Notes under the pieces: generated by a model
Told to the model about the DNA's origin: nothing
The model's database searches: none
The model's input: only the letters and a program-made list of their open reading frames with translations
Source: Eubacteriaceae bacterium
GTDB taxonomy: Bacteria; Bacillota; Clostridia; Lachnospirales; Lachnospiraceae
NCBI GenBank assembly: GCA_902362455.1
Contig: CABIWJ010000002.1
Coordinates: 310,001 to 374,000 of the forward strand
Length of the DNA stretch: 64,000 bases
Direction: 5' to 3'
Made by a program: the position numbers and the translations under genes
Shown: one piece after another, positions 1 to 64,000 of the stretch
Numbering within the stretch: the first letter of the stretch is position 1
Layout of the letters: the number at the start of each line of letters is the position of its first letter

Positions 1-1
1 A

Positions 2-1348
2 GCAGGTGTTATCGGTGCCGATAATATTCTTGGCGCAATTAAAGATGAAGATTATGCTACATTTGAAGAAGAATATGGTACATATGGTGAATCATTAACA
101 GAAGCAGGATATGATATTTCAGAAACTGTTGACGAAGCCATGGAGGATGCTCCTGATACAGCAGATTATGGTATCTGGGTACCTGGTATTCCTGTACTCG
201 TAGAAAAAGGTCTTGATGCAGTACATTGTGCTGGATGGTTAAAAGGACTTATCCTTGACGGTATTGTAGCCGGTGTTGGTGCTGTACTTGGTTTCGTACC
301 ACAGATGCTTGTCTTATTCATTTTACTCGCATTTCTTGAAGCTTGTGGTTATATGGCCAGAGTTGCATTTATTATGGATAGAATTTTCCGTAAATTCGGT
401 TTATCAGGTAAATCATTTATTCCAATGCTTATCGGTAGTGGTTGTGGTGTTCCTGGTGTTATGGCATCGAGAACAATCGAGAACGACAGAGACCGTAAGA
501 TGACAATTATGACAACAACATTTATCCCTTGTGGTGCTAAATTACCAATTATCGCTCTTATTGCAACAGCATTATTCCAGGGAGCATGGTGGGTAGCACC
601 TAGTGCTTACTTCGTAGGTATCGCAGCAATTATCTGCTCTGGTATCATACTTAAGAAAACAAAGATGTTCGCAGGAGATCCTGCACCATTCGTTATGGAG
701 TTACCAGCATATCACATGCCAACAGTTGGAAATGTATTAAGAAGTATGTGGGAAAGAGGATGGTCGTTCATTAAGAAAGCCGGAACAATAATTCTTCTTT
801 CATCAATCATTATCTGGGCTGGTTCATCATTCGGTTTCGAAGGTGGCAAGTTTGGATTTAACCCTGATATAGCTCTTGAAAGCAGTATCCTTGGTAAGAT
901 TGGTAACGCAGTAAGCTTTATCTTTGCACCTCTTGGTTTCAACAACATCAAAGCAACAATTGCTACAATTATGGGATTAGTTGCAAAAGAAGAAGTTGTA
1001 GGTGTATTCGGTGTACTTGACTTTGAGAATATGACAAAGATTGCAGCGTATTCGTTCCTTGTATTCAATCTCCTTTGCGCGCCTTGTTTTGCAGCTATGG
1101 GTGCTATTAAGAGAGAGATGAACAATACAAAATGGTTCTGGTTCGCAATTGGATATCAGACATTACTTGCATATGTTGTTTCGCTTTGTATTTACCAGAT
1201 AGGTGCATTAATTATCGGAGAAATAAGCTTTGGTATAGCAACGGTAGTAGCTATCTTATTAATCATAGGATTCTTATATCTTCTCTTCAGACCATATAAA
1301 GAGAGTAAGACACTTAGATTTGATAGTGCTAAGTTAAATAAAAAGTAA
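2..1348 (+). CDS. feoB: Ferrous iron transporter FeoB, C-terminal part (cut by window start)
   Basis: The reading frame is open from base 2, so the window cuts into the gene; 448 C-terminal residues are visible and the N-terminal GTPase domain lies outside. FeoB moves Fe(II) across the cytoplasmic membrane. The visible part has the typical Gate domains: the CGVPGVMASRT block followed by DRDRKMT and PCGAKLPI, then a second hydrophobic bundle with KEEVVG and CAPCFAAMGAIKRE. The first ATG in frame (base 140) lies inside the protein and is not the start. A 45-aa Cys-rich peptide and a Fur-like regulator follow on the same strand, forming an iron-uptake operon. It is a separate copy from the FeoA-FeoB fusion at 21794. 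Confidence 0.95.
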   Translation, partial: AGVIGADNILGAIKDEDYATFEEEYGTYGESLTEAGYDISETVDEAMEDAPDTADYGIWVPGIPVLVEKGLDAVHCAGWLKGLILDGIVAGVGAVLGFVPQMLVLFILLAFLEACGYMARVAFIMDRIFRKFGLSGKSFIPMLIGSGCGVPGVMASRTIENDRDRKMTIMTTTFIPCGAKLPIIALIATALFQGAWWVAPSAYFVGIAAIICSGIILKKTKMFAGDPAPFVMELPAYHMPTVGNVLRSMWERGWSFIKKAGTIILLSSIIIWAGSSFGFEGGKFGFNPDIALESSILGKIGNAVSFIFAPLGFNNIKATIATIMGLVAKEEVVGVFGVLDFENMTKIAAYSFLVFNLLCAPCFAAMGAIKREMNNTKWFWFAIGYQTLLAYVVSLCIYQIGALIIGEISFGIATVVAILLIIGFLYLLFRPYKESKTLRFDSAKLNKK

Positions 1349-1417
1349 GATTAAACAGATTGTAAAATGTAAATGTGTGCTTTTGCGAAGTTAGTAAACT
1401 TCGGATTGGAGGAAATT

Positions 1418-1555
1418 ATGGGAACAATTTTTGTAGCAGTTCTTGTAGCGGTAATAGTTGGATTAATAATTTATAGTATGGTTAGAGACAAGAAAAATGG
1501 TAAGTCAATACAATGCGGAGGCGATTGCAAGCATTGTGGAGGTCATTGCCATTAA
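1418..1555 (+). CDS. FeoB-associated Cys-rich membrane peptide, 45 aa
   Basis: This is a very small protein with one membrane segment (about residues 3-20) and a charged stretch, then a Cys/His-rich tail of the form CGGDCKHCGGHCH. Small FeoB-linked peptides of this build are common in Clostridia; a role in handling iron at the FeoB pore is assumed, not shown. The ATG at 1418 is chosen because GGAGG (1408-1412) sits 5 bases before it. A longer frame from 1373 would add 15 residues without a comparable ribosome site. It lies 69 bp after feoB and 44 bp before the Fur-like gene. A similar peptide follows the second feo locus (24251-24400). Confidence 0.8.
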   Translation: MGTIFVAVLVAVIVGLIIYSMVRDKKNGKSIQCGGDCKHCGGHCH

Positions 1556-1599
1556 GAAAATGTCTGTGACGAAACTATAGAGAAAGGAGATTAACCGGA

Positions 1600-2070
1600 A
1601 TGGAAAAATGTAATCAGGTAGTAAATAAAAATGATTCACAGAATTATCTCAGAACGGAAATGCAAAGAGAAATTGTGATAGATCGTTTAAAAGAACGCGG
1701 TTGTAGAATTACTAAACAGAGATTGATTTTATTGGATATTATATTAAATGAAGATTGCTCATGCTGTAAAGAAATATATTATCAGGCATCAAAGATAGAA
1801 CCATCTATAGGAACTGCAACTGTATACCGAATGGTTAATACCCTTGAAGAAATTGGCGCCATAAGCAGAAAAAATATGTATAAAATTGCGTGTGGTTCGA
1901 CGTGCGAAGTAAAAGATGCGTGTGTTATTAAATTAGATGATGATACAACACATCATTTGTCGGCAAATAAATGGAACAAGGTTATCTTAGAAGGTCTTAA
2001 AGCATGCGGATACATTATTAATAATCAGAATATACAAAGTGTTGAGGTTCAGCCTTGTATATGTGATTAA
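1600..2070 (+). CDS. Divergent Fur-family regulator, Cys-rich
   Basis: The N-terminal half resembles the Fur/PerR winged helix: RGCRITKQRLILLDIIL (about residues 33-49) and the recognition-helix block IGTATVYRMVNTLEEIGAI. The C-terminal half is unusual. The His-rich metal site expected in Fur and PerR is reduced to a THH, and no paired CxxC zinc sites are seen. Instead there are scattered cysteines (CSCC near residues 53-56, CGSTC, and CIC at the end). At 156 aa it is about family length. AAAGGAG lies 10 bases upstream of the ATG. As last gene of the feoB operon it is a plausible iron-responsive repressor of that operon, but its ligand is unknown. Confidence 0.75.
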   Translation: MEKCNQVVNKNDSQNYLRTEMQREIVIDRLKERGCRITKQRLILLDIILNEDCSCCKEIYYQASKIEPSIGTATVYRMVNTLEEIGAISRKNMYKIACGSTCEVKDACVIKLDDDTTHHLSANKWNKVILEGLKACGYIINNQNIQSVEVQPCICD

Positions 2071-2073
2071 AAC

Positions 2074-2112
2074 AAAAGAGATGTTGATAAAAAATATCAA
2101 CATCTCTTTTTT
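2074..2112 (+). terminator. Rho-independent terminator of the feoB operon
   Basis: A perfect 16-bp stem (2074-2089 paired with 2095-2110) with a 5-base loop ends in a run of T. It lies immediately after the Fur-like gene. Confidence 0.9.
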
Positions 2113-2114
2113 GA

Positions 2115-2168
2115 TTGACAATGAAAAAATAAGATGATAGTATACACATATGAACAGACATTCATATG
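2115..2168 (+). promoter_or_regulatory. Promoter and adjacent palindromic operator candidate
   Basis: TTGACA (2115-2120), 17 bases, then TAGTAT (2138-2143) makes a good vegetative promoter. Directly after the -10 box, CATATGAA (2147-2154) and TTCATATG (2161-2168) form a perfect 8-bp inverted repeat with a 6-base spacer, placed over the expected transcription start. This is what a repressor site would look like. It drives the ABC exporter pair; no regulator gene lies beside it. Confidence 0.65.
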
Positions 2169-2184
2169 AAAGTGAGGTAAAGAA

Positions 2185-2883
2185 ATGTTTTTAGAGATAA
2201 AAGATTTGAAAAAAAGTTTTGGAACTGATTCTAATAAAACAGAGGTTTTAAAGGGAATTAACTTTGAAGTAAATAAAGGTGAGTTTTGTGTACTGTTAGG
2301 ACCATCTGGTTCAGGTAAATCTACATTACTTAATATAATCGGTGGAATAGATGGTGCTGACAGTGGATATATCTCAATAGACGGTGAGAAGATAAAGGAT
2401 ATGGATGAGAAAACTCTTACTAAATACAGACGTAAACATTTAGGATATATTTTCCAGATGTACAATCTCATTCCTAACCTTAATGTTAAGGAGAATATAG
2501 AGGTAGGTGCATATCTTAGTGATAATCCCTTAGATATTGATGATTTGCTTAAGACATTAGGACTGTATGAACACAGACACAAACTTCATAACCAGTTGTC
2601 CGGTGGACAGCAGCAGAGAACTTCAATAGGCCGTGCAATTGTCAAAAATCCTGATATTTTGTTATGTGATGAACCAACCGGAGCATTAGACTATAACACT
2701 TCGAAGGAGATACTTAAACTTATTGAGGAAGTAAGTCATAAGTATGGTACAACTGTAATAATGGTAACACATAATGATGCAATTAAAAATATGGCAGACA
2801 GAGTAGTAAAACTCAGAGATGGACAGATTCGTAAGTCTTATATAAACGAAGAAAAGATATCAGCAAGCGAGCTTGACTGGTAA
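2185..2883 (+). CDS. ABC transporter ATP-binding protein, MacB/LolD type
   Basis: This 232-aa nucleotide-binding subunit has a complete ATPase core: Walker A GPSGSGKST (residues 39-47), the QMYNLIP Q-loop region, signature LSGGQQQR (from residue 138), Walker B ending in D162-E163, and the THND switch histidine. The EPTGALD block is characteristic of the MacB/LolD/FtsE group that works with FtsX-type permeases. The permease follows 69 bp downstream, so the two form an exporter. Peptide or antibiotic export is the usual role of this group, but the substrate cannot be read from sequence. Confidence 0.93.
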   Translation: MFLEIKDLKKSFGTDSNKTEVLKGINFEVNKGEFCVLLGPSGSGKSTLLNIIGGIDGADSGYISIDGEKIKDMDEKTLTKYRRKHLGYIFQMYNLIPNLNVKENIEVGAYLSDNPLDIDDLLKTLGLYEHRHKLHNQLSGGQQQRTSIGRAIVKNPDILLCDEPTGALDYNTSKEILKLIEEVSHKYGTTVIMVTHNDAIKNMADRVVKLRDGQIRKSYINEEKISASELDW

Positions 2884-2952
2884 TTAATCTATAGTGATAA
2901 GTGAAATATGAAAATAAATTAAGGAAAAGACTTAATTTTTGAAAGGAAAGAT

Positions 2953-5220
2953 ATGATGAAAAATCCATTACGCAAAAGACTGCCAAAAGAATTTGTGAGT
3001 GAAATCGGAAAATATTTAGTTATTTTCTTATTTATGACTATTACAATCGGTCTTATATCGGGATTCTTAGTGGCAGATTCAAGCATGATAAAAGCTTATG
3101 ATGAAAGTTTTGATAAGTATAATATTGAAGATGGTAACTTTGAGCTTATGGAAAAAGCTGATGATAAATTGATATCTTCATTAGAAAACTATGGAGTAAC
3201 AATTTATGATAATAACTATATTGAGTGTGATACAGATAACAATCTGAATGGAGAAATTGACAGCACACTCAGAATTTTTAAGAATAGAGAAGAGGTTAAT
3301 AAAGTATGCCTTATGAAAGGTAAGATGCCTAAAAAGGTTGATGAAATTGCAATAGATAGAATGTATGCTGATAATAATAAGGTATCTGTAGGTGATAAGA
3401 TAGAAGTAGCAGGAAGAAAGCTTGAGGTTACAGGTCTTGTAGCCTTATCAGACTACAGTGCATTATTCTCTGATAATGGAGATGTAATGTTTGATGCGGT
3501 TAAATTCGGTGTTGCAATTGTTACTGAAGATGGATATGAAGTATTTGACAACGCAAAAGTACATTATGATTACTCATGGATATATAATGATAAGCCGGCA
3601 AATGATACAGAGGAAAAGAAGTTATCAGACGGATTTATGAAGGAATTAAACAGTAGTGCTGAAATTGTCAAATACATACCTAGATATGGTAACCAGGCAA
3701 TACAGTTTACCGGAGAAGATATGGGAAGCGATCAGGCAATGATGATTATGCTTCTATATATTCTTATAACAATTTTAGCGTTTGTATTTGCAGTAACTAC
3801 TAATAATACAATTACTAAAGAATCTACGGTAATAGGCACTCTAAGAGCTTCAGGATATACAAGAGGTGAATTGTTAAGACATTACATATCATTACCTGTT
3901 ATAACAACATTAATAGCTGCCCTAGTCGGTAATATACTTGGTTATACAGTATTTAAAAATATAATGGCAGCAATGTATTATGGAAGTTACAGCCTGCCAA
4001 CTTATAAAACAATATGGAATGCAGAAGCATTTATTCTGACAACAATAATACCCTTAATTATAATGATTGTAATAAATATGGTGCTTATTTCTATAAAACT
4101 TAAGCTATCACCACTTAAGTTTTTAAGACATGATTTATCTAAGTCAAAGAAAAAGAAAGCAGTACGATTACCACATTTTAAGTTTCTTCAGAGATTCAGA
4201 CTTAGAATAATACTCCAGAACATACCAAGTTATGCTACGTTATTTGTCGGAATATTATTTGCATATGTATTATTGATATTTGGCATGGGAATGAGTCCTC
4301 TTTTAACACATTTCCAGAAAGAAACACTTGATAATATGATTTCTAAATATCAATATGTTCTGAAAGCACCTGTTGAAACTGGAAATGGAGAGGCTGAAAA
4401 ATATTGTTATACATCACTTGATATTTCATCAAAGAAGTTTAACGATGAAGGAGTTGGTATCTATGGAATTAATGAAAACAGTAAATATATTGACCTTAAG
4501 TTAAGCGGCGATGAAGTATATATTTCTGATTCATTTGCTGATAAATATCTACTTAAAAAGGGTGATAAATTCAAATTACATAATAAATATAGTGGTGAAA
4601 AATACGAATTTAGGATAAAAGGAATCTATACATATCCATCATCTATAGCTGTATTTATGAATGAGGATTATTATAGGGAATTATTTGAAGTTCAGGACGG
4701 ATACTTTAACGGATATTTCTCGAATGAAGAGTTAACAGATATAGAGGATAATTATGTGCTTACAAAGATTACTGAAGATGATTTAACTAAGGTATCAAGA
4801 CAGTTAAAAGTTTCAATGGGAGAGATGTTTAACATAATCAATATATTTGCAATCATATTATTTGTCCTTCTGATTTATCTTCTGACTAAGCTCATAATTG
4901 AGAAGAATGCGACATCTATCTCGATGGTTAAGATATTAGGTTATGAAAACAGGGAAATAGCAGGTCTGTATATTATGTCAACATCAATAGTGATAGTTAT
5001 CTCAATGATTATCGGTATGGTATTATCAACATATATATTAAGAATATTATATAGAAGTATGATGTCATCATTGACAGGCTGGCTAAAGTTTTATATTGAA
5101 CCTAAGATATATCCTCAGATGTTTGTAATTGGAATTATATCATATGTTGTTGTAGCAATGTTGCAATATAGAAAGATTAAGAATGTTCCAATGGACGAAG
5201 CACTTAAAAATGTAGAATAA
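2953..5220 (+). CDS. FtsX-like ABC transporter permease
   Basis: This 755-aa membrane partner of the preceding ATPase has a first membrane helix at about residues 16-40, a large outer domain (about 45-255), three helices (about 262-385) forming the first FtsX domain, and a helix near 422-450. A second outer domain (about 455-620) and a final helix bundle (about 630-745) follow. The duplicated FtsX layout resembles bacitracin or cationic-peptide exporters more than the four-helix MacB. GAAAGGAAAG precedes tandem ATGs at 2953 and 2956, and either could be used. No two-component system is adjacent, so regulation probably acts through the palindrome at 2147-2168. Confidence 0.88.
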   Translation: MMKNPLRKRLPKEFVSEIGKYLVIFLFMTITIGLISGFLVADSSMIKAYDESFDKYNIEDGNFELMEKADDKLISSLENYGVTIYDNNYIECDTDNNLNGEIDSTLRIFKNREEVNKVCLMKGKMPKKVDEIAIDRMYADNNKVSVGDKIEVAGRKLEVTGLVALSDYSALFSDNGDVMFDAVKFGVAIVTEDGYEVFDNAKVHYDYSWIYNDKPANDTEEKKLSDGFMKELNSSAEIVKYIPRYGNQAIQFTGEDMGSDQAMMIMLLYILITILAFVFAVTTNNTITKESTVIGTLRASGYTRGELLRHYISLPVITTLIAALVGNILGYTVFKNIMAAMYYGSYSLPTYKTIWNAEAFILTTIIPLIIMIVINMVLISIKLKLSPLKFLRHDLSKSKKKKAVRLPHFKFLQRFRLRIILQNIPSYATLFVGILFAYVLLIFGMGMSPLLTHFQKETLDNMISKYQYVLKAPVETGNGEAEKYCYTSLDISSKKFNDEGVGIYGINENSKYIDLKLSGDEVYISDSFADKYLLKKGDKFKLHNKYSGEKYEFRIKGIYTYPSSIAVFMNEDYYRELFEVQDGYFNGYFSNEELTDIEDNYVLTKITEDDLTKVSRQLKVSMGEMFNIINIFAIILFVLLIYLLTKLIIEKNATSISMVKILGYENREIAGLYIMSTSIVIVISMIIGMVLSTYILRILYRSMMSSLTGWLKFYIEPKIYPQMFVIGIISYVVVAMLQYRKIKNVPMDEALKNVE

Positions 5221-5243
5221 AGAAGTATAATGTATTATAACAA

Positions 5244-5276
5244 CCGCCCTGTTGATAAAGTTTATCAACAGGGCGG
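5244..5276. repeat. GC-rich perfect 16-bp inverted repeat (possible terminator)
   Basis: CCGCCCTGTTGATAAA (5244-5259) is followed after one base by its exact reverse complement (5261-5276). It stands 24 bp after the permease stop and is far more GC-rich than its surroundings. A T-run is lacking on the plus strand, so intrinsic termination is uncertain; it could also act as an mRNA end stabiliser. Confidence 0.55.
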
Positions 5277-5315
5277 AAAATGCGTGAAATTTGATTAAAT
5301 AGAGCCATACAGAAC

Positions 5316-5381
5316 TTGAAAAAAAAGATAAAATATATTATAAAATATGTAACGATTAAAGACCAGATGATGGTCTTTAAT
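5316..5381 (+). promoter_or_regulatory. Promoter with 11-bp palindrome at the start site, before the DUF6110/P-type ATPase operon
   Basis: TTGAAA (5316-5321), 17 bases, then TATAAA (5339-5344). The perfect inverted repeat ATTAAAGACCA (5355-5365) and TGGTCTTTAAT (5371-5381), 5 bases apart, begins about where transcription would start. It could be an operator for a metal sensor or a leader hairpin. The remaining leader to base 5498 is AT-rich with no ORF. Confidence 0.5.
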
Positions 5382-5498
5382 TACATTGTAAACATTATAT
5401 TGTTAGCAGAATAGTAAAATATAGAATAATATAAGATTGATTATATGAATTAGTTGGAAATATTCTAATATGTTGTATCTGCAGAATGGAGGACTATT

Positions 5499-5834
5499 AT
5501 GTTAAAGAAATTATCAAAAATCGATTTAAAGAAGACAGGAATATTTGCATCAGGCGTATTATTTGGTACAGCAGGAATTAAGATTCTTTCAAGTAAAGAT
5601 GCTAAGAAGCTCTATACTAATTGTACAGCAGCAGTTTTAAGAGCTAAAGAAACTGTAATGAAAGTTACAACTAATATCCAGGAGAATGCAGAGGATATTT
5701 TGGCAGAAGCAAAGATTATTAACGAAGAAAGAGCTGCCAGTGAAGCTGTTGTAGAAGATGAAACAACCGAAAATGTAACAGAAGATGTAACAGAAAAAGA
5801 AAACGAAGAAACTGCACAGACTGAAGCAGAATAG
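5499..5834 (+). CDS. DUF6110-like small protein, partner of P-type ATPase
   Basis: This 111-aa protein starts with a short basic stretch and a weakly hydrophobic Gly-rich segment (GIFASGVLFGTAGIKIL, about residues 14-30). A helical region with SSKDAKKLYTNCTAAVLRAKE and a long acidic Glu/Thr tail follow. The core resembles DUF6110 proteins, which I recall beside heavy-metal P-type ATPases in Clostridia. The gene ends 22 bp before such an ATPase, so a helper or regulatory role for the pump is inferred. GGAGG precedes the ATG. No catalytic motif is visible. Confidence 0.7.
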   Translation: MLKKLSKIDLKKTGIFASGVLFGTAGIKILSSKDAKKLYTNCTAAVLRAKETVMKVTTNIQENAEDILAEAKIINEERAASEAVVEDETTENVTEDVTEKENEETAQTEAE

Positions 5835-5856
5835 TGTTTCTTAAGAGGTTTAAACA

Positions 5857-7932
5857 TTGAAATTTATTATTAAGCATGAAATAAAAGGTCGTATAAGGGT
5901 ACATATAATTCAAAACAAGATGACTTATGCACAGGCAGATATATTAGCTTTTTACCTGAATAATAATAAATATGTCACATTTGCAAAAGTGTACGATAGA
6001 ACTTCTGATGCAACAATTAATTATATAGGAGACAGAGAAGAGATAGTTACACTTCTTAAGCACTTCAGATATGATGAAGTGGAAGTCCCTACAGGATTAG
6101 TTGAGAATTCAGGAAGAGAATTGAATGCTAAATATCAGGAAAAATTAGTTAATAAAGTAATTTTAAGATATGCAGGCAGATTGTTTCTGCCATATCCTGT
6201 AAGAGCGTGTGTTACAACTGTTATGTCTGTTAAATATATTTGCAAAGGACTTAATTGCTTATGGCATAGGAAGATTGAAGTACCAGTATTAGATGCAACT
6301 GCAATTGGTGTATCTGTTATCAGAAGTGATTTTGAAACAGCAGGTTCAGTAATGTTCTTACTTGGAATCGGTGAAATTTTAGAGGAATGGACCCATAAGA
6401 AATCAGTAGATGATTTAGCAAGAACAATGTCTTTAAATGTTGGCAAAGTATGGTTGGTTAAAAATGATAATGAAGTGTTAGTTCCGTCTTCTGAGATTAA
6501 AGTCGGCGACAAAGTGGTTGTGAGAATGGGTAAGATAATCCCTTTTGATGGTCAGGTAACTGACGGTGAAGCTATGGTTAACCAGGCATCACTTACAGGC
6601 GAATCTGCACCTGTACGAAAGTGTGAAAACAGTTACGTATATGCAGGAACAGTTGTGGAAGAGGGAGAAATTACCATTAAAGTTAAAGAAACAGGTGGTT
6701 CAAGTAAGTTTGAGAAGATAGTTACGATGATTGAAGAATCGGAGAAACTTAAATCTGCACTTGAAAGTAAGGCAGAACATATAGCAGATAAGCTTGTTCC
6801 GTATACTTTAGCAGGAACGGGAATTACATATCTCTTAAGCAGAAATGTAACAAAAGCATTGTCCGTATTGATGGTTGATTTCTCATGTGCACTTAAGTTA
6901 GCTATGCCTATTTCAGTACTTTCTGCAATCAGGGAAGCAAGTATGCATAATATAACTGTCAAGGGTGGTAAATTCCTAGAAGCAGTTGCTAATGCCGATA
7001 CTATAGTATTCGACAAGACGGGAACACTTACTAAGGCTAAACCTACTGTAGCAAGGGTTATTTCATTCAATGGCTATGAGACAGATGAATTATTAAGAAT
7101 AGCAGCATGCTTAGAAGAGCATTTCCCTCATTCAATAGCAAATGCGGTTGTAGAAGCAGCAAGAGCTAAGAAGCTTGACCATGAAGAGATGCATTCTAAG
7201 GTTGAATATGTCGTAGCACATGGAATCTCAACAAAGATAAATGATAAGAAGGTTATTATTGGAAGTTATCATTTTGTATTCGAAGATGAAAAATGTGTTG
7301 TTCCAGAAGGTAAAGAAGAATTATTTAAAAATTTACCAAATGAATATTCCCATCTATATCTTGCAATAGGTGACAGTTTAGCTGCCGTAATATGTATCGA
7401 GGATCCATTAAGGGAAGAGGCAGAAGCAGTTATTAACTCTCTAAGAAGAGCAGGAATCAGTAAAATCGTAATGATGACGGGTGACAGTGACAGAACAGCC
7501 AAAGTAATTGCTAAGAAGGTTGGCGTTGATGAATATTATTCAGAAGTGCTTCCAGAAGATAAGGCAAAATTTGTAGAAAAAGAAAAGGCTAAATCAAGAA
7601 AGGTAATAATGATTGGAGATGGTATAAATGATTCTCCGGCATTATCGGCTGCTGACGTAGGTATCGCTATAAGTGATGGAGCAGAGATAGCAAGAGAAAT
7701 AGCAGATATAACAATTGGTTCTGATGATTTATATAATATTGTTACACTTAAACTGTTAAGTGACAGTTTAATGAAAAGAATAAGTAAGAATTACAGAAAT
7801 ATTGCATGTTTTAATACCGGACTTATATTATTAGGTGTTAGTGGTATTATACAGCCTACAACATCAGCATTGTTTCATAATACGTCAACATTATTTATAA
7901 GTATTAAGAGTATGCAGAATCTTTTGAATTAA
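5857..7932 (+). CDS. Heavy-metal-type P-type ATPase with unusual membrane metal motif
   Basis: This 691-aa P1B-like pump has TGES (residues 247-250), the phosphorylation site DKTGTLTK (D386), a HP-type block (EEHFPHSIA) and GDGINDSP (from 587). The N-terminal region looks like an HMA2-type fold without CxxC. In the membrane helix where copper and zinc pumps have CPC, this protein reads FSC (C344), keeping only the last cysteine, so the transported ion is uncertain. Translation appears to start at a TTG (5857) preceded by AAGAGG; no ATG is available before that block. It is coupled to the DUF6110 gene 22 bp upstream. Confidence 0.88.
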   Translation: MKFIIKHEIKGRIRVHIIQNKMTYAQADILAFYLNNNKYVTFAKVYDRTSDATINYIGDREEIVTLLKHFRYDEVEVPTGLVENSGRELNAKYQEKLVNKVILRYAGRLFLPYPVRACVTTVMSVKYICKGLNCLWHRKIEVPVLDATAIGVSVIRSDFETAGSVMFLLGIGEILEEWTHKKSVDDLARTMSLNVGKVWLVKNDNEVLVPSSEIKVGDKVVVRMGKIIPFDGQVTDGEAMVNQASLTGESAPVRKCENSYVYAGTVVEEGEITIKVKETGGSSKFEKIVTMIEESEKLKSALESKAEHIADKLVPYTLAGTGITYLLSRNVTKALSVLMVDFSCALKLAMPISVLSAIREASMHNITVKGGKFLEAVANADTIVFDKTGTLTKAKPTVARVISFNGYETDELLRIAACLEEHFPHSIANAVVEAARAKKLDHEEMHSKVEYVVAHGISTKINDKKVIIGSYHFVFEDEKCVVPEGKEELFKNLPNEYSHLYLAIGDSLAAVICIEDPLREEAEAVINSLRRAGISKIVMMTGDSDRTAKVIAKKVGVDEYYSEVLPEDKAKFVEKEKAKSRKVIMIGDGINDSPALSAADVGIAISDGAEIAREIADITIGSDDLYNIVTLKLLSDSLMKRISKNYRNIACFNTGLILLGVSGIIQPTTSALFHNTSTLFISIKSMQNLLN

Positions 7933-8011
7933 TTAGAAATATTTATATTGAATATAGTTGGATAATTTGAAGTATACTTAAAATTAGTTAAGTAAATAAT
8001 TAAACAAAAAG

Positions 8012-8067
8012 CTAAATGATAAGAACTCTCATAACCGAATATGGTTTTGAGAGTTCTTATCATTTAG
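8012..8067. repeat. 25-bp inverted repeat with one mismatch
   Basis: Bases 8012-8036 and 8043-8067 pair over 25 positions with a single T-T mismatch and a 6-base loop. No T-run follows on the plus strand, while the minus-strand side has AGCTTTTTG. It lies between two plus-strand genes. It may be the end of the ATPase transcript or a palindromic element. Confidence 0.6.
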
Positions 8068-8106
8068 ACTACTTGACGAATAAATAATAATTAGCTAGAA
8101 TAAACA

Positions 8107-8128
8107 TCAGTTAGACAAAACTAACTAA
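8107..8128. promoter_or_regulatory. Candidate operator upstream of DUF3793-flavodoxin operon
   Basis: TCAGTTAG (8107-8114) and CTAACTAA (8121-8128) form an inverted repeat with one mismatch and a 6-base spacer, 19 bp before the DUF3793 start. The half-sites loosely recall DtxR-family sites, but the spacing differs, so no regulator is assigned. Confidence 0.35.
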
Positions 8129-8147
8129 ATGAAAATATGGAGGTATT

Positions 8148-8741
8148 ATGAGTCAGGAAATATACGAGATAGTCAAGGGAATGGATTTAGAAAATATTGA
8201 AACCCAGCTTGCGTTACAATGTGCACCACTCATAACAGGACTAAAGGTTTCGAATCTTTTGATTATTTCAAAAGGTAATGAGGAAGTTGTGAAAAGAATA
8301 CTAAATCGTACTGGGATTTCATATTACAGACTTATACAGACCAGAACTAAAACCACATTTTTACTATTCAGACGAAATGAATTAGAAGAATTTCTGTCAG
8401 ATGAGAACGTTAGAAATGTACTTATGAAAGCAGGCTATAAGTCGTTACAGATTGATAAAATTCTTAGAACATTTAGTCTCAGATATGAAGCATATATACA
8501 GGGCGATAAGAGTTTTCCACATGAAATGGGATTGTTACTTGGTTATCCTGTAGAAGACGTAGTTGGTTTTGTGGAGAATAATGGTAAGAACTTTTTATAT
8601 TCCGGATATTGGAAAGTCTATGAGAACCAGAAAGCCAAAGTTAAATTATTTGATAAATTTAAAGTCGCCGAGGAAACATTGATTCATTTACTTTCAAATG
8701 GGCTTAGTATGTCAGATATAATTGACATTTATGCAACATAA
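8148..8741 (+). CDS. DUF3793 family protein
   Basis: This 197-aa soluble protein has no signal peptide or membrane segment. Its pattern, with QLALQCAPLITGLKVSN near the N terminus and PHEMGLLLGYPVEDV in the middle, matches my memory of DUF3793. The function is unknown, although family members often sit next to flavodoxin and ferrous-iron genes. Here flavodoxin follows after 33 bp and DUF2325 after that, so the three are likely co-transcribed. GGAGG precedes the ATG at 8148. A role in the response to iron shortage is inferred from neighbours only. Confidence 0.75.
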   Translation: MSQEIYEIVKGMDLENIETQLALQCAPLITGLKVSNLLIISKGNEEVVKRILNRTGISYYRLIQTRTKTTFLLFRRNELEEFLSDENVRNVLMKAGYKSLQIDKILRTFSLRYEAYIQGDKSFPHEMGLLLGYPVEDVVGFVENNGKNFLYSGYWKVYENQKAKVKLFDKFKVAEETLIHLLSNGLSMSDIIDIYAT

Positions 8742-8774
8742 AAAATTATTTTAAATAAAACGGAGGACATAAAA

Positions 8775-9209
8775 ATGAGCAAAGTAGAAGTAATATTCTG
8801 GTCACAGTCAGGAAATACACAGGCAATGGCAGAGGCAATTGGAAAAGGTATAACAGATGCAGGTAAAGAAGCTAATGTGGTATTCGTAAGCAGCGCATCA
8901 GTAGATGATGTTAAAAATGCTAAGGCATTTGCAATGGGGTGTCCGGCAATGGGAGCTGAAGTTTTAGAAGAATCTGAAATGGAGCCATTCGTACAGGATA
9001 TCGAGAGCTTCATAAATGGTAAGACAATTGCACTTTTTGGTTCATACGGCTGGGGTGATGGTCAGTGGATGAGAGACTGGGAAGATAGAATGACTGCTGC
9101 AGGAGCAACAGTATTAAATGGTGAGGGACTTATCTGTAATGAAGCTCCTGATGCTGATGCAATTGCAGAATGTGAAGAACTAGGTAAACAATTGGCTGCA
9201 TTAGTTTAA
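8775..9209 (+). CDS. Flavodoxin
   Basis: This 144-aa FMN protein carries single electrons in place of ferredoxin. The N-terminal phosphate loop SQSGNTQAMA (residues 10-19) binds the FMN phosphate, and the GSYGWGDGQWMRDW block near residues 87-100 is the usual isoalloxazine-contact region. Length and Gly/Tyr pattern are typical of short-chain clostridial flavodoxins. GGAGG precedes the start. It sits in the middle of a DUF3793-flavodoxin-DUF2325 unit. The many iron genes in the window are consistent with an iron-sparing role. Confidence 0.92.
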   Translation: MSKVEVIFWSQSGNTQAMAEAIGKGITDAGKEANVVFVSSASVDDVKNAKAFAMGCPAMGAEVLEESEMEPFVQDIESFINGKTIALFGSYGWGDGQWMRDWEDRMTAAGATVLNGEGLICNEAPDADAIAECEELGKQLAALV

Positions 9210-9223
9210 AATGGAGGTCTATA

Positions 9224-9508
9224 GTGAGTGTAGTTATAATAGGTGGCCATGACCGTATGGTCTGCCAATATAAAAAGATATGTAAAGAGCATAATTGTAA
9301 AGCTAAAGTATTTACACAAATGTCTGGTAATCTTAGTACAAAGATAGGAAGTCCGGATTTGATTATACTTTTTACAAACACTGTATCTCACAAAATGGTT
9401 CATTGTGCAATAACAGAAGCTGAAAAATGTAATGCTGAAGTTGTAAGATGCCATACGAGTAGTGGAAATGCATTAAATGAAATATTAAATACAGCAGTGG
9501 GTTTCTAG
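9224..9508 (+). CDS. DUF2325 domain protein
   Basis: This 94-aa protein is almost entirely the DUF2325 fold: VVIIGGHDRMVCQYKKI at the N terminus, a central SPDLIILFTNTVSHKMV strand-helix unit and VVRCHTSSGNAL near the end. The start is a GTG at 9224 with GGAGG 6 bases upstream and no competing ATG nearby. It lies 14 bp after flavodoxin and is followed by a terminator, so it is the last gene of that operon. The biochemical role of the family is not established; conserved Cys and His residues could bind a metal or be redox-active. Confidence 0.8.
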   Translation: MSVVIIGGHDRMVCQYKKICKEHNCKAKVFTQMSGNLSTKIGSPDLIILFTNTVSHKMVHCAITEAEKCNAEVVRCHTSSGNALNEILNTAVGF

Positions 9509-9540
9509 AATAAAATAGTAATTATTGCTAAAATTATAAA

Positions 9541-9603
9541 GAGAGTGAATTAAGGCTATATGTTATTTAGTTGATGTATAGATTAGCCACTCTCTTTTTA
9601 TTA
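9541..9603 (+). terminator. Terminator of the flavodoxin operon
   Basis: GAGAGTG (9541-9547) pairs with CACTCTC (9588-9594), and GGCTA (9554-9558) pairs with TAGCC inside it; TTTTTATTATT follows. The rest of the gap up to 9719 shows nothing recognisable. Confidence 0.75.
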
Positions 9604-9719
9604 TTTGAGTTTACTCATTGCCAGATGCTTAAAATGGGGTCTCCATCTGTGATATACTTGATTTATGATGTATCGTGTGCAAGTTAATGCTGTCAGATGC
9701 AAAAATTATGAAAAAACTA

Positions 9720-9748
9720 TTGACGAAAATATTCCTAGATGTTATTAT
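9720..9748 (+). promoter_or_regulatory. Probable promoter of the D-lactate dehydrogenase gene
   Basis: TTGACG (9720-9725), 17 bases, then TATTAT (9743-9748). The leader of about 120 bases to the gene is very AT-rich. A 65-codon frame within it (9675-9872) has a composition unlike the neighbouring proteins and was not accepted. No TTGTTAA-type Rex site was found. Confidence 0.5.
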
Positions 9749-9875
9749 AATAAAAACAGTAATAATTATTGATTTAAAATTCATATTTTGTATATTTATT
9801 ATAAATATTTACATACTACATAGATATAAGCAGTTTATACGCATATATTCAAAATGTGGGAAATGGAGGTAAGAG

Positions 9876-10865
9876 ATGAGAATATTATTTTACGATGCTA
9901 AGAAATATGATGTAGATTCATTTGATAAGGAATTAGTTAAATTTAGTAATATAGAGGTGGAATATTTAGATACTGATTTATCAAGGTCAACAGTAGCACT
10001 TGCGAGAGGATATGATGCCGTATGTGCATTTGTAAACTCTGATTGCAGCGCAAAAGTATTGGAGAAGTTAAATGAATTTGGAATCAAATTATTGCTTCTT
10101 AGATGTGCGGGTTTTAATAACGTAGATGTAGAAGCCGCTAATAAATACGGAATTACAGTACTCAGAGTTTCTGGATATTCACCTGAGGCAGTAGCAGAAT
10201 TTGCCATTACAATAGCACTTGCGGTAAACAGACATCTTCATAAAAGCTATATTAAGGTAAGAGAGAATAATTTTGCACTTACAGGTCTTACCGGCATTAA
10301 TTTCTTCGGTAAAACAGCAGGAATCATCGGTACAGGTAAAATTGGAGCAGCAATGTGCAGAATATGCCAAGGTCTTGGTATGAAAGTAATTGCTTATGAT
10401 GCCTATGTTAATCCTAATCTTGATTTTGTGGAATATAAGTCATTTGATGAAGTTCTAGCAGAAAGTGACCTGATATCACTGCATTGCCCATTAACAGAGG
10501 ACAATTATCATATGATTAACAAAGACACAATTGCTAAGATGAAAGATAATGTGATTTTAGTAAATACATCAAGAGGCGCATTAGTTGATACAAATGATTT
10601 AATTCAGGGAATAAGAGCTAAGAAATTCTTCGGTGTGGCATTAGATGTATATGAAGAAGAGACTAACAATGTATTTGAGGACAGGGCAGATGATATCTTA
10701 GATAATTCAGTTGTAGCACGCCTGTTATCATTTCCAAATGTCATCGTTACATCACATCAGGGCTTTCTGACAGAAGAAGCATTAGAATCAATAAGTAATA
10801 CAACACTTCAGAATGCAACTGATTATATGAATGGAAATATAAATGAGGCTAATCAGGTAAAATAA
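9876..10865 (+). CDS. ldhA: D-lactate dehydrogenase / D-2-hydroxyacid dehydrogenase
   Basis: This 329-aa NAD-dependent enzyme probably reduces pyruvate to D-lactate in the cytoplasm. It has the dinucleotide loop GTGKIGAAMCRI, and the catalytic triad is visible: R233 in NTSRGAL, E262 in the YEEET run, and H294 in TSHQGF. The spacing (29 and 61 residues) matches fermentative D-LDHs. GGAGG precedes the ATG. It stands alone with its own promoter and a downstream terminator. It is distinct from the second hydroxyacid dehydrogenase at 62048, whose active-site context looks more like a glycerate-type enzyme. Exact substrate preference is inferred. Confidence 0.88.
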   Translation: MRILFYDAKKYDVDSFDKELVKFSNIEVEYLDTDLSRSTVALARGYDAVCAFVNSDCSAKVLEKLNEFGIKLLLLRCAGFNNVDVEAANKYGITVLRVSGYSPEAVAEFAITIALAVNRHLHKSYIKVRENNFALTGLTGINFFGKTAGIIGTGKIGAAMCRICQGLGMKVIAYDAYVNPNLDFVEYKSFDEVLAESDLISLHCPLTEDNYHMINKDTIAKMKDNVILVNTSRGALVDTNDLIQGIRAKKFFGVALDVYEEETNNVFEDRADDILDNSVVARLLSFPNVIVTSHQGFLTEEALESISNTTLQNATDYMNGNINEANQVK

Positions 10866-10947
10866 TTATTATCTGCATTAAGTAAATTTGTAGCTGTCAA
10901 ATTTATTTTAACAGACGAATATAAGTTGCAAAATTCAGTGTATAGTT

Positions 10948-10998
10948 TGAGTTATAAATAAAAATGAGTTATAAATAAAAATGAGTTATAAATAAAAA
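10948..10998. repeat. Three perfect tandem copies of a 17-bp unit
   Basis: TGAGTTATAAATAAAAA occurs at 10948-10964, 10965-10981 and 10982-10998 without change. The array lies between the ldhA stop and the shared terminator. Each unit contains a TATAAA-like string, but no good -35 box precedes it. Confidence 0.95.
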
Positions 10999-11002
10999 GA
11001 GT

Positions 11003-11049
11003 AAAGGCAATTTCTTAAGTAAATTATGGGCTTAAGAAGTTGCCTTTTT
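11003..11049. terminator. Terminator between ldhA and cotJC (probably bidirectional)
   Basis: AAAGGCAA (11003-11010) pairs with TTGCCTTT (11040-11047), with an inner CTTAAG pairing. T follows on the plus strand and the run before the stem is A-rich, so it could end both ldhA and the opposing cotJ transcript. Nothing else is recognisable from there to 11168. Confidence 0.75.
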
Positions 11050-11168
11050 GATAAAACTATTTTTTGAAAAGCTAATTAAGAAAATTATCTAATATCTTAG
11101 TAAGAATATTAGATATAGTATTTAGATAATATATTTAGTAAATGCATTCAAAGGTATATTTAACTAAA

Positions 11169-11780
11169 TTATTTAGTACCACATTCTTTATCAATTGCTG
11201 GATTGCAGAAGTAGAAGTTATTGGAGTCTAAATGTTCCTGGACTATTCTAAGTGCCTCACCGAAACGCTGGAAGTGAACGATTTCTCTGGCACGCAGGAA
11301 TTTGATTGGTTCTACTACATCAGGATCTTTAATTACACGTAGAATGTTGTCGTAGGTAGATCTGGCTTTCTGTTCAGCAGCGAGATCCTCAGTAAGGTCT
11401 GTTATAGGATCGCCCTTAGACTGGAATTCGCAGGCGTTAAATGGAATTCCTCCGGCAGCCTGTGGCCACAGTGCAAGAGTGTGATCTATATAGTAATTAC
11501 CAAAGCCTGAATTATTTATCTCTTCGGGAGTCAGGTTTCTTGTGAGCTGATGAACAATAGTGGCAATCATTTCAAAATGAGCCAGTTCTTCGGTACCTAT
11601 ATCAGTCAATAAGCCAGCTACTTCTCTATAAGGAATGGTATATCTTTGAGACAGGTATCTCATTGAAGCACTAAGTTCTCCATCAGGTCCTCCATATTGG
11701 CTGATTATATACATTGCTGCTTTAGGATCAGTCTGTTTAATATTAATAGGATATTCAAGTCGTTTTTCATAATTCCACAT
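11169..11780 (-). CDS. cotJC: Spore coat protein CotJC (manganese-catalase fold)
   Basis: This 203-aa protein of the CotJC/Mn-catalase family is deposited in the inner spore coat. It is a ferritin-like helical bundle with metal-ligand Glu/His pairs visible in EELAHFEMIATIVHQL and in AREIVHFQRFGEAL, and an EQKA segment between them. It is the third gene of cotJABC, 3 bp after cotJB. Length is normal for the family. Whether it has catalase activity cannot be told from sequence, but the metal ligands look intact. Confidence 0.93.
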   Translation of the reverse strand: MWNYEKRLEYPINIKQTDPKAAMYIISQYGGPDGELSASMRYLSQRYTIPYREVAGLLTDIGTEELAHFEMIATIVHQLTRNLTPEEINNSGFGNYYIDHTLALWPQAAGGIPFNACEFQSKGDPITDLTEDLAAEQKARSTYDNILRVIKDPDVVEPIKFLRAREIVHFQRFGEALRIVQEHLDSNNFYFCNPAIDKECGTK

Positions 11781-11783
11781 AAG

Positions 11784-12047
11784 TTAACACTCTCCTTCCC
11801 ATGGCCATGGGTCAGTTGCCCAGTTCCAGAAATTAGTATTTGCTATATTATCTAACAATAACGGACCAAATTGGTTGTTATATAATCTGAGGGCTTTCTG
11901 ACGTTCGGCATTGTATTTCATAAAGAATGCTAATGCATCTTTATCATCAGGGTGTGTATCGAGATATAATGAGATATCAGTTACGGCAAAACTGACTTCA
12001 TTAATCCATTGTAATAATTGACTTCTATTCATTGTCTGCATCCGCAC
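11784..12047 (-). CDS. cotJB: Spore coat protein CotJB
   Basis: This 87-aa small coat component has the family pattern: MNRSQLLQWINEVSFAV, YLDTHPDDKDALAFF, and a C-terminal Pro/Trp-rich stretch with NFWNWATDPWPWEGEC. The ATG at 12047 lies 11 bases after AAAGGAGGT and overlaps the end of cotJA by 19 bases. A start at 12032 is also possible. The overlap implies translational coupling with cotJA. It probably helps assemble CotJC into the coat. Confidence 0.88.
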   Translation of the reverse strand: MRMQTMNRSQLLQWINEVSFAVTDISLYLDTHPDDKDALAFFMKYNAERQKALRLYNNQFGPLLLDNIANTNFWNWATDPWPWEGEC

Positions 12048-12274
12048 TTTTTACCTCCTTTAGAACCTCTGAATGGTTTATTTAATTCAGGAAATATAGT
12101 TCCTGCCTGTAAAGCCATAGGCAATTCATAGACCTGTGTGAAATATTGCCATGGTACATAAGCCATTGCGGCAGGCAGGTCAGAACAATTGTCTTGTGGT
12201 CTTTGCATGGATGCCATACCACAAGGACATTCACGTCTGTCATTCGTCTGATAGGTGTTAAAATTGTTGTACAT
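12029..12274 (-). CDS. cotJA: Spore coat associated protein CotJA
   Basis: This 81-aa first gene of the cotJ operon has the conserved core PAAMAYVPWQYFTQVYELPMAL followed by GTIFPELNKPF. An N-terminal CPCGMAS motif and a Cys-containing end (KKCGCRQ) flank it. The ATG is preceded by GGAGAGTAAT and lies about 20 bases after the predicted start of the sporulation-type promoter. With CotJB and CotJC it indicates that the organism is, or descends from, a spore former. Confidence 0.88.
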   Translation of the reverse strand: MYNNFNTYQTNDRRECPCGMASMQRPQDNCSDLPAAMAYVPWQYFTQVYELPMALQAGTIFPELNKPFRGSKGGKKCGCRQ

Positions 12275-12301
12275 ATTACTCTCCTTTTTTTAGTATATAA
12301 T

Positions 12302-12328
12302 TAGATTATGATAATAAGAAAAATTCGT
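12302..12328 (-). promoter_or_regulatory. Mother-cell (SigE/SigK-like) promoter of cotJABC
   Basis: Read on the minus strand, AC (12328-12327) is followed after 16 bases by CATAATCTA (12310-12302). This fits the SigK pattern AC-N16-CATANNNTA and resembles the related SigE -10 element. A start near 12295 would give a leader of about 20 bases with GGAG just before cotJA. Confidence 0.55.
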
Positions 12329-12468
12329 TACTTATAAATATTTAGCATTTACTTAAATAATAACTATGAAAAAACAACCAATTATGTTATCATTAAACTA
12401 CTATGTATCGTATATCTTATGAAGATATTCAGAGGTATGGAGTACCAACGGAAATGGAGGATTTAAAA

Positions 12469-13839
12469 ATGAGTAAAGAGATACCTTATAAGATTTATTT
12501 AGAGGAAAATGAGATGCCAAAGCAGTGGTATAATGTGCGTGCTGATATGAAGAATAAACCAGCTCCAATACTTAATCCTGCGACACTTAAACCTGTAACA
12601 GTTGATGAGTTATCAGGAATTTTCTGTACGGAATTAGCTAAACAGGAGCTTGATGATACAACAGCATATATTGATATCCCTGAAGAGATAAGAAATTTCT
12701 ATAAAATGTACAGACCAGCTCCACTTGTAAGAGCATATTGTCTTGAGAAGAAGTTAGGAACACCGGCACATATTTATTATAAATTCGAGGGAAATAATAC
12801 CTCAGGAAGCCACAAACTTAATTCAGCAATAGCCCAGGCATATTATGCTAAGAAGCAGGGATTAAAGGGTGTAACTACAGAGACAGGAGCAGGACAGTGG
12901 GGAACAGCACTTTCTATGGCTTGTTCATATTTTGATTTAGATTGTCAGGTATATATGGTAAAAGTCTCTTATGAACAGAAACCATTCAGAAGAGAGGTTA
13001 TGAGAACTTATGGTGCTAAAGTAACACCATCACCATCGATGACTACTGATGTCGGAAGAAGAATAAATGAGGAATTCCCGGGAACAACAGGAAGTCTTGG
13101 CTGTGCTATTTCAGAGGCAGTAGAAGCAGCTACATCACAGGAAGGCTACAGATATGTATTAGGTTCTGTATTATCCCAGGTATTATTACACCAGTCGATA
13201 ATCGGACTTGAGACAAAAGCAGCACTAGATAAATATGGAATTAAAGCTGATATGGTTATTGGTTGTGCAGGCGGCGGTTCTAACCTTGGAGGTCTTATTT
13301 CACCATTTGCAGGGGAAATGTTAAGAGGAGAGGCAGATTATAAATTAATCGCAGTAGAACCTGCTTCATGCCCAAGTCTTACAAGAGGAAGATATGTATA
13401 TGATTATTGTGATACCGGAAAGGTGTGCCCATTATCTAAGATGTATACATTAGGAAGTGGCTTTATACCATCAGCAAATCATGCAGGCGGATTAAGATAT
13501 CATGGAATGAGTTCAACAGTTTCACAGTTATATCATGACGGATTAATTGAAGCAAGAAGCGTTGAGCAGACAGAAGTATTTAAGGCAGCAGAACAGTTTG
13601 CAAAAGTAGAGGGTATACTTCCTGCTCCTGAAAGCAGTCACGCAATAAAAGTTGCGATAGATGAAGCTATGAAATGTAAAGAGACAGGAGAAGCTAAGAA
13701 TATCGTGTTCGGACTTACCGGAACAGGTTATTTTGATATGGTCGCTTATCAGAAATATAATGATGGATTAATGAGCGATTATATACCAACAGATGAAGAG
13801 ATAGAAAAGAGTCTGTCAGATTGTCCTAAAGTTGATTAA
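12469..13839 (+). CDS. trpB: TrpB-like PLP enzyme (TrpB2 type tryptophan synthase beta)
   Basis: This 456-aa protein belongs to the longer TrpB2 branch, which joins indole and serine to give tryptophan. The PLP lysine is K116 in SGSHKLNSA, and the phosphate-binding loop is GCAGGGSNLGG. GAGQWGTAL and EGILPAPESSHA are also typical. The ATG at 12469 follows AATGGAGG; an upstream in-frame ATG at 12403 would add 22 residues and has a poorer ribosome site. No trpA or other trp gene is nearby, which fits the indole-salvage role proposed for stand-alone TrpB2. A terminator follows. Confidence 0.9.
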   Translation: MSKEIPYKIYLEENEMPKQWYNVRADMKNKPAPILNPATLKPVTVDELSGIFCTELAKQELDDTTAYIDIPEEIRNFYKMYRPAPLVRAYCLEKKLGTPAHIYYKFEGNNTSGSHKLNSAIAQAYYAKKQGLKGVTTETGAGQWGTALSMACSYFDLDCQVYMVKVSYEQKPFRREVMRTYGAKVTPSPSMTTDVGRRINEEFPGTTGSLGCAISEAVEAATSQEGYRYVLGSVLSQVLLHQSIIGLETKAALDKYGIKADMVIGCAGGGSNLGGLISPFAGEMLRGEADYKLIAVEPASCPSLTRGRYVYDYCDTGKVCPLSKMYTLGSGFIPSANHAGGLRYHGMSSTVSQLYHDGLIEARSVEQTEVFKAAEQFAKVEGILPAPESSHAIKVAIDEAMKCKETGEAKNIVFGLTGTGYFDMVAYQKYNDGLMSDYIPTDEEIEKSLSDCPKVD

Positions 13840-13862
13840 GAGATAAATAATATGGTATAGTG

Positions 13863-13912
13863 AAAAAGCTGTAATATTAGAAAGTTTAAATTTTCAATAT
13901 TACAGCTTTTTA
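13863..13912 (+). terminator. Terminator after trpB
   Basis: AAAAAGCTGTAATATT (13863-13878) pairs with AATATTACAGCTTTTT (13896-13911), followed by ATTATAAAA. Confidence 0.9.
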
Positions 13913-13920
13913 TTATAAAA

Positions 13921-13957
13921 AATTGTCGTTCAGGGCTTTATAATTGCCGTTCAGGGC
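13921..13957. repeat. Direct repeat of a 16-bp unit before the DUF4474 ORF
   Basis: AATTGTCGTTCAGGGC (13921-13936) recurs as AATTGCCGTTCAGGGC (13942-13957), with one change and a 21-bp period. Confidence 0.8.
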
Positions 13958-13974
13958 AAGTTGGTCTATAAATA

Positions 13975-14625
13975 TTGAAATATGTAGTTGAAGATGATAT
14001 AAAAGTTATAATAAATATAGCTGATGGTAATGCAGAATTTGGTGCATATGTTTTAAGATTCGTATATGATAATCAATGTATGGCATACCATTCACAGCCT
14101 GATGCATGGCAAAGAAATTTTGGATATAATGTTTTTTATGATGAAATTTTTAAAATAGGCTCATATATGAATAAAGGGAGATTAAAAGCGAATATTGATG
14201 ATAAGCAATATGCACTTTGGATATGGAAAGGTGATTATTGGAATCTTCAGTCAGGTGCAGAAATAGGATTATATGAATACAAAGGTGAATATTCAGAAAC
14301 AGAACAATATGATGCAATAGATTATGAGGTTCCAATGGAATTATATTTATATAATTATTATGATAATGGTAATATAGAAAATGTATTTAGCTGGAAACCA
14401 ATAGTTAATCAATGGTGGATTACAGGTTTTAATGTAAAGTATACAGAACCTGATCCGGATAAAATGATTACTATAGGAAAAATAGATTTATCTGAACATA
14501 AAGATTTGTATTATTTATTTGCTAAAAGTACAGAATATCAAGATATAGATAAAGAAAATCTTGTTTTTGACAGTATAAACAAATGTATTTATGTAATATG
14601 GTATAATGAGGAATATGTGAAATGA
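13975..14625 (+). CDS. DUF4474-like protein, possibly 5'-truncated
   Basis: The 216 residues match the DUF4474 pattern from memory: PDAWQRNFGYNVFYDE, WIWKGDYWNLQSGAEIGLYE and WWITGFNVKY. The function of the domain is unknown. The reading frame is open only from a TTG at 13975, with a stop directly before it and no ribosome site. The first internal ATG (14080) would cut into the domain. No signal peptide is present. This suggests loss of the natural 5' end, although the rest is intact. Its stop overlaps the start of the first DUF5104-like gene (ATGA, 14622-14625). Confidence 0.55.
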   Translation: MKYVVEDDIKVIINIADGNAEFGAYVLRFVYDNQCMAYHSQPDAWQRNFGYNVFYDEIFKIGSYMNKGRLKANIDDKQYALWIWKGDYWNLQSGAEIGLYEYKGEYSETEQYDAIDYEVPMELYLYNYYDNGNIENVFSWKPIVNQWWITGFNVKYTEPDPDKMITIGKIDLSEHKDLYYLFAKSTEYQDIDKENLVFDSINKCIYVIWYNEEYVK

Positions 14626-15152
14626 GAAAGAAAGCAACGATAGCAATAACATTAATTTTAGTAAGTATTTTTATGCTTGCGTGTACAAGTGAAATTAAAA
14701 CAACAATTTCTGAATTAGCAGATAATAACGAAAGTAAAACAACTGATGAGCAAATATGGGATATGGCTTTAGAAATATATGAAGGATTGAAAAATAAAGA
14801 TAAAGACAGAATAAAGTCAGTTTTTTCAGAAAATCAATTAATGAATCATAGTAGAAAGATAGATAGAAATATTGACAAGATATATGAATTTATAGATGGC
14901 GAAATAGTTGAATATAAAGAAATAACCGGAAGTTGTGGAGGTGGAGAACAAAGATATTACGAATGGATTTATAGATATTTTGGTGGACATATTTTTGGAA
15001 TAAAAACTGATACCGGAAGAGAATATACAATAAGTTATGGGGGATGTATGGTAGATAAAAACGATAGTGATAATATAGGAATTTCCCACTTTATAATATG
15101 GGAAGAAGGCTCTGAAAGTGATGAAAGTATATTGGTAGGAACGGTTGATTAA
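14622..15152 (+). CDS. DUF5104-like lipoprotein, copy 1
   Basis: This 176-aa protein has a lipoprotein signal (hydrophobic residues 7-20, lipobox MLAC with C21), so it should be anchored outside the membrane. The mature part has DEQIWDMALEIYEGLKNKDKDRIKSVFSE blocks and a GEIVEYKEI strand. IKTDTGREYTISYGG and a DNIGI motif near the end complete a pattern I associate with DUF5104. It lacks the first residues (MNKIRK) of copies 2 and 3 and instead starts inside the DUF4474 stop codon. It is closest to copy 3 over most of its length but has a divergent end (GISHFIIWEEG). Function unknown. Confidence 0.75.
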   Translation: MRKKATIAITLILVSIFMLACTSEIKTTISELADNNESKTTDEQIWDMALEIYEGLKNKDKDRIKSVFSENQLMNHSRKIDRNIDKIYEFIDGEIVEYKEITGSCGGGEQRYYEWIYRYFGGHIFGIKTDTGREYTISYGGCMVDKNDSDNIGISHFIIWEEGSESDESILVGTVD

Positions 15153-15259
15153 TTTATACTATAATTTTGTAAGGCTATTACATTGAGAAATGTGATAGCC
15201 TTTGATGAAAGAGTTTCTAATAATATAGAAATTATTTAGAATATGTAGAGGAATAGAAA

Positions 15260-15808
15260 ATGAATAAAATAAGAAAAAGACTAGAGATATCAACGATAAC
15301 AATAACATTAATTTTAGTAAGTATTTTTATGCTTGCGTGTACAGGTGAAAATAAGTCAAAAACATCTGAAATTGAAAGCGAAAAAGAGACAAAATTAGAT
15401 AATGAAGAAATCAACAATATAGGATTAGAAATATATGAGGGATTAAAGAATAAAGATAAAGACAGAATAGAGGCGGTTTTCTCTGAAAATCAGATGTTAA
15501 AACATCACAGGAAGATAGATAAAGGAATTGACGAAGCATTTGAATTTATAGATGGTGAAATAGTTAACTATAAAAGTATATATGGAGGAGGTGCAGGAGG
15601 AAAAGTAAGAAATTACGAATGGATTGAAAAATTTTATGATGGATATATAGATTTAATACAAACGGATACTGGCAAAGAATATATGATAAATTATGGAGGC
15701 TGTTTGATAGATGATAAAGATAGTGACAATATCGGAATTTTCTACTTTGAGATATCAGAAAAAGACTCTGACAGCAATGAAAGTATATTTGTAGGAACAT
15801 ATAATTAG
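15260..15808 (+). CDS. DUF5104-like lipoprotein, copy 2
   Basis: This 182-aa paralogue has the lipobox MLAC at C27. It is the most divergent of the three in the mature part (ESEKETKLDNEEINNIGLEI, IYGGGAGGKVRNYEWIEKF) but keeps the shared framework: LKNKDKDRIEAVFSENQM, DGEIVNY, TDTGKEYMINYGGC and SDNIGIFYFEI. GAGGAATAG lies before the ATG at 15260. It has the same 5' flank as copy 3, so both are expected to be expressed alike. Function unknown; a small extracellular domain in which the acidic, Lys-rich helix and strands are conserved. Confidence 0.75.
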   Translation: MNKIRKRLEISTITITLILVSIFMLACTGENKSKTSEIESEKETKLDNEEINNIGLEIYEGLKNKDKDRIEAVFSENQMLKHHRKIDKGIDEAFEFIDGEIVNYKSIYGGGAGGKVRNYEWIEKFYDGYIDLIQTDTGKEYMINYGGCLIDDKDSDNIGIFYFEISEKDSDSNESIFVGTYN

Positions 15809-15915
15809 GTGATGTCATAATGTTGTAAGGCTATTACATTGAGAAATGTGATAGCCTTTGATGAAAGAGTTTCTAATAATATAGAAATTATTTAGAATAT
15901 GTAAAGGAATAGAAA

Positions 15916-16464
15916 ATGAATAAAATAAGAAAAACACCAAAGAAAGCAACGATAGCAATAACATTAATTTTAGTAAGTATTTTTATGCTTGCGTGTACAG
16001 GTGAAAATAAAACAACAATTTCTGAATCGACAGATAATAACGAAAGTAAAACACCTGATGAACAAGTCTGGGATATGGGTTTGGAAATATATGAAGGATT
16101 AAAAAATAAAGATAAAGAAAAGATAAAGTCAGTTTTTTCAGAAAATGAGTTAATGAATCATAGTAGAAAGATAGATAGAAATATTGACGAGATATATGAA
16201 TTTATAGATGGCGAAATAGTTGAATATAAAGAAATAACCGGAAATTGTGGAGGTGGAGAACGAAGATATTATGAATGGATTTATAGATATTTTGGTGGAT
16301 ATATTTTTGGAATAAAAACTGATACTGGAAGAGAATATACAATAAGTTATGGAGGATGTATGATAGATAAAAACGATAGTGATAATATAGGAGTTTTCTA
16401 CTTTAAAATATGGGAAAAAGACTCTGACGGTGATGAAAGTATACTTGTAGGAACATATAATTAA
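15916..16464 (+). CDS. DUF5104-like lipoprotein, copy 3
   Basis: This 182-aa paralogue has the lipobox MLAC at C27. From the signal peptide to about residue 150 it is nearly identical to copy 1 (NNESKT, RKIDRNIDEIYEF, GNCGGGERRYYEWIYRYFGG). The last 25 residues (VFYFKIWEKDSDGDESILVGTYN) instead follow copy 2. This mosaic suggests recombination or gene conversion between copies. The 5' flank and spacer hairpin are shared with copy 2. Confidence 0.75.
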   Translation: MNKIRKTPKKATIAITLILVSIFMLACTGENKTTISESTDNNESKTPDEQVWDMGLEIYEGLKNKDKEKIKSVFSENELMNHSRKIDRNIDEIYEFIDGEIVEYKEITGNCGGGERRYYEWIYRYFGGYIFGIKTDTGREYTISYGGCMIDKNDSDNIGVFYFKIWEKDSDGDESILVGTYN

Positions 16465-16572
16465 ATGATACTATAATACTGTAAGGCTATTACATTGGGA
16501 AAATGTGATAGCCTTTGATGAAATAGCTTTTAATGAAATAGAATTTATTTGTAATATTTCAGAAAATATAAA

Positions 16573-16620
16573 ATGAATAAAATAAGAAAAAGACTAAGGA
16601 CAACAACTATATCATTAATT
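16573..16620 (+). pseudogene. Truncated fourth DUF5104-like copy
   Basis: The spacer after copy 3 leads into ATGAATAAAATAAGAAAAAG, identical to the start of copy 2, and then to a sequence aligning with the signal-peptide codons up to ATCATTAATT. Homology then stops at the 3' end of the opposing methyltransferase gene (its stop is at 16615-16617). Only about 16 codons remain. Confidence 0.8.
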
Positions 16621-18021
16621 CAACAAATTTTTCCTAAGTCCCTTTGGATAATGATTCTTCATTGTGCCATTTGAATATTTTCCAAAGCCAATGCTATATC
16701 CATCAACGGTAATAAGATACCAGCCGTTATGTTCTAACTGGACTTCAAATGCTTCTCCGTTAATATAGTTATATATGGTTTTGGTGGTAGAAGCAGAAGA
16801 ATTATCAGTGTCAGTATTGTTCAGCGTGAAATTAAAGCTGTATTTTACTTCATCGGGCTTAAGTGCAAGAGCTAGAGAATGTGATGGCTCAAATCTGCCT
16901 TTAAGCGAAGTACCAAGATGAAGTCCCGGTCTTAGAACACGTAATCCATTAAGTGATGGTGCATATTCAGGGAGAGAATATAACTGGTCACCAAACTTAA
17001 TTAAAGTTTTAGCAGGATTAACATTAAGAAATTTATTGCAAAACTCAAGGTAATCTTTGCAATCCTTTGGAGAAAGTCCCTTGATAGGGCGTACTTTTTT
17101 ATTGTGTTTATTAGAAGCAGTATCAGCAATATCTGTATCAGTATTATCAACTTTTTGTAATATTGTTAAGAAATGTCCCTCGCCATTTAATTTATGCGGC
17201 CATAATCTTATAGTTCCCGGAATAAAACCATCAGACATTTGAGAGGCTTTATTAATATGTACAATGTTAAAATCATTATGCTCTTTAAGGAAATTCTCGA
17301 TTGTTCCCTCATTTTCGGCATAGGAGAAAGTACAGGTAGAATAAGCCATTTGTCCACCGGGTTTTAACATTGAAGCGGCATTGTTAAGAATTTCGAGCTG
17401 TCTGTCGGCACATAATTCAACATTTTCAAGACTCCATTCATCGCAGGCATCTGAATTCTTACGGAACATTCCCTCACCTGAGCAGGGAGCATCAACCATA
17501 ATTTTATCGAAATATTCAGGAAAATGCTTTGCTAATGTGTCAGAAGATTCATTTGTGACAATAGCATTTTTTACGCCCATACGTTCGATGTTTTCGGATA
17601 AGATTTTTGCTCTTGCAGAATTTATCTCATTACTTATAAGCAATCCGTCATTTTGAAGTCTTGCTGCAATCTGAGTACTTTTTCCACCGGGAGCAGCACA
17701 TAAATCTAATACAATATCTCCGGGAGTGATTGGAAGATAACTTGCCGGAGACATTGCACTGGGCTCTTGAATATAATAGACACCGGCTTCGTGATAAGGG
17801 TGTTTTCCGGGTTTAATATCATCAGTATAATAGAAACCTGTATCAGCCCATGGAACTTTTACAAAATCATATCTGAATCTGTCAGTAAAATCTTTAACAG
17901 AACCTTTTAAAGTGTTAACTCTAAGTGCATAAAAACGTGGTTTATCATAACTTGCCATGAAATCATCATATTCAGCATCTAACATTTCTTTCATTCGTGT
18001 TTGAAAATCTATTGGAAGCAT
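16615..18021 (-). CDS. rsmF: RsmF/NOL1/Nop2/Sun-family rRNA (cytosine-C5) methyltransferase
   Basis: This SAM-dependent enzyme of the m5C family probably modifies 16S rRNA. It has the family N-terminal block YALRVNTLKGS, the SAM loop LDLCAAPGGKST, DAPCSGEGMFRK with the first conserved Cys, and STCTFSYAENE with the catalytic Cys. About 180 C-terminal residues form the RsmF-type extension (GLRVLRPGLHLGTSLKGRFEPSHSLA). The ATG at 18021 is preferred because ATGAGG lies 6 bases upstream; the longer frame from 18033 adds four residues. Its stop codon marks the border with the lipoprotein array, so the array may have expanded up to this gene. Confidence 0.88.
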   Translation of the reverse strand: MLPIDFQTRMKEMLDAEYDDFMASYDKPRFYALRVNTLKGSVKDFTDRFRYDFVKVPWADTGFYYTDDIKPGKHPYHEAGVYYIQEPSAMSPASYLPITPGDIVLDLCAAPGGKSTQIAARLQNDGLLISNEINSARAKILSENIERMGVKNAIVTNESSDTLAKHFPEYFDKIMVDAPCSGEGMFRKNSDACDEWSLENVELCADRQLEILNNAASMLKPGGQMAYSTCTFSYAENEGTIENFLKEHNDFNIVHINKASQMSDGFIPGTIRLWPHKLNGEGHFLTILQKVDNTDTDIADTASNKHNKKVRPIKGLSPKDCKDYLEFCNKFLNVNPAKTLIKFGDQLYSLPEYAPSLNGLRVLRPGLHLGTSLKGRFEPSHSLALALKPDEVKYSFNFTLNNTDTDNSSASTTKTIYNYINGEAFEVQLEHNGWYLITVDGYSIGFGKYSNGTMKNHYPKGLRKNLLN

Positions 18022-18251
18022 ACTAATCCTCATTTCTTATTATAAATCTTGTAACTTTATTAATACCACAGACTTTACACATTCATTATAAACTTTATTA
18101 TCTATTACAGGTAATTGACATATATAAAGATTGAACATTCTGTATTAATAAACTATACAATTATAGCATATATGAATTTGTATGAATAGCCTTATAAATG
18201 TTTAAACTTTACAAATGCATATATTTTTAATAAAATATAAGGTGAGAAATA

Positions 18252-19634
18252 ATGATTATGATTGGAGATATACATATGAGAAACAAACAGTCACTGGGGG
18301 AGGAAAGAGTTACAAAATTATTATCTGAGTTTGCGGTACCAAGTATAATTGCAATGCTTGTTAGCTCATTATATAATATTGTGGATCAGTTTTTCATAGG
18401 AAGAAGTGTTGGTGAATTAGGAAATGCAGCAACTAACATATCATTTCCATTTTCAATAATGTGTGTAGCGATTGCATTGTTATTTGGAATTGGTGGTGCC
18501 TCACAGGTTAACTTATCAATGGGTAAGGGTAAAAAAGAAGAAGCAGTCTACTATATGGGTAATTCGGCAGTAATGTTGTTCTTATGCGGAATAGTGCTAA
18601 GTTTTATTATATTAATATTCTTAGAGCCATTATTAAAATTCTTCGGTTCACCTGTAAATGTTTTAGGGTATGCCAAGACTTATACAAGAATTACAGCAAT
18701 TGGTTTTCCATTTCTGATACTTGCAACAGGTGGCGGACACCTTATAAGAGCTGATGGAAGTCCTAGATTTACTATGCTATGCAATCTTACAGGTGCGGTT
18801 ATTAATACAATTTTAGATGCATTATTTGTATCAGTTATGGACTTTAAGATGGCAGGAGCGGCAGTTGCTACAGTTATAGGACAGATTGTTTCAGCTATAA
18901 TGGTAATTATATATTTAAGACATTGCAAGACAATGGCATTAGAGAAGAGGCATTTATTACCAAAGAGAAAATATGTTTCTAAAATTGCAGCCCTTGGTGC
19001 AGCACCTTTTAGTAACCAGCTGGCAATGATGGTTGTTCAGATTGTAATGAATAAGTCACTTAAATATTATGGAAGTCGTTCAGTATATGGTGAATCGATA
19101 CCAATAGCGTGTGTTGGAATCATAACTAAGATAAATCAGGTATTTATGGCATTTATCATTGGAATATCACAAGGATTACAACCAATTGTAAGCTATAATT
19201 ATGGTGCGGGCAAGTATAAACGTGTTAAAGAGGCGTATCTGAAGGCTATATCTGTAGGAACTGGATTGGCAGTAATTGCATTCCTGGCATTTCAATTTTT
19301 TCCAAGACAGATTACAGGTATATTTGGTAATGGAACAAAGGAATATTTCGATTTTGCAATAAGTTATTTTAGAATATTTTTGTTCTTTACATTCATAAAC
19401 TGTATGCAGCCAATTACTTCTAATTTCCTGACAGCAATTGGTAAACCTAAACAGGGTATATTCTTATCCCTTACAAGACAGATTATATTCCTGCTGCCAT
19501 TAATACTTATTATGCCGCTTATAATGGGAATAGATGGTATAATGTATGCAGGACCTGTAGCAGACTGTATGGCGGGATTAGCAGCAATAATTATGGCGAC
19601 AATAGAATTAAAGAGACCAGAATATACAAAATAG
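18252..19634 (+). CDS. MATE-family efflux transporter
   Basis: This 460-aa (or 452-aa, if started at 18276) polytopic membrane protein has about 12 helices in two similar halves. The N-terminal block LLSEFAVPSIIAMLVSSLYNIVDQFFIG and the matching QPIVSYNYGAGKYKRV in the second half are typical of the MATE DinF/NorM-like branch. Such proteins export drugs or metabolites using Na+ or H+ gradients. GGTGAG stands before the 18252 ATG and GGAG before the 18276 ATG. A strong stem-loop follows the stop. Substrate unknown; the second MATE at 24409 is only a distant relative. Confidence 0.92.
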   Translation: MIMIGDIHMRNKQSLGEERVTKLLSEFAVPSIIAMLVSSLYNIVDQFFIGRSVGELGNAATNISFPFSIMCVAIALLFGIGGASQVNLSMGKGKKEEAVYYMGNSAVMLFLCGIVLSFIILIFLEPLLKFFGSPVNVLGYAKTYTRITAIGFPFLILATGGGHLIRADGSPRFTMLCNLTGAVINTILDALFVSVMDFKMAGAAVATVIGQIVSAIMVIIYLRHCKTMALEKRHLLPKRKYVSKIAALGAAPFSNQLAMMVVQIVMNKSLKYYGSRSVYGESIPIACVGIITKINQVFMAFIIGISQGLQPIVSYNYGAGKYKRVKEAYLKAISVGTGLAVIAFLAFQFFPRQITGIFGNGTKEYFDFAISYFRIFLFFTFINCMQPITSNFLTAIGKPKQGIFLSLTRQIIFLLPLILIMPLIMGIDGIMYAGPVADCMAGLAAIIMATIELKRPEYTK

Positions 19635-19646
19635 TATGTATGGATA

Positions 19647-19683
19647 GTGTAAAAAATAATGCTGATGCGATTATTTTTTACAC
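19647..19683 (+). terminator. Terminator after the first MATE gene
   Basis: GTGTAAAAAATAAT (19647-19660) pairs perfectly with ATTATTTTTTACAC (19670-19683) across a 9-base loop. The T-run lies inside the 3' arm. Confidence 0.75.
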
Positions 19684-19684
19684 A

Positions 19685-19770
19685 GCTATTTACTTTTGCT
19701 TCAAAGCAAATAGCCTTTATCGCAGAGCAAAATCTGAAATTTTGCTCACGATTACTCCGGCATAAATGCC
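19685..19770 (+). repeat. Series of three hairpins in the leader of the Mbeg1-like gene
   Basis: An imperfect hairpin, GCTATTT with AAATAGC (19685-19714), is followed by a perfect 9-bp stem, GAGCAAAAT with ATTTTGCTC (19725-19747), and then GGCAT-AA-ATGCC (19759-19770). With the terminator at 19647 this makes four stems within about 125 bp, ending 8 bp before the ribosome site GGAGG. Confidence 0.7.
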
Positions 19771-19793
19771 TGCAGAATGGAGGTTGGTATGAA

Positions 19794-20963
19794 ATGGCAA
19801 ATATTATAGATTATATTATTTGGCGGGGAGATTTAAGTTTTGAGACCGCACCATTTAATGAAGTGGATAATCTGATTCTGTCAGAGTTATCGTATTTGAA
19901 TTTTGAGGGAATAGTGGCTGGTGATGGTGATAAAGAGATACCTTTATACAAAGCAGCCGAAATATATTTTAATGAAGAAAGAGATTTAGAACATAATACT
20001 GGAGATTTAACAGATGAGAATTTCTATAAGATGTTAAAACTAATGGCCGAAAGTAAGAGATATGGAGAGATAAGGCTCTTATATTATGTAAAGAAAACTG
20101 ACACTTTAAAGGAAATGCAGTTTTCGGCAATTACCCTTGATATTGGTAATAAGACTCTATTCATATCATTCAGGGGAACGGATGATACATTAATTGGCTG
20201 GAAAGAAGATTTTATGATGAGTGTTATGGATGTAGTTCCATCGCAGAAAGAAGCATTGAAATATTTTAATAAAGTCGCTGATAATTATATGCATCATAAA
20301 TTATACTTAGGAGGCCATTCTAAAGGTGGTAATCTTGCTGTATATTCTGCTGCATATGCCAAGGCAAGAAATAAAGCAAGAATCATAAATATATATAATA
20401 ATGACGGTCCGGGTTTTAAAGAGACTATTTTAGAAACTAAGAATTATATGGAGATATCAGACAGAATAATTACCTTAGTTCCACAGTCTTCAGTTATCGG
20501 AATGTTATTAGAGCATGAAGAGAATTATACGGTACTTAGAAGTAACCAGAAAGGTATAATGCAGCATGATGGATTTAGCTGGGAGGTAAAAGGGCCTAAA
20601 TTCATTCATCTTAAGAAAGTAACAAGAGAAAGTGTTATAGCTGATAAGACGATTAAGAACTTTCTTAATGGGATATCGGTTGAGAGAAGAAGAGAATTTA
20701 CTAATACTTTATTTGAAGTTCTAAGTACGAATGAATATAAGACGCTTACAGATATCAGGGATAGCAGATGGAAAGCTTTTACTGCGATGATTAAAACATA
20801 TGATAAGCTTGATGCAGAATTAAAAAAAGCTGTTAAGAATACAGTAGCCCTATTGCTAAATGAGGGAATGAGAAATATAATAAAGGTAGACTATCCTGAC
20901 GAGTGGAAAGGAAAGTTACCTAAAATAAACAAATTAATTCAACAGAGGAGAAGAAGTGAATGA
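19794..20963 (+). CDS. Mbeg1-like alpha/beta hydrolase (DUF2974)
   Basis: This 389-aa protein is lipase-like. The nucleophile elbow is GHSKGG with S176, preceded by a strand ITLDIGNKTLFISFRGTDD typical of class-3-lipase-like hydrolases, and NNDGPGF follows the elbow. The start at 19794 (MANIIDYI) has GGAGG 10 bases before it. The longer frame from 19659 runs through terminator hairpins and has no ribosome site. There is no signal peptide, so it is probably cytoplasmic. It overlaps the next gene by 4 bases (ATGA), implying coupled translation. Substrate unknown. Confidence 0.8.
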   Translation: MANIIDYIIWRGDLSFETAPFNEVDNLILSELSYLNFEGIVAGDGDKEIPLYKAAEIYFNEERDLEHNTGDLTDENFYKMLKLMAESKRYGEIRLLYYVKKTDTLKEMQFSAITLDIGNKTLFISFRGTDDTLIGWKEDFMMSVMDVVPSQKEALKYFNKVADNYMHHKLYLGGHSKGGNLAVYSAAYAKARNKARIINIYNNDGPGFKETILETKNYMEISDRIITLVPQSSVIGMLLEHEENYTVLRSNQKGIMQHDGFSWEVKGPKFIHLKKVTRESVIADKTIKNFLNGISVERRREFTNTLFEVLSTNEYKTLTDIRDSRWKAFTAMIKTYDKLDAELKKAVKNTVALLLNEGMRNIIKVDYPDEWKGKLPKINKLIQQRRRSE

Positions 20964-21748
20964 ATATATTTTTAGTTTTGGCATTTTTATTTTTTATAGG
21001 AAGCCTGTTTGGGTGGTGCCTTGAAGTTATATATAGAAGATTTTTCTCGGGAGCTAATCCTGAAAGAAAGTGGATTAATCCAGGCTTCTTAACAGGTCCG
21101 TATCTTCCATTGTATGGATTCAGTCTGTGTGCTTTGTATCTGCTTGCTCAGATAAAGGTAACATTTATAAGTAATGTAATTCTGCAAAAGATTGTCCTGT
21201 TTATAATAATGGCAGTTGTAGTAACTATTATTGAGTATATTGCAGGTATTATATTTATTAAGAGAATGAAGATTAAGTTATGGGATTATGATAACCAGTG
21301 GGGTAACATCCAGGGTGTTATCTGCCCTAAATATTCATTTTTCTGGGCTGTTTTAAGTGCAATATATTATTTTCTGATACATCCAAATATTTTGAAATCA
21401 CTTTTCTGGTTATCAAATCATTTAGCATTCTCATTTGTAATGGGTTTCTTCTATGGTGTATTTGTTTTAGACTTCTGGTATTCAATGAATATTACATCAA
21501 GAATCAAGCAGTTTGCCGTTGAAAATGATATTGTTGTACGTTATGAAATGCTTAAAGAAAGTATACGTGAGAAGAATGAAGAACAGAAAGAGAAGAGAAA
21601 ATTCATTTTTGCTTTCCGTTCTGAGACAATTCCATTTGCAGAGAGTCTGAAGAATTATTTCGAGAAAGAAGAAGGGATATTAGCTGAAGCTAAGAAAAAC
21701 ATTCAGGATAAAATTAAGAAGACTGTAGAAAAAGCAGACAAAAAATAA
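20960..21748 (+). CDS. CmpB-like 'putative ABC transporter permease' membrane protein
   Basis: This 262-aa membrane protein has about five or six helices in the first 185 residues. The family signature lies near the N terminus (FLFFIGSLFGWCLEVIYRRF, then NPGFLTGPYLPLYG), and WDYDNQWGNIQGVICPKYS is in the middle. About 70 charged, coiled residues follow. Although the family is labelled an ABC permease, no ATPase gene is adjacent and the real function is unknown. It starts within the stop of the hydrolase gene, suggesting the two proteins work together at the membrane. Confidence 0.78.
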   Translation: MNIFLVLAFLFFIGSLFGWCLEVIYRRFFSGANPERKWINPGFLTGPYLPLYGFSLCALYLLAQIKVTFISNVILQKIVLFIIMAVVVTIIEYIAGIIFIKRMKIKLWDYDNQWGNIQGVICPKYSFFWAVLSAIYYFLIHPNILKSLFWLSNHLAFSFVMGFFYGVFVLDFWYSMNITSRIKQFAVENDIVVRYEMLKESIREKNEEQKEKRKFIFAFRSETIPFAESLKNYFEKEEGILAEAKKNIQDKIKKTVEKADKK

Positions 21749-21793
21749 CTTAAATTGGCTAGATAAAATCAAAGAAAGACATGGTATAGATTT

Positions 21794-24139
21794 ATGACTT
21801 TAAAAGACTTAGAAATCGGGAAAAGTGCGATAATACACAGTGTTGGTGGTGAAGGTGAGTTAAGACAACATTTTTTGGATATGGGTGTAATTCCGGGAAC
21901 AGAAGTTACAGTAATTAAATTTGCTCCGATGGGAGACCCGGTTGAATTAAGAATACACGGATATGAGCTGACTCTGAGGCTGGCAGATGCCGAAAAAATA
22001 GAGATAAAATCTGTACACAATGATGTAGAAGAGAAAAAGACAGTAAAAAATCAAAAGAAACTTCTACATCCAGGACTTGGAGAAGGTGGTATTTATCATA
22101 CAAAATCTTCAGGTGAAGAAGTCCCACAGAGTGAAATACTTACATTTGCACTTGCAGGAAATCAGAACTGTGGTAAGACGACATTGTTCAATCAACTTAC
22201 AGGTTCTAATCAGCACGTTGGTAACTTTCCAGGAGTTACGGTTGACAGAAAAGATGGTATTATTAAGAATTTCAGTAATACACTTGTAACAGATCTTCCA
22301 GGAATATATTCTATGTCGCCATATACGAGTGAAGAAGTGGTTACGAGACAGTTTCTTTTAGATAACAAACCGAAAGGAATCATAAATATTGTTGATGCAA
22401 CAAATATTGAACGTAATCTTTATCTTACGATGCAGCTTATGGAATTAAATATTCCTATGGTATTGGCCCTGAATATGATGGATGAAGTCAGACAAAATGG
22501 TGGCTCTGTAAGAGTTAATGAAATGGAGAATATGCTTGGAATACCTGTAATTCCAATATCAGCTGCTAAGAATGAGGGTATTGCCGAACTTGTAGATCAT
22601 GCATTACATGTTGCAAGATATCAGGAAAAACCTGGACGACTAGATTTCTGTAGTCCGGATGATAATGATGGTGCAGTTCACAGATGCCTCCATGCGATAA
22701 TGCATCTGATAGAAGACCATGCAAAGAAACAAGGAATACCTATTAGATTTGCGGCGAGTAAAGTTGCAGAAGGCGATAAACTTATTATTGACAAATTAGG
22801 TCTTGATAAAAATGAGAAGGAAATGTTAGAGCATATCATTAAACAGATGGAAGATGAAAGTGGTATGGATCAGGCAGCAGCAATAGCAGATATGCGATTT
22901 AAGTTTATCAGCGATGTATGTGACAATTGTGTAGTTAAACCAAAAGAAAGCAAAGAACATATAAGAAGTGTAAAAATTGATAAAATTCTGACAGGAAAAT
23001 ATACAGCTATTCCTTCGTTTGCTATAATTATGGCATTTGTATTCTATATGACTTTTGGAGTTATTGGTAAATTTCTTTCAAATGTATTAGAAATGGGAAT
23101 AGATAGTTTGACGAGGCTTATCGACAGAGGACTTACAGTTTATGGAATCAATCCGGTTGTACATTCATTAGTAATAGATGGAATCTTTAAAGGTGTCGGA
23201 AGTGTACTAAGTTTTATGCCTACAATAGTAACGTTGTTCTTCTTTTTATCAATATTAGAAGACAGTGGATATATGGCAAGAGTTGCTTTTGTCATGGATA
23301 AATTATTAAGAAAAATAGGCTTATCAGGAAGAAGTATTGTACCTATGTTAATAGGTTTTGGCTGTACAGTTCCTGGAGTTATGGCGAGTAGAACACTGCC
23401 ATCTGAGAGAGACAGGAAGATGACAATTTTATTAACTCCTTTTATGAGTTGTTCAGCAAAATTGCCAATATATGCATTTTTATCGGCAGCATTTTTTCCT
23501 AAGTATGCAACATTGGTTATGATTGCATTATATTTTACAGGAATAATAATAGGATTAATTTTTGCACTTATAATGGGTGAAACATTTTTCAGGGGCGAAC
23601 CGGTACCTTTCGTTATGGAATTGCCTAATTACCGTATGCCGGGAACTAAAAATGTAATTCAGCTTCTCTGGGAGAAAGCGAAGGATTTTATAACAAGGGC
23701 ATTTACGGTAATATTTGTTGCCACAATTATAATATGGTTCTTGCAGACGTTTGATTCAAGAATTAATGTGGTGACAGATTCTAAGGACAGTTTACTTGCA
23801 ATGCTTGCAGGATTAATAGCGCCTGTATTTAAACCGCTTGGTTTTGGTAACTGGAAGATTACTACAGCTCTTATTACAGGTTTTATGGCTAAAGAAAGTG
23901 TTGTGTCAACGTTGACAGTTCTAGTTGGCAGTAGTGCTTCAAGTCTTACAACCTTCTTAACACCATTAACATCTGTAACTTTACTTGTATTTATACTATT
24001 ATATACACCTTGTGTGGCAGCAATAACTTCAGTAAAGAGAGAATTAGGAAGTAAGTGGGCCATATGCGTAGTTATAGGTCAGTGTGTAATTGCATGGCTT
24101 GTAGCAGGATTTGTTAATATTATAGGAATGTTGTTATAA
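21794..24139 (+). CDS. feoB: FeoA-FeoB fusion, ferrous iron transporter
   Basis: In this 781-aa protein the first about 75 residues form a FeoA-type SH3-like domain (LGEGELRQHFLDMGVIPGTEV pattern). The FeoB G domain follows: G1 GNQNCGKTT (122-130), NFPGVTVD, G3 DLPGIYS, G4 NMMDE and SAAK. The membrane part has GFGCTVPGVMASRT, SCSAKLPIYA, KESVVSTLTVL and YTPCVAAITSVKRE. Fusion of FeoA to FeoB is known in some Firmicutes. No clear Shine-Dalgarno precedes the ATG at 21794. It is the second Feo system in the window; a Cys-rich peptide follows it too. Confidence 0.95.
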   Translation: MTLKDLEIGKSAIIHSVGGEGELRQHFLDMGVIPGTEVTVIKFAPMGDPVELRIHGYELTLRLADAEKIEIKSVHNDVEEKKTVKNQKKLLHPGLGEGGIYHTKSSGEEVPQSEILTFALAGNQNCGKTTLFNQLTGSNQHVGNFPGVTVDRKDGIIKNFSNTLVTDLPGIYSMSPYTSEEVVTRQFLLDNKPKGIINIVDATNIERNLYLTMQLMELNIPMVLALNMMDEVRQNGGSVRVNEMENMLGIPVIPISAAKNEGIAELVDHALHVARYQEKPGRLDFCSPDDNDGAVHRCLHAIMHLIEDHAKKQGIPIRFAASKVAEGDKLIIDKLGLDKNEKEMLEHIIKQMEDESGMDQAAAIADMRFKFISDVCDNCVVKPKESKEHIRSVKIDKILTGKYTAIPSFAIIMAFVFYMTFGVIGKFLSNVLEMGIDSLTRLIDRGLTVYGINPVVHSLVIDGIFKGVGSVLSFMPTIVTLFFFLSILEDSGYMARVAFVMDKLLRKIGLSGRSIVPMLIGFGCTVPGVMASRTLPSERDRKMTILLTPFMSCSAKLPIYAFLSAAFFPKYATLVMIALYFTGIIIGLIFALIMGETFFRGEPVPFVMELPNYRMPGTKNVIQLLWEKAKDFITRAFTVIFVATIIIWFLQTFDSRINVVTDSKDSLLAMLAGLIAPVFKPLGFGNWKITTALITGFMAKESVVSTLTVLVGSSASSLTTFLTPLTSVTLLVFILLYTPCVAAITSVKRELGSKWAICVVIGQCVIAWLVAGFVNIIGMLL

Positions 24140-24157
24140 AGAAAAGTATTGAATAAT

Positions 24158-24228
24158 TATCAGAAGATATGCGAAATATAAAGTTTTAAAGACAATATTG
24201 AAATTTATATTTTTGCGGACTTCTGATA
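24158..24228 (+). repeat. Long hairpin between feoAB and the Cys-rich peptide gene
   Basis: TATCAGAAG (24158-24166) pairs with CTTCTGATA (24220-24228), and AAATATAAA (24174-24182) pairs with TTTATATTT (24204-24212) inside it. No T-run follows. It could attenuate or stabilise part of the operon mRNA. Confidence 0.55.
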
Positions 24229-24250
24229 TTTGTCTGAAATGAGGAAATAC

Positions 24251-24400
24251 ATGAATATACCAAGTATAGTTGTAATTTTGATAATAGGTATCGCATTTAT
24301 ATTTGCAATCCACAGTATAATTAAAAATAAAAATGGTTGTGGTAATTGCAGTAGTTGTGATATATGTAATAATAAATGTGATAGATATGTAAAGAAATGA
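24251..24400 (+). CDS. FeoB-associated Cys-rich membrane peptide, 49 aa
   Basis: The ORF runs from ATG 24251 to TGA 24398-24400. One membrane helix (about residues 5-23) is followed by a short linker and a Cys-rich tail with CGNCSSCDIC and NKC. GAGGAAATAC precedes the start. It is the counterpart of the 45-aa peptide at 1418, and both follow a feoB gene, so a role linked to Fe(II) uptake is likely. The stop region supplies the GAGG ribosome site of the next gene. Confidence 0.8.
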   Translation: MNIPSIVVILIIGIAFIFAIHSIIKNKNGCGNCSSCDICNNKCDRYVKK

Positions 24401-24408
24401 GGTTCAAA

Positions 24409-25758
24409 ATGAGTATGGAATCAGCAGATTTTACATGTGGAAAGATATTTCCAAAGATGATTAAATTTATGCTTCCGATATTAGGTGCATTAGTGCTACA
24501 GGCTATGTATGGTGCTGTAGATATACTAATAGTTGGCTGGTTTGGTACTAAGTCAGGTATATCAGCAGTATCGACGGGAAGTAATATAGTTAATCTTGTT
24601 ATATTTACAATAGCAGGATTATCTATGGGAATAACTGTTCTGATAGGCAGATATATAGGTGAGAAAAGAGAAGATAAAATAGGCAGGGTAATAGGTGGCG
24701 CAATCTGTCTGTTTGCAGTTCTTTCGGTAATAATTGCAATATTTATGTTAGTCTTTGCTAAAGGTCTTGCTAATCTTATGCAGGCACCACAGGAAGCTGT
24801 AGATTTGACAGTGCAATATGTAAGAATCTGTGGTGGTGGGATATTCTTCATAATTGCCTATAATGTTATAAGCAGTATTTTCAGGGGAATGGGCAATGCA
24901 AAACTTCCATTGATTTTCGTATCAATAGCATGTGTGACTAATATAGTAGGTGACTTAGTGTTTGTAGCAGGCTTTAATATGAATGTAGCAGGTGCAGCAC
25001 TTGCTACTGTTTTAGCACAGGCAGTAAGCGTTATCTTATCACTTATAATAATACGAAAACAGAAATTACCGTTTACGATGAGAAGAGAGGATATCTGCTT
25101 TAACCCTGAGATTAAAACATTCGTTATTCTCGGTGCACCAATAGCATTTCAAGAGGTGCTTACACAGTTTTCTTTCTTAGCATTGTGTGCATTTATTAAT
25201 AAGCTTGGGATTGATGCATCATCAGGTTATGGTGTGGCGAATAAAATAGTAAGTTTCATTATGTTAGTTCCAAGTTCATTAATGCAGTCAATGTCAGCTT
25301 TCGTAGCACAAAATGTTGGCGCAGGAAAGGAAAAGAGAGCAAGACAGGCTATGGTTACGGGAATGTGTACAGGTGCTGTGATAGGTATATTTATTGCAAT
25401 TTTTGCATTTTTAAGAGGAGATATATTAGCTTCAATATTTACAAATGATGCAGCAGTTGTAGAAAAAGCGGCAGGATACCTTAAAGGTTTTGCGCCAGAG
25501 GCAGTGGTTACGTCAGTATTATTCAGCTTTATCGGCTATTTTAACGGACACAGTAATACGGTATTTGTAATGTGTCAGGGAATTGCTCAGACATTTTTAG
25601 TAAGACTTCCCATGTCATATTTTATGAGTATCAGGAAGAATGCAAGTCTTATGCATATTGGTTTAGCTGCACCATCAGCAACAGTATTTGGAATATTGAT
25701 TAATGTTACATTTTTCATAATCTATATAAATAAACAGAAGAAAAATGTTAAAATATAA
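24409..25758 (+). CDS. MATE-family efflux transporter, second copy
   Basis: This 449-aa polytopic protein has about 12 helices. The MATE pattern is visible in PKMIKFMLPILGALVLQAMYGAVDILIVG, in ISSIFRGMGNAKLPL, and in MQSMSAFVAQNVGAGKEKRA at the start of the second half. The ATG at 24409 is preferred over 24397 because GAGG is 6 bases upstream and the earlier ATG overlaps the preceding stop. It may be co-transcribed with feoAB. Its substrate is unknown, and an iron-related cargo would be only a guess. Confidence 0.92.
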   Translation: MSMESADFTCGKIFPKMIKFMLPILGALVLQAMYGAVDILIVGWFGTKSGISAVSTGSNIVNLVIFTIAGLSMGITVLIGRYIGEKREDKIGRVIGGAICLFAVLSVIIAIFMLVFAKGLANLMQAPQEAVDLTVQYVRICGGGIFFIIAYNVISSIFRGMGNAKLPLIFVSIACVTNIVGDLVFVAGFNMNVAGAALATVLAQAVSVILSLIIIRKQKLPFTMRREDICFNPEIKTFVILGAPIAFQEVLTQFSFLALCAFINKLGIDASSGYGVANKIVSFIMLVPSSLMQSMSAFVAQNVGAGKEKRARQAMVTGMCTGAVIGIFIAIFAFLRGDILASIFTNDAAVVEKAAGYLKGFAPEAVVTSVLFSFIGYFNGHSNTVFVMCQGIAQTFLVRLPMSYFMSIRKNASLMHIGLAAPSATVFGILINVTFFIIYINKQKKNVKI

Positions 25759-25779
25759 TGAGATTAAGTGAGGAATAAA

Positions 25780-27588
25780 ATGAGTAATGAAGAAATGAAA
25801 AGTAAGCTAGACGGATTTAAAAAGACCTATTCTGATTTCATGATGGGCAATATTGATGATGAAGAGTTAGCTAAAGATACAACTCAGCCATTCTGGCAGA
25901 GTATGTATCTTAGTAAAAAAAGATTAGAAAGTAATGACATAGAGGAAGATATAAAAGTAACTTCTGAAACAACTATAGGGATTGATAATATTTCAACTGA
26001 TTTAACAGACAGATGTATTGTTGGAATATACAGAGAGCCGGTTATTGAAGAGAAAATTTTAAGAAGAAATGGCAGAAAAATATATAATTACAAAGGTAAA
26101 AAGGTATGTATAGGAAGTGTAATTAAACCAAAGCAGGAGGGAAATATGGTAGCTTGTCCTAACTGTGGTAATATGGGCGAAATATCAAGTTACATAAATG
26201 GTTGTGATTATTGCAATTCAAGGTTTCAGGTAGAAGATTTAGAAGAAAAAATTTCCTCATATATGATTACAGAAGATAATAAAGAAAAAGTAAAGACTAT
26301 CGGAAAAAGATTCTTCATAGGATCATTTGCAACCGGTGCGGTATTAGCGGCTGCATTTGTATTCTCGATTTTTGCAATGATAATACAGACAATGATTAAT
26401 CCTGACAGAGTCAGTTTTGTTTTTGGCCTTATGTTTGTAGTGCCGATGTTGGTGTTACCTGTATTTATACCATTATTTATAGTTGTTCTTATTGTACTAG
26501 GAATAATTATTCTACGTGCGGCATTTGCACAACAATCTGAGAGAATAGAAGTTAATTCAGGATATTATGCTGTAAAAAGTGTTAAAGGAATAAACAGAGA
26601 AAAATTTATTCAGAATCTTGAATATAAGTTGAGAAATATTCATTTTGCAGAAAATTCAGAAGAAATAAGTGCATTTGTAAGCTTTATACCTGATAAATTA
26701 GTAGAAAGCTATAAAGATGTCATAGAATGTAGTCTTTATAAGGCAACATTTGAACATATATCAGAAGTTGATGGCAGATATATTATGAATTTTAGCTGCA
26801 TTATGTTAGTGTCAAGACTCAAGAATGGCAGAGTTAAAGAAGAAAGCGAGAAAGTTACTTTAGAACTTAGTAAGAAAACGGATGTGCCTGAACAGAATTT
26901 TGAGACACTCAGGTTATATACTTGTCCCAGCTGTGGCTCAAGTATTAATATGTTAAATGGTGGCAGATGTGACTACTGTGGCAAAAAGTTAGATTATGAG
27001 AATTATGACTGGATTATTGATAAATATTATTCTAATATTAATGAAAAACATATAAGAGAAGTAAAAGCCACAGATGACGTAGCAGTAGGCAGGAGAAAAT
27101 ATAAAGATCCATTTAAGAAAATTAAAATTGAAATGATAGCAGGATTTATTGCCGCTGTAATTATTGGCTTAGGAGCAGTATTTCTGGTTAATAAAAGTAC
27201 AATAATGTTTTTGCTCAATGAAGATAAATACATTCAGATATTAGAAGATAAATATGATGAATTACCTGCATTATCAGATATTTATCCGGATATTGAACTA
27301 AAGGATGAAAAGTATGATGACTTCGAAAGGACATATACATATTCTAATACAGATACATATATGAGTGATGAATATTTAGATAAATTATTAAATGAATATG
27401 GATATAAAAAAGATACCAATGAAGGAAATATGAAATCAGTTGTAAAATTATATGAACTTGATAAATATGTCAAGGCATATATAACAGTTACAGTTGAACA
27501 GAAAAATGATGAAACAATTGTTAAATTTGTAGCTGATGAAAAAAGAGATTATGAAGACAGTAAAAGGGATGATGATTCCGACGATTGA
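25780..27588 (+). CDS. Unrecognised zinc-ribbon membrane protein, paralogue A
   Basis: I do not recognise this 602-aa protein. An N-terminal helical block (GFKKTYSDFMMGNIDDEELAKD, PFWQSMYLSKKRL) is followed by a zinc ribbon (C126, C129, C142, C145). Hydrophobic stretches lie at about 178-205 and 212-250. A central region (EKFIQNLEYKLRNIHFAE) faintly recalls Tim44-like domains. A second zinc ribbon (C382, C385, C397, C400), another membrane helix near 445-465 and a C-terminal acidic domain complete it. The start at 25780 follows GTGAGG. The next gene is a paralogue, so this is a tandem duplication. No catalytic motif is seen. Confidence 0.6.
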   Translation: MSNEEMKSKLDGFKKTYSDFMMGNIDDEELAKDTTQPFWQSMYLSKKRLESNDIEEDIKVTSETTIGIDNISTDLTDRCIVGIYREPVIEEKILRRNGRKIYNYKGKKVCIGSVIKPKQEGNMVACPNCGNMGEISSYINGCDYCNSRFQVEDLEEKISSYMITEDNKEKVKTIGKRFFIGSFATGAVLAAAFVFSIFAMIIQTMINPDRVSFVFGLMFVVPMLVLPVFIPLFIVVLIVLGIIILRAAFAQQSERIEVNSGYYAVKSVKGINREKFIQNLEYKLRNIHFAENSEEISAFVSFIPDKLVESYKDVIECSLYKATFEHISEVDGRYIMNFSCIMLVSRLKNGRVKEESEKVTLELSKKTDVPEQNFETLRLYTCPSCGSSINMLNGGRCDYCGKKLDYENYDWIIDKYYSNINEKHIREVKATDDVAVGRRKYKDPFKKIKIEMIAGFIAAVIIGLGAVFLVNKSTIMFLLNEDKYIQILEDKYDELPALSDIYPDIELKDEKYDDFERTYTYSNTDTYMSDEYLDKLLNEYGYKKDTNEGNMKSVVKLYELDKYVKAYITVTVEQKNDETIVKFVADEKRDYEDSKRDDDSDD

Positions 27589-27617
27589 TAAATAGTAAAG
27601 AAGGAATGGAGAATAAT

Positions 27618-29417
27618 ATGAGTGACAACGAAATGTTAGGTAAAATTGAAGATTTTACGAAAACTTATTCTGACTTTATGTCAGGAAAGATTGATGATGA
27701 GCAGTTAGCTAAGGATACAACACAACCTTTTTGGCAGAGTATGTATTTGAGCAAAAAGCGTCTCAACAATAAAGGTTTAGATGTTGATATACGATTTAGC
27801 GAAGAAAAAGGTAACAGAATTAACACAATTTCGGTAGTTAATGATGGTAAAAATATTATAGGTACATATAAAGATAATATAATTGAAGAGAAATCATTTA
27901 AGAAAGACGGAAGAACTATATATGACCACAAAGGAAAAAAGATGTGGATTGGTAATGTCATAAAGGCAAGAGGTGAAAATAATATGGTTGCCTGCCCTAA
28001 TTGTGGTAATATGGGTGATATTTCAAGTTACATAAATGGTTGTGATTACTGTAATTCCAGATTTCAGGTAGAAGATTTCGAAGAAAAGGTCTCTTCATTT
28101 GTAGTAAGTGATGACGAAAAAAGAAAAGTACAAAATATAAGTACAAGATGCTCATTAGGTGCGATTATTGCAGGAATTGTAATGATTATAGCTATGGTCG
28201 TTTCATTTATTGTTGTAATAATTAATCAGGTTAATTATAAACCGGGTAATTATAATACGAATGCAACTATAATATTTGCTTCGCTTATTACGGGATTTCC
28301 AATATTTATCAAGGTATTTATAGGACTTATAATAGTATTTGTATTGATAGCTGTTGTAGTAAACAAAATCAGGAAGAATGAAGTTATAGAGAAGAATGAA
28401 GTATATTACAGACTTAAGAATATCAATGGTTTTGTACCTGAAAAATTCATACAGAATTTAGAATATAAGCTAAGAAATATTCATTTTGCTGAGAATGTAG
28501 AAGAAGTAAGTGCATTTGCAAGCGTTCCTGTAGATAAAATAATTGAAAAATATCAGGATATTATAGAATGTAGCTTATATAAGGTTAAATTTGAAGACTA
28601 TAAATCTGTTCAAGGTAAAGATATAATTAAATTAAGCTGTATTATGCAGATATCTAAGATGATAAATAATAAAATACATGAAGAAGGCGAGAAAATTGTC
28701 ATATATCTCAGTAAAAAATCTGATATCACAGAAAAAGATTTTGGTGCTATCAGATTAATCTCATGTGGAAATTGTGGTTCGAGTATCAATATCTTAAATG
28801 GTGGTGTATGTGAATATTGTAGTACACGACTGAATTATGCAGATTATGACTGGATAATTGACAGATATTATTCAAATACAGAAGATAATACGTTATCAGA
28901 AATTGAAGAGCATACTGAGGTATATATAGGTAATAAGAAATATATTGATCCATTCAAAAAACTTCGCCTACAGATGATATCAGCTTACTTAATATGTATA
29001 ATATTTGTAGTTGGCTTTACATTTATAAGGAACAGGGAGGGATTAATACTTATGGCAAATAGTGATAAATATCTCAACCAGGTAGCAGGTGATATTACTG
29101 ATTTACCTAAGATAACAGATATAGTGTCTGATTTAGAATTAGCTAAAGAGAAAGAGGAAATCTTAGGCAGAACATATACATATAAATATGATGGAGATAC
29201 TGAATCTGCACTATCGTATGCCTTAAATTATAGTAGTTATATGGTTGAAAATTATGGTTATACGCTTAGATATAACAATAATGATGAAATCAGAGTCAGC
29301 AAGAAATATAGATATGACAAATATCTTGATGGTTATATGTGGATATCGATTAAAGTTGATGGAAACAAAGTAATAGTTAAATATGTCTTAGAAGATGAAA
29401 ACAGTTATGATGAATAA
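27618..29417 (+). CDS. Unrecognised zinc-ribbon membrane protein, paralogue B
   Basis: This 599-aa protein has the same layout as the gene before it: N-terminal TYSDFMSGKIDDEQLAKD and PFWQSMYLSKKRL, a zinc ribbon CPNCGNMGDIS to CDYC, and two hydrophobic stretches. EKFIQNLEYKLRNIHFAE, a second ribbon CGNCGSSINIL to CEYC, a third membrane helix and a C-terminal domain follow. The N-terminal block and the ribbons are almost identical between the paralogues, while membrane and C-terminal parts diverge. ATG 27618 is chosen because GGAG is 6 bases upstream; an earlier TTG frame overlaps paralogue A. The pair may form a heteromeric membrane complex (inference). Confidence 0.6.
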   Translation: MSDNEMLGKIEDFTKTYSDFMSGKIDDEQLAKDTTQPFWQSMYLSKKRLNNKGLDVDIRFSEEKGNRINTISVVNDGKNIIGTYKDNIIEEKSFKKDGRTIYDHKGKKMWIGNVIKARGENNMVACPNCGNMGDISSYINGCDYCNSRFQVEDFEEKVSSFVVSDDEKRKVQNISTRCSLGAIIAGIVMIIAMVVSFIVVIINQVNYKPGNYNTNATIIFASLITGFPIFIKVFIGLIIVFVLIAVVVNKIRKNEVIEKNEVYYRLKNINGFVPEKFIQNLEYKLRNIHFAENVEEVSAFASVPVDKIIEKYQDIIECSLYKVKFEDYKSVQGKDIIKLSCIMQISKMINNKIHEEGEKIVIYLSKKSDITEKDFGAIRLISCGNCGSSINILNGGVCEYCSTRLNYADYDWIIDRYYSNTEDNTLSEIEEHTEVYIGNKKYIDPFKKLRLQMISAYLICIIFVVGFTFIRNREGLILMANSDKYLNQVAGDITDLPKITDIVSDLELAKEKEEILGRTYTYKYDGDTESALSYALNYSSYMVENYGYTLRYNNNDEIRVSKKYRYDKYLDGYMWISIKVDGNKVIVKYVLEDENSYDE

Positions 29418-30260
<843 letters not shown>

Positions 30261-30268
30261 ATAAAGTA

Positions 30269-30320
30269 AAAAGAAAGAATTTCAAGATTATAGTTAATTT
30301 TGAAATTCTTTCTTTTATTA
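30269..30320 (+). terminator. Terminator after the EIIBA gene
   Basis: AAAAGAAAGAATTTCA (30269-30284) pairs perfectly with TGAAATTCTTTCTTTT (30301-30316), followed by ATTATTAT. A second small hairpin, GCCTTT-GAAGAG-AAAGGC (30346-30363), sits between here and the PBP stop and may serve the opposing gene. Confidence 0.85.
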
Positions 30321-30447
30321 TTATATATGAAACTGCACCGTAATAGCCTTTGAAGAGAAAGGCATTTATTCACTTTAGATAAAGGAATATGAAAGTGTAT
30401 ATCATATACAAACAATTGGCTGAATAGTATAAGTATAATATACAAAA

Positions 30448-32904
30448 TTAATTGCCGGTTGAAGAGGCATTGCTATTCGCATTACCAGTAGCCGGATTAA
30501 CGTTATTAGTACCACCATTCTCTGAAGCTGCAGCAGTGCTTGGTATCTGTCTCGAATGAATATTACACTGGTCTTTTGGAATAGAACCTTTTGAAAAATA
30601 TTCTGTAGTAGAAGGACACACACCCTCAATTGCTAATTGGCCTGATGACTTACATATTGTAGCAGATTGAACTGATTCAGGAGCTGGGAAACCGATATCT
30701 TCTTTATAACCTTTAACATCATCAATTCGTGTTACAATTTTACTCCACATGTCTTCGTGGAATACACCGTTTGTTAATGGTGCATTTTCATCATAACCTG
30801 CCCAGATAGTAGCTGTCAGGTATGGAGTATATCCTGCGAACCATAAGTCGTTATCTTTACTTGAGGTACCTGTTTTGCCGGCAACCGACATTCCATCAAC
30901 CTTACAATGTGTACCTGTACCACTTTTAACTACATCTTCCATAGCACTTGTAAGAAGCCATGCTGTAGAATCTTTAATTACTGTATGTGTAGATGGGTTA
31001 GACTCTAAGATAACTTTGCCATTATGGTCTAAAACTTTTGTATATAATACTGGTTCTGTATATACACCACCATTTGCAATAGTTGCATATGCTGCACATA
31101 ATTCTAAGTTAGTGACACCATATGTTATACCACCTAGTGCAAGAGACTGGTTAACGTCACTTACGACACTTCCGTCATCTAATGTTTTATTAGAAATTAA
31201 AGTGGTAATACCAAAGTCTTCAACATAATCAAAACCTAGTTGAGGAGTTATAGCAGTTAATAGCTTAACAGTAACAACGTTCATGGAATCTCTGATACCC
31301 TCACGAAGAGTAGAAGTTCCTCTGTAAGAAGAACCCCACCAGTTACTTACCGGACGACCATTAACATCATTAAATGGCTCATCGACAATAGTAGAAGCAA
31401 GAGTATATCCAGCAGTATCTAGCGCAGGCGCGTATGATGTAAGTACCTTAAAACATGAGCCAGGCTGTCTCTTTGTACTTGTTGCTCTGTTAAGAGTAAG
31501 GCTTCGTGTTTTTTCGCCACGTCCACCAACAATGGCTTTAACATAACCTGTTTTTTGATCCATAACTGTAAATGATGTCTGAGGCTGAATTGTATATTCA
31601 AGATTTTCATCGATTTCAGTTTCACCCTCTTTTAAATACTCCTGTTTAAATGCAGCTATAAGGGCATCGCATTCTTCAGTAGACTTAAATATCAGTTTAA
31701 ATGATGAATTCCCAAGAAGTACCCTGTTATAGTAATCTAAATCAACCTCGGAATAATTCTGGATTGTGCCATCAGTTTTCTTAACTGACCATGCCCAGCT
31801 TATTGAATACGAAATAGACATTGGATAATTAGCAGAGTTATTAATTTCTTCATCACAGATATTCTGAATAGCTGTATCTTGTGTGGTATATATACTTAAA
31901 CCGCCACTGTATAATACATTATATGCCTGAGTCTGCGTATATCCTTTCTGTTCCATAAGATCATTTAATATCTCATCTATTAATTCATCTACGAAATATG
32001 AATAAGGAGAAGAGGTAGATGTCTCTAAGTTGATTGACTGTATTCTTGAATATACGTCATCAGCCATCGCTTCATCATATTCACTTTGTGTAATATGTCC
32101 ATTTTTCTTCATATTATCAAGAACTTTTTTGCGACGTTTTGCATTATCTTCAGGATGAGTTACAGGATTATATATTGATGGGTTCTGTGTTATTGCAGCT
32201 ATAACAGCACTTTCTGAAATGTTTAATTCAGAAGCATTTTTATTAAAATATCGTTTAGCTGCGGACTGAACACCAAGACAGTTAGAACCTAAGTTAATTG
32301 TATTAAGATAACTTTGAAGAATATAAGCTTTAGTTGTCGTCTTTTCTAATTCAAGTGCTAAATATTGTTCCTGGAACTTACGTTTGAAAAGGGCAGCATT
32401 AGTAGATTCACGACCACCATCTTCAAAAACATTATTCTTTAGAAGCTGCTGTGTAATTGTACTTGCACCTTCTGAAAGCCTTCCGGTTGTAAGTGCCATA
32501 AAGCCGGCACGGATAATACCTTTTACATCGATACCATTATGTTGTAGAAAACGTTCATCTTCGATATCAATAAATGCATATTGCAGACATTTAGGAATAT
32601 CATCAATACTGACCTCCTGTCTGTTAGAACCGGATTTAAGGAGTGTGGTTGTAATATTTCCATCACTATCGTAAACAGTGGTAGAGTATCCTGTAGGTGT
32701 AACATTCAATGTTGACACATCAGGTGCATTGTCAATGATACCTTTAATCATTCCTAATCCTGTGAAACCTACTACAACTATAATGAGTACAATTGCATAT
32801 AATACAAATTTTAAAGCTGTTATTAATATTGAAGTTACACGTTTATTCTTCTTAGAAGCCAGATTACGGCGTTTGTCAGCAACTTCTTTATATCCAAAAT
32901 TCAT
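30448..32904 (-). CDS. Class A penicillin-binding protein (PBP1A type)
   Basis: This 818-aa bifunctional peptidoglycan synthase has an N-terminal cytoplasmic tail and a membrane helix at about 26-53. The GT51 glycosyltransferase follows with EDERFLQHNG and EGASTITQQLLKN. The transpeptidase has S483 and K486 in PGSCFK, the SMN motif in DSMNVVTVK, and KTGTS. The end is Asn/Ser/Gly-rich low complexity. It polymerises and cross-links cell-wall glycan outside the membrane. Length is typical. It is a single-gene unit on the minus strand. Confidence 0.95.
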   Translation of the reverse strand: MNFGYKEVADKRRNLASKKNKRVTSILITALKFVLYAIVLIIVVVGFTGLGMIKGIIDNAPDVSTLNVTPTGYSTTVYDSDGNITTTLLKSGSNRQEVSIDDIPKCLQYAFIDIEDERFLQHNGIDVKGIIRAGFMALTTGRLSEGASTITQQLLKNNVFEDGGRESTNAALFKRKFQEQYLALELEKTTTKAYILQSYLNTINLGSNCLGVQSAAKRYFNKNASELNISESAVIAAITQNPSIYNPVTHPEDNAKRRKKVLDNMKKNGHITQSEYDEAMADDVYSRIQSINLETSTSSPYSYFVDELIDEILNDLMEQKGYTQTQAYNVLYSGGLSIYTTQDTAIQNICDEEINNSANYPMSISYSISWAWSVKKTDGTIQNYSEVDLDYYNRVLLGNSSFKLIFKSTEECDALIAAFKQEYLKEGETEIDENLEYTIQPQTSFTVMDQKTGYVKAIVGGRGEKTRSLTLNRATSTKRQPGSCFKVLTSYAPALDTAGYTLASTIVDEPFNDVNGRPVSNWWGSSYRGTSTLREGIRDSMNVVTVKLLTAITPQLGFDYVEDFGITTLISNKTLDDGSVVSDVNQSLALGGITYGVTNLELCAAYATIANGGVYTEPVLYTKVLDHNGKVILESNPSTHTVIKDSTAWLLTSAMEDVVKSGTGTHCKVDGMSVAGKTGTSSKDNDLWFAGYTPYLTATIWAGYDENAPLTNGVFHEDMWSKIVTRIDDVKGYKEDIGFPAPESVQSATICKSSGQLAIEGVCPSTTEYFSKGSIPKDQCNIHSRQIPSTAAASENGGTNNVNPATGNANSNASSTGN

Positions 32905-33271
32905 TAAAAAACCTCTTTTCTAGAAATGTTAAAAACCATTATGATTATACCAAAATTTAGGTATTTAATAAAGTTAAATATTTATTACATAAGTTATATT
33001 TATTATATAAGTAAGTTAAGTTCTGTTTATAACATAAATATGTCATATTTACAGGAAACTGAAAGTTGTGTTATATGTTACATAGTATTATTAAACATTT
33101 ATATAAGATTTAATCAAATTTATTGAAAAAAAATAATATATAAGTTATATTAAGCTAATGATATGTCTTAAACTATATCAGAATGTAAAAAAAGATGATG
33201 TGAATTGACAATCATCAAAATAATTATTTAAAAAATATGAGAAAAAATATAAGACAGATGAGGTAAAAACT
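32905..33271. other. AT-rich divergent intergenic region with PBP promoter
   Basis: On the minus strand, TTTATT (32972-32967), 17 bases, then TATAAT (32949-32944) is a likely PBP promoter. On the plus strand, TTGACA (33205-33210) with a weak TTAAAA 17 bases later may serve yigZ; GATGAT and ATCATC flank this -35 box. The ORFs inside are AT-rich and not credible genes. Confidence 0.5.
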
Positions 33272-33907
33272 TTGGAAAGAATCATTATAAAAGATGGAAC
33301 AGGAGAAATAGTCGAGAAGAAATCAAGGTTTATTGCAAATGTTAAAGCTGTTAAAAGTGAGGAAGAAGCAATAGCATTTATAAATGAAATTAAGAAGAAA
33401 TATTGGGATGCAAGACATAATTGTATGGCATATGTAGTTGACGGCATACAGAGATTCAGTGATGATGGGGAACCGTCAGGAACAGCGGGAAAACCCATAT
33501 TAGATGTAATTACGGGAAGAGAACTTACTAATGCAGTTATTGTGGTTACCAGATACTTTGGAGGTGTATTATTAGGAACCGGAGGATTAGTACGAGCTTA
33601 TCAGAAAGCAAGTATAGAAGCACTTGAAGATGCTGTGATAGCAGAAAAGAAACAGGGAAAGGAATTTAGTATCATAACAGATTATACGGGACTTGGTAAG
33701 ATTCAATATATTGCAGCAAATGAGAAAGTTAATATTATGGACACACTGTATACGGATAATGTAAATATAATTATTGTGTGTGACAGTGAGAAATATGAAG
33801 CATTTACGAAAAAAGTAATTGAAGTAACGGCAGGAAAAGTGAATATAACAAAAGCAGAGGATGTAGTATTCTATGAAACAAAAACTTGCATACAGATTGT
33901 TGATTAA
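33272..33907 (+). CDS. yigZ: YigZ/IMPACT family protein
   Basis: This 211-aa protein has an N-terminal IMPACT domain: KKSRFIANVKAV, RHNCMAYVV, the hallmark DDGEPSGTAGKPIL, and TRYFGGVLLGTGGLVRAY. An RNase-PH/EF-G-like C-terminal domain follows. The family links to translation control, and its exact reaction is unknown. Translation probably begins at TTG 33272 with ATGAGG upstream, because no ATG lies before the conserved block. The end of the gene forms the left arm of its own terminator. It is transcribed divergently from the PBP gene. Confidence 0.9.
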   Translation: MERIIIKDGTGEIVEKKSRFIANVKAVKSEEEAIAFINEIKKKYWDARHNCMAYVVDGIQRFSDDGEPSGTAGKPILDVITGRELTNAVIVVTRYFGGVLLGTGGLVRAYQKASIEALEDAVIAEKKQGKEFSIITDYTGLGKIQYIAANEKVNIMDTLYTDNVNIIIVCDSEKYEAFTKKVIEVTAGKVNITKAEDVVFYETKTCIQIVD

Positions 33908-33926
33908 CGTCTGTATGCAAGTTTTT
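33881..33926 (+). terminator. Terminator overlapping the end of yigZ
   Basis: AAAACTTGCATACAGA (33881-33896), inside the coding region, pairs perfectly with TCTGTATGCAAGTTTT (33910-33925), then TCTATTTT. Confidence 0.9.
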
Positions 33927-33977
33927 CTATTTTATAGGATTTTATATATCGATAAAATTTTATATATGACAAATTAA

Positions 33978-35816
33978 TTAAGAGTTTTTCTTATTAAATG
34001 CAGCACGTTTTCTAAGAGTAGGATCAAGGATTTTCTTTCGGATTCTTAAACTCTTAGGTGTAACTTCAAGTAATTCGTCAGTATCAATGAATTCAAGGCA
34101 CTGCTCAAGACTTAAATCTCTCTTTGGTGAGAGTTTAAGGGCATCATCTGAACCTGAAGCACGGGTATTAGTAAGCTGCTTTCTCTTACATACGTTAACT
34201 TCGACATCATCAGTTTTACCATTTTGACCAACAACCATACCTGAGTACACTTTTTCACCAGGACCAATGAAGAGTGTACCACGCTCCTGGGCATTATATA
34301 ATCCGTAAGTTATAGCTTCACCGGCTTCAAATGCTATTAATGAACCCTGTTTTCTATATTGGATATCACCTTTATAAGGACCATATCCGTTAAATATTGT
34401 ATTAATGATACCATTACCTTTAGTATCTGTCATAAATTCTCCACGATATCCGATTAAGCCTCTGGCAGGAATAGAGAACTCAAGTCTTGTATACCCGCCA
34501 TTAGCAGTAGACATAGAAAGAAGTTCACCTTTACGTTCACTTAACTTCTGGATAATTGAACCTGAGAATTCCTCAGGAACATCAATGTAAGCTAATTCCA
34601 TTGGTTCAAGTCTTTTACCATTTTCATCTGTCTTATATAGAACTTCGGCTTTACTCACAGAGAATTCATAACCTTCACGTCTCATATTCTCAATAAGAAC
34701 TGATAAATGCAATTCTCCACGTCCCGATACTTTGTAGCTTTCAGTTGTATCTGTTTCTTCAACTCTAAGACTTACGTCTGTATTAAGCTCACGGAACAAT
34801 CTGTCTCTTAAATGTCTTGATGTTACATATTTACCTTCAAGACCTGCAAGTGGACTGTCATTAACGTTAAATTGCATAGAAATAGTAGGTTCTGATATCT
34901 TCTGGAAAGGTATAGCTACAGGATTCTCAGGTGAACATATTGTATCTCCAATATGAATATCTGCAATACCGGAAATTGCTACGATAGAACCAACAGCAGC
35001 TTCTGTAACCTCAACTTTGTTAAGACCTTCGAATTCATATAATTTACTGATTTTAACACGTTTTCTATAATCAGGATCATGATGGTTAACAATAACAACA
35101 TCCTGATTAACTTTTAATTTACCATTATCAACCTTACCGACACCGATACGCCCAACATACTCATTATAGTCTATAGTACTTATAAGAACCTGTGTATCAG
35201 CATCAGGATCTCCCTCTGGAGCAGGAATGTAATTAATAATTGTCTCAAATAATGGATCCATATTCTTTGGAGAATCGTCTAATTCAAGTATGGTATAACC
35301 TGATTTAGCAGACGCATATACGAATGGGCAGTCAAGCTGTTCATCAGAAGCATCAAGTTCAATAAATAATTCAAGAACTTCATCAATAACTTCAGCAGGA
35401 CGCGCTTCAGGTCTGTCAATTTTATTTATACATACAATAACAGGCAAGTTAAGTTCTAATGCTTTTTTAAGAACGAATTTTGTCTGAGGCATAGCACCTT
35501 CAAAAGCATCAACAACTAAAACAACACCATTAACCATTTTAAGTACACGCTCAACCTCACCGCCGAAGTCTGCATGTCCTGGAGTATCAATAATATTAAT
35601 TTTAATACCTTTATAATTAACAGCTGTATTTTTTGAAAGAATAGTAATACCACGTTCTCTTTCAATATCATTTGAGTCCATGACTCTTTCGGCTACTTCC
35701 TGATTTTCACGGAAAGTACCGCTTTGTTTTAATAACTGGTCAACTAATGTTGTTTTACCGTGGTCAACATGGGCTATAATTGCGATATTTCTGACATCTT
35801 CTCTTTTTATTTTCAT
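33978..35816 (-). CDS. typA: Translational GTPase TypA/BipA
   Basis: This 612-aa ribosome-binding GTPase is involved in 50S assembly and stress adaptation. G1 AHVDHGKTT lies at residues 15-23, the switch region is RGITI, G3 DTPGHADF and G4 NKIDR. A beta-barrel domain, EF-G-like domains III and V, and the BipA-specific C-terminal domain ([31 protein letters not shown]) follow. Length matches the family. AAAGGAATG precedes the ATG. It is a single-gene unit on the minus strand with a leader of about 100 bp. Confidence 0.97.
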
Positions 35817-36339
35817 AAAAAATTGTCATTCCTTTCTTAGTTTTCTCCATAATCAGTTGTATGTAAAATTAGTGCTGCAAAATATATATTTTACAATAAC
35901 CTGCTTTATCATACTTTGTAAGTATATGGAAAATAGGATAAAATTTACACGTTAAAACGCATATCTTAACAAGTTTAACACAATATTAAAAAATTTCAAG
36001 AAAAATAGAGAAAAAACGTCAATTTGCCATATATGGCGGATATAAATATATTATTCTGTACATTTTTACTATATTATATGGAAATAATATTTTTAAAGAT
36101 TGCACTGACGAGGTCTGGTAAATAATATATCTCTAAGGTAAAATGTTTAATAGTAATCGTTCATAAATAAAATAATATAAAATCTTCTTAAAATGTCAGT
36201 TTATGTCGAACGAAAATGTCGTAAATTAATAAAAAAACATAGAAAAATGTAATTGACCCAGTTATAATATATAAATATAGTTTTGTGGTTTTTATATATG
36301 TGTTTATGAATACATTAAAAATTAAATGGAGGCATCGAT
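35817..36339. other. 520-bp AT-rich intergenic region with a promoter
   Basis: This gap separates divergent typA and the receiver gene. TTGACC (36253-36258), 17 bases, then TATAGT (36276-36281) is a plausible promoter for the receiver gene, with a leader of about 50 bases. A perfect 12-bp palindrome, GCCATATATGGC (36026-36037), stands out. No ORF, tRNA or known RNA was recognised. Confidence 0.5.
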
Positions 36340-36984
36340 GTGTGTAATGTAGAAAAAAATGAATTCTTCGAATTTACAAACAGTACTATAAGTTCTTTGA
36401 AATTTATGAATAAACTCGTTGAGAAAATAGAAAAACACAGTGATAAAGATATCGAGAGCGTTCAATGTATAGAATCATTGAGAGATAATATAGATATTTT
36501 GAAGAAACAGATAGAAGAAATAAAAGAGAGATTTATATTGCTTCATATGAATATGCATATGTCAAATTTTAAATTATTTACGGAAGCATTTACAATGAAA
36601 GAGACGAAAGTCCTGATAGTAGATGATAATGAAATAAATAATTATGTTTTAGAGCAGATGTTAAAAAGATTTGATATTGATGTAGATATAGCTAAGAGTG
36701 GTGAAGAGGCAATTGATAAATTTATGGTAAATGAATATGACCTTGTCTTTATGGATTATTTACTGCCGCCAGGAATTGATGGTATTGAAACTGTAAGAAG
36801 AATAAGAAATTTAAACGAAAGAGGAAAGAAGCAGTTTATTATTGGACTTACCGCTAACACTATGGAAGAATTCCAAAAAGGTCTGAATGAGAATAATGTA
36901 GAGCTAATTTTATTAAAACCAATTAAATTCCAGCAGATGGCAGTAATTCTGCAGAAAGAATTACCTGATAAGGTTATAAGATAA
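36340..36984 (+). CDS. Response-regulator receiver protein with N-terminal helical domain
   Basis: The 214-aa protein has about 80 N-terminal residues predicted helical or coiled-coil (LRDNIDILKKQIEEIKERF), then a receiver domain. Acidic pocket D95-D96, phosphoacceptor D139 in FMDYLLPPG, T171 and K193 are all present, so phosphorylation is expected. There is no DNA-binding output domain and no histidine kinase nearby. It may be a remnant or relative of a hybrid kinase part, or a phospho-relay adaptor. The start is GTG 36340 with GGAGG 7 bases upstream. An out-of-frame ATG at 36338 opens a 4-codon frame across it. Confidence 0.85.
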   Translation: MCNVEKNEFFEFTNSTISSLKFMNKLVEKIEKHSDKDIESVQCIESLRDNIDILKKQIEEIKERFILLHMNMHMSNFKLFTEAFTMKETKVLIVDDNEINNYVLEQMLKRFDIDVDIAKSGEEAIDKFMVNEYDLVFMDYLLPPGIDGIETVRRIRNLNERGKKQFIIGLTANTMEEFQKGLNENNVELILLKPIKFQQMAVILQKELPDKVIR

Positions 36985-37082
36985 AGGATAAAATTATAAA
37001 ATCACTATGTAAAATATTCTGAAAATATGTTAAATGAGAAAATACTGTAAGTTAAGTTGAATAAGAATTATGGCTTAAAAAC

Positions 37083-37111
37083 TTTACAGATGGAAATCAT
37101 TAAAGTATAAT
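37083..37111 (+). promoter_or_regulatory. Promoter of icd
   Basis: TTTACA (37083-37088), 17 bases, then TATAAT (37106-37111). GGAGG follows close to the ATG at 37145. Confidence 0.7.
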
Positions 37112-37144
37112 ACGATTATTAATTTATAAATTGGAGGTACAACG

Positions 37145-38353
37145 ATGTCTAAAATTAAGATGACAACACCATTAGTTGAGATGGACGGGGACGAAATGAC
37201 AAGAATCCTCTGGAAAATGATTAAAGAGGAGTTACTTAGCCCTTTTATTGAATTAAATACAGAGTACTATGACCTTGGACTTGAACACAGAAATGAAACA
37301 GATGACAAGGTTACAGTTGAATCAGCAGAAGCAACAAAGAAATATGGTGTAGCTGTTAAATGTGCTACAATTACACCAAATGCAGCAAGAATGGACGAAT
37401 ATAATCTTAAAGAAATGTGGAAGAGTCCAAACGGAACAATCAGAGCAATTCTTGACGGAACTGTATTCAGAGCACCAATTATAGTAAAAGGTATTGAGCC
37501 ATGCGTTAAGAACTGGAAGAAGCCTATTACAATTGCAAGACATGCTTATGGTGATGTATATAAGGCAACAGAGATGAAAGTACCTGGTGCTGGTAAAGCT
37601 GAATTAGTATTTACTGATGAAAATGGTAATGAGACAAGAGAATTAATACATAATTTCAAAGGTGCAGGCGTTATTCAGGGACAGCATAACTTAAATGATT
37701 CTATTGAAAGTTTTGCAAGAAGCTGTTTCACATATGCACTTGCAACTAAACAGGACTTATGGTTTGCTACAAAGGATACAATTTCTAAGAAATATGACCA
37801 TACATTTAAGGATATTTTCAATGAAATATTTGAAGCAGAATATGCTGACAAATTTAATGAAGCAGGAATTACATATTTCTATACATTAATAGATGATGCG
37901 GTAGCAAGAGTAATGAAGTCTGAGGGTGGTTACATCTGGGCATGTAAGAATTATGATGGTGATGTTATGAGTGATATGGTATCATCAGCATTTGGTTCAC
38001 TTGCAATGATGACTTCGGTTTTAGTATCTCCTGATGGATATTATGAATATGAAGCTGCACATGGTACAGTACAGAGACATTATTACAAACATCTTAAAGG
38101 CGAAGAGACATCTACAAACTCAGTAGCAACTATATTTGCATGGACAGGTGCTCTTAGAAAACGTGGCGAATTAGATGGCAATAAAGAGTTAATGGAATTC
38201 GCTGATAAGCTTGAGAAGGCTTGTATTAAGACTATTGAAGATGGAAAGATGACTAAGGACTTAGCTCTTATAACTACAATAGAGAATCCAACAGTTCTTA
38301 ACAGCGAGAACTTCATTAAGGCAATTCGTGAAACTTTAGAAGGAATGTGTTAA
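37145..38353 (+). CDS. icd: NADP-dependent isocitrate dehydrogenase (type II, 402 aa)
   Basis: This enzyme converts isocitrate to 2-oxoglutarate, CO2 and NADPH. The sequence follows the eukaryote-like homodimeric branch: [45 protein letters not shown], the aspartate metal ligands in [16 protein letters not shown], and [10 protein letters not shown] near the coenzyme site. Length is normal for this branch. The gene has its own promoter. DUF1653 follows 3 bp later and is presumably co-transcribed. A candidate Re-citrate synthase lies about 2.3 kb downstream, which suggests a short oxidative branch that supplies glutamate. Confidence 0.95.
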
Positions 38354-38356
38354 TAG

Positions 38357-38938
38357 ATGAAAGAAGCAGAAAGGGTTATATATCCGGGACAGATATATAG
38401 GCATTTCAAAGGGAATTTATATCAGATAGTTACAGTTGCCATTCATTCAGAAAGTGGTGAGAAACTGGTAATATACCAGAAATTATATGGAGATTATGCA
38501 GTTCATGCAAGACCATATGATATGTTCCTTAGTGAAGTGGACAGACAGAAATATCCGGATATTAAACAGAAATATCGTTTTGAATTAGTTGATAATGAGA
38601 TAAAATCTAATCAGAATGTAGATGCCGGCATAAAAGAAAGTATTAATCTTACAGACGATATAATTATAAATGATACTTTGAATACTGATAATATAGAGTC
38701 TGTTGATTCAGAAGAAAGTGCAGATAAGAGACTTATTAAATTCTTAGATGCAGATACTTTTGAAGAGAAAAGAAGAGTGCTTATAAATATTAAAGATGGC
38801 ATTACAGACAGACTGATAGACGATATGGCAGCAGCGATTGATGTTACAGTTGATGAGGGTGATATCGATACAAGATTTATGAGCCTTTTAAACTGTATTA
38901 ATACAAGAGCGAAATACGAAGTAAACAGATTAAGATAA
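38357..38938 (+). CDS. DUF1653 domain protein
   Basis: The first about 70 residues match the DUF1653 fold: YPGQIYRHFKGNLYQIVTVA, GEKLVIYQKLYGDYAVHARPYDMF. The following about 120 residues are acidic and mostly helical with no recognised domain (ADKRLIKFLDADTFEEKRRVL). It starts 3 bp after icd, so it is translated from the same mRNA. Function unknown. The protein is 193 aa with no signal peptide. Confidence 0.85.
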   Translation: MKEAERVIYPGQIYRHFKGNLYQIVTVAIHSESGEKLVIYQKLYGDYAVHARPYDMFLSEVDRQKYPDIKQKYRFELVDNEIKSNQNVDAGIKESINLTDDIIINDTLNTDNIESVDSEESADKRLIKFLDADTFEEKRRVLINIKDGITDRLIDDMAAAIDVTVDEGDIDTRFMSLLNCINTRAKYEVNRLR

Positions 38939-39041
38939 GGTTTAATATTTATCATTTTTATGCAATGGCAATATAATATTATTGTAATGTCAATATTTAT
39001 GTTGCTATTGCGTAAACATAAAGCTTATGGAGTAAATACAA

Positions 39042-39086
39042 ATGTCTAAAGAGCAAAAGCAGAGATTTGAAAAAGTAGTTAGTTAA
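39042..39086 (+). CDS. Possible 14-aa ORF
   Basis: ATG 39042 has TATGGAG 8 bases upstream and opens MSKEQKQRFEKVVS before TAA, directly followed by a terminator hairpin. It could be a true small peptide or the stump of a deleted gene. Chance is not excluded. Confidence 0.25.
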   Translation: MSKEQKQRFEKVVS

Positions 39087-39090
39087 ATAT

Positions 39091-39140
39091 AAATGCAGAG
39101 GCATATATTAATTTAAGATTATATAGTCTCTGCATTTTTA
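39091..39140 (+). terminator. Terminator after the 14-aa ORF
   Basis: AAATGCAGAG (39091-39100) pairs with CTCTGCATTT (39128-39137), followed by T and A-T runs. Confidence 0.75.
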
Positions 39141-39304
39141 TATATATATTTTAAATTTATAATTCTGGTCATATAGTTCTAATGCTAAATATCTATGGAT
39201 AATACCTGTCAGGTAAAAAGCATTAAATTGTCTATGTATTTCAGTAACGTTGTCTTTATTTGTTCAGGTGCAAAATCAAATACCTCACACGATTGATCCT
39301 TCTG

Positions 39305-40246
39305 TTAGCTTATTATAGTTCCGACTTTACCGCGGATACCAGCCTTAGCTTTCTCAAGGTTAGTAATAACTGCCTTACGACCTTTCTTAGCTACTACGAA
39401 GTTAAGAGCAGCCTGAATCTTAGGAAGTGTTGTAATGGCATCAAGCTTATTATCTTCAATTAATGAGTTAGCTTCTTCAATACTTAATTCCTTAAGTTCA
39501 GTAGAAGTACCATTCTCATCTGTTATTGTTACATAATCATTTGATGTAAGTATAAGAAGTTCTGATGCATCAATCATATCAGCTAATTTAGCAGCAGTAT
39601 AATCTTTCTCTATAACTGCACTTGCACCCTTTAATCCCTGTGTCTGGTCAAGAACAGGAATACCACCGCCACCTGCAGCAATTACTAACTGGTTAGCATC
39701 AACTAATGCCTTAATAGCATCAATTTCATATATATCGATAGGCTGTGGAGAAGCGATAATTCTACGATAACCTTTACCCTCAGAACTTTCTTCGTATGTT
39801 ACATAGTTACCTTTATGTTCTTCTAAATCAGCTTCCTCTTTAGTCATATAACGACCGATAACCTTAGTTGGATTGTGGAAAGCTTTATCAAAAGGATCAA
39901 CTCTTACCTGTGTAATAATAGTAGAAACAGGTTTGTAAATACCACGATTAAGTAATTCTGTTCGGATTGCATTCTGTAAATCAAAGCCTATGTATCCCTG
40001 GCTCATAGCACCACATACAGACATAGGAGCAACAGTATATTTAGAATCTAAACGGCTGAACTCTGTCATAGCTGTCTGAATCATTCCGACCTGTGGTCCG
40101 TTACTGTGAGTTATTACAACTTCATATTTTTCTTCTACTAAATCAGCAATAGCTTTAGCAGCCTTTTTAACATTTTCCTGCTGCTTAGGAAATGTATCAC
40201 CGAATGCGTTACGTCCAAGTGCAACGACTATCTTTTTATTTTCCAT
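39305..40246 (-). CDS. arcC: Carbamate kinase
   Basis: This 313-aa enzyme transfers phosphate between carbamoyl phosphate and ADP, giving ATP in arginine, agmatine or purine breakdown. It has the family signatures: VVALGRNAFGD at the N terminus, THSNGPQVGMI, IIASPQPIDI, AAGGGGIPVL and the VIEKDYTAAKLA nucleotide segment. Length is typical. No arginine deiminase, ornithine transcarbamylase or other carbamoyl-phosphate source gene is adjacent, so its pathway cannot be told here. It is a single minus-strand gene; GGAGGTAATTT precedes the ATG. Confidence 0.95.
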   Translation of the reverse strand: MENKKIVVALGRNAFGDTFPKQQENVKKAAKAIADLVEEKYEVVITHSNGPQVGMIQTAMTEFSRLDSKYTVAPMSVCGAMSQGYIGFDLQNAIRTELLNRGIYKPVSTIITQVRVDPFDKAFHNPTKVIGRYMTKEEADLEEHKGNYVTYEESSEGKGYRRIIASPQPIDIYEIDAIKALVDANQLVIAAGGGGIPVLDQTQGLKGASAVIEKDYTAAKLADMIDASELLILTSNDYVTITDENGTSTELKELSIEEANSLIEDNKLDAITTLPKIQAALNFVVAKKGRKAVITNLEKAKAGIRGKVGTIIS

Positions 40247-40384
40247 AAATTACCTCCGAATTAGAGCATATTTTATATGATAGATAATGTGAAATGGAAT
40301 ATTTCACAAACGCTCATTTAATATGATAATTATAAGGTAAATAGCCCAAAAAAACAAGCAGAATTAAAATAAGTAGGAGAAAAG

Positions 40385-40468
40385 ATGTCAGACAATAATA
40401 AAAAAAACAACAAGAAATCTGATAAAATGTGTATAACTATGTGGAAAGTGTGGAAAACCATAGATTAA
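40385..40468 (+). CDS. Possible 27-aa ORF
   Basis: ATG 40385 follows TAGGAG by 5 bases and encodes a Lys/Asn-rich start and a Trp-containing end (MCITMWKVWKTID). It lies upstream of the main promoter of the next gene. No homologue is recognised and it may be chance. Confidence 0.25.
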   Translation: MSDNNKKNNKKSDKMCITMWKVWKTID

Positions 40469-40549
40469 TGTTGCGAAGAGTCAAAAAATACAGATGTATT
40501 TACTAAAAAGAATAAAATAATTTGGATAATAGTTATGGAAAAATTTATG

Positions 40550-40583
40550 TTGACATAAAATGTATTATTGTATACAATGATAC
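40550..40583 (+). promoter_or_regulatory. Promoter with overlapping GntR-type operator
   Basis: TTGACA (40550-40555), 17 bases, then TACAAT (40573-40578). The half-sites GTATTATTGTA (40562-40572) and TACAATGATAC (40573-40583) form a 22-bp palindrome with one mismatch pair. Its centre TTGTATACAA is like sites of FadR/VanR-type GntR repressors, and it covers the -10 box. The GntR gene at 42047 is the natural candidate ligand. Confidence 0.7.
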
Positions 40584-40640
40584 AGAAGTACGATAATACA
40601 AAATAAAAAAATATCAGGTATTATCAGGACGGAGGAAGAA

Positions 40641-42038
40641 ATGGATAACAGACCAGTAATTATGAATGAAAAGACAAACCTATTAGAGCTAGAGGAGCAT
40701 ATTTACCATTTGGTAGATGTAGATAAACCTAATGTTTATCATAATCTGTTCCCATATGACCAGGTACCAAAGATAGCATTTAACGAGCGTATCGTTCCAC
40801 ATAATATGCCAGAGGATATATGGATTACAGATACAACATTCAGAGACGGTCAGCAGTCAAGAGCACCATATACAACAGACCAGATTGTAACAATATATGA
40901 TTATTTACATAAATTAGGTGGTCCAAAAGGTATAATAAGACAAAGCGAATTCTTCCTTTACAGTAAGAAAGACAGAGATGCCGTATATAAATGTATGGAA
41001 AGAGGGTATAAATTTCCGGAGGTAACAAGCTGGATTCGTGCAAGTAAGAAAGATTTTGAGCTTGTTAAAGATATAGGCATGAAAGAGACAGGTATCTTAG
41101 TAAGCTGTTCAGATTACCACATTTTCTATAAAATGAAGATGACAAGACGTGAGTGCATGAATCATTATTTAAGCGTGGTAAGAGAATGTTTAGAGACAGG
41201 TATCAGCCCAAGATGTCATTTAGAAGATATTACACGTTCTGATATATATGGTTTTGTAATTCCATTCTGTCTTGAACTTATGAAGCTTCAGGAGGAATAC
41301 AATATTCCTGTTAAGATAAGAGCATGTGATACTATGGGATATGGAGTCAACTTCTCAGGTGCAGTTATCCCTCGTTCGGTTCAGGGAATAATCTATGGAC
41401 TTATTACTAATGCAGGTGTTCCATCATCACAGTTAGAGTGGCATGGTCATAATGATTTCTATAAGTCAGTTACTAACTCAACTACAGCCTGGATATATGG
41501 TGCAAGTGGTGTTAACTGTTCATTATTTGGAATCGGTGAGAGAACAGGTAATACACCTCTAGAAGCAATGGTATTCGAATATGCACAGTTAAAGGGAACT
41601 TTAGATGGTATGGATACCACTGTTATAACAGATTTAGCAAATTATTTTGAAAAGGAAATAGGATATAAAATTCCATCCAGAACACCATTTGTAGGTAAGA
41701 ATTTCAATGTAACAAGAGCAGGAATTCATGCAGACGGACTTCTTAAGAATGAAGAAATATATAATATATTTGATACTGATAAATTCTTAAAACGTCCTGT
41801 ATTAGTTGCTGTATCTAACACATCAGGACTTGCAGGTATTGCACATTGGATTAATACATACTACAGATTATCAGAGGATAAGAAAGTAGATAAGAGTTCT
41901 GAATTAGTTAAGAGAGTTAAAAAATGGGTTGATGACCAGTATGATGACGGAAGAGTTACTGTAATAGCTGATAATGAATTAGTTGAAATTATTAATAAAA
42001 CCTGCGAAGAACTTGGCATTACAATAAATAAGGGGTGA
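40641..42038 (+). CDS. Candidate Re-citrate synthase (homocitrate/isopropylmalate synthase family)
   Basis: This 465-aa DRE-TIM metallolyase condenses an acyl-CoA with a 2-oxo acid. The metal-site motif TDTTFRDGQQ lies at residues 63-72, the HGH ligands at H268/H270 in EWHGHNDF, and NCSLFGIGERTGNTPLEA follows. An N-terminal extension of about 60 residues and the absence of the LeuA regulatory domain make leucine synthesis unlikely. The nearness of icd and the resemblance to the Clostridium kluyveri type suggest Re-citrate synthase (acetyl-CoA plus oxaloacetate). Homocitrate synthase remains possible. GGAGG precedes the ATG. It is in an operon with GntR. Confidence 0.75.
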   Translation: MDNRPVIMNEKTNLLELEEHIYHLVDVDKPNVYHNLFPYDQVPKIAFNERIVPHNMPEDIWITDTTFRDGQQSRAPYTTDQIVTIYDYLHKLGGPKGIIRQSEFFLYSKKDRDAVYKCMERGYKFPEVTSWIRASKKDFELVKDIGMKETGILVSCSDYHIFYKMKMTRRECMNHYLSVVRECLETGISPRCHLEDITRSDIYGFVIPFCLELMKLQEEYNIPVKIRACDTMGYGVNFSGAVIPRSVQGIIYGLITNAGVPSSQLEWHGHNDFYKSVTNSTTAWIYGASGVNCSLFGIGERTGNTPLEAMVFEYAQLKGTLDGMDTTVITDLANYFEKEIGYKIPSRTPFVGKNFNVTRAGIHADGLLKNEEIYNIFDTDKFLKRPVLVAVSNTSGLAGIAHWINTYYRLSEDKKVDKSSELVKRVKKWVDDQYDDGRVTVIADNELVEIINKTCEELGITINKG

Positions 42039-42046
42039 AATAGTTA

Positions 42047-42715
42047 ATGGATAAAGATGGTCAGATTAAAGTAAGTGATAAATATTCACTTCAAGGCAGG
42101 GTATTTAACCGTCTGAGAGAAGATATTTTATCGGGGAAATATAAGGAAAATGATGAGTTAAGAGAAATGACAATTGGTGCAGAACTGGGAGTTAGCAGGA
42201 CTCCGGTTCGCGAAGCACTAAGACAGTTAGAATTCGAGGGACTTGTAAGCATCATACCTAATAAAGGCGCATATGTTATCGGAATCAGTAAAAAAGACTT
42301 AAAGGATATATATGAGATGAGAGCCAGATTAGAGGGCTTATGTGCAAGATGGGCTACTAAAAATGCTACAGATGAGAACATTTCGAAACTCGAAGAGATT
42401 TCAGACTTGTCAGAATTTCACTATGTAAAGAAAAAATTTGATAAAGTATTAGAACTTGATAATGAATTTCACGAATTATTATATGAGATGGCTGATAGTA
42501 AAATGTTATATAAGACATTATCAGACTTTCATCACTATTTAGAAATAATAAGAAAGAAAACATTATCTTCTAATGAAAGAGTATGTGATTCGATTAAAGA
42601 ACATAAAGATATCGTTGAAGCTATAAAAGCTAAAGATAAGGACAGAGCAGAAGAATTGGCAATTCTTCATATGAAGAATACGATAAAGAATATCGAAGCC
42701 CATAAATTATTGTAG
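42047..42715 (+). CDS. GntR-family regulator, FCD (FadR-like) subfamily
   Basis: This 222-aa protein has an N-terminal winged helix (LQGRVFNRLREDILSGKY, then LGVSRTPVREALRQLEFEGLV) and an all-helical FCD domain of about 140 residues (DIYEMRARLEGLCARWA, ELDNEFHELLYEMADS). The FCD domain usually binds an organic acid and sometimes a metal. It starts 8 bp after the synthase gene with AGGGGTG upstream, so it is co-transcribed. The palindrome over the operon promoter makes autoregulation by a metabolite such as citrate plausible (inference). The last codons fall at the border of the large palindrome. Confidence 0.93.
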   Translation: MDKDGQIKVSDKYSLQGRVFNRLREDILSGKYKENDELREMTIGAELGVSRTPVREALRQLEFEGLVSIIPNKGAYVIGISKKDLKDIYEMRARLEGLCARWATKNATDENISKLEEISDLSEFHYVKKKFDKVLELDNEFHELLYEMADSKMLYKTLSDFHHYLEIIRKKTLSSNERVCDSIKEHKDIVEAIKAKDKDRAEELAILHMKNTIKNIEAHKLL

Positions 42716-43258
42716 AATATATAATGCTCAGACCTTGCTCATACAAATGTAGTTTATATTTATCTGTTAAAGTAAATTTGATATATAAATATCGAAACTC
42801 CTTGTAAGTAATTGCGTAAATTTGTAAGATATCATTTTTTGGCTCAAATTTTGTGTACATTCAACAGACATACATTTAAGCCGAGATGTCCGGCTATGAC
42901 ACACGCTTTCATATTTCCTTTATCTAGTGAGAGTAAATGCTGCCTTCTGCAGAGGTTATTACGGTGCAGTTAATCAAACGCGCTCCGCTTGAACGGTGAT
43001 TTACTGCACCGACCTTTTGCATCAGGCAGCATTAACTCTCACACGATACGTCATAAATCAAGTGTGTGACATAGCCGGACACATCGGCTTAAATGTATGG
43101 CATTGAATGAACATAAATAATCGTAAGAGCCAAAAAAAGATATCTACAAATTAGCAATTCTTACAAAAGTTCGATATTTATATATGCAAATTTACTTAAC
43201 ACAGATAATTTAATTCTATTTTGTATGAGTAAAGTCTGAGTATTTATATATTATACAA
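42710..43258. repeat. 549-bp interrupted palindrome between convergent genes
   Basis: The left arm (42710-42976) and right arm (42997-43258) are reverse complements with roughly 80% matching by eye, and many blocks pair in register. These include CTCATACAAA, GTAAATTTG, TATATAAATATCGAA, TTTTTTGGCTC, CATACATTTAAGCCG, TGTCCGGCTATG, AATGCTGCCT and CGGTGCAGT. The apex is a 20-base GC-richer loop (42977-42996). TTGTA at the left end contains the GntR stop, and TACAA at the right end overlaps the ABC-F stop. No ORF is inside. It may be a MITE-like foldback element, a structured RNA, or a giant two-way terminator. Confidence 0.85.
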
Positions 43259-45161
43259 GTGTTTCCCATAATTCGTATAGCTTCTCAAGTTCACTATTAA
43301 CGGCTTCGATTTCTTTAGTAATCTCCATTAATTTACCGACATCAGAAGCAATATCAGGATTATTCATCTCTTCTGAAAGAGCATTGTTTTTTTCTTCAAG
43401 TTCGTTTATACGTCCTTCGGTTTTCTTTAATTCATTTTGTTTTTTACGAAGCCTGGCCTGTTCATCTTTCATAGTCTGCCAGTCAGCTTTAGAAGAAGAA
43501 ACAGCAGAAGTGTCTTTGGTTTCAGCGGCTTCAGGTGCGGCATATATAGCTGTTAACTCAGCTTTTTTCTCGAGATAATAATCATAATTGCCTATATAAT
43601 TTACAATCTTATTATTAGTCAGCTCTATAATTCTGCTAGCGGTTTTATTTATGAAATATCGGTCGTGGGATACATAGAGAATAGTCCCATCATAACTGTT
43701 AATCGCATTTTCAAGGATTTCCTTAGATGTAATATCTAAATGGTTCGTAGGCTCATCAAGAATAAGGAAGTTAGCATTTGATAACATAAGTTTTGCAAGC
43801 GAAACACGTCCACGTTCACCACCGCTTAAGTCTTTAATCTGCTTAAATACATCATCACCAGTGAATAAAAATGCTGCCAGCACATTACGAATTTCTGTAT
43901 TAGTCATATCAGGATATGCATCTGAGATTTCTTCAAACAAAGTATTTTCCATAGTTAAAACATGATGCTCCTGGTCGTAGTATCCGATTTCAACCTTGCT
44001 GCCTAATTTAGTTGAACCGCTGTCGGCATCGATTATTCCATTTATGATTTTCAAGATGGTAGTCTTGCCTGTACCGTTATTACCGATTATACTGACTTTT
44101 TCGCCACGTTTGATTTCAAAGTTAATATCTGAGAAAAGATGGTTATCACCAAAAGATTTAGAAAGATTTTCTACCGATAATACATCTTTACCACTTGTAA
44201 TCCTTGGAGTTAATTTAAGATGCATTTCATCATCAATATATTTTGGCTTTTCTACAACTTCGATTTTATTTAGCTGTTTTTCACGACTTTCAGCTCTTTT
44301 AATTGATTTCTCACGATTAAAAGATTTGAGCTTCTCGATAACCTCTTTCTGATGCTTGATTTCCTGCTGCTGATTAAGATATTTTTTAAGTTCAGCTTCT
44401 CTTAAAGAGGCTTTCTTAGTGGCATAATCGCTGTAATTACCATTATATGTAGTACATTTTGTATTCTCTATCTCTACAACTTTAGTTACGATTTTATCAA
44501 GGAAATAACGGTCATGGGAGATTATGATAACAGCACCTTTGTAATTGCTTAAGAAACCTTCTAACCATGCAATTGAGTTAAGGTCTAAGTGGTTAGTAGG
44601 CTCATCTAATAATATGATATCAGGCTTAGATAACAGAATCTTACTTAAGAATACTCGTGTTTTCTGTCCGCCTGACAGAGTTGATATCTTTCTGTCAAAA
44701 TCTTCCTCTGCAAAGCCTAAGCCCTTTAAGACACCTGTAATTTCGCTCTTATAAGCATATCCGTCATTTAATTCGAAAGTATGTGTTAATTTAGAATAGT
44801 TTTCAAGAAGTTTTTCTAATTCTTTACCCTCGGCAGTTTTCATTTCAGCTTCTAATGAACGGATTGTACTTTCCATTTCTATAATCTCTTTTTTGACATC
44901 TAACATTTCTTCGTAGATAGTATGCCCGCCTGCTATATCAGGGTGCTGCGATAAATATGCAAGAGTTTTATTTTTAGCTACGGTTATAATTCCGTCATCA
45001 GGCTTTAATTCTCCTGTAATTATCTTAAATAATGTCGATTTACCCGCACCATTAATTCCGACTATTGCAACTTTCTCTCTATCTTCTGCATGAAATGAGC
45101 AGTTATCTAATATAACCTTACTGTCAAAACTTTTACTTATGTTACTACATGATAAAATCAT
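43251..45161 (-). CDS. ABC-F family ATPase
   Basis: This 636-aa soluble protein has two ABC domains and no membrane part: first Walker A GINGAGKST (residues 35-43), signature LSGGQKTR, Walker B with LLDEPTNHLDL; second Walker A GNNGTGKTT, signature LSGGERGR, LILDEPTNHLD. The linker between them is rich in Lys/Glu (KKYLNQQQEIKHQKEVIEKL). A C-terminal coiled coil (KADWQTMKDEQARLRKKQ) resembles YdiF/Uup-type ABC-F proteins, which act on ribosomes. A resistance role is possible but not indicated. The gene ends at the edge of the 549-bp palindrome. Confidence 0.93.
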   Translation of the reverse strand: MILSCSNISKSFDSKVILDNCSFHAEDREKVAIVGINGAGKSTLFKIITGELKPDDGIITVAKNKTLAYLSQHPDIAGGHTIYEEMLDVKKEIIEMESTIRSLEAEMKTAEGKELEKLLENYSKLTHTFELNDGYAYKSEITGVLKGLGFAEEDFDRKISTLSGGQKTRVFLSKILLSKPDIILLDEPTNHLDLNSIAWLEGFLSNYKGAVIIISHDRYFLDKIVTKVVEIENTKCTTYNGNYSDYATKKASLREAELKKYLNQQQEIKHQKEVIEKLKSFNREKSIKRAESREKQLNKIEVVEKPKYIDDEMHLKLTPRITSGKDVLSVENLSKSFGDNHLFSDINFEIKRGEKVSIIGNNGTGKTTILKIINGIIDADSGSTKLGSKVEIGYYDQEHHVLTMENTLFEEISDAYPDMTNTEIRNVLAAFLFTGDDVFKQIKDLSGGERGRVSLAKLMLSNANFLILDEPTNHLDITSKEILENAINSYDGTILYVSHDRYFINKTASRIIELTNNKIVNYIGNYDYYLEKKAELTAIYAAPEAAETKDTSAVSSSKADWQTMKDEQARLRKKQNELKKTEGRINELEEKNNALSEEMNNPDIASDVGKLMEITKEIEAVNSELEKLYELWETLV

Positions 45162-45345
45162 AATTACCTCACCAATCTAAATTAATCCAAAATAAATTTT
45201 TTAATAAGTCTTATATTAATATTAAAGTAATATTTTGAAATAGAATTTTTAACGTTTACTACTAAATATAAACGATTTTTATAAAGTTGTCTATGAAGAT
45301 ATTAAAAAAAGATATTAAATAAGAGAAAAAAGTTTAGTTGCTTTG

Positions 45346-45374
45346 TTTAATTTTTATCAAAGATGTGTTATAAT
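45346..45374 (+). promoter_or_regulatory. Promoter of the rex operon
   Basis: TTTAAT (45346-45351), 17 bases, then TATAAT (45369-45374). ATTTAAT-GT-ATTAAAT (45392-45407) is a perfect inverted repeat just downstream, but it does not match the known Rex site TTGTTAA-N4-TTAACAA. Confidence 0.6.
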
Positions 45375-45445
45375 TTTTTAAAATTTAATAAATTTAATGT
45401 ATTAAATCATTGAATTAAAATCAGAACGGAATTGGATGGTGAATT

Positions 45446-46084
45446 ATGGTTAAGAATAGTATCTCTAAGGCAGTTATCGGAAGACTGCCAAGATATTACA
45501 GATATTTAGGAGAAATAATGGAGTCGGGTGTTGAAAGAATTTCATCAGGCGAACTTAGCAAGAAGATGAACGTAACAGCTTCGCAGATAAGACAGGACCT
45601 GAATAATTTCGGAGGATTTGGACAACAGGGATATGGATATAATGTCAAATATTTGTATGTTGAAATAGGTAAAATACTTGGAGTAGACAAGCAGCATAAT
45701 ATGATTATTATCGGTACAGGTAACCTTGGAAGAGCACTTGCTAATTATGCTAATTTTGAGAAAAGAGGATTTGTTCTTATAGGGTTGTTTGATAAGAATC
45801 CTAAACTAATAGGCAAGAAAGTCAGAGGCATAGCAGTTCAGTCTATGAAAAATTTAGAAGAATTTGCCAAGGATAATAAAATTGACATCGCAACACTTGC
45901 CATACCTAAGGCAGAGGCAGTAAAAGTAGCAGAAAAGCTTGCGGAATGTGGTGTCAGGGCAATATGGAATTTTGCTCATACAGACCTTAATCTGCCTAAG
46001 AATATTGTTGTTGAAAATGTACATTTATCAGAAAGCCTTATGCAGTTATCATATAATCTTACAAGAACTGAAAATGATATGTAA
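45446..46084 (+). CDS. rex: Redox-sensing transcriptional repressor Rex
   Basis: This 212-aa NADH/NAD+ sensor controls fermentation genes. The N-terminal winged helix has AVIGRLPRYYRYLGEI and VTASQIRQDLNNFGGFGQQGYGYNV. The Rossmann domain has IIGTGNLGRALANY and the C-terminal domain-swapped helix has NVHLSESLMQLSYNL. Length and motifs are fully typical. The gene heads a row of same-strand genes (coiled-coil protein, acpS, nnr, alr, mazF). Confidence 0.97.
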   Translation: MVKNSISKAVIGRLPRYYRYLGEIMESGVERISSGELSKKMNVTASQIRQDLNNFGGFGQQGYGYNVKYLYVEIGKILGVDKQHNMIIIGTGNLGRALANYANFEKRGFVLIGLFDKNPKLIGKKVRGIAVQSMKNLEEFAKDNKIDIATLAIPKAEAVKVAEKLAECGVRAIWNFAHTDLNLPKNIVVENVHLSESLMQLSYNLTRTENDM

Positions 46085-46113
46085 TAATTCTTATTCGCAT
46101 ATGGGAGGTAACA

Positions 46114-46758
46114 ATGGCTAAAAAAGAAACAGAAGGTTCATATGAAGATTTTGAAAATTTAATAGACTTAAAGAAGATTCCAATTTTGCCATTAGATAAC
46201 AGATGGCATCAGTTATTTCCAGATAATTTAAAGACACCAAGGATAAAGAAGCTTGAGAAAGAAGTTATGAATCTCGTGAAAAGAGAAGGTGGCGTATCAA
46301 GGGAGATTAAGAATCTTGTTGGGCTCAAGAAGAAGCTTATGAAAGAAATCGTAGACAATATGGAAGAAACAGATAATGAAAACGAGAAACTAAGACAGAA
46401 GAAACTTGATGCAAGCAGGAAATTAATTGAAGATATTAATAATAAGAATACTGAGCTAGAGAACGAGAAATACCAATTGCCGTACAGACTTATGAAGGTA
46501 AATGAAGAATTACTTATGGAAAGTATTGAGAAATGTTATAATCGCCTTAGTAATAATGAAATGCAGATAGAAGCTCTGGGTGAATGGATTGAAAAGACGA
46601 GAATACAACTTAAGAGAAATGTAGTAATTAAGCAGGATAAAACTGATGAAAATAACAACATTTACGGATATATGCATGATATGTTAGGACATGAGGTTAT
46701 GGAAATATTTGACAGAGAACATAATTATGATAAGAACAAGTTCAAGGAGGAAAAATGA
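46114..46758 (+). CDS. Coiled-coil protein of unknown function between rex and acpS
   Basis: I do not recognise this 214-aa soluble protein. It is Lys/Glu-rich and mostly helical, with a long coiled coil (about residues 45-165, including KKLEKEVMNLVKREGG, DNENEKLRQKKLDASRKL and NKNTELENEKYQLPYRL). A short N-terminal segment contains ILPLDNRWHQLFPD. It has no signal peptide, membrane helix or catalytic motif. GGGAGGT precedes the ATG. It overlaps acpS by 4 bases (ATGA), so its production is tied to acpS. Confidence 0.6.
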   Translation: MAKKETEGSYEDFENLIDLKKIPILPLDNRWHQLFPDNLKTPRIKKLEKEVMNLVKREGGVSREIKNLVGLKKKLMKEIVDNMEETDNENEKLRQKKLDASRKLIEDINNKNTELENEKYQLPYRLMKVNEELLMESIEKCYNRLSNNEMQIEALGEWIEKTRIQLKRNVVIKQDKTDENNNIYGYMHDMLGHEVMEIFDREHNYDKNKFKEEK

Positions 46759-47153
46759 TAATAGGAATAGGAAATGATATTGTTGAAATCAAGAGATTTA
46801 TGACTCTTAAAGAGCATTTCAAGGATAAATTTTATACAGAGAGGGAAATTGAGGAAGCAAAGGGGAGAGCTTCTTTTTTTGCAGCAAATTTCTCGGTAAA
46901 GGAAGCTGTTTCTAAGTCATTTGGAACAGGTTTCAGAGGCTTTAGCGGAAAAGATATAGAAGTCCTTAGAGATGAATTAGGAAAGCCATATGTAAATCTG
47001 TATGGTGGAGCGAAGAAAATTAGTGAAAGCTTAGGAATTAATGAGATATTTGTAAGTATCTCTGATACAGATAATCTGGTTATGACAATGGCAGTTGCTG
47101 AAAGTAGAAATGGAGGAGCAGAGAATGGAAATATTAACCGGAAAAGCAAGTAA
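46755..47153 (+). CDS. acpS: Holo-[acyl-carrier-protein] synthase
   Basis: This 132-aa enzyme attaches 4'-phosphopantetheine from CoA to ACP for fatty-acid synthesis. It has IGIGNDIVEIKRF with the metal-binding Asp, FAANFSVKEAVSKSFGTG with the Glu/Lys of the active site, and ISDTDNLVMTMAVAE near the end. Its start overlaps the coiled-coil gene, and its end overlaps nnr by 29 bases, as in the common Firmicutes order acpS-nnr-alr. Confidence 0.93.
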   Translation: MIIGIGNDIVEIKRFMTLKEHFKDKFYTEREIEEAKGRASFFAANFSVKEAVSKSFGTGFRGFSGKDIEVLRDELGKPYVNLYGGAKKISESLGINEIFVSISDTDNLVMTMAVAESRNGGAENGNINRKSK

Positions 47154-48654
47154 AATCGTTGATAATTATTGCATTAATGAGCTTAAGATACCATCGTTAG
47201 TTCTTATGGAAAGAGCAGCTTTAGCGGTCGGTGAATGTGTGACAGAAATATGCAGGCAGAATAAATATAATAAAGTTAAGATTATATGTGGTGTTGGCAA
47301 TAATGGAGCGGACGGACTGGCACTTGCAAGAATACTATGTGATGATGAAACGAAGATTAATAAATCGGATATCTGCGTTTGTATCATTGGAAATATGGAA
47401 AAAGCAAGTGAAGAATTCAATATACAATATGACATTTTACAGAATATAGGAATGGATATTATTAAAATAAAAGATAAAGAGCAATTTAAAGAAGTAATTG
47501 CAGATGGCGAATTGGTTGTTGATGCTATATTTGGAATAGGATTATCAAGAGATGTAAACGGCCTATTTGCAGATATTATTAATGAAATTAATGAAAGCAA
47601 GACAAAGGTTATCGCTATTGACTGTCCAAGTGGACTCAATTCAGACAACGGAAGAGTTATGGGAGTTGCTATAAAGGCTTATAAGACAGTTACGTTTGGA
47701 AGATTAAAAGCAGGGTTAGTCTTGTGTGATGGTAAGAATTATACGGGAGAAGTAGTGGTAAGACAGGTTGGTTTTAATGAGCTTGCATATGAAAATTTAA
47801 GAAAAAATTATAAAGAAGAAGTATTTAATGCATTTACGAAGAAAGATTTAAAAATTATTCCTGAGAGAAACCCTGTATCTAATAAAGGAACATATGGACG
47901 TATAAAGGTTATTGCTGGTTCAAAGAATATGTGTGGAGCAGCGATACTTTCAGCGATAGCGGCATATAGATGTGGAGCAGGTATAGTAGAAGTATTAACG
48001 CATATAAATAATCTTCCTATAGTGAAGGGAAAGATTATAGAAGCAGTTGTTAATGATTATGCTGAACCTTTTGAATTAGACAGTAGTTCAATAGTGGTTG
48101 CGGGACCGGGATTATCAGTTGACGATATGGCAAATAACCTGATTAAAAAGGTACTTACCTCGAATTGTAATGCAGTTATAGACGCAGACGGATTAAATGT
48201 TATAAGTAAAAACAGAGAATTATTAAAAATGCTTCATAACAAAGTGATTATAACACCACATATTAAGGAAATGTCGAGACTAACAGATATCAGTTGTCAG
48301 GATATCAGGGAAAATATAGTAAAGGTTGCTAAAGACTTTTCGGAGAAATATGGCTGCATAACGGTTATAAAAGATGCTACAACAGTAATCGCTGATTACA
48401 ATGGAAATGTTACTGTAAATCTATCAGGAAACAGCGGAATGTCAACAGGTGGAAGTGGTGATGTATTATCAGGAATAATTGGTGGAATGATATCACAAAT
48501 ATTAGGTATTTACGAAGCTGCCTGTATGGGTGTATACTTACATGGATTGGCAGGTGACTATGCGAAAGAGAGTAAATCAGATTATGGAATGATTGCTTCA
48601 GATATTAATGATGCCATTACACAAATCTTAAAATATAGAAATGGAGAAGTGTAA
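47125..48654 (+). CDS. nnr: Bifunctional NAD(P)H-hydrate epimerase / ADP-dependent dehydratase
   Basis: This 509-aa enzyme repairs hydrated NAD(P)H. The N-terminal YjeF_N epimerase domain has GVGNNGADGLALARIL, VDAIFGIGLSRDVNG and IDCPSGLNSDNG. The C-terminal dehydratase/carbohydrate-kinase-like domain has GSKNMCGAAILSA, VAGPGLSV, DADGLN, TPHIKEMSRL and the catalytic SGMSTGGSGDVLSG. The ATG at 47125 is chosen because GGAGG (47112-47116) stands 8 bases before it; an upstream TTG frame would add only 10 residues. It overlaps acpS and runs to within 3 bp of alr. Confidence 0.93.
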   Translation: MEILTGKASKIVDNYCINELKIPSLVLMERAALAVGECVTEICRQNKYNKVKIICGVGNNGADGLALARILCDDETKINKSDICVCIIGNMEKASEEFNIQYDILQNIGMDIIKIKDKEQFKEVIADGELVVDAIFGIGLSRDVNGLFADIINEINESKTKVIAIDCPSGLNSDNGRVMGVAIKAYKTVTFGRLKAGLVLCDGKNYTGEVVVRQVGFNELAYENLRKNYKEEVFNAFTKKDLKIIPERNPVSNKGTYGRIKVIAGSKNMCGAAILSAIAAYRCGAGIVEVLTHINNLPIVKGKIIEAVVNDYAEPFELDSSSIVVAGPGLSVDDMANNLIKKVLTSNCNAVIDADGLNVISKNRELLKMLHNKVIITPHIKEMSRLTDISCQDIRENIVKVAKDFSEKYGCITVIKDATTVIADYNGNVTVNLSGNSGMSTGGSGDVLSGIIGGMISQILGIYEAACMGVYLHGLAGDYAKESKSDYGMIASDINDAITQILKYRNGEV

Positions 48655-48657
48655 AAA

Positions 48658-49857
48658 ATGAACACAATGGAAAAATATTACAGAGTATGTGTAACAATTA
48701 ATTTAGATGCTATATATAATAATGTAACAAATCTTAAGAATAATATAAAGGAAGGAACAAAGGTAATTGCAGTAATTAAAACTGACGGATATGGACATGG
48801 AGCAGTACCTATAGCATATACAATAAATGATTTAGTAGATGCGTATGCGGTTGCAACGATAGATGAAGCTGTTAATCTAAGAGAAAATGGAATAAAAAAA
48901 CCTGTATATGTTATCGGATATACTCATGACAGCCAGATGGAAAGAGTTGTTGAAAATGATGTGAGACCAGCTATATTTACAATGGAATCGGCTATGGCTG
49001 CTTCTGATGCAGCAAAGAAACTTGGAAGAATGGCAAAACTTCATATTAAAGTAGATACCGGAATGAGCAGAATTGGTTTTAAAGATTGTGAAGAAAGCAT
49101 TGAAACCATTAAGAAGATAAGTAAGCTTGATAATGTTGAAATCGAGGGAATATTTACACATTTTGCAACAGCAGATGAGACGGATAAGTCTAAGACGATG
49201 AAACAGTTTGAAAGATTCAAGAATTTCACAGACAGACTTGAAGAAGAGGGAATACATATACCTGTGAAGCATTGTTCAAACAGTGCAGCCATAATGGAGA
49301 TTAATTCTGCAAATATGGATGCTGTACGTGCAGGTATTGCAATGTATGGATTGTATCCATCTGATGAAGTCGATAAGAGTTCAGTAAAACTTACACCTGC
49401 GTTAGGACTAAGAAGTCATGTTGTATATGTTAAAGATATTGAAACAGGTACAGAAGTAAGTTATGGCGGTACATTTGTTGCAGATAAGCCAATGAAGATA
49501 GCAACAATTCCGGTAGGATATGGAGATGGATACAGAAGAAGTCTTTCTAATAAAGGCTATGTTCTTATAAGAGGAAAAAAGGCTAATATTCTTGGTAGAA
49601 TCTGTATGGATCAGTTTATGGTTGATGTTACTGATATAGATGGTGTGATATCGGGAGATGAGGTTATTCTTATCGGTAAATCAGGCAATGAGGAGATTAC
49701 AACAGAGAAGATGGCAGAAATTGCAGGAGATACATTTAATTATGAGGTTGTATGTGATTTAGGAAAGCGTATGCCAAGAGTATATTACAGAAATGGCAAA
49801 ATTGTATGTACCAAGGATTATTTTGATGATATATACGACGTGAGTATGATGAAATAA
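48658..49857 (+). CDS. alr: Alanine racemase
   Basis: This 399-aa PLP enzyme makes D-alanine for peptidoglycan. The PLP lysine is in VIAVIKTDGYGHG; HIKVDTGMSRIGF, AGIAMYGLYP with the second-domain Tyr region, and RICMDQFMVDVTD follow. The start at 48658 has GGAGAAGTG upstream. It is 3 bp after nnr, and mazF follows about 100 bp later, echoing the alr-mazEF neighbourhood of Bacilli but without the antitoxin gene. Confidence 0.96.
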   Translation: MNTMEKYYRVCVTINLDAIYNNVTNLKNNIKEGTKVIAVIKTDGYGHGAVPIAYTINDLVDAYAVATIDEAVNLRENGIKKPVYVIGYTHDSQMERVVENDVRPAIFTMESAMAASDAAKKLGRMAKLHIKVDTGMSRIGFKDCEESIETIKKISKLDNVEIEGIFTHFATADETDKSKTMKQFERFKNFTDRLEEEGIHIPVKHCSNSAAIMEINSANMDAVRAGIAMYGLYPSDEVDKSSVKLTPALGLRSHVVYVKDIETGTEVSYGGTFVADKPMKIATIPVGYGDGYRRSLSNKGYVLIRGKKANILGRICMDQFMVDVTDIDGVISGDEVILIGKSGNEEITTEKMAEIAGDTFNYEVVCDLGKRMPRVYYRNGKIVCTKDYFDDIYDVSMMK

Positions 49858-49958
49858 AAGTTTATAGATAAAAATAGAATATACACCCTTTTTTAGGCAA
49901 TACTATTGATAGAGTAAATTTACTTAAATATAAAGGTAAAATATGGAGTGTGAATTCG

Positions 49959-50306
49959 TTGATAGTTAGAAGAGGAGATGTATATTATGCTGATTTGCGA
50001 CCTGTTATTGGTTCAGAACAGGGAGGAATCAGACCGGTGCTTATAATTCAGAATGATATGGGCAATAAGCATAGTCCTACTGTAATATGTGCAGCCATCA
50101 CGTCTAAAATGAATAAAGCAAAGCTGCCTACACATGTAGAATTAGATAGCAGGAGATATAATATGGTAAAAGATTCGGTTATTCTGTTAGAACAACTCAG
50201 GACAATTGATAAGAAAAGATTGAAAGATAAAGTATGTCATCTGGACGAAGAAATATTAAATCAGGTTGATAGAGCATTGCTTGTTAGTTTAGAATTAAAT
50301 ACATAA
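49959..50306 (+). CDS. mazF: MazF/NdoA-type mRNA endoribonuclease toxin
   Basis: The 115-aa protein is very similar in pattern to Bacillus Ndo[56 protein letters not shown] and [18 protein letters not shown]. It cuts single-stranded RNA and is normally held by an antitoxin. TTG 49959 aligns with the family start and lies 10 bases after GGAG; a GTG at 49950 would add three residues but sits almost on the ribosome site. No antitoxin ORF exists in the 101 bases before it or just after it. Confidence 0.9.
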
Positions 50307-50457
50307 AATATTGACTAATAAGTAATAAAATGATATATTTTCTGTTATTAGTGCATAATTGTACTGAAAAAGTGAGTGTATAATATAACTTTAAAGCATA
50401 AAAAGTAATATTATGTTGTCACATATATTAATCAAAAGGTAAAAGGAGTAAATTCAA

Positions 50458-51726
50458 ATGGACGGGTGTAGCCCCATATGGATTATTTTAGCAGTAGCAA
50501 TATTATTTGTTTTAACGGTAATTGTTTATTTATACAGTTCGGCTGTACAAAGTATCAATGAAAACGAACTTGAAGAAATAAAAGAAAAAAATGAGAAGAC
50601 ATATCAGAAAGTTGATAAAATAATAAATGATCCGGCCAGATTTATTAACACAGTACAGGAAGTATCAGTGTTAATAACATTAATTACAGGTATATGTATC
50701 GGTTTTAGGATAGATAAGGTACTTTTAAGAATTGGAATGGCAGTGTTATGGGTAATTATTTTATTAGTATTTGGAATAATTATTCCTAAGAAATTAGGAT
50801 CCAGACATTCTAAAGGAATATCATTAAAACTTACTAATATCACATATATGATGACAGTAGTTTTGATGCCGGTTACATTCTGTGTTTCGAAAATTGCTGA
50901 TATGATTCTTAAAATATCTGGAATTGATCCAAATGAGCCGGAAGAAAATGTTACTGAAGAAGATATTATTTCTGTAATAAACGAGGGCCATGTGCAGGGA
51001 GTATTACTTGCAAGCGAGGCCGAGATGATAAATAACATAGTAGAATTCGGTGACAAGGAAGCTAAAGATATAATGACGCACAGAACAGCTATGGTATGTG
51101 TAGATGGAGAGATGCTTCTATGTGATGCAGCAGAATATATTCTTGGACTTAATAATTCAAGATTTCCTGTATATATTGAGAATATTGATAATATTATAGG
51201 TATTGTTAACTTCAGAGATATAATGTCAGAGGCACAACGTGAAGTCAACGATATGAAAAAAATTTCAGATATTCCGGGACTTGTAAGAAAGGCATCGTTT
51301 GTACCGGAGACTAAGAAAATCAATGTATTATTTAAAACAATGCAGTCAGAGAAGATACATATGGCAATAGTTGTTGATGAGTATGGACAGACTTCTGGTA
51401 TAGTTGCTATGGAGGATATCTTAGAAGAGATTGTCGGAAATATTTTAGATGAATATGACGAAGAAGATGTAAATATTGTCAGACGTGAGGATGGTGCTTA
51501 TGTTGTTAAAGGAAGCACCCCGCTTGAAGAAATAGAAGAAAAGCTTCATATTAAATTTGACGAGGATTGCGAGACCATTAATGGATATCTGGTTTCAAAA
51601 TTCGAAAGAATTCTTGAAAATGATGAAAGACCGGAGATTGTAATTGATAATGTCAAGTACAAAGTTCTGAGTGTAAAAAACAGAATGATTTCAGTTGTAC
51701 TTATTACATTATCAGATGACGAATAA
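50458..51726 (+). CDS. CNNM/CBS-domain membrane protein (HlyC/CorC family)
   Basis: This 422-aa protein has an N-terminal transmembrane domain of the CNNM type (helices at about 8-30, 68-85, 90-110 and 125-150). A CBS pair follows, with the entry motif EAKDIMTHRTAMVCVDG and MAIVVDEYGQTSGIVAMEDILEEIVGNI. The small CorC/HlyC C-terminal domain ends it. Such proteins transport or regulate Mg2+/Co2+. The N-terminal domain is short compared with many members but complete in outline. GGAG precedes the ATG. It follows mazF by about 150 bp with no clear terminator between. Confidence 0.9.
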   Translation: MDGCSPIWIILAVAILFVLTVIVYLYSSAVQSINENELEEIKEKNEKTYQKVDKIINDPARFINTVQEVSVLITLITGICIGFRIDKVLLRIGMAVLWVIILLVFGIIIPKKLGSRHSKGISLKLTNITYMMTVVLMPVTFCVSKIADMILKISGIDPNEPEENVTEEDIISVINEGHVQGVLLASEAEMINNIVEFGDKEAKDIMTHRTAMVCVDGEMLLCDAAEYILGLNNSRFPVYIENIDNIIGIVNFRDIMSEAQREVNDMKKISDIPGLVRKASFVPETKKINVLFKTMQSEKIHMAIVVDEYGQTSGIVAMEDILEEIVGNILDEYDEEDVNIVRREDGAYVVKGSTPLEEIEEKLHIKFDEDCETINGYLVSKFERILENDERPEIVIDNVKYKVLSVKNRMISVVLITLSDDE

Positions 51727-51839
51727 ATATGTTTATAAAGCTAAAGGCTTATAATATAAAATAATTAAAACATCGACAAAAGGTATTAATAATCTTAAGC
51801 CGGTGCATAGAATATTAAATATAAGGAAAGAGGTAAAGT

Positions 51840-52586
51840 ATGTCAGGACATTCAAAATTTGCGAATATCAAACATAAAAAGGAGAAAAACGATGCAGCAA
51901 AGGGTAAAGTCTTTACAATTATAGGTAGAGAAATAGCTGTAGCTGTTAAGGAGGGAGGACCTGATCCTGCTAACAATAGCAAATTACGTGATGTTATAGC
52001 TAAAGCAAAGGCTAATAATATGCCTAATGATACAATTGACAGAGGCATTAAGAAAGCAGCAGGCGATGCTAACTCAGTTAACTACGTTACAGTTACATAT
52101 GAAGGATATGGACCAAATGGTTCAGCTATCATAGTTGATGCATTAACAGATAATAAGAATAGAACAGCTTCTAATGTAAGAAATGCATTTACTAAAGGCG
52201 GTGGAAATGTCGGAACACAGGGATGTGTATCATTTATGTTTGATAAAAAAGGTCAGATTATAATTGATAAAGAAGAATATACTGGTGATGCAGATGAGCT
52301 TATGATGTTAGCTATCGATGCAGGGGCAGAAGACTTCGCCGAAGAAGAAGACAGTTTTGAGATAACCACAACACCTGAAGATTTCAGTGCAGTAAGAGAA
52401 GCACTTGAAAATAGTGGAATATTAATGGTTTCAGCAGAAGTGACAATGATTCCACAGACTTGGGTTGAATTAACAGATGAAAATGATATTAAGAAAATGA
52501 ACAGAATCTTAGATTTACTTGATGAAGATGATGATGTTCAGGCTGTATACCATAATTGGGACAGACCGGATGATGAAGAAGACTAA
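51840..52586 (+). CDS. yebC: YebC/PmpR-family protein
   Basis: This 248-aa protein begins [20 protein letters not shown], the family hallmark, with [39 protein letters not shown] and [22 protein letters not shown] following. Family members act as transcription regulators or ribosome-associated factors that relieve stalling at proline runs. The C-terminal acidic end ([19 protein letters not shown]) is usual. GGAAAGAGG precedes the ATG. A terminator follows. Confidence 0.95.
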
Positions 52587-52621
52587 TATATAACTATATT
52601 AATAAAGTAAATAAATATTAA

Positions 52622-52662
52622 CAATGAGTCAGGTGCAATGCATTTGACTCATTGATTTTATA
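52622..52662 (+). terminator. Terminator after yebC
   Basis: CAATGAGTCA (52622-52631) pairs with TGACTCATTG (52645-52654), followed by ATTTTATATTTT. Confidence 0.85.
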
Positions 52663-52680
52663 TTTTATATTTGATATAAT
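52652..52680 (+). promoter_or_regulatory. Promoter of the Big2 protein gene
   Basis: TTGATT (52652-52657), 17 bases, then TATAAT (52675-52680). It overlaps the yebC terminator and leaves a leader of about 140 bases. Confidence 0.55.
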
Positions 52681-52824
52681 GTTTTATGGAAAATATGTCG
52701 ATTTATATTGTATCAGATTGACGTAATAATATAAAAAATTCATCTATTATTTTATAGGCATTCTGATGCATTATTAATATAATCAATATCCCAAAAAATG
52801 GATTGAAAGGTATAGAGGCGAAAT

Positions 52825-55800
52825 ATGAAACATATCAGAAAAATAAATTTTAAGAATCTTAGAAATGTCAAAACAGTATATAAAATAGCTACGATGTTAT
52901 TAGTCGGTGTAATAATATTCTTTGTTGCATCAAGATTTGCATCTGCCGAGTCTGTTAAGGTAAATATTACGGGAGATGAATTAAATGATGGCACATGGGA
53001 AGTGGGAAGCAGTCCGGTAACATGGACGGCACAGGCATATGATTCGGAAAAAGATGAATACATAAGCTTAGAGGATGGTGGTTCAATCACATGGGAATCA
53101 TCAGATAGAAGTATTGTAGATGTATCGCAGAATTCTGAGGGTACAGAATCTACAGCAGTGTTGAAACCTATAAGCGCAGGTAAAGCTACTATATCTGCTA
53201 CATTTACAAAGGTTGTATCAACAGATGACGGAGATTATGAGATAACAACTAAATCAGAGAGAACGGTTGTTGTAAAATTCAAGATAAATGAAGCAAGCAT
53301 TCCAACAGCTCCATATGAAGATGACTGGACAGTACCAAATATTATTACTAATTCGGATAATCCTGTTAAATGGACAAGTAGTGATGATTCTGTAGTAACA
53401 GTCACAGATGATGGAAGTGGAAATGGTGTCTTAACATTGGCTGGTGCAGGTAAGGCTGAGATTACTGCAGTGACTGATGATGGACAGAGTGAGAGCTTCA
53501 GAGTAGTAGTTAATGCTAAATTTAAGGAGACAGATTCATTATTAAATATTGGCTATAAAGAATATTATACTTTAACTACTAACGCAGGACATGCATCAAA
53601 TGTAATATTTGAAAGTGATAATCCGGAAGTGGTTTCAGTAGATAGGGATGGAACAGCATATGGTAAGGCAGCAGGAAAAACATTCTTATATATTTATACT
53701 TTAGATAAGAATGATGAATGGTATAGCTTACAGCCATCACCTGTAAGAAATATTCCGGTTTCAGTTGATTTCGCAATTACATCATCATCTAAATCAGTTG
53801 CAGTTGGTGATACACTTACATTGGATACTAATATATGTGAGGGTGATAAAAAGTCAGTAAACTGGACTTCAAGTGATACAGGAGTTGCCACAATTTCTGC
53901 AGATGGTGTACTTACAGCAGTAAGTAAGGGTCAGGCAACAATTACCGCAAGTGTTGTTAATCCGGAAGTATTTGGAACAACAGATATTCAGACAGCAAGT
54001 ATTACAATTAATGTAATTGATTCATTTGCACTTAGTGAGTCAGAACATATATTAAATGCTAACGAGTCATTTGATTTAACAGCAATCGTGACAGACTCTG
54101 CAGCAAGTGTTACATGGAAGTCATCAGATGAATCAATAGTTACTGTAACACCGAGCAGAAATGATAAATATCTTGCTACAGTTAAGGCTAAAGCAAAAGG
54201 TCAGGCAACAATTACAGCAACACAGATTATAGACGGAGTTGCTAAGACTGCAACCTGTGAAGTGTATGTTAAAGAACCTGTATTAGATGTAGTTATTTCT
54301 CCGTCAGAAGTAGAGATAATAAAAGGTTCACAGTATAGACTTATTGTAACTTTTAATCCTAGCAGACCAGATAATACCAACGTTAAATGGGTATCATCAG
54401 ATGAGAAAATTGTTACAGTAGATGATATGGGAATAATTAAAGGTGTTAAAGGCGGACAGGCAGTTGTATCGGTGGTTACTGAAGATGGAATAAAAGTAGC
54501 TTCATGTACAGTATCAGTAAGAGAACCGGTTACAGGAATTAAGATGGATATAAATACAGTTACAACAAGTCTTGCTACTAAAACATATCAGCTTACGTAT
54601 ACAATTCTTCCGGCAGGTGATGGAGTTAACAGAGACGTAACCTGGACTTCATCAGCACCGGATGTTGCAACAGTTGGAGAAAATGGTTTGGTTACATTCC
54701 ATAAACCTGGTAAAGCAACAATTATTGTTAAGACAGTAGATACAGGTTATAACGGAAACCTTATTGATACCTGTGAATTCTACATAAATAATCCTGTTAC
54801 AGCAGTCGATTTAGATTATACAAATATTACATTGAAATTAAATGAGCAGTTCAGACTTACCACAAAGATAACTCCTGAAGATGCAACTAATAAGAAAATC
54901 ATTTGGACATCAAGTGATACAAATGTTGCAATTGTGAATGACGAGGGTATGGTAACAGCAGTTGGCAGTGGCTCTGCAACAATTCTTGCTAAATCAGAAG
55001 ACAGTGGTGCTACATCAATGTGTAATGTAACAGTATATCAGCCTGTCACAAGCATTGCAATAAGCAATGACAACATTACAGTAAGAAAAGGAACTGAATT
55101 CTGGCTTAATGCAACAGCACTACCTGATAATGCAATGAATAAAAAAATATCGTGGTCATCAAATGATACTTCTATAGCAACAGTCGACCAGAATGGTAAA
55201 GTTACTACTATAGAAGCAGGTAACTGTGTAATTACAGCAACAAGTCAGGATAGCGGTGCAATGGCAAAATGTATCGTTACTGTTCTTCAGCCAATAACAG
55301 GAATATCATTAAATGTTAATTCCAAGACAATTATGAAGGACGACAAATTCATAATTATACCTACAATTACACCTGTTGATGCAGATAATAAGAATGTAAT
55401 CTATTCTTCAAGTGATGACACAGTAGCAAGTGTTGATGCAAATGGTGTTGTTACTGGTAAAAAAGGTGGTATAGCAATTATTATTGCTAAGACAGAAGAA
55501 AGAGGACTTATAGCGAGCTGTCAGGTAACAGTCCAGGAATTCGTATCATCTGTTAAGATTAATGCAGGTATTTCAAGAATGAACATTGGTGATTCTAAAC
55601 AGTTATCAGCTACAGTATCAGCAGAAAGTGCTACAAATAGAAAATTAAGATGGACTTCATCTAATAGCAGTATTATTTCAGTAGATGCTAATGGAAGAAT
55701 TTCAGCTAAAAATGTTGGAAGAGCTACAATATATGCATATGCCACAGATGGAAGTGGTATTTTTGACAGTGTGACTATAGAAGTTATAAAACCTGTAACT

Positions 55801-56514
55801 TCCATTATGATAAATCCAAGCAATGTATCAATTGCTGAAGGCAAAAGTGCAAAGGTATCGGTAAGTGTTGCACCTGCCGATGCTACATATAAGGAAGTTG
55901 AATGGAGCAGTTCAGATTCATCAATAGCAACAGTAGATTATTCAGGTGAGATTACAGGTGTTAAGGCAGGAATATGTAAAGTATATGCTACATCAGTTGA
56001 TGGCAATAATGTCGTAGGCGTATGTAAAGTTACTGTAAAACCAACTGTACCTGCAACAGGCGTTACGATAAATTCTAAGAGTATTACGATGTTACCTGGC
56101 CAGACAAGAACATTAACAGCCAGAATTAAACCTACAAAATCTACAGAAAGCGTTACATGGGTATCAGGAGATACATCTGTTGCAACTGTTTCAGCAAATG
56201 GTACTGTAACAGCAAGAGGACAGGGTAACACAGAAATATATGCTATTTCTAATGAAACTGGTGTGGAAAGTTCATGTGAAGTAATAGTTCTTGCATTAAA
56301 TGCAACTTATATTACACTTGAACAATATGATAGCTATGATTTAGATGTATTTGGAGCAACACAGAATATCAAGTGGTATTCTAATAACAAACGAGTAGCT
56401 ACAGTAACATCAAATGGAAGAGTAATAGCTAGAATGGCGGGAACCACAACTATTACTGCAAAGGTTAATGGTAAAGTGTTATATTGCACGGTAAAAGTAA
56501 CTACTATGAAGTAA
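52825..56514 (+). CDS. Secreted protein with about 14 Big2 (bacterial Ig-like) repeats
   Basis: The 1229-aa protein has a basic N terminus and a hydrophobic segment (about residues 24-42) ending in ASA, so it is exported. The rest is a row of Ig-like Big2 modules of about 80 residues. Each has the core W-S-S-D...V-A-T-V..-G-V.A...G.A.I.A; 14 such cores can be counted. No LPxTG, choline-binding or S-layer anchor is found at the C terminus, which ends in the last module. It may be held by the uncleaved N-terminal helix or released. Adhesion or a cell-surface scaffold role is likely but unproven. Confidence 0.9.
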   Translation: MKHIRKINFKNLRNVKTVYKIATMLLVGVIIFFVASRFASAESVKVNITGDELNDGTWEVGSSPVTWTAQAYDSEKDEYISLEDGGSITWESSDRSIVDVSQNSEGTESTAVLKPISAGKATISATFTKVVSTDDGDYEITTKSERTVVVKFKINEASIPTAPYEDDWTVPNIITNSDNPVKWTSSDDSVVTVTDDGSGNGVLTLAGAGKAEITAVTDDGQSESFRVVVNAKFKETDSLLNIGYKEYYTLTTNAGHASNVIFESDNPEVVSVDRDGTAYGKAAGKTFLYIYTLDKNDEWYSLQPSPVRNIPVSVDFAITSSSKSVAVGDTLTLDTNICEGDKKSVNWTSSDTGVATISADGVLTAVSKGQATITASVVNPEVFGTTDIQTASITINVIDSFALSESEHILNANESFDLTAIVTDSAASVTWKSSDESIVTVTPSRNDKYLATVKAKAKGQATITATQIIDGVAKTATCEVYVKEPVLDVVISPSEVEIIKGSQYRLIVTFNPSRPDNTNVKWVSSDEKIVTVDDMGIIKGVKGGQAVVSVVTEDGIKVASCTVSVREPVTGIKMDINTVTTSLATKTYQLTYTILPAGDGVNRDVTWTSSAPDVATVGENGLVTFHKPGKATIIVKTVDTGYNGNLIDTCEFYINNPVTAVDLDYTNITLKLNEQFRLTTKITPEDATNKKIIWTSSDTNVAIVNDEGMVTAVGSGSATILAKSEDSGATSMCNVTVYQPVTSIAISNDNITVRKGTEFWLNATALPDNAMNKKISWSSNDTSIATVDQNGKVTTIEAGNCVITATSQDSGAMAKCIVTVLQPITGISLNVNSKTIMKDDKFIIIPTITPVDADNKNVIYSSSDDTVASVDANGVVTGKKGGIAIIIAKTEERGLIASCQVTVQEFVSSVKINAGISRMNIGDSKQLSATVSAESATNRKLRWTSSNSSIISVDANGRISAKNVGRATIYAYATDGSGIFDSVTIEVIKPVTSIMINPSNVSIAEGKSAKVSVSVAPADATYKEVEWSSSDSSIATVDYSGEITGVKAGICKVYATSVDGNNVVGVCKVTVKPTVPATGVTINSKSITMLPGQTRTLTARIKPTKSTESVTWVSGDTSVATVSANGTVTARGQGNTEIYAISNETGVESSCEVIVLALNATYITLEQYDSYDLDVFGATQNIKWYSNNKRVATVTSNGRVIARMAGTTTITAKVNGKVLYCTVKVTTMK

Positions 56515-56595
56515 TAATTAAATCTTGACAATGTATTTAATTAATATAAAATAATAAAGGACATATGAAAAAAATAGGAAAAGAGGTTAAGAGAA

Positions 56596-57696
56596 ATGTT
56601 TTGTAAAAAATGCGGAGCAAAAAATGATGATGATGCAGTATTTTGTGTAAGTTGCGGCGCAAAGATAGGCGAATCACAGGCAGAAGTCAATAATTTGTCA
56701 AAAGAAATTGTTTGGGAAAATGATAAAGTTGTTAAAGAAAATGATAATCAGAATTCAGGTGATAATTTGTCTGATAATCTTTCGGATTCGTTCTTCCAGC
56801 AAGCAGATAACAATGTTGAAGATGAGAAGAATGAGAATGTAGAAGAGGTTAATCAGGAAGAAACTAAAAATACTGAAGATACTGAAGATACTGAAGATAC
56901 AATAGAACCGGTTGAAATATCTAAGACACAGGATAATTACGATAACGTCCAGAATAATCAGATTGACAATCAGCCTGATAATAGTTTTGCCAGAAGCCAG
57001 TTTGAAAATGACAATCAGTTCTCTAATGGAGTTCAGAATGTAAATTCAAATCCAAATGTAAATCAGTTTGCTGAGAATACTAATTATGGTGCTCAGAAAC
57101 AAACTGAAAAAGCTAATAAGTTCTCATTTAAGAGATTCTTATTTAGTGCAATTGTACTAATAGCAACTATTCTTTCATGTGCAACATTATTTATGAATTA
57201 CTTATCAATGGAAGTAAAGGTTAAAGGTGAGGGTAGCTCGAAAGAATCAATTACAGGAATAGATATCATTAAATCAGGTGTCGATGAGGATGAGGTATGG
57301 GTTAATGATGACCATAAATCAATTGATGTTACTAAAACTATCAGATATTGTACTATTGGTTTAGGTGTAGCATTGGTAGTATTCGCTGTTATTGAGTTTA
57401 TATTACTTGTAGTTGTACGAAGAAGAGGTGCATATGTTCTTATTATGTTATTCAGCTTAATTAAGTTAGGGCTTGGTGGATATATCGGATATTTATGGTG
57501 CTTTAAGCTTCTTGATATTATAAAAGATATGTTCAATGATATGTTAGGTTTCTTAATATCAGAAGAATATATGATGACTATAACAGCAGGTTTTGGAATC
57601 GGCTTCATTTTAATGATGGTAGCACAGTTAGTTACATTCATCTGTTCAATTGTATTAATGACATGTAAGAACAGAAAGAAAGTAAAATATAATTAG
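56596..57696 (+). CDS. Zinc-ribbon membrane protein with acidic linker
   Basis: The 366-aa protein has an N-terminal zinc ribbon (FCKKCGAKNDDDAVFCVSCGAKI), a long Asn/Asp/Glu-rich disordered linker (about 30-170) with a TEDTEDTEDT repeat, then four hydrophobic helices (about 180-205, 255-280, 285-310 and 335-358). Small extracellular loops lie between them. Many clostridial membrane proteins begin with such ribbons, and their purpose is unclear. It lies 80 bp after the Big2 gene, with its own ribosome site (AGAGGTTAAGAG). A terminator follows. Function unknown. Confidence 0.75.
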   Translation: MFCKKCGAKNDDDAVFCVSCGAKIGESQAEVNNLSKEIVWENDKVVKENDNQNSGDNLSDNLSDSFFQQADNNVEDEKNENVEEVNQEETKNTEDTEDTEDTIEPVEISKTQDNYDNVQNNQIDNQPDNSFARSQFENDNQFSNGVQNVNSNPNVNQFAENTNYGAQKQTEKANKFSFKRFLFSAIVLIATILSCATLFMNYLSMEVKVKGEGSSKESITGIDIIKSGVDEDEVWVNDDHKSIDVTKTIRYCTIGLGVALVVFAVIEFILLVVVRRRGAYVLIMLFSLIKLGLGGYIGYLWCFKLLDIIKDMFNDMLGFLISEEYMMTITAGFGIGFILMMVAQLVTFICSIVLMTCKNRKKVKYN

Positions 57697-57741
57697 TATA
57701 TTAATTTTAGATAAAAATATATATTACATAATTTGTATTAT

Positions 57742-57778
57742 AAAGAAGTGTGGGAACTTATATTCCTGCACTTCTTTT
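57742..57778 (+). terminator. Terminator after the zinc-ribbon membrane gene
   Basis: AAAGAAGTG (57742-57750) pairs with CACTTCTTT, with GGGAA and TTCC pairing near the loop; TTT follows. Confidence 0.75.
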
Positions 57779-57814
57779 GAATGCATACAAATAACAGGCT
57801 GGGATAAATTTTCC

Positions 57815-57843
57815 TTGCCTGCCAATTTGACTTATGGTATAGT
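57815..57843 (+). promoter_or_regulatory. Promoter of the zinc-ribbon/TPR gene
   Basis: TTGCCT (57815-57820), 17 bases, then TATAGT (57838-57843), about 50 bases before the start codon. Confidence 0.5.
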
Positions 57844-57895
57844 ATATATGTTTAAGTTAAAATAACAAGTCTGATTCAGACGGAATGGAGTAACC

Positions 57896-59668
57896 ATGAA
57901 ATGTAGCAGATGTGGAGAAGAGTGTAAAGATAATCAGGCGTTTTGTCTGAAATGTGGTACACCTATCCAGGTTGTACCTGATTTCAATTTAATTGAAGCT
58001 GAATTAGCTAACAATGTCGGAGAATTAATGAACGAGATCGACGAAGATAAAAAGAAGGAAAATAAGCAGGGTGATTTAAACAGATATAGAAATTCGACGA
58101 GAAATGATAAAACGAATGTCTATGGTGCAACAAATCAGTCTAATAATTCTAAACAATATAGAAAAAGTATAAACGATGGAAATACACGTAAAATTAATGG
58201 CTCAGACGGTTTTGATGATAATGATATGGATTATTTAGATGATGATTATTATGTTGATACTATGCCAGACCATGATGTTGAAGCAGAGATATCATTAGTA
58301 GATATCCAGAATCTTAAAGATACTGCTAAATTAAATGATTATCAGGTAGATGGAATGGATTTTAATCAGGATAATAATTATAATCCTGATGATACCGAGG
58401 AAGACGAAAATCAATCAGAAAAGAAAGCATTTAAAGTTAAAGCAATAATATTTGGAGTTATTGCAACAATTGTTGTTGTAATTGCAATATTGTTACTTAG
58501 TGTATTAAATAAAGATACCGGTAAAGATTCATTTACAAATGTATATAATACAGGATATGATTATTACACGTCTAAAGATTATGATAAAGCTCTTGCTAAA
58601 TTCCTAGAAGCTAAAAAGATTGCTGATAATAAGAATGAGAAAATTAAGGTTAATAAATCGTTATTAGCAACTTACGAAAATATGGATGGAACAGAAGATA
58701 AACAGGTAAGTGTTCTTAAGGAACTTATAGAATTATCTCCAAAAGAATATGAGTATTATGAAAAATTAGTTGAAATATATGATGCTAAAAATATGAGCGA
58801 TGAGATATCTGCATTGATTGATAGTATAGATGATGTGTCAATTAAATCACAACTTTCAGAATATAATGTAGCAACTCCTAGATTTAGTGAGAAAGAGGGA
58901 GATTATGATACTTATATTTCAATTAAATTAATAAGTGATGATAATAAGATATATTATACATTAGATGGAACAGATCCTACAACATCAAGTACGCAATATA
59001 CAGAAGATATTAACCTTAATAAAGAGGGAAAAATAACTGTAAAAGCAATTGCGGTAAATGAAAAAGGTCTTACAAGTAAAGTTGCCAGTGCAACTTATAA
59101 TATTAAGCCTAATACGGTTGATGCTCCGGTTGTTACACCTGATGGTGGCAAATATACAGAGAATACAGAGATAACAATTACAGTTCCTGAGGGAATGAAG
59201 TGTTATTATACTTATGGTGCAACACCTACAACACCGACTACATCAGATACAGAGTATACAGAGCCTGTTAAGATGTTAAGAGGAAAGAATATTTTTTCCG
59301 CAATATTGGTATCAGAGTCAGGTGTGGAAAGTGAAGTTACACAAAACGTATATCAATTAGAATTAAACAGTGCTATAACATATGATGATGCGCTTGTGAT
59401 TCTTAAGAATTATGTTGAAAATAACAATATAGCAGCTAAAGTCAATGAAGAACAATATGTAACAAAAGAAGGTTTGAATCTGACTTTCAGTTATAATTGC
59501 ATTGCTGATATAGACAATGTAGAATATTATGTAATTAATGCTACAGAGAAAGATTCTAGTGACAAAACAGTCAAAGTGGTTTATTATGGTGTGGATACTG
59601 TTACCAGTACACTTGTAGTTCTTGAAAAAGATACAGAAAATGCTGGAAAATATAAATTAACAGAATAA
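57896..59668 (+). CDS. Zinc-ribbon, membrane helix, TPR and CHB_HEX_C-like domain protein
   Basis: The 590-aa protein is modular. A zinc ribbon (CSRCGEECKDNQAFCLKCGTP) is followed by a long acidic disordered part (about 35-175) and one membrane helix (about 183-205). A TPR-like helical part comes next (YNTGYDYYTSKDYDKALAKFLEAKK). At least one chitobiase/hexosaminidase C-terminal-type beta module follows (KIYYTLDGTDPTTSSTQY, KITVKAIAVNEKG), probably a second (KCYYTYGATPTTPTTSDTEY), and then a final alpha/beta part. The topology is ribbon inside, TPR and beta modules outside. The enzyme part of a hexosaminidase is absent. Function unknown; a cell-surface sensor or scaffold is a guess. Confidence 0.78.
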   Translation: MKCSRCGEECKDNQAFCLKCGTPIQVVPDFNLIEAELANNVGELMNEIDEDKKKENKQGDLNRYRNSTRNDKTNVYGATNQSNNSKQYRKSINDGNTRKINGSDGFDDNDMDYLDDDYYVDTMPDHDVEAEISLVDIQNLKDTAKLNDYQVDGMDFNQDNNYNPDDTEEDENQSEKKAFKVKAIIFGVIATIVVVIAILLLSVLNKDTGKDSFTNVYNTGYDYYTSKDYDKALAKFLEAKKIADNKNEKIKVNKSLLATYENMDGTEDKQVSVLKELIELSPKEYEYYEKLVEIYDAKNMSDEISALIDSIDDVSIKSQLSEYNVATPRFSEKEGDYDTYISIKLISDDNKIYYTLDGTDPTTSSTQYTEDINLNKEGKITVKAIAVNEKGLTSKVASATYNIKPNTVDAPVVTPDGGKYTENTEITITVPEGMKCYYTYGATPTTPTTSDTEYTEPVKMLRGKNIFSAILVSESGVESEVTQNVYQLELNSAITYDDALVILKNYVENNNIAAKVNEEQYVTKEGLNLTFSYNCIADIDNVEYYVINATEKDSSDKTVKVVYYGVDTVTSTLVVLEKDTENAGKYKLTE

Positions 59669-59687
59669 CATAGAAAGTGGGATAAGT

Positions 59688-60575
59688 ATGTACAAGATAT
59701 TAAAAGCAGAACAATTAGCTAATAACATCTACTTAATGGATGTAGAAGCTCCAAGAATTGCCAAATCGTGTAATCCTGGACAGTTTATTATAGCTAAACT
59801 TGATGAAAAAGGCGAAAGAATTCCTTTAACAATCTGTGATTATGACAGAGAAAATGGAACAATTACAATTGTATTTCAGGTAATTGGTGCATCAACAGAG
59901 AAGATGTCAAAATTAAAGACAGGAGATGCATTCAGAGATTTTACAGGACCTCTTGGTCAGCCATCTGAATTTGTTAATGAAGATTTAGAAGAATTAAAGA
60001 AAAAGAAATTCTTATTTGTAGCTGGTGGTGTTGGTACTGCACCTGTATATCCACAGGTTAAATGGTTACATGAGCATGGTATAGAAGCAGACGTTATCGT
60101 AGGTGCTAAGACTAAAGACATCTTAATATTAGAAGAAGAGATGAAGAAAGTTGGCAATCTTATCGTTGCAACAGACGATGGATCATATGGTTTCAAGGGT
60201 ATGGTTACTGAAGCTATCAAAGATTTAGTAAATAACCAGGGTAAAAAATACGATGTCTGCGTAGCAATCGGACCAATGATTATGATGAAGTTCGTATGTT
60301 TGCTTACTAAAGAATTAAATATTCCTACTATAGTTTCACTTAACCCAATTATGGTTGATGGAACAGGTATGTGCGGTGCCTGTCGTGTAATCGTTGGTGA
60401 TGAAGTTAAATTTGCCTGTGTTGATGGTCCGGAATTCGATGGACATAAGGTTGATTTCGATCAGGCTATGAAGAGACAGCAGATGTATAAAACTGAAGAA
60501 GGCCGAGCATTATTAAAACTCCGCGAAGGTGATACACATCAGGGCGGCGGTTGCGGCTGTGGAGGTGACAAATAA
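59688..60575 (+). CDS. nfnA: NfnA-like FAD/NAD and [2Fe-2S] subunit (PyrK/SudB family)
   Basis: The 295-aa protein is of the ferredoxin-NADP+ reductase fold. It has FAD-binding RIPLTICDYDRENGTI, the NAD pocket VAGGVGTAPVYPQVKWL, and a C-terminal iron-sulfur motif GTGMCGACRVIVGD with a later FACVDGP cysteine. The tail is Gly/Cys-rich (GGGCGCGG). Together with the next gene it forms the electron-bifurcating transhydrogenase Nfn, which reduces 2 NADP+ with NADH and reduced ferredoxin. The stop overlaps the next ATG (TAATG), implying a fixed ratio of subunits. Sulfide dehydrogenase is an older name for the same pair. Confidence 0.88.
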   Translation: MYKILKAEQLANNIYLMDVEAPRIAKSCNPGQFIIAKLDEKGERIPLTICDYDRENGTITIVFQVIGASTEKMSKLKTGDAFRDFTGPLGQPSEFVNEDLEELKKKKFLFVAGGVGTAPVYPQVKWLHEHGIEADVIVGAKTKDILILEEEMKKVGNLIVATDDGSYGFKGMVTEAIKDLVNNQGKKYDVCVAIGPMIMMKFVCLLTKELNIPTIVSLNPIMVDGTGMCGACRVIVGDEVKFACVDGPEFDGHKVDFDQAMKRQQMYKTEEGRALLKLREGDTHQGGGCGCGGDK

Positions 60576-61954
60576 TGGACGTATTAAAGAAAGTACCAGT
60601 AAGAGAACAGGATCCTAAAGTAAGAGCAAAAAACTTTGAAGAGGTTTGTTTAGGATATAATATAGAAGAAGCTAAAGAAGAAGCAAGCAGATGTCTTAAA
60701 TGTAAGAATCCACAATGTCAGAAAGGTTGTCCTGTTTCTATAGATATTCCAAGCTTTATCAAAGAAGTCGAAGATGGAAATATTGAAGAGGCTGCTAAGA
60801 TTATCGGTAGATCATCTGCACTTCCAGCTGTATGTGGACGTGTATGTCCTCAGGAAAGCCAGTGTGAAGGTAAATGTATCCGTGGTATCAAAGGTGAACC
60901 AATATCAATTGGTAAACTTGAAAGATTTGTAGCAGATTGGTCAAGAGAAAATGGAATCGATCCTGAAAAATCTGCAGAATCAAATGGAAAAAAAGTTGCA
61001 GTTATAGGGTCAGGTCCTTCAGGACTTACTTGTGCTGGAGATTTGGCTAAATTAGGATATGATGTTACTATTTTCGAGGCTCTTCATGAACCAGGTGGAG
61101 TTTTAGTATATGGTATTCCTGAATTCCGTTTACCTAAAGATACGGTAGTTAAACATGAAATAGAAAATGTTAAGAAATTAGGCGTTAAGATTGAGACAAA
61201 CGTTGTAATCGGTCACTCTACAAAGATTGATGAATTGCTTAATGAAGAAGGATTTGACGCAGTATTTATCGGTTCGGGTGCGGGTCTTCCAAGATTCATG
61301 GGTATTCCTGGTGAAAGTGCAAATGGTGTATTTTCAGCAAATGAATATTTAACAAGAAGTAATCTTATGAAAGCTTTCAAAGAAGAATATGATACTCCAA
61401 TAGTTGCAGGTAAGAAAGTTGCAGTTGTAGGTGGTGGTAACGTTGCTATGGACGCAGCCAGAACAGCTTTAAGACTTGGTGCAGAAGTACATATCGTGTA
61501 CAGAAGAAGTGAAGAAGAACTTCCAGCCAGAGTTGAAGAAGTACATCATGCAAAAGAAGAAGGCGTAATATTCGATTTATTAACAAACCCTGTTGAGATT
61601 CTTGAAGATGAAAAAGGATGGGTTAAAGGAATGAAATGTATTAGGATGGAATTAGGTGAGCCTGATGCATCTGGAAGAAGAAAATCGGTTGAAGTACCTG
61701 GTTCAGAATTCATAATGGATGTAGATACAGTAATTATGTCACTTGGTACATCACCAAACCCATTAATTTCTTCAACAACAGTTGGACTGGATACAGACAG
61801 AAGAAAATGTATTATTGCTGATGAAACGGGTAAGACTACTAAAGAAGCAGTATATGCAGGTGGAGATGCCGTTACAGGCGCTGCTACAGTTATTCTTGCA
61901 ATGGAAGCTGGTAAAGCAGGTGCTAAAGGAATTCACGAATTTCTTTCAAAATAA
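60575..61954 (+). CDS. nfnB: NfnB / GltA-type NADPH-binding subunit
   Basis: This 459-aa iron-sulfur flavoprotein has two cysteine clusters at the N terminus (CLKCKNPQCQKGCP and CGRVCPQESQCEGKC) for [4Fe-4S] centres. The FAD loop VAVIGSGPSGLTCAGDLA, the second dinucleotide loop VAVVGGGNVAMDAARTAL and the GGDAVTGAATVILAMEAG end complete it. It is often named NADPH-dependent glutamate synthase small subunit, but no large glutamate-synthase subunit is here and the partner at 59688 indicates Nfn. A terminator stem follows. Confidence 0.9.
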   Translation: MDVLKKVPVREQDPKVRAKNFEEVCLGYNIEEAKEEASRCLKCKNPQCQKGCPVSIDIPSFIKEVEDGNIEEAAKIIGRSSALPAVCGRVCPQESQCEGKCIRGIKGEPISIGKLERFVADWSRENGIDPEKSAESNGKKVAVIGSGPSGLTCAGDLAKLGYDVTIFEALHEPGGVLVYGIPEFRLPKDTVVKHEIENVKKLGVKIETNVVIGHSTKIDELLNEEGFDAVFIGSGAGLPRFMGIPGESANGVFSANEYLTRSNLMKAFKEEYDTPIVAGKKVAVVGGGNVAMDAARTALRLGAEVHIVYRRSEEELPARVEEVHHAKEEGVIFDLLTNPVEILEDEKGWVKGMKCIRMELGEPDASGRRKSVEVPGSEFIMDVDTVIMSLGTSPNPLISSTTVGLDTDRRKCIIADETGKTTKEAVYAGGDAVTGAATVILAMEAGKAGAKGIHEFLSK

Positions 61955-61977
61955 ATTAGATTGTATATATAACAGAT

Positions 61978-62006
61978 GGAGCTGTATTTACGGCTCCTTT
62001 TGTTGT
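61978..62006 (+). terminator. Terminator after nfnB
   Basis: GGAGCTG (61978-61984) pairs with CGGCTCC (61991-61997) with one G-T pair and a 6-base loop, then TTTTGTTGTATT. Confidence 0.75.
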
Positions 62007-62047
62007 ATTATAGGAAATATATAATATTTAATGAAAAGGAGCAGTTT

Positions 62048-63046
62048 ATGCAGAATGAAAAACTTACAATAGTATTACCTGACTGTGATACAATCAGCAA
62101 GGGTGATTTAGACTTATCTTCATTAAGTGAATTTGGGGATGTTATAACCTATCCATTAATAAAACGTGAGGAATTACCAGAGAGACTTGAAGAAGCCGAT
62201 GTGATATTATGTAATAAGATTTTACTCAACGAAGATTCCTTAAGAAACGCAACAAAGTTAAAATATATTGGATTATTTGCAACAGGATACAATAATGTGG
62301 ATTTAGAATATACTAATGCCAGAAATATTACTGTATGCAATGCAGGAAGTTATTCGACAGATGCAGTTGCACAGCATACGTTTGCATTAATAATGAATTA
62401 TTATAATAAGGTAGCAAAGTATGATAATTTTGTTAAAGATAATGGATGGAAGAATAGTAAAATATTCTCGCCATTTATATATAATATGAGTGAGTTAGCC
62501 GATAAAAACATAGGTGTAATAGGTTTTGGAAGTATAGGTCAGAAGGTATGTGAAATTGCGAAAGCATTTAATATGAATATTATTGCATTTTCAAGGAATG
62601 AGAAAAATGTAAATAATATAATTAAGAAAAAATTTAATGATTATAGTAATATAAGATATGGAAGTATCGATGATATTGCGAAGAATTCGGATATCATAAC
62701 AGTACATTGTCCATTGAATAATGCATCAGAGAAAATGATAAATGAAGAATTCCTAAGTAAATGCAAGAGTAACTGTTATTTTGTTAATACATCAAGAGGC
62801 GGTGTCGTTGATGAGCATGCTTTATGTAGGGCTCTTAATAACGGAGTAATTGCAGGTGCGGGAATTGATGTACTTACAACAGAACCGATGGCAGAAGATT
62901 GCGAACTTCTGCATGCAAAAAATATTACAATTACACCACATGTAGCATGGGCACCACTTGAGACAAGAGAGAGATTATTAAATATTGTTAAGGATAATCT
63001 TAGAGCATTTATTAATGGAGAACCCCAAAATGTTATTAGACAATGA
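62048..63046 (+). CDS. D-2-hydroxyacid dehydrogenase (glycerate-dehydrogenase-like)
   Basis: This 332-aa NAD-dependent enzyme has the nucleotide loop GFGSIGQKVCEI, the catalytic Arg in NTSRGGVVDE, the Glu in TTEPMAED and the His in TPHVAWAPLETR. The HVAWA context and TATGYNNVDLE-like block (LFATGYNNVDLE) are typical of hydroxypyruvate/glycerate dehydrogenases rather than D-LDH. ATG 62048 is preceded by AAGGAG at 6 bases; a longer frame from 61976 crosses the nfnB terminator and was rejected. A glycerate or related 2-hydroxyacid role is likely, with substrate unproven. Confidence 0.87.
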   Translation: MQNEKLTIVLPDCDTISKGDLDLSSLSEFGDVITYPLIKREELPERLEEADVILCNKILLNEDSLRNATKLKYIGLFATGYNNVDLEYTNARNITVCNAGSYSTDAVAQHTFALIMNYYNKVAKYDNFVKDNGWKNSKIFSPFIYNMSELADKNIGVIGFGSIGQKVCEIAKAFNMNIIAFSRNEKNVNNIIKKKFNDYSNIRYGSIDDIAKNSDIITVHCPLNNASEKMINEEFLSKCKSNCYFVNTSRGGVVDEHALCRALNNGVIAGAGIDVLTTEPMAEDCELLHAKNITITPHVAWAPLETRERLLNIVKDNLRAFINGEPQNVIRQ

Positions 63047-63065
63047 GGTATAGTTAATGTATAAA

Positions 63066-63124
63066 GACTAAGTTAACAGATAAGTACGAAGTTAACGAAT
63101 AAAGAATGAGGTAAACAGATGAAG
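63066..63124 (+). repeat. Degenerate three-fold repeat of 19-20 bp before and over the capA start
   Basis: Units GACTAAGTTAACAGATAAG (63066-63084), TACGAAGTTAACGAATAAAG (63085-63104) and AATGAGGTAAACAGATGAAG (63105-63124) align. The third unit supplies both the ribosome site GAGG and the ATG of the next gene. Confidence 0.6.
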
Positions 63125-64000
63125 AAAATAAATAATGTATTACTGTGTATAATTATTCTGACATTAATACTGACAACAGGGTGTGGCAGTAAAAGTGATT
63201 CTGCTAAGGAAGCTGCAGCATTAGAATCATCAAGCAGTATAACTACTAGTAATTTAGAAAGTACTACAATTACTGATGACTCAGAAAATGGTACAGCTTC
63301 TGATGACTCAGAAAATATGACAAACGATGAGTCGAGGAATCAGATAAATTCAGAAGATGATAGTAATTCGTTAAGTGGCAGTACATTAGGTGGCAGTACA
63401 TTAGGTGGCACACAGGATAAAAGTGATAGTCAGAATAATAATAATGCTACAGAATTTTCATTAGTGATGGTTGGAGATGTGCTGCTTCATACACCGGTAA
63501 GCGATAGTGGTTTAATGGAAGACGGCAGTTATAATTATAGCCATTTATTTAGAAATGTAAGAAACGATATTGAAGAGGCGGACATTGCACTGGTTAATCA
63601 GGAAGTAATACTTGGAGGAACAGAGCTAGGATTATCAGGTTATCCTGCATTTAATGGGGCATATGAAGTTGGAGATGCACTTGTAGAAGCTGGTTTTGAT
63701 GTGGTTCTACATGCTACAAATCACGCACTTGATAAGGGCAGACGTGGTATATTAAATTGCATTAATTATTGGAGAACTTCACATCCGGATATGGGAGTTA
63801 TAGGAATTAATGAATCACAGGAGGAGCAGAATAATGTCTATGTAAGAGAAGTAAATGGAATAAAAGTTGCTATTCTGAATTATACATATGGAACAAACGG
63901 AATTTCGCTTCCGTCTGATATGCCATATTGTGTAAATCTGTTAGACGGTGGGAAAATAGCTAAAGATATGGAAATTGCAAAGCAGATTTCGGATTTTATA
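63119..64000 (+). CDS. CapA-family lipoprotein (cut by window end)
   Basis: This frame runs from ATG 63119 to the last base without a stop; 294 residues are visible. A signal peptide with lipobox LTTGC (C22) anchors it outside. A Ser/Thr/Asn-rich linker of about 90 residues, which includes an exact GSTLGGSTLGG duplication, is followed by a CapA/PgsA-like metallophosphoesterase-type domain (LVMVGDVLLHTP, DIALVNQEVILGG, HATNHALDKGRRG). The family acts in poly-glutamate capsule synthesis in some bacteria, but here it may serve other cell-wall functions. GAGG is 7 bases before the start. Confidence 0.85.
   Translation, partial: MKKINNVLLCIIILTLILTTGCGSKSDSAKEAAALESSSSITTSNLESTTITDDSENGTASDDSENMTNDESRNQINSEDDSNSLSGSTLGGSTLGGTQDKSDSQNNNNATEFSLVMVGDVLLHTPVSDSGLMEDGSYNYSHLFRNVRNDIEEADIALVNQEVILGGTELGLSGYPAFNGAYEVGDALVEAGFDVVLHATNHALDKGRRGILNCINYWRTSHPDMGVIGINESQEEQNNVYVREVNGIKVAILNYTYGTNGISLPSDMPYCVNLLDGGKIAKDMEIAKQISDFI

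Follow-up and report, generated by a model that had tools for sequence, protein, structure and literature searches.

INTRODUCTION

REP and REPIN palindromes, together with the palindrome-associated transposable elements, are repeated extragenic palindromes. The element described here shares this character, but its body is far longer and its ends match those of a DDE-type IS4 element. It also resembles the bacterial MITEs of IS4-family insertion sequences (ISs), which are short, lack a transposase gene, are present in many, mostly extragenic copies, and carry the terminal repeats of an IS. The element differs from these MITEs in having an entire body that is an imperfect palindrome, arms that evolve in concert and a palindrome that continues into the flanking host DNA; in addition, no target duplication was seen.

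Template switching at quasipalindromes has reportedly been studied in E. coli. In yeast, template switching between the arms of an inverted repeat homogenises the arms and inverts the spacer (PMC8604942), and template switching is also described as creating and maintaining hairpins (PMC8794818). Arm homogenisation and spacer inversion are the likenesses to the present case; what would set it apart from known quasipalindrome switching is a mobile element as the seed, arms of ∼260 bp, and an expansion into adjacent genes that occurs at many loci of one genome. In mitochondrial genes of Nematomorpha, coding sequence is overlapped by long inverted repeats and the proteins nevertheless remain functional (PMC6649704). 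Those repeats are perfect and lie within mitochondrial genes, whereas the palindrome described here is imperfect, is centred on a MITE, and reaches the ends of two bacterial genes.

RESULTS

The stretch of DNA analysed here (the window; 64,000 nucleotides of a contig from an Eubacteriaceae bacterium) contains an imperfect palindrome of 549 bp at positions 42710 to 43258, which was delimited by arm alignment, folding and inverted-repeat detection and was not assigned a strand. The left neighbor is a GntR-like regulator gene (42047 to 42715, + strand; open reading frame of 222 aa) and the right neighbor an ABC-F-type ATPase gene (43251 to 45161, − strand; 636 aa). Both names are putative, that of the ATPase coming from a preliminary description of this DNA and that of the regulator from the same description and a helix-turn-helix-type sequence. 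That description had reported a palindrome with two arms of ∼260 bp that occupies precisely the interval separating the two convergent stop codons. In an alignment of positions 42710 to 43258 anchored at the apex, the arms formed Watson-Crick pairs at 216 of 259 aligned positions, and the reported fit proved true to within a few bases, the palindrome sharing 6 nt with the 3′ end of the GntR gene and 8 nt with that of the ABC-F gene. Folding of the region from 42700 to 43265 gave −265.5 kcal/mol for the + strand (z = −24.7) and −262.6 kcal/mol for the − strand (z = −22.9); none of 100 shuffled sequences was as stable for either strand. No open reading frame (ORF) of 80 aa or more was present within the palindrome in the ORF list of the window. 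Inverted repeats of ordinary size, with arms of 24 to 34 nt, are located elsewhere in the window at 8012 to 8067, 13863 to 13911 and 30257 to 30328.

An ortholog of the palindrome, 97% identical to that of the window, was found between the same two genes in the rumen MAG RUG015 (G001), indicating that a single faulty assembly cannot account for the structure; the palindrome is real and is not a one-assembly artifact. A related hairpin was present in the complete megaplasmid record of L. eligens ATCC 27750. Orthologs of the GntR gene (E < 1e-94) were detected in five other genomes of the genus. The gene order hcs-gntR-abcF was observed without the palindrome in genomes G004 and G008, the convergent abcF gene lying ∼10 bases past the gntR stop in the former and ∼220 bases past it in the latter. 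In G006, abcF is farther from gntR than in these two genomes, and abcF was not found in the examined gntR locus of G007 and G009. The preliminary description had proposed searching related genomes for the arm sequence and for empty sites, and both copies and empty orthologous sites were found.

A DNA search of 97 related genomes, in which six candidates were scored in each genome, detected at least six long matching places in RUG015 and at least six in Lachnospira UBA2821 (G023). The apex motif AATCAAACGCGC..GCTTGAACG (42972 to 42995, + strand), identified by arm alignment and pattern scans, was then used as an exact pattern, which overlooks diverged copies and matched 51 stretches among the named genome contigs and 2 of the 397 genomes of the family. 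Eight of the 51 stretches were in unrelated bacteria and were rejected as family members, there being no hairpin at these places and the matches hence being due to chance. A covariance model (R1) was built on 40 cores and run on 60 genomes, with 56 candidates scored in each. The conserved core used for the model corresponds in the window to positions 42922 to 43055 (+ strand) and comprises the apex and the flank of an asymmetric internal loop; its score of 151.2 bits (E = 2.2e-32) is a match by construction, because the window core is among the 40 model sequences. In RUG015 the model gave 51 matches, 7 of which were the opposite strand of a listed place, leaving at least 44 places (37 strong and 7 weak), and at least 10 places were detected in UBA2821; some of the places at contig ends may be one and the same copy. 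Among the candidates scored in the remaining 58 of the 60 genomes, 8 of which belong to the same genus, there were no matches, a result that diverged copies may escape. Five places are located in plasmid records, of which two are from L. eligens and a third is from A. rectalis. No match to phage records was obtained with blastn, and none of the viral contigs contained the exact apex pattern. Nothing recognisable as this hairpin family was found in the literature, in a search that covered few subscription journals and is, therefore, weak evidence of absence.

Several RUG015 contigs end inside element copies (e.g., L189, L193, L194, L201, L202 and L203), which suggests that the hairpins break short-read assembly and makes the copy count uncertain. 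The cores of UBA2821 (e.g., L039, L060 and L073) have ∼30 extra apex bases that are mostly missing from the cores of other genomes and are also present in L066, from RUG297. A one-armed relic of the same element family is located at 9592 to 9740 of the window, with a weak core match at 9664 to 9740 on the − strand (E = 0.00096). The part from 9592 to 9704 is ∼71 to 83% identical to many RUG015 copies, and the region as a whole is 94% identical to RUG015 contig C9. Positions 38930 to 39320 of the window, which lie opposite a weak RUG015 match, are not a copy.

Weak or contig-edge RUG015 copies (palindrome score of 59 or less) were excluded before 26 RUG015 rows were aligned with the window copy to give 27 rows. 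The conserved body stopped near ACTCARACTTCGCACATACA and its complement, and the copies diverged outside these points. This alignment, together with end matching, delimited a MITE-like mobile element of ∼516 bp at 42726 to 43241 (no strand assigned; orientation defined by the apex motif). Its left terminal repeat (42726 to 42745, + strand) is 4 edits and its right terminal repeat (43222 to 43241, − strand) 3 edits from the consensus ACTCAGACTTCGCACATACA. The same alignment, in which the ends are common but diverged, ruled out the possibility that each copy had acquired outer arms entirely of its own. A pattern for the ends, with 3 mismatches allowed, gave 42 matches in RUG015 versus 1 for a reversed control.

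The family end ACTCAAACTTCGCACATACAT differed by 1 mismatch in 21 positions from the end ACTCAAACTTCGCACATAAAT of an IS in Lachnospira UBA2821, whose second end falls at the contig start. The 457-aa transposase of this IS scored 602.8 bits against NCBIfam NF049925 (IS4_4; cut-off, 250) and also matched Pfam DDE_5 and DDE_Tnp_1. In RUG015 an IS-like end was found at a contig edge, with no more of the IS there, and a search at E 1e-50 did not detect its transposase in that genome; the same search detected a fragment of the transposase in G007. When direct repeats at the ends of copies were compared with those of swaps, no convincing target-site duplication was detected: repeats of 2 to 3 bases occurred at about the swap expectation, those of 4 and 6 bases were slightly more frequent than expected, and none of 8 to 10 bases was present. 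Age and flank copying could have erased target duplications. As its ends are common to those of an IS4-family IS, IS4-type MITE is the most fitting name for the element. It is short and has no transposase gene, its copies are dispersed and are present at some orthologous sites and absent from others, and its terminal repeats are IS-like; of the readings offered in the preliminary description, a foldback or MITE-type mobile element was thus supported. Mobilisation is probably effected in trans by an IS4-type transposase. Very short derivatives of ∼75 to 115 bp, with little beyond the two terminal repeats, were also observed (L199, ∼1600 to 1685; L200, 477 to 551; L192, ∼1354 to 1438; and L190). 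Many IS ends of the same type were located ∼75 to 130 bases inside the contig ends of G007 and G035 (L222, L229, L234, L223, L230 and L235), a clustering that suggests multicopy IS4-type elements collapsed in assembly.

Both neighboring genes were available for 33 of 35 RUG015 copies, the genes being mechanical longest-ORF picks with spurious ORFs within palindromes filtered out. Nineteen copies were between convergent, 11 between tandem and 3 between divergent genes, and the convergent share was higher than that among gene pairs in the window (6 of 48; p = 2e-5). No convergent bias was observed in UBA2821, where 1 of 10 copies was convergent, 5 were tandem and 4 were divergent. Among 51 stops facing RUG015 palindromes, 18 were within 10 nt of the edge and 16 were overlapped by more than 10 nt (one of the latter, at L132, is the stop of a possibly spurious ORF at a contig edge), compared to 1 overlap of this extent for 17 facing starts (p = 0.05). 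This pattern fits, weakly, with growth being limited where function is at stake.

The palindrome reaches past the element into host DNA, a point that was missed in the preliminary description. In the window the 3′ end of the GntR gene, with its stop codon, falls within the left extension (42710 to 42725) and that of the ABC-F gene within the right extension (43242 to 43258), neither extension being assigned a strand. Extensions were assessed with a flank test in which element ends were taken from alignment columns, small shifts were allowed for true and swapped pairs alike, and L147, the ortholog of the window copy, was left out. The flanks of one copy were complementary beyond all 650 swapped pairs in 11 of 26 copies, over extents of 37 to 110 bases; complementarity was above the 99th percentile of swaps in 16 copies and below it in 10, and 15 copies were not above all swaps. 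For the window copy, the extension was ∼16 to 22 bp per side, just long enough to include both stop codons, and its score of 15.1 was attained by 1 of the 650 swapped pairs.

Insertion into pre-existing palindromes, such as terminator hairpins, would make the flank complementarity a remnant of the old target and could by itself explain the short extension in the window. ISs that target extragenic palindromes are known (PMC1525189), and the convergent bias in RUG015 is in keeping with such a target. We consider this origin very unlikely in view of the nadK-argR locus and of the longer extensions. The element is present between nadK and argR only in RUG015; all 8 of the other genomes compared from the genus have the nadK match 28 to 100 bases from the argR start, without room for, or sign of, a palindrome. 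The extensions of 37 to 110 bp in the 11 copies enter conserved coding DNA.

Comparison of sequences at three loci points to conserved coding DNA as the probable source of the inverted copies, and the palindromes there seem to have expanded into genes of the host. The nadK coding end was recognisably conserved in nine genomes, while only RUG015 carried, on the side of argR, an imperfect copy of it in inverted orientation, the best patch having 24 identities over 26 positions as judged by eye. At a second locus, the end of the RUG015 apbE gene is an inverted imperfect copy of the codons for the rnfB 4Fe-4S motif. Conservation was compared on the rnfB side, where relatives retain the codons of the cysteine motif (CxxCGKC in 7 of 7 and CxNCGKCKEKCPVK in 5). 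At L135 the palindrome runs ∼100 bases into both genes. The tail of the Sir2-like protein encoded there has F at a position with L, I or M in 115 of 116 homologs compared, and the nearest homolog, 91% identical, has L. This F lies in a patch that is almost the same as the sequence of the opposite gene, and V-F was invariant in 108 of 108 homologs of that gene. Homologs were drawn in both cases from the best 120 hits, with P0002, P0004 and the near-identical P0122 to P0132 left out.

The arms of the palindrome change in concert. Complementary double changes were present in 375 cells (25 aligned copies and 192 consensus pairs, with L147 and L146 left out), a count inflated by the shared ancestry of copies, versus a mean of 103 and a maximum of 160 in 500 trials in which right arms were swapped among copies. 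Among the 13 sites that differ between the window copy and its RUG015 ortholog, there were 3 exactly paired substitutions (42880/43088, 42893/43075 and 42941/43028), one of them a transversion. At the cls site, examined in four genomes, the centre had opposite orientations in L029 and L053 versus L036 and L075. The right strand of the core complemented the left GTAAATGC exactly in 1 of 40 cores and the mismatch was kept in 39 of 40, suggesting that part of the core is protected from, or beyond the reach of, arm copying.

A possible but doubtful substitute for template switching is that an extruded hairpin or cruciform undergoes mismatch repair or recombination between its arms, or that flanks are copied during aberrant transposition. 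The same paired changes would be expected from repair or recombination between arms, and recombination would also invert the centre, as at the cls site. Mismatch repair alone would give only slow extension of the stem into unrelated flanks, as opposed to inverted coding patches with ∼24/26 identity. Sequence data do not cleanly separate the repair, recombination and template-switch routes. Both arm homogenisation and spacer inversion, the marks of template switching, are present, and from these we infer that the best mechanism is template switching during replication, with the hairpin positioning the switch.

Two further proposals of the preliminary description, a self-complementary structured RNA and a block of convergent transcription through double-stranded RNA, invoke a role for transcripts. 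If the locus encoded a structured RNA, or insulated the convergent genes from each other in both directions, with pairing kept by selection on transcripts, then the very stable fold on both strands, the covariation in the core, the convergent bias in RUG015 and the slow divergence of the window copy (see below) would be accounted for. The stable fold and the covariation did emerge from the folding and covariation analysis recommended in that description, but a preference for G-U pairs did not, and the RNA reading was left unsupported. Transversions made up 178 of the 375 paired changes. Mispaired cells comprised 142 G.T, 116 A.C and 363 others, so that G.T was not favoured over A.C and a wobble excess was unclear on either strand (p = 0.12). 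With RNAalifold on the 40 cores, varying pairs mostly swapped Watson-Crick types, with few G-U pairs, outside two small apical helices. Rfam gave no match in the window at gathering scores, copies are also located between tandem and divergent genes, and stepwise compensation would not yield inverted copies of coding ends. A transcript-based origin of the pairing is, on this evidence, improbable, and neither of the two proposals was upheld.

The window copy has diverged slowly. It differed from its RUG015 ortholog at 13 of 534 sites (2.4%). For two intergenic stretches close by, the count was 41 of 668 sites (6.1%; p = 0.002); another such stretch (38941 to 39302) was excluded from this comparison because its alignment was badly gapped. 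Third codon positions differed at 276 of 2,647 sites (10.4%). Unbiased arm copying should not slow divergence. The low divergence makes a host role conceivable, and possible host constraint on the window copy is the best remaining argument for function.

DISCUSSION

The explanation that we consider probable is that a palindromic IS4-type MITE inserted between convergent genes and that arms and flanks were later copied at the hairpin. A nonautonomous MITE with IS4-family ends and a palindromic body of ∼500 bp would insert between two convergent genes, its transposition presumably being provided in trans by an IS4-type transposase. In single-stranded DNA, the hairpin would hold both arms, and the host DNA at its base, side by side, and a polymerase may at times switch template and copy a patch of one side onto the other. 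The consequences that were observed are concerted arms and, at one orthologous site (cls), a centre in both orientations. Elsewhere in the family, several loci have patches of host flank, coding 3′ ends included, inverted on the opposite side, with the palindrome outgrowing the element. Growth should be limited at gene ends that matter.

Several observations stand against this explanation. There is no convincing target-site duplication, a search at E 1e-50 did not recover the transposase from RUG015, and the ends of the window copy are 3 to 4 edits off the consensus. The flanks of 15 of 26 copies were not above all swaps, the core mismatch was present in 39 of 40 cores, the window copy diverged slowly, and only 1 of 10 UBA2821 copies was convergent.

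On balance, we also favour a wider reading in which palindromic mobile elements seed outward-growing palindromes, with patches of gene ends being copied inverted across the element at many loci of one genome. As part of the same reading, outward copying, repeated during replication, would overwrite DNA between genes and, in some cases, codons for the C terminus of an unrelated protein. MITEs are known and so is the correction of imperfect palindromes by template switching. Acting together, the two would be a standing mutational force at the 3′ ends of genes, as growing palindromes would add inverted copies of gene tails and can alter protein C termini. Arm copying would also mimic RNA covariation without selection on RNA, which calls for caution in covariation-based RNA discovery. 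The family offers many replicate loci, some of them in cultured gut bacteria (Lachnospira eligens), in which growth, inversion and concerted change are measurable.
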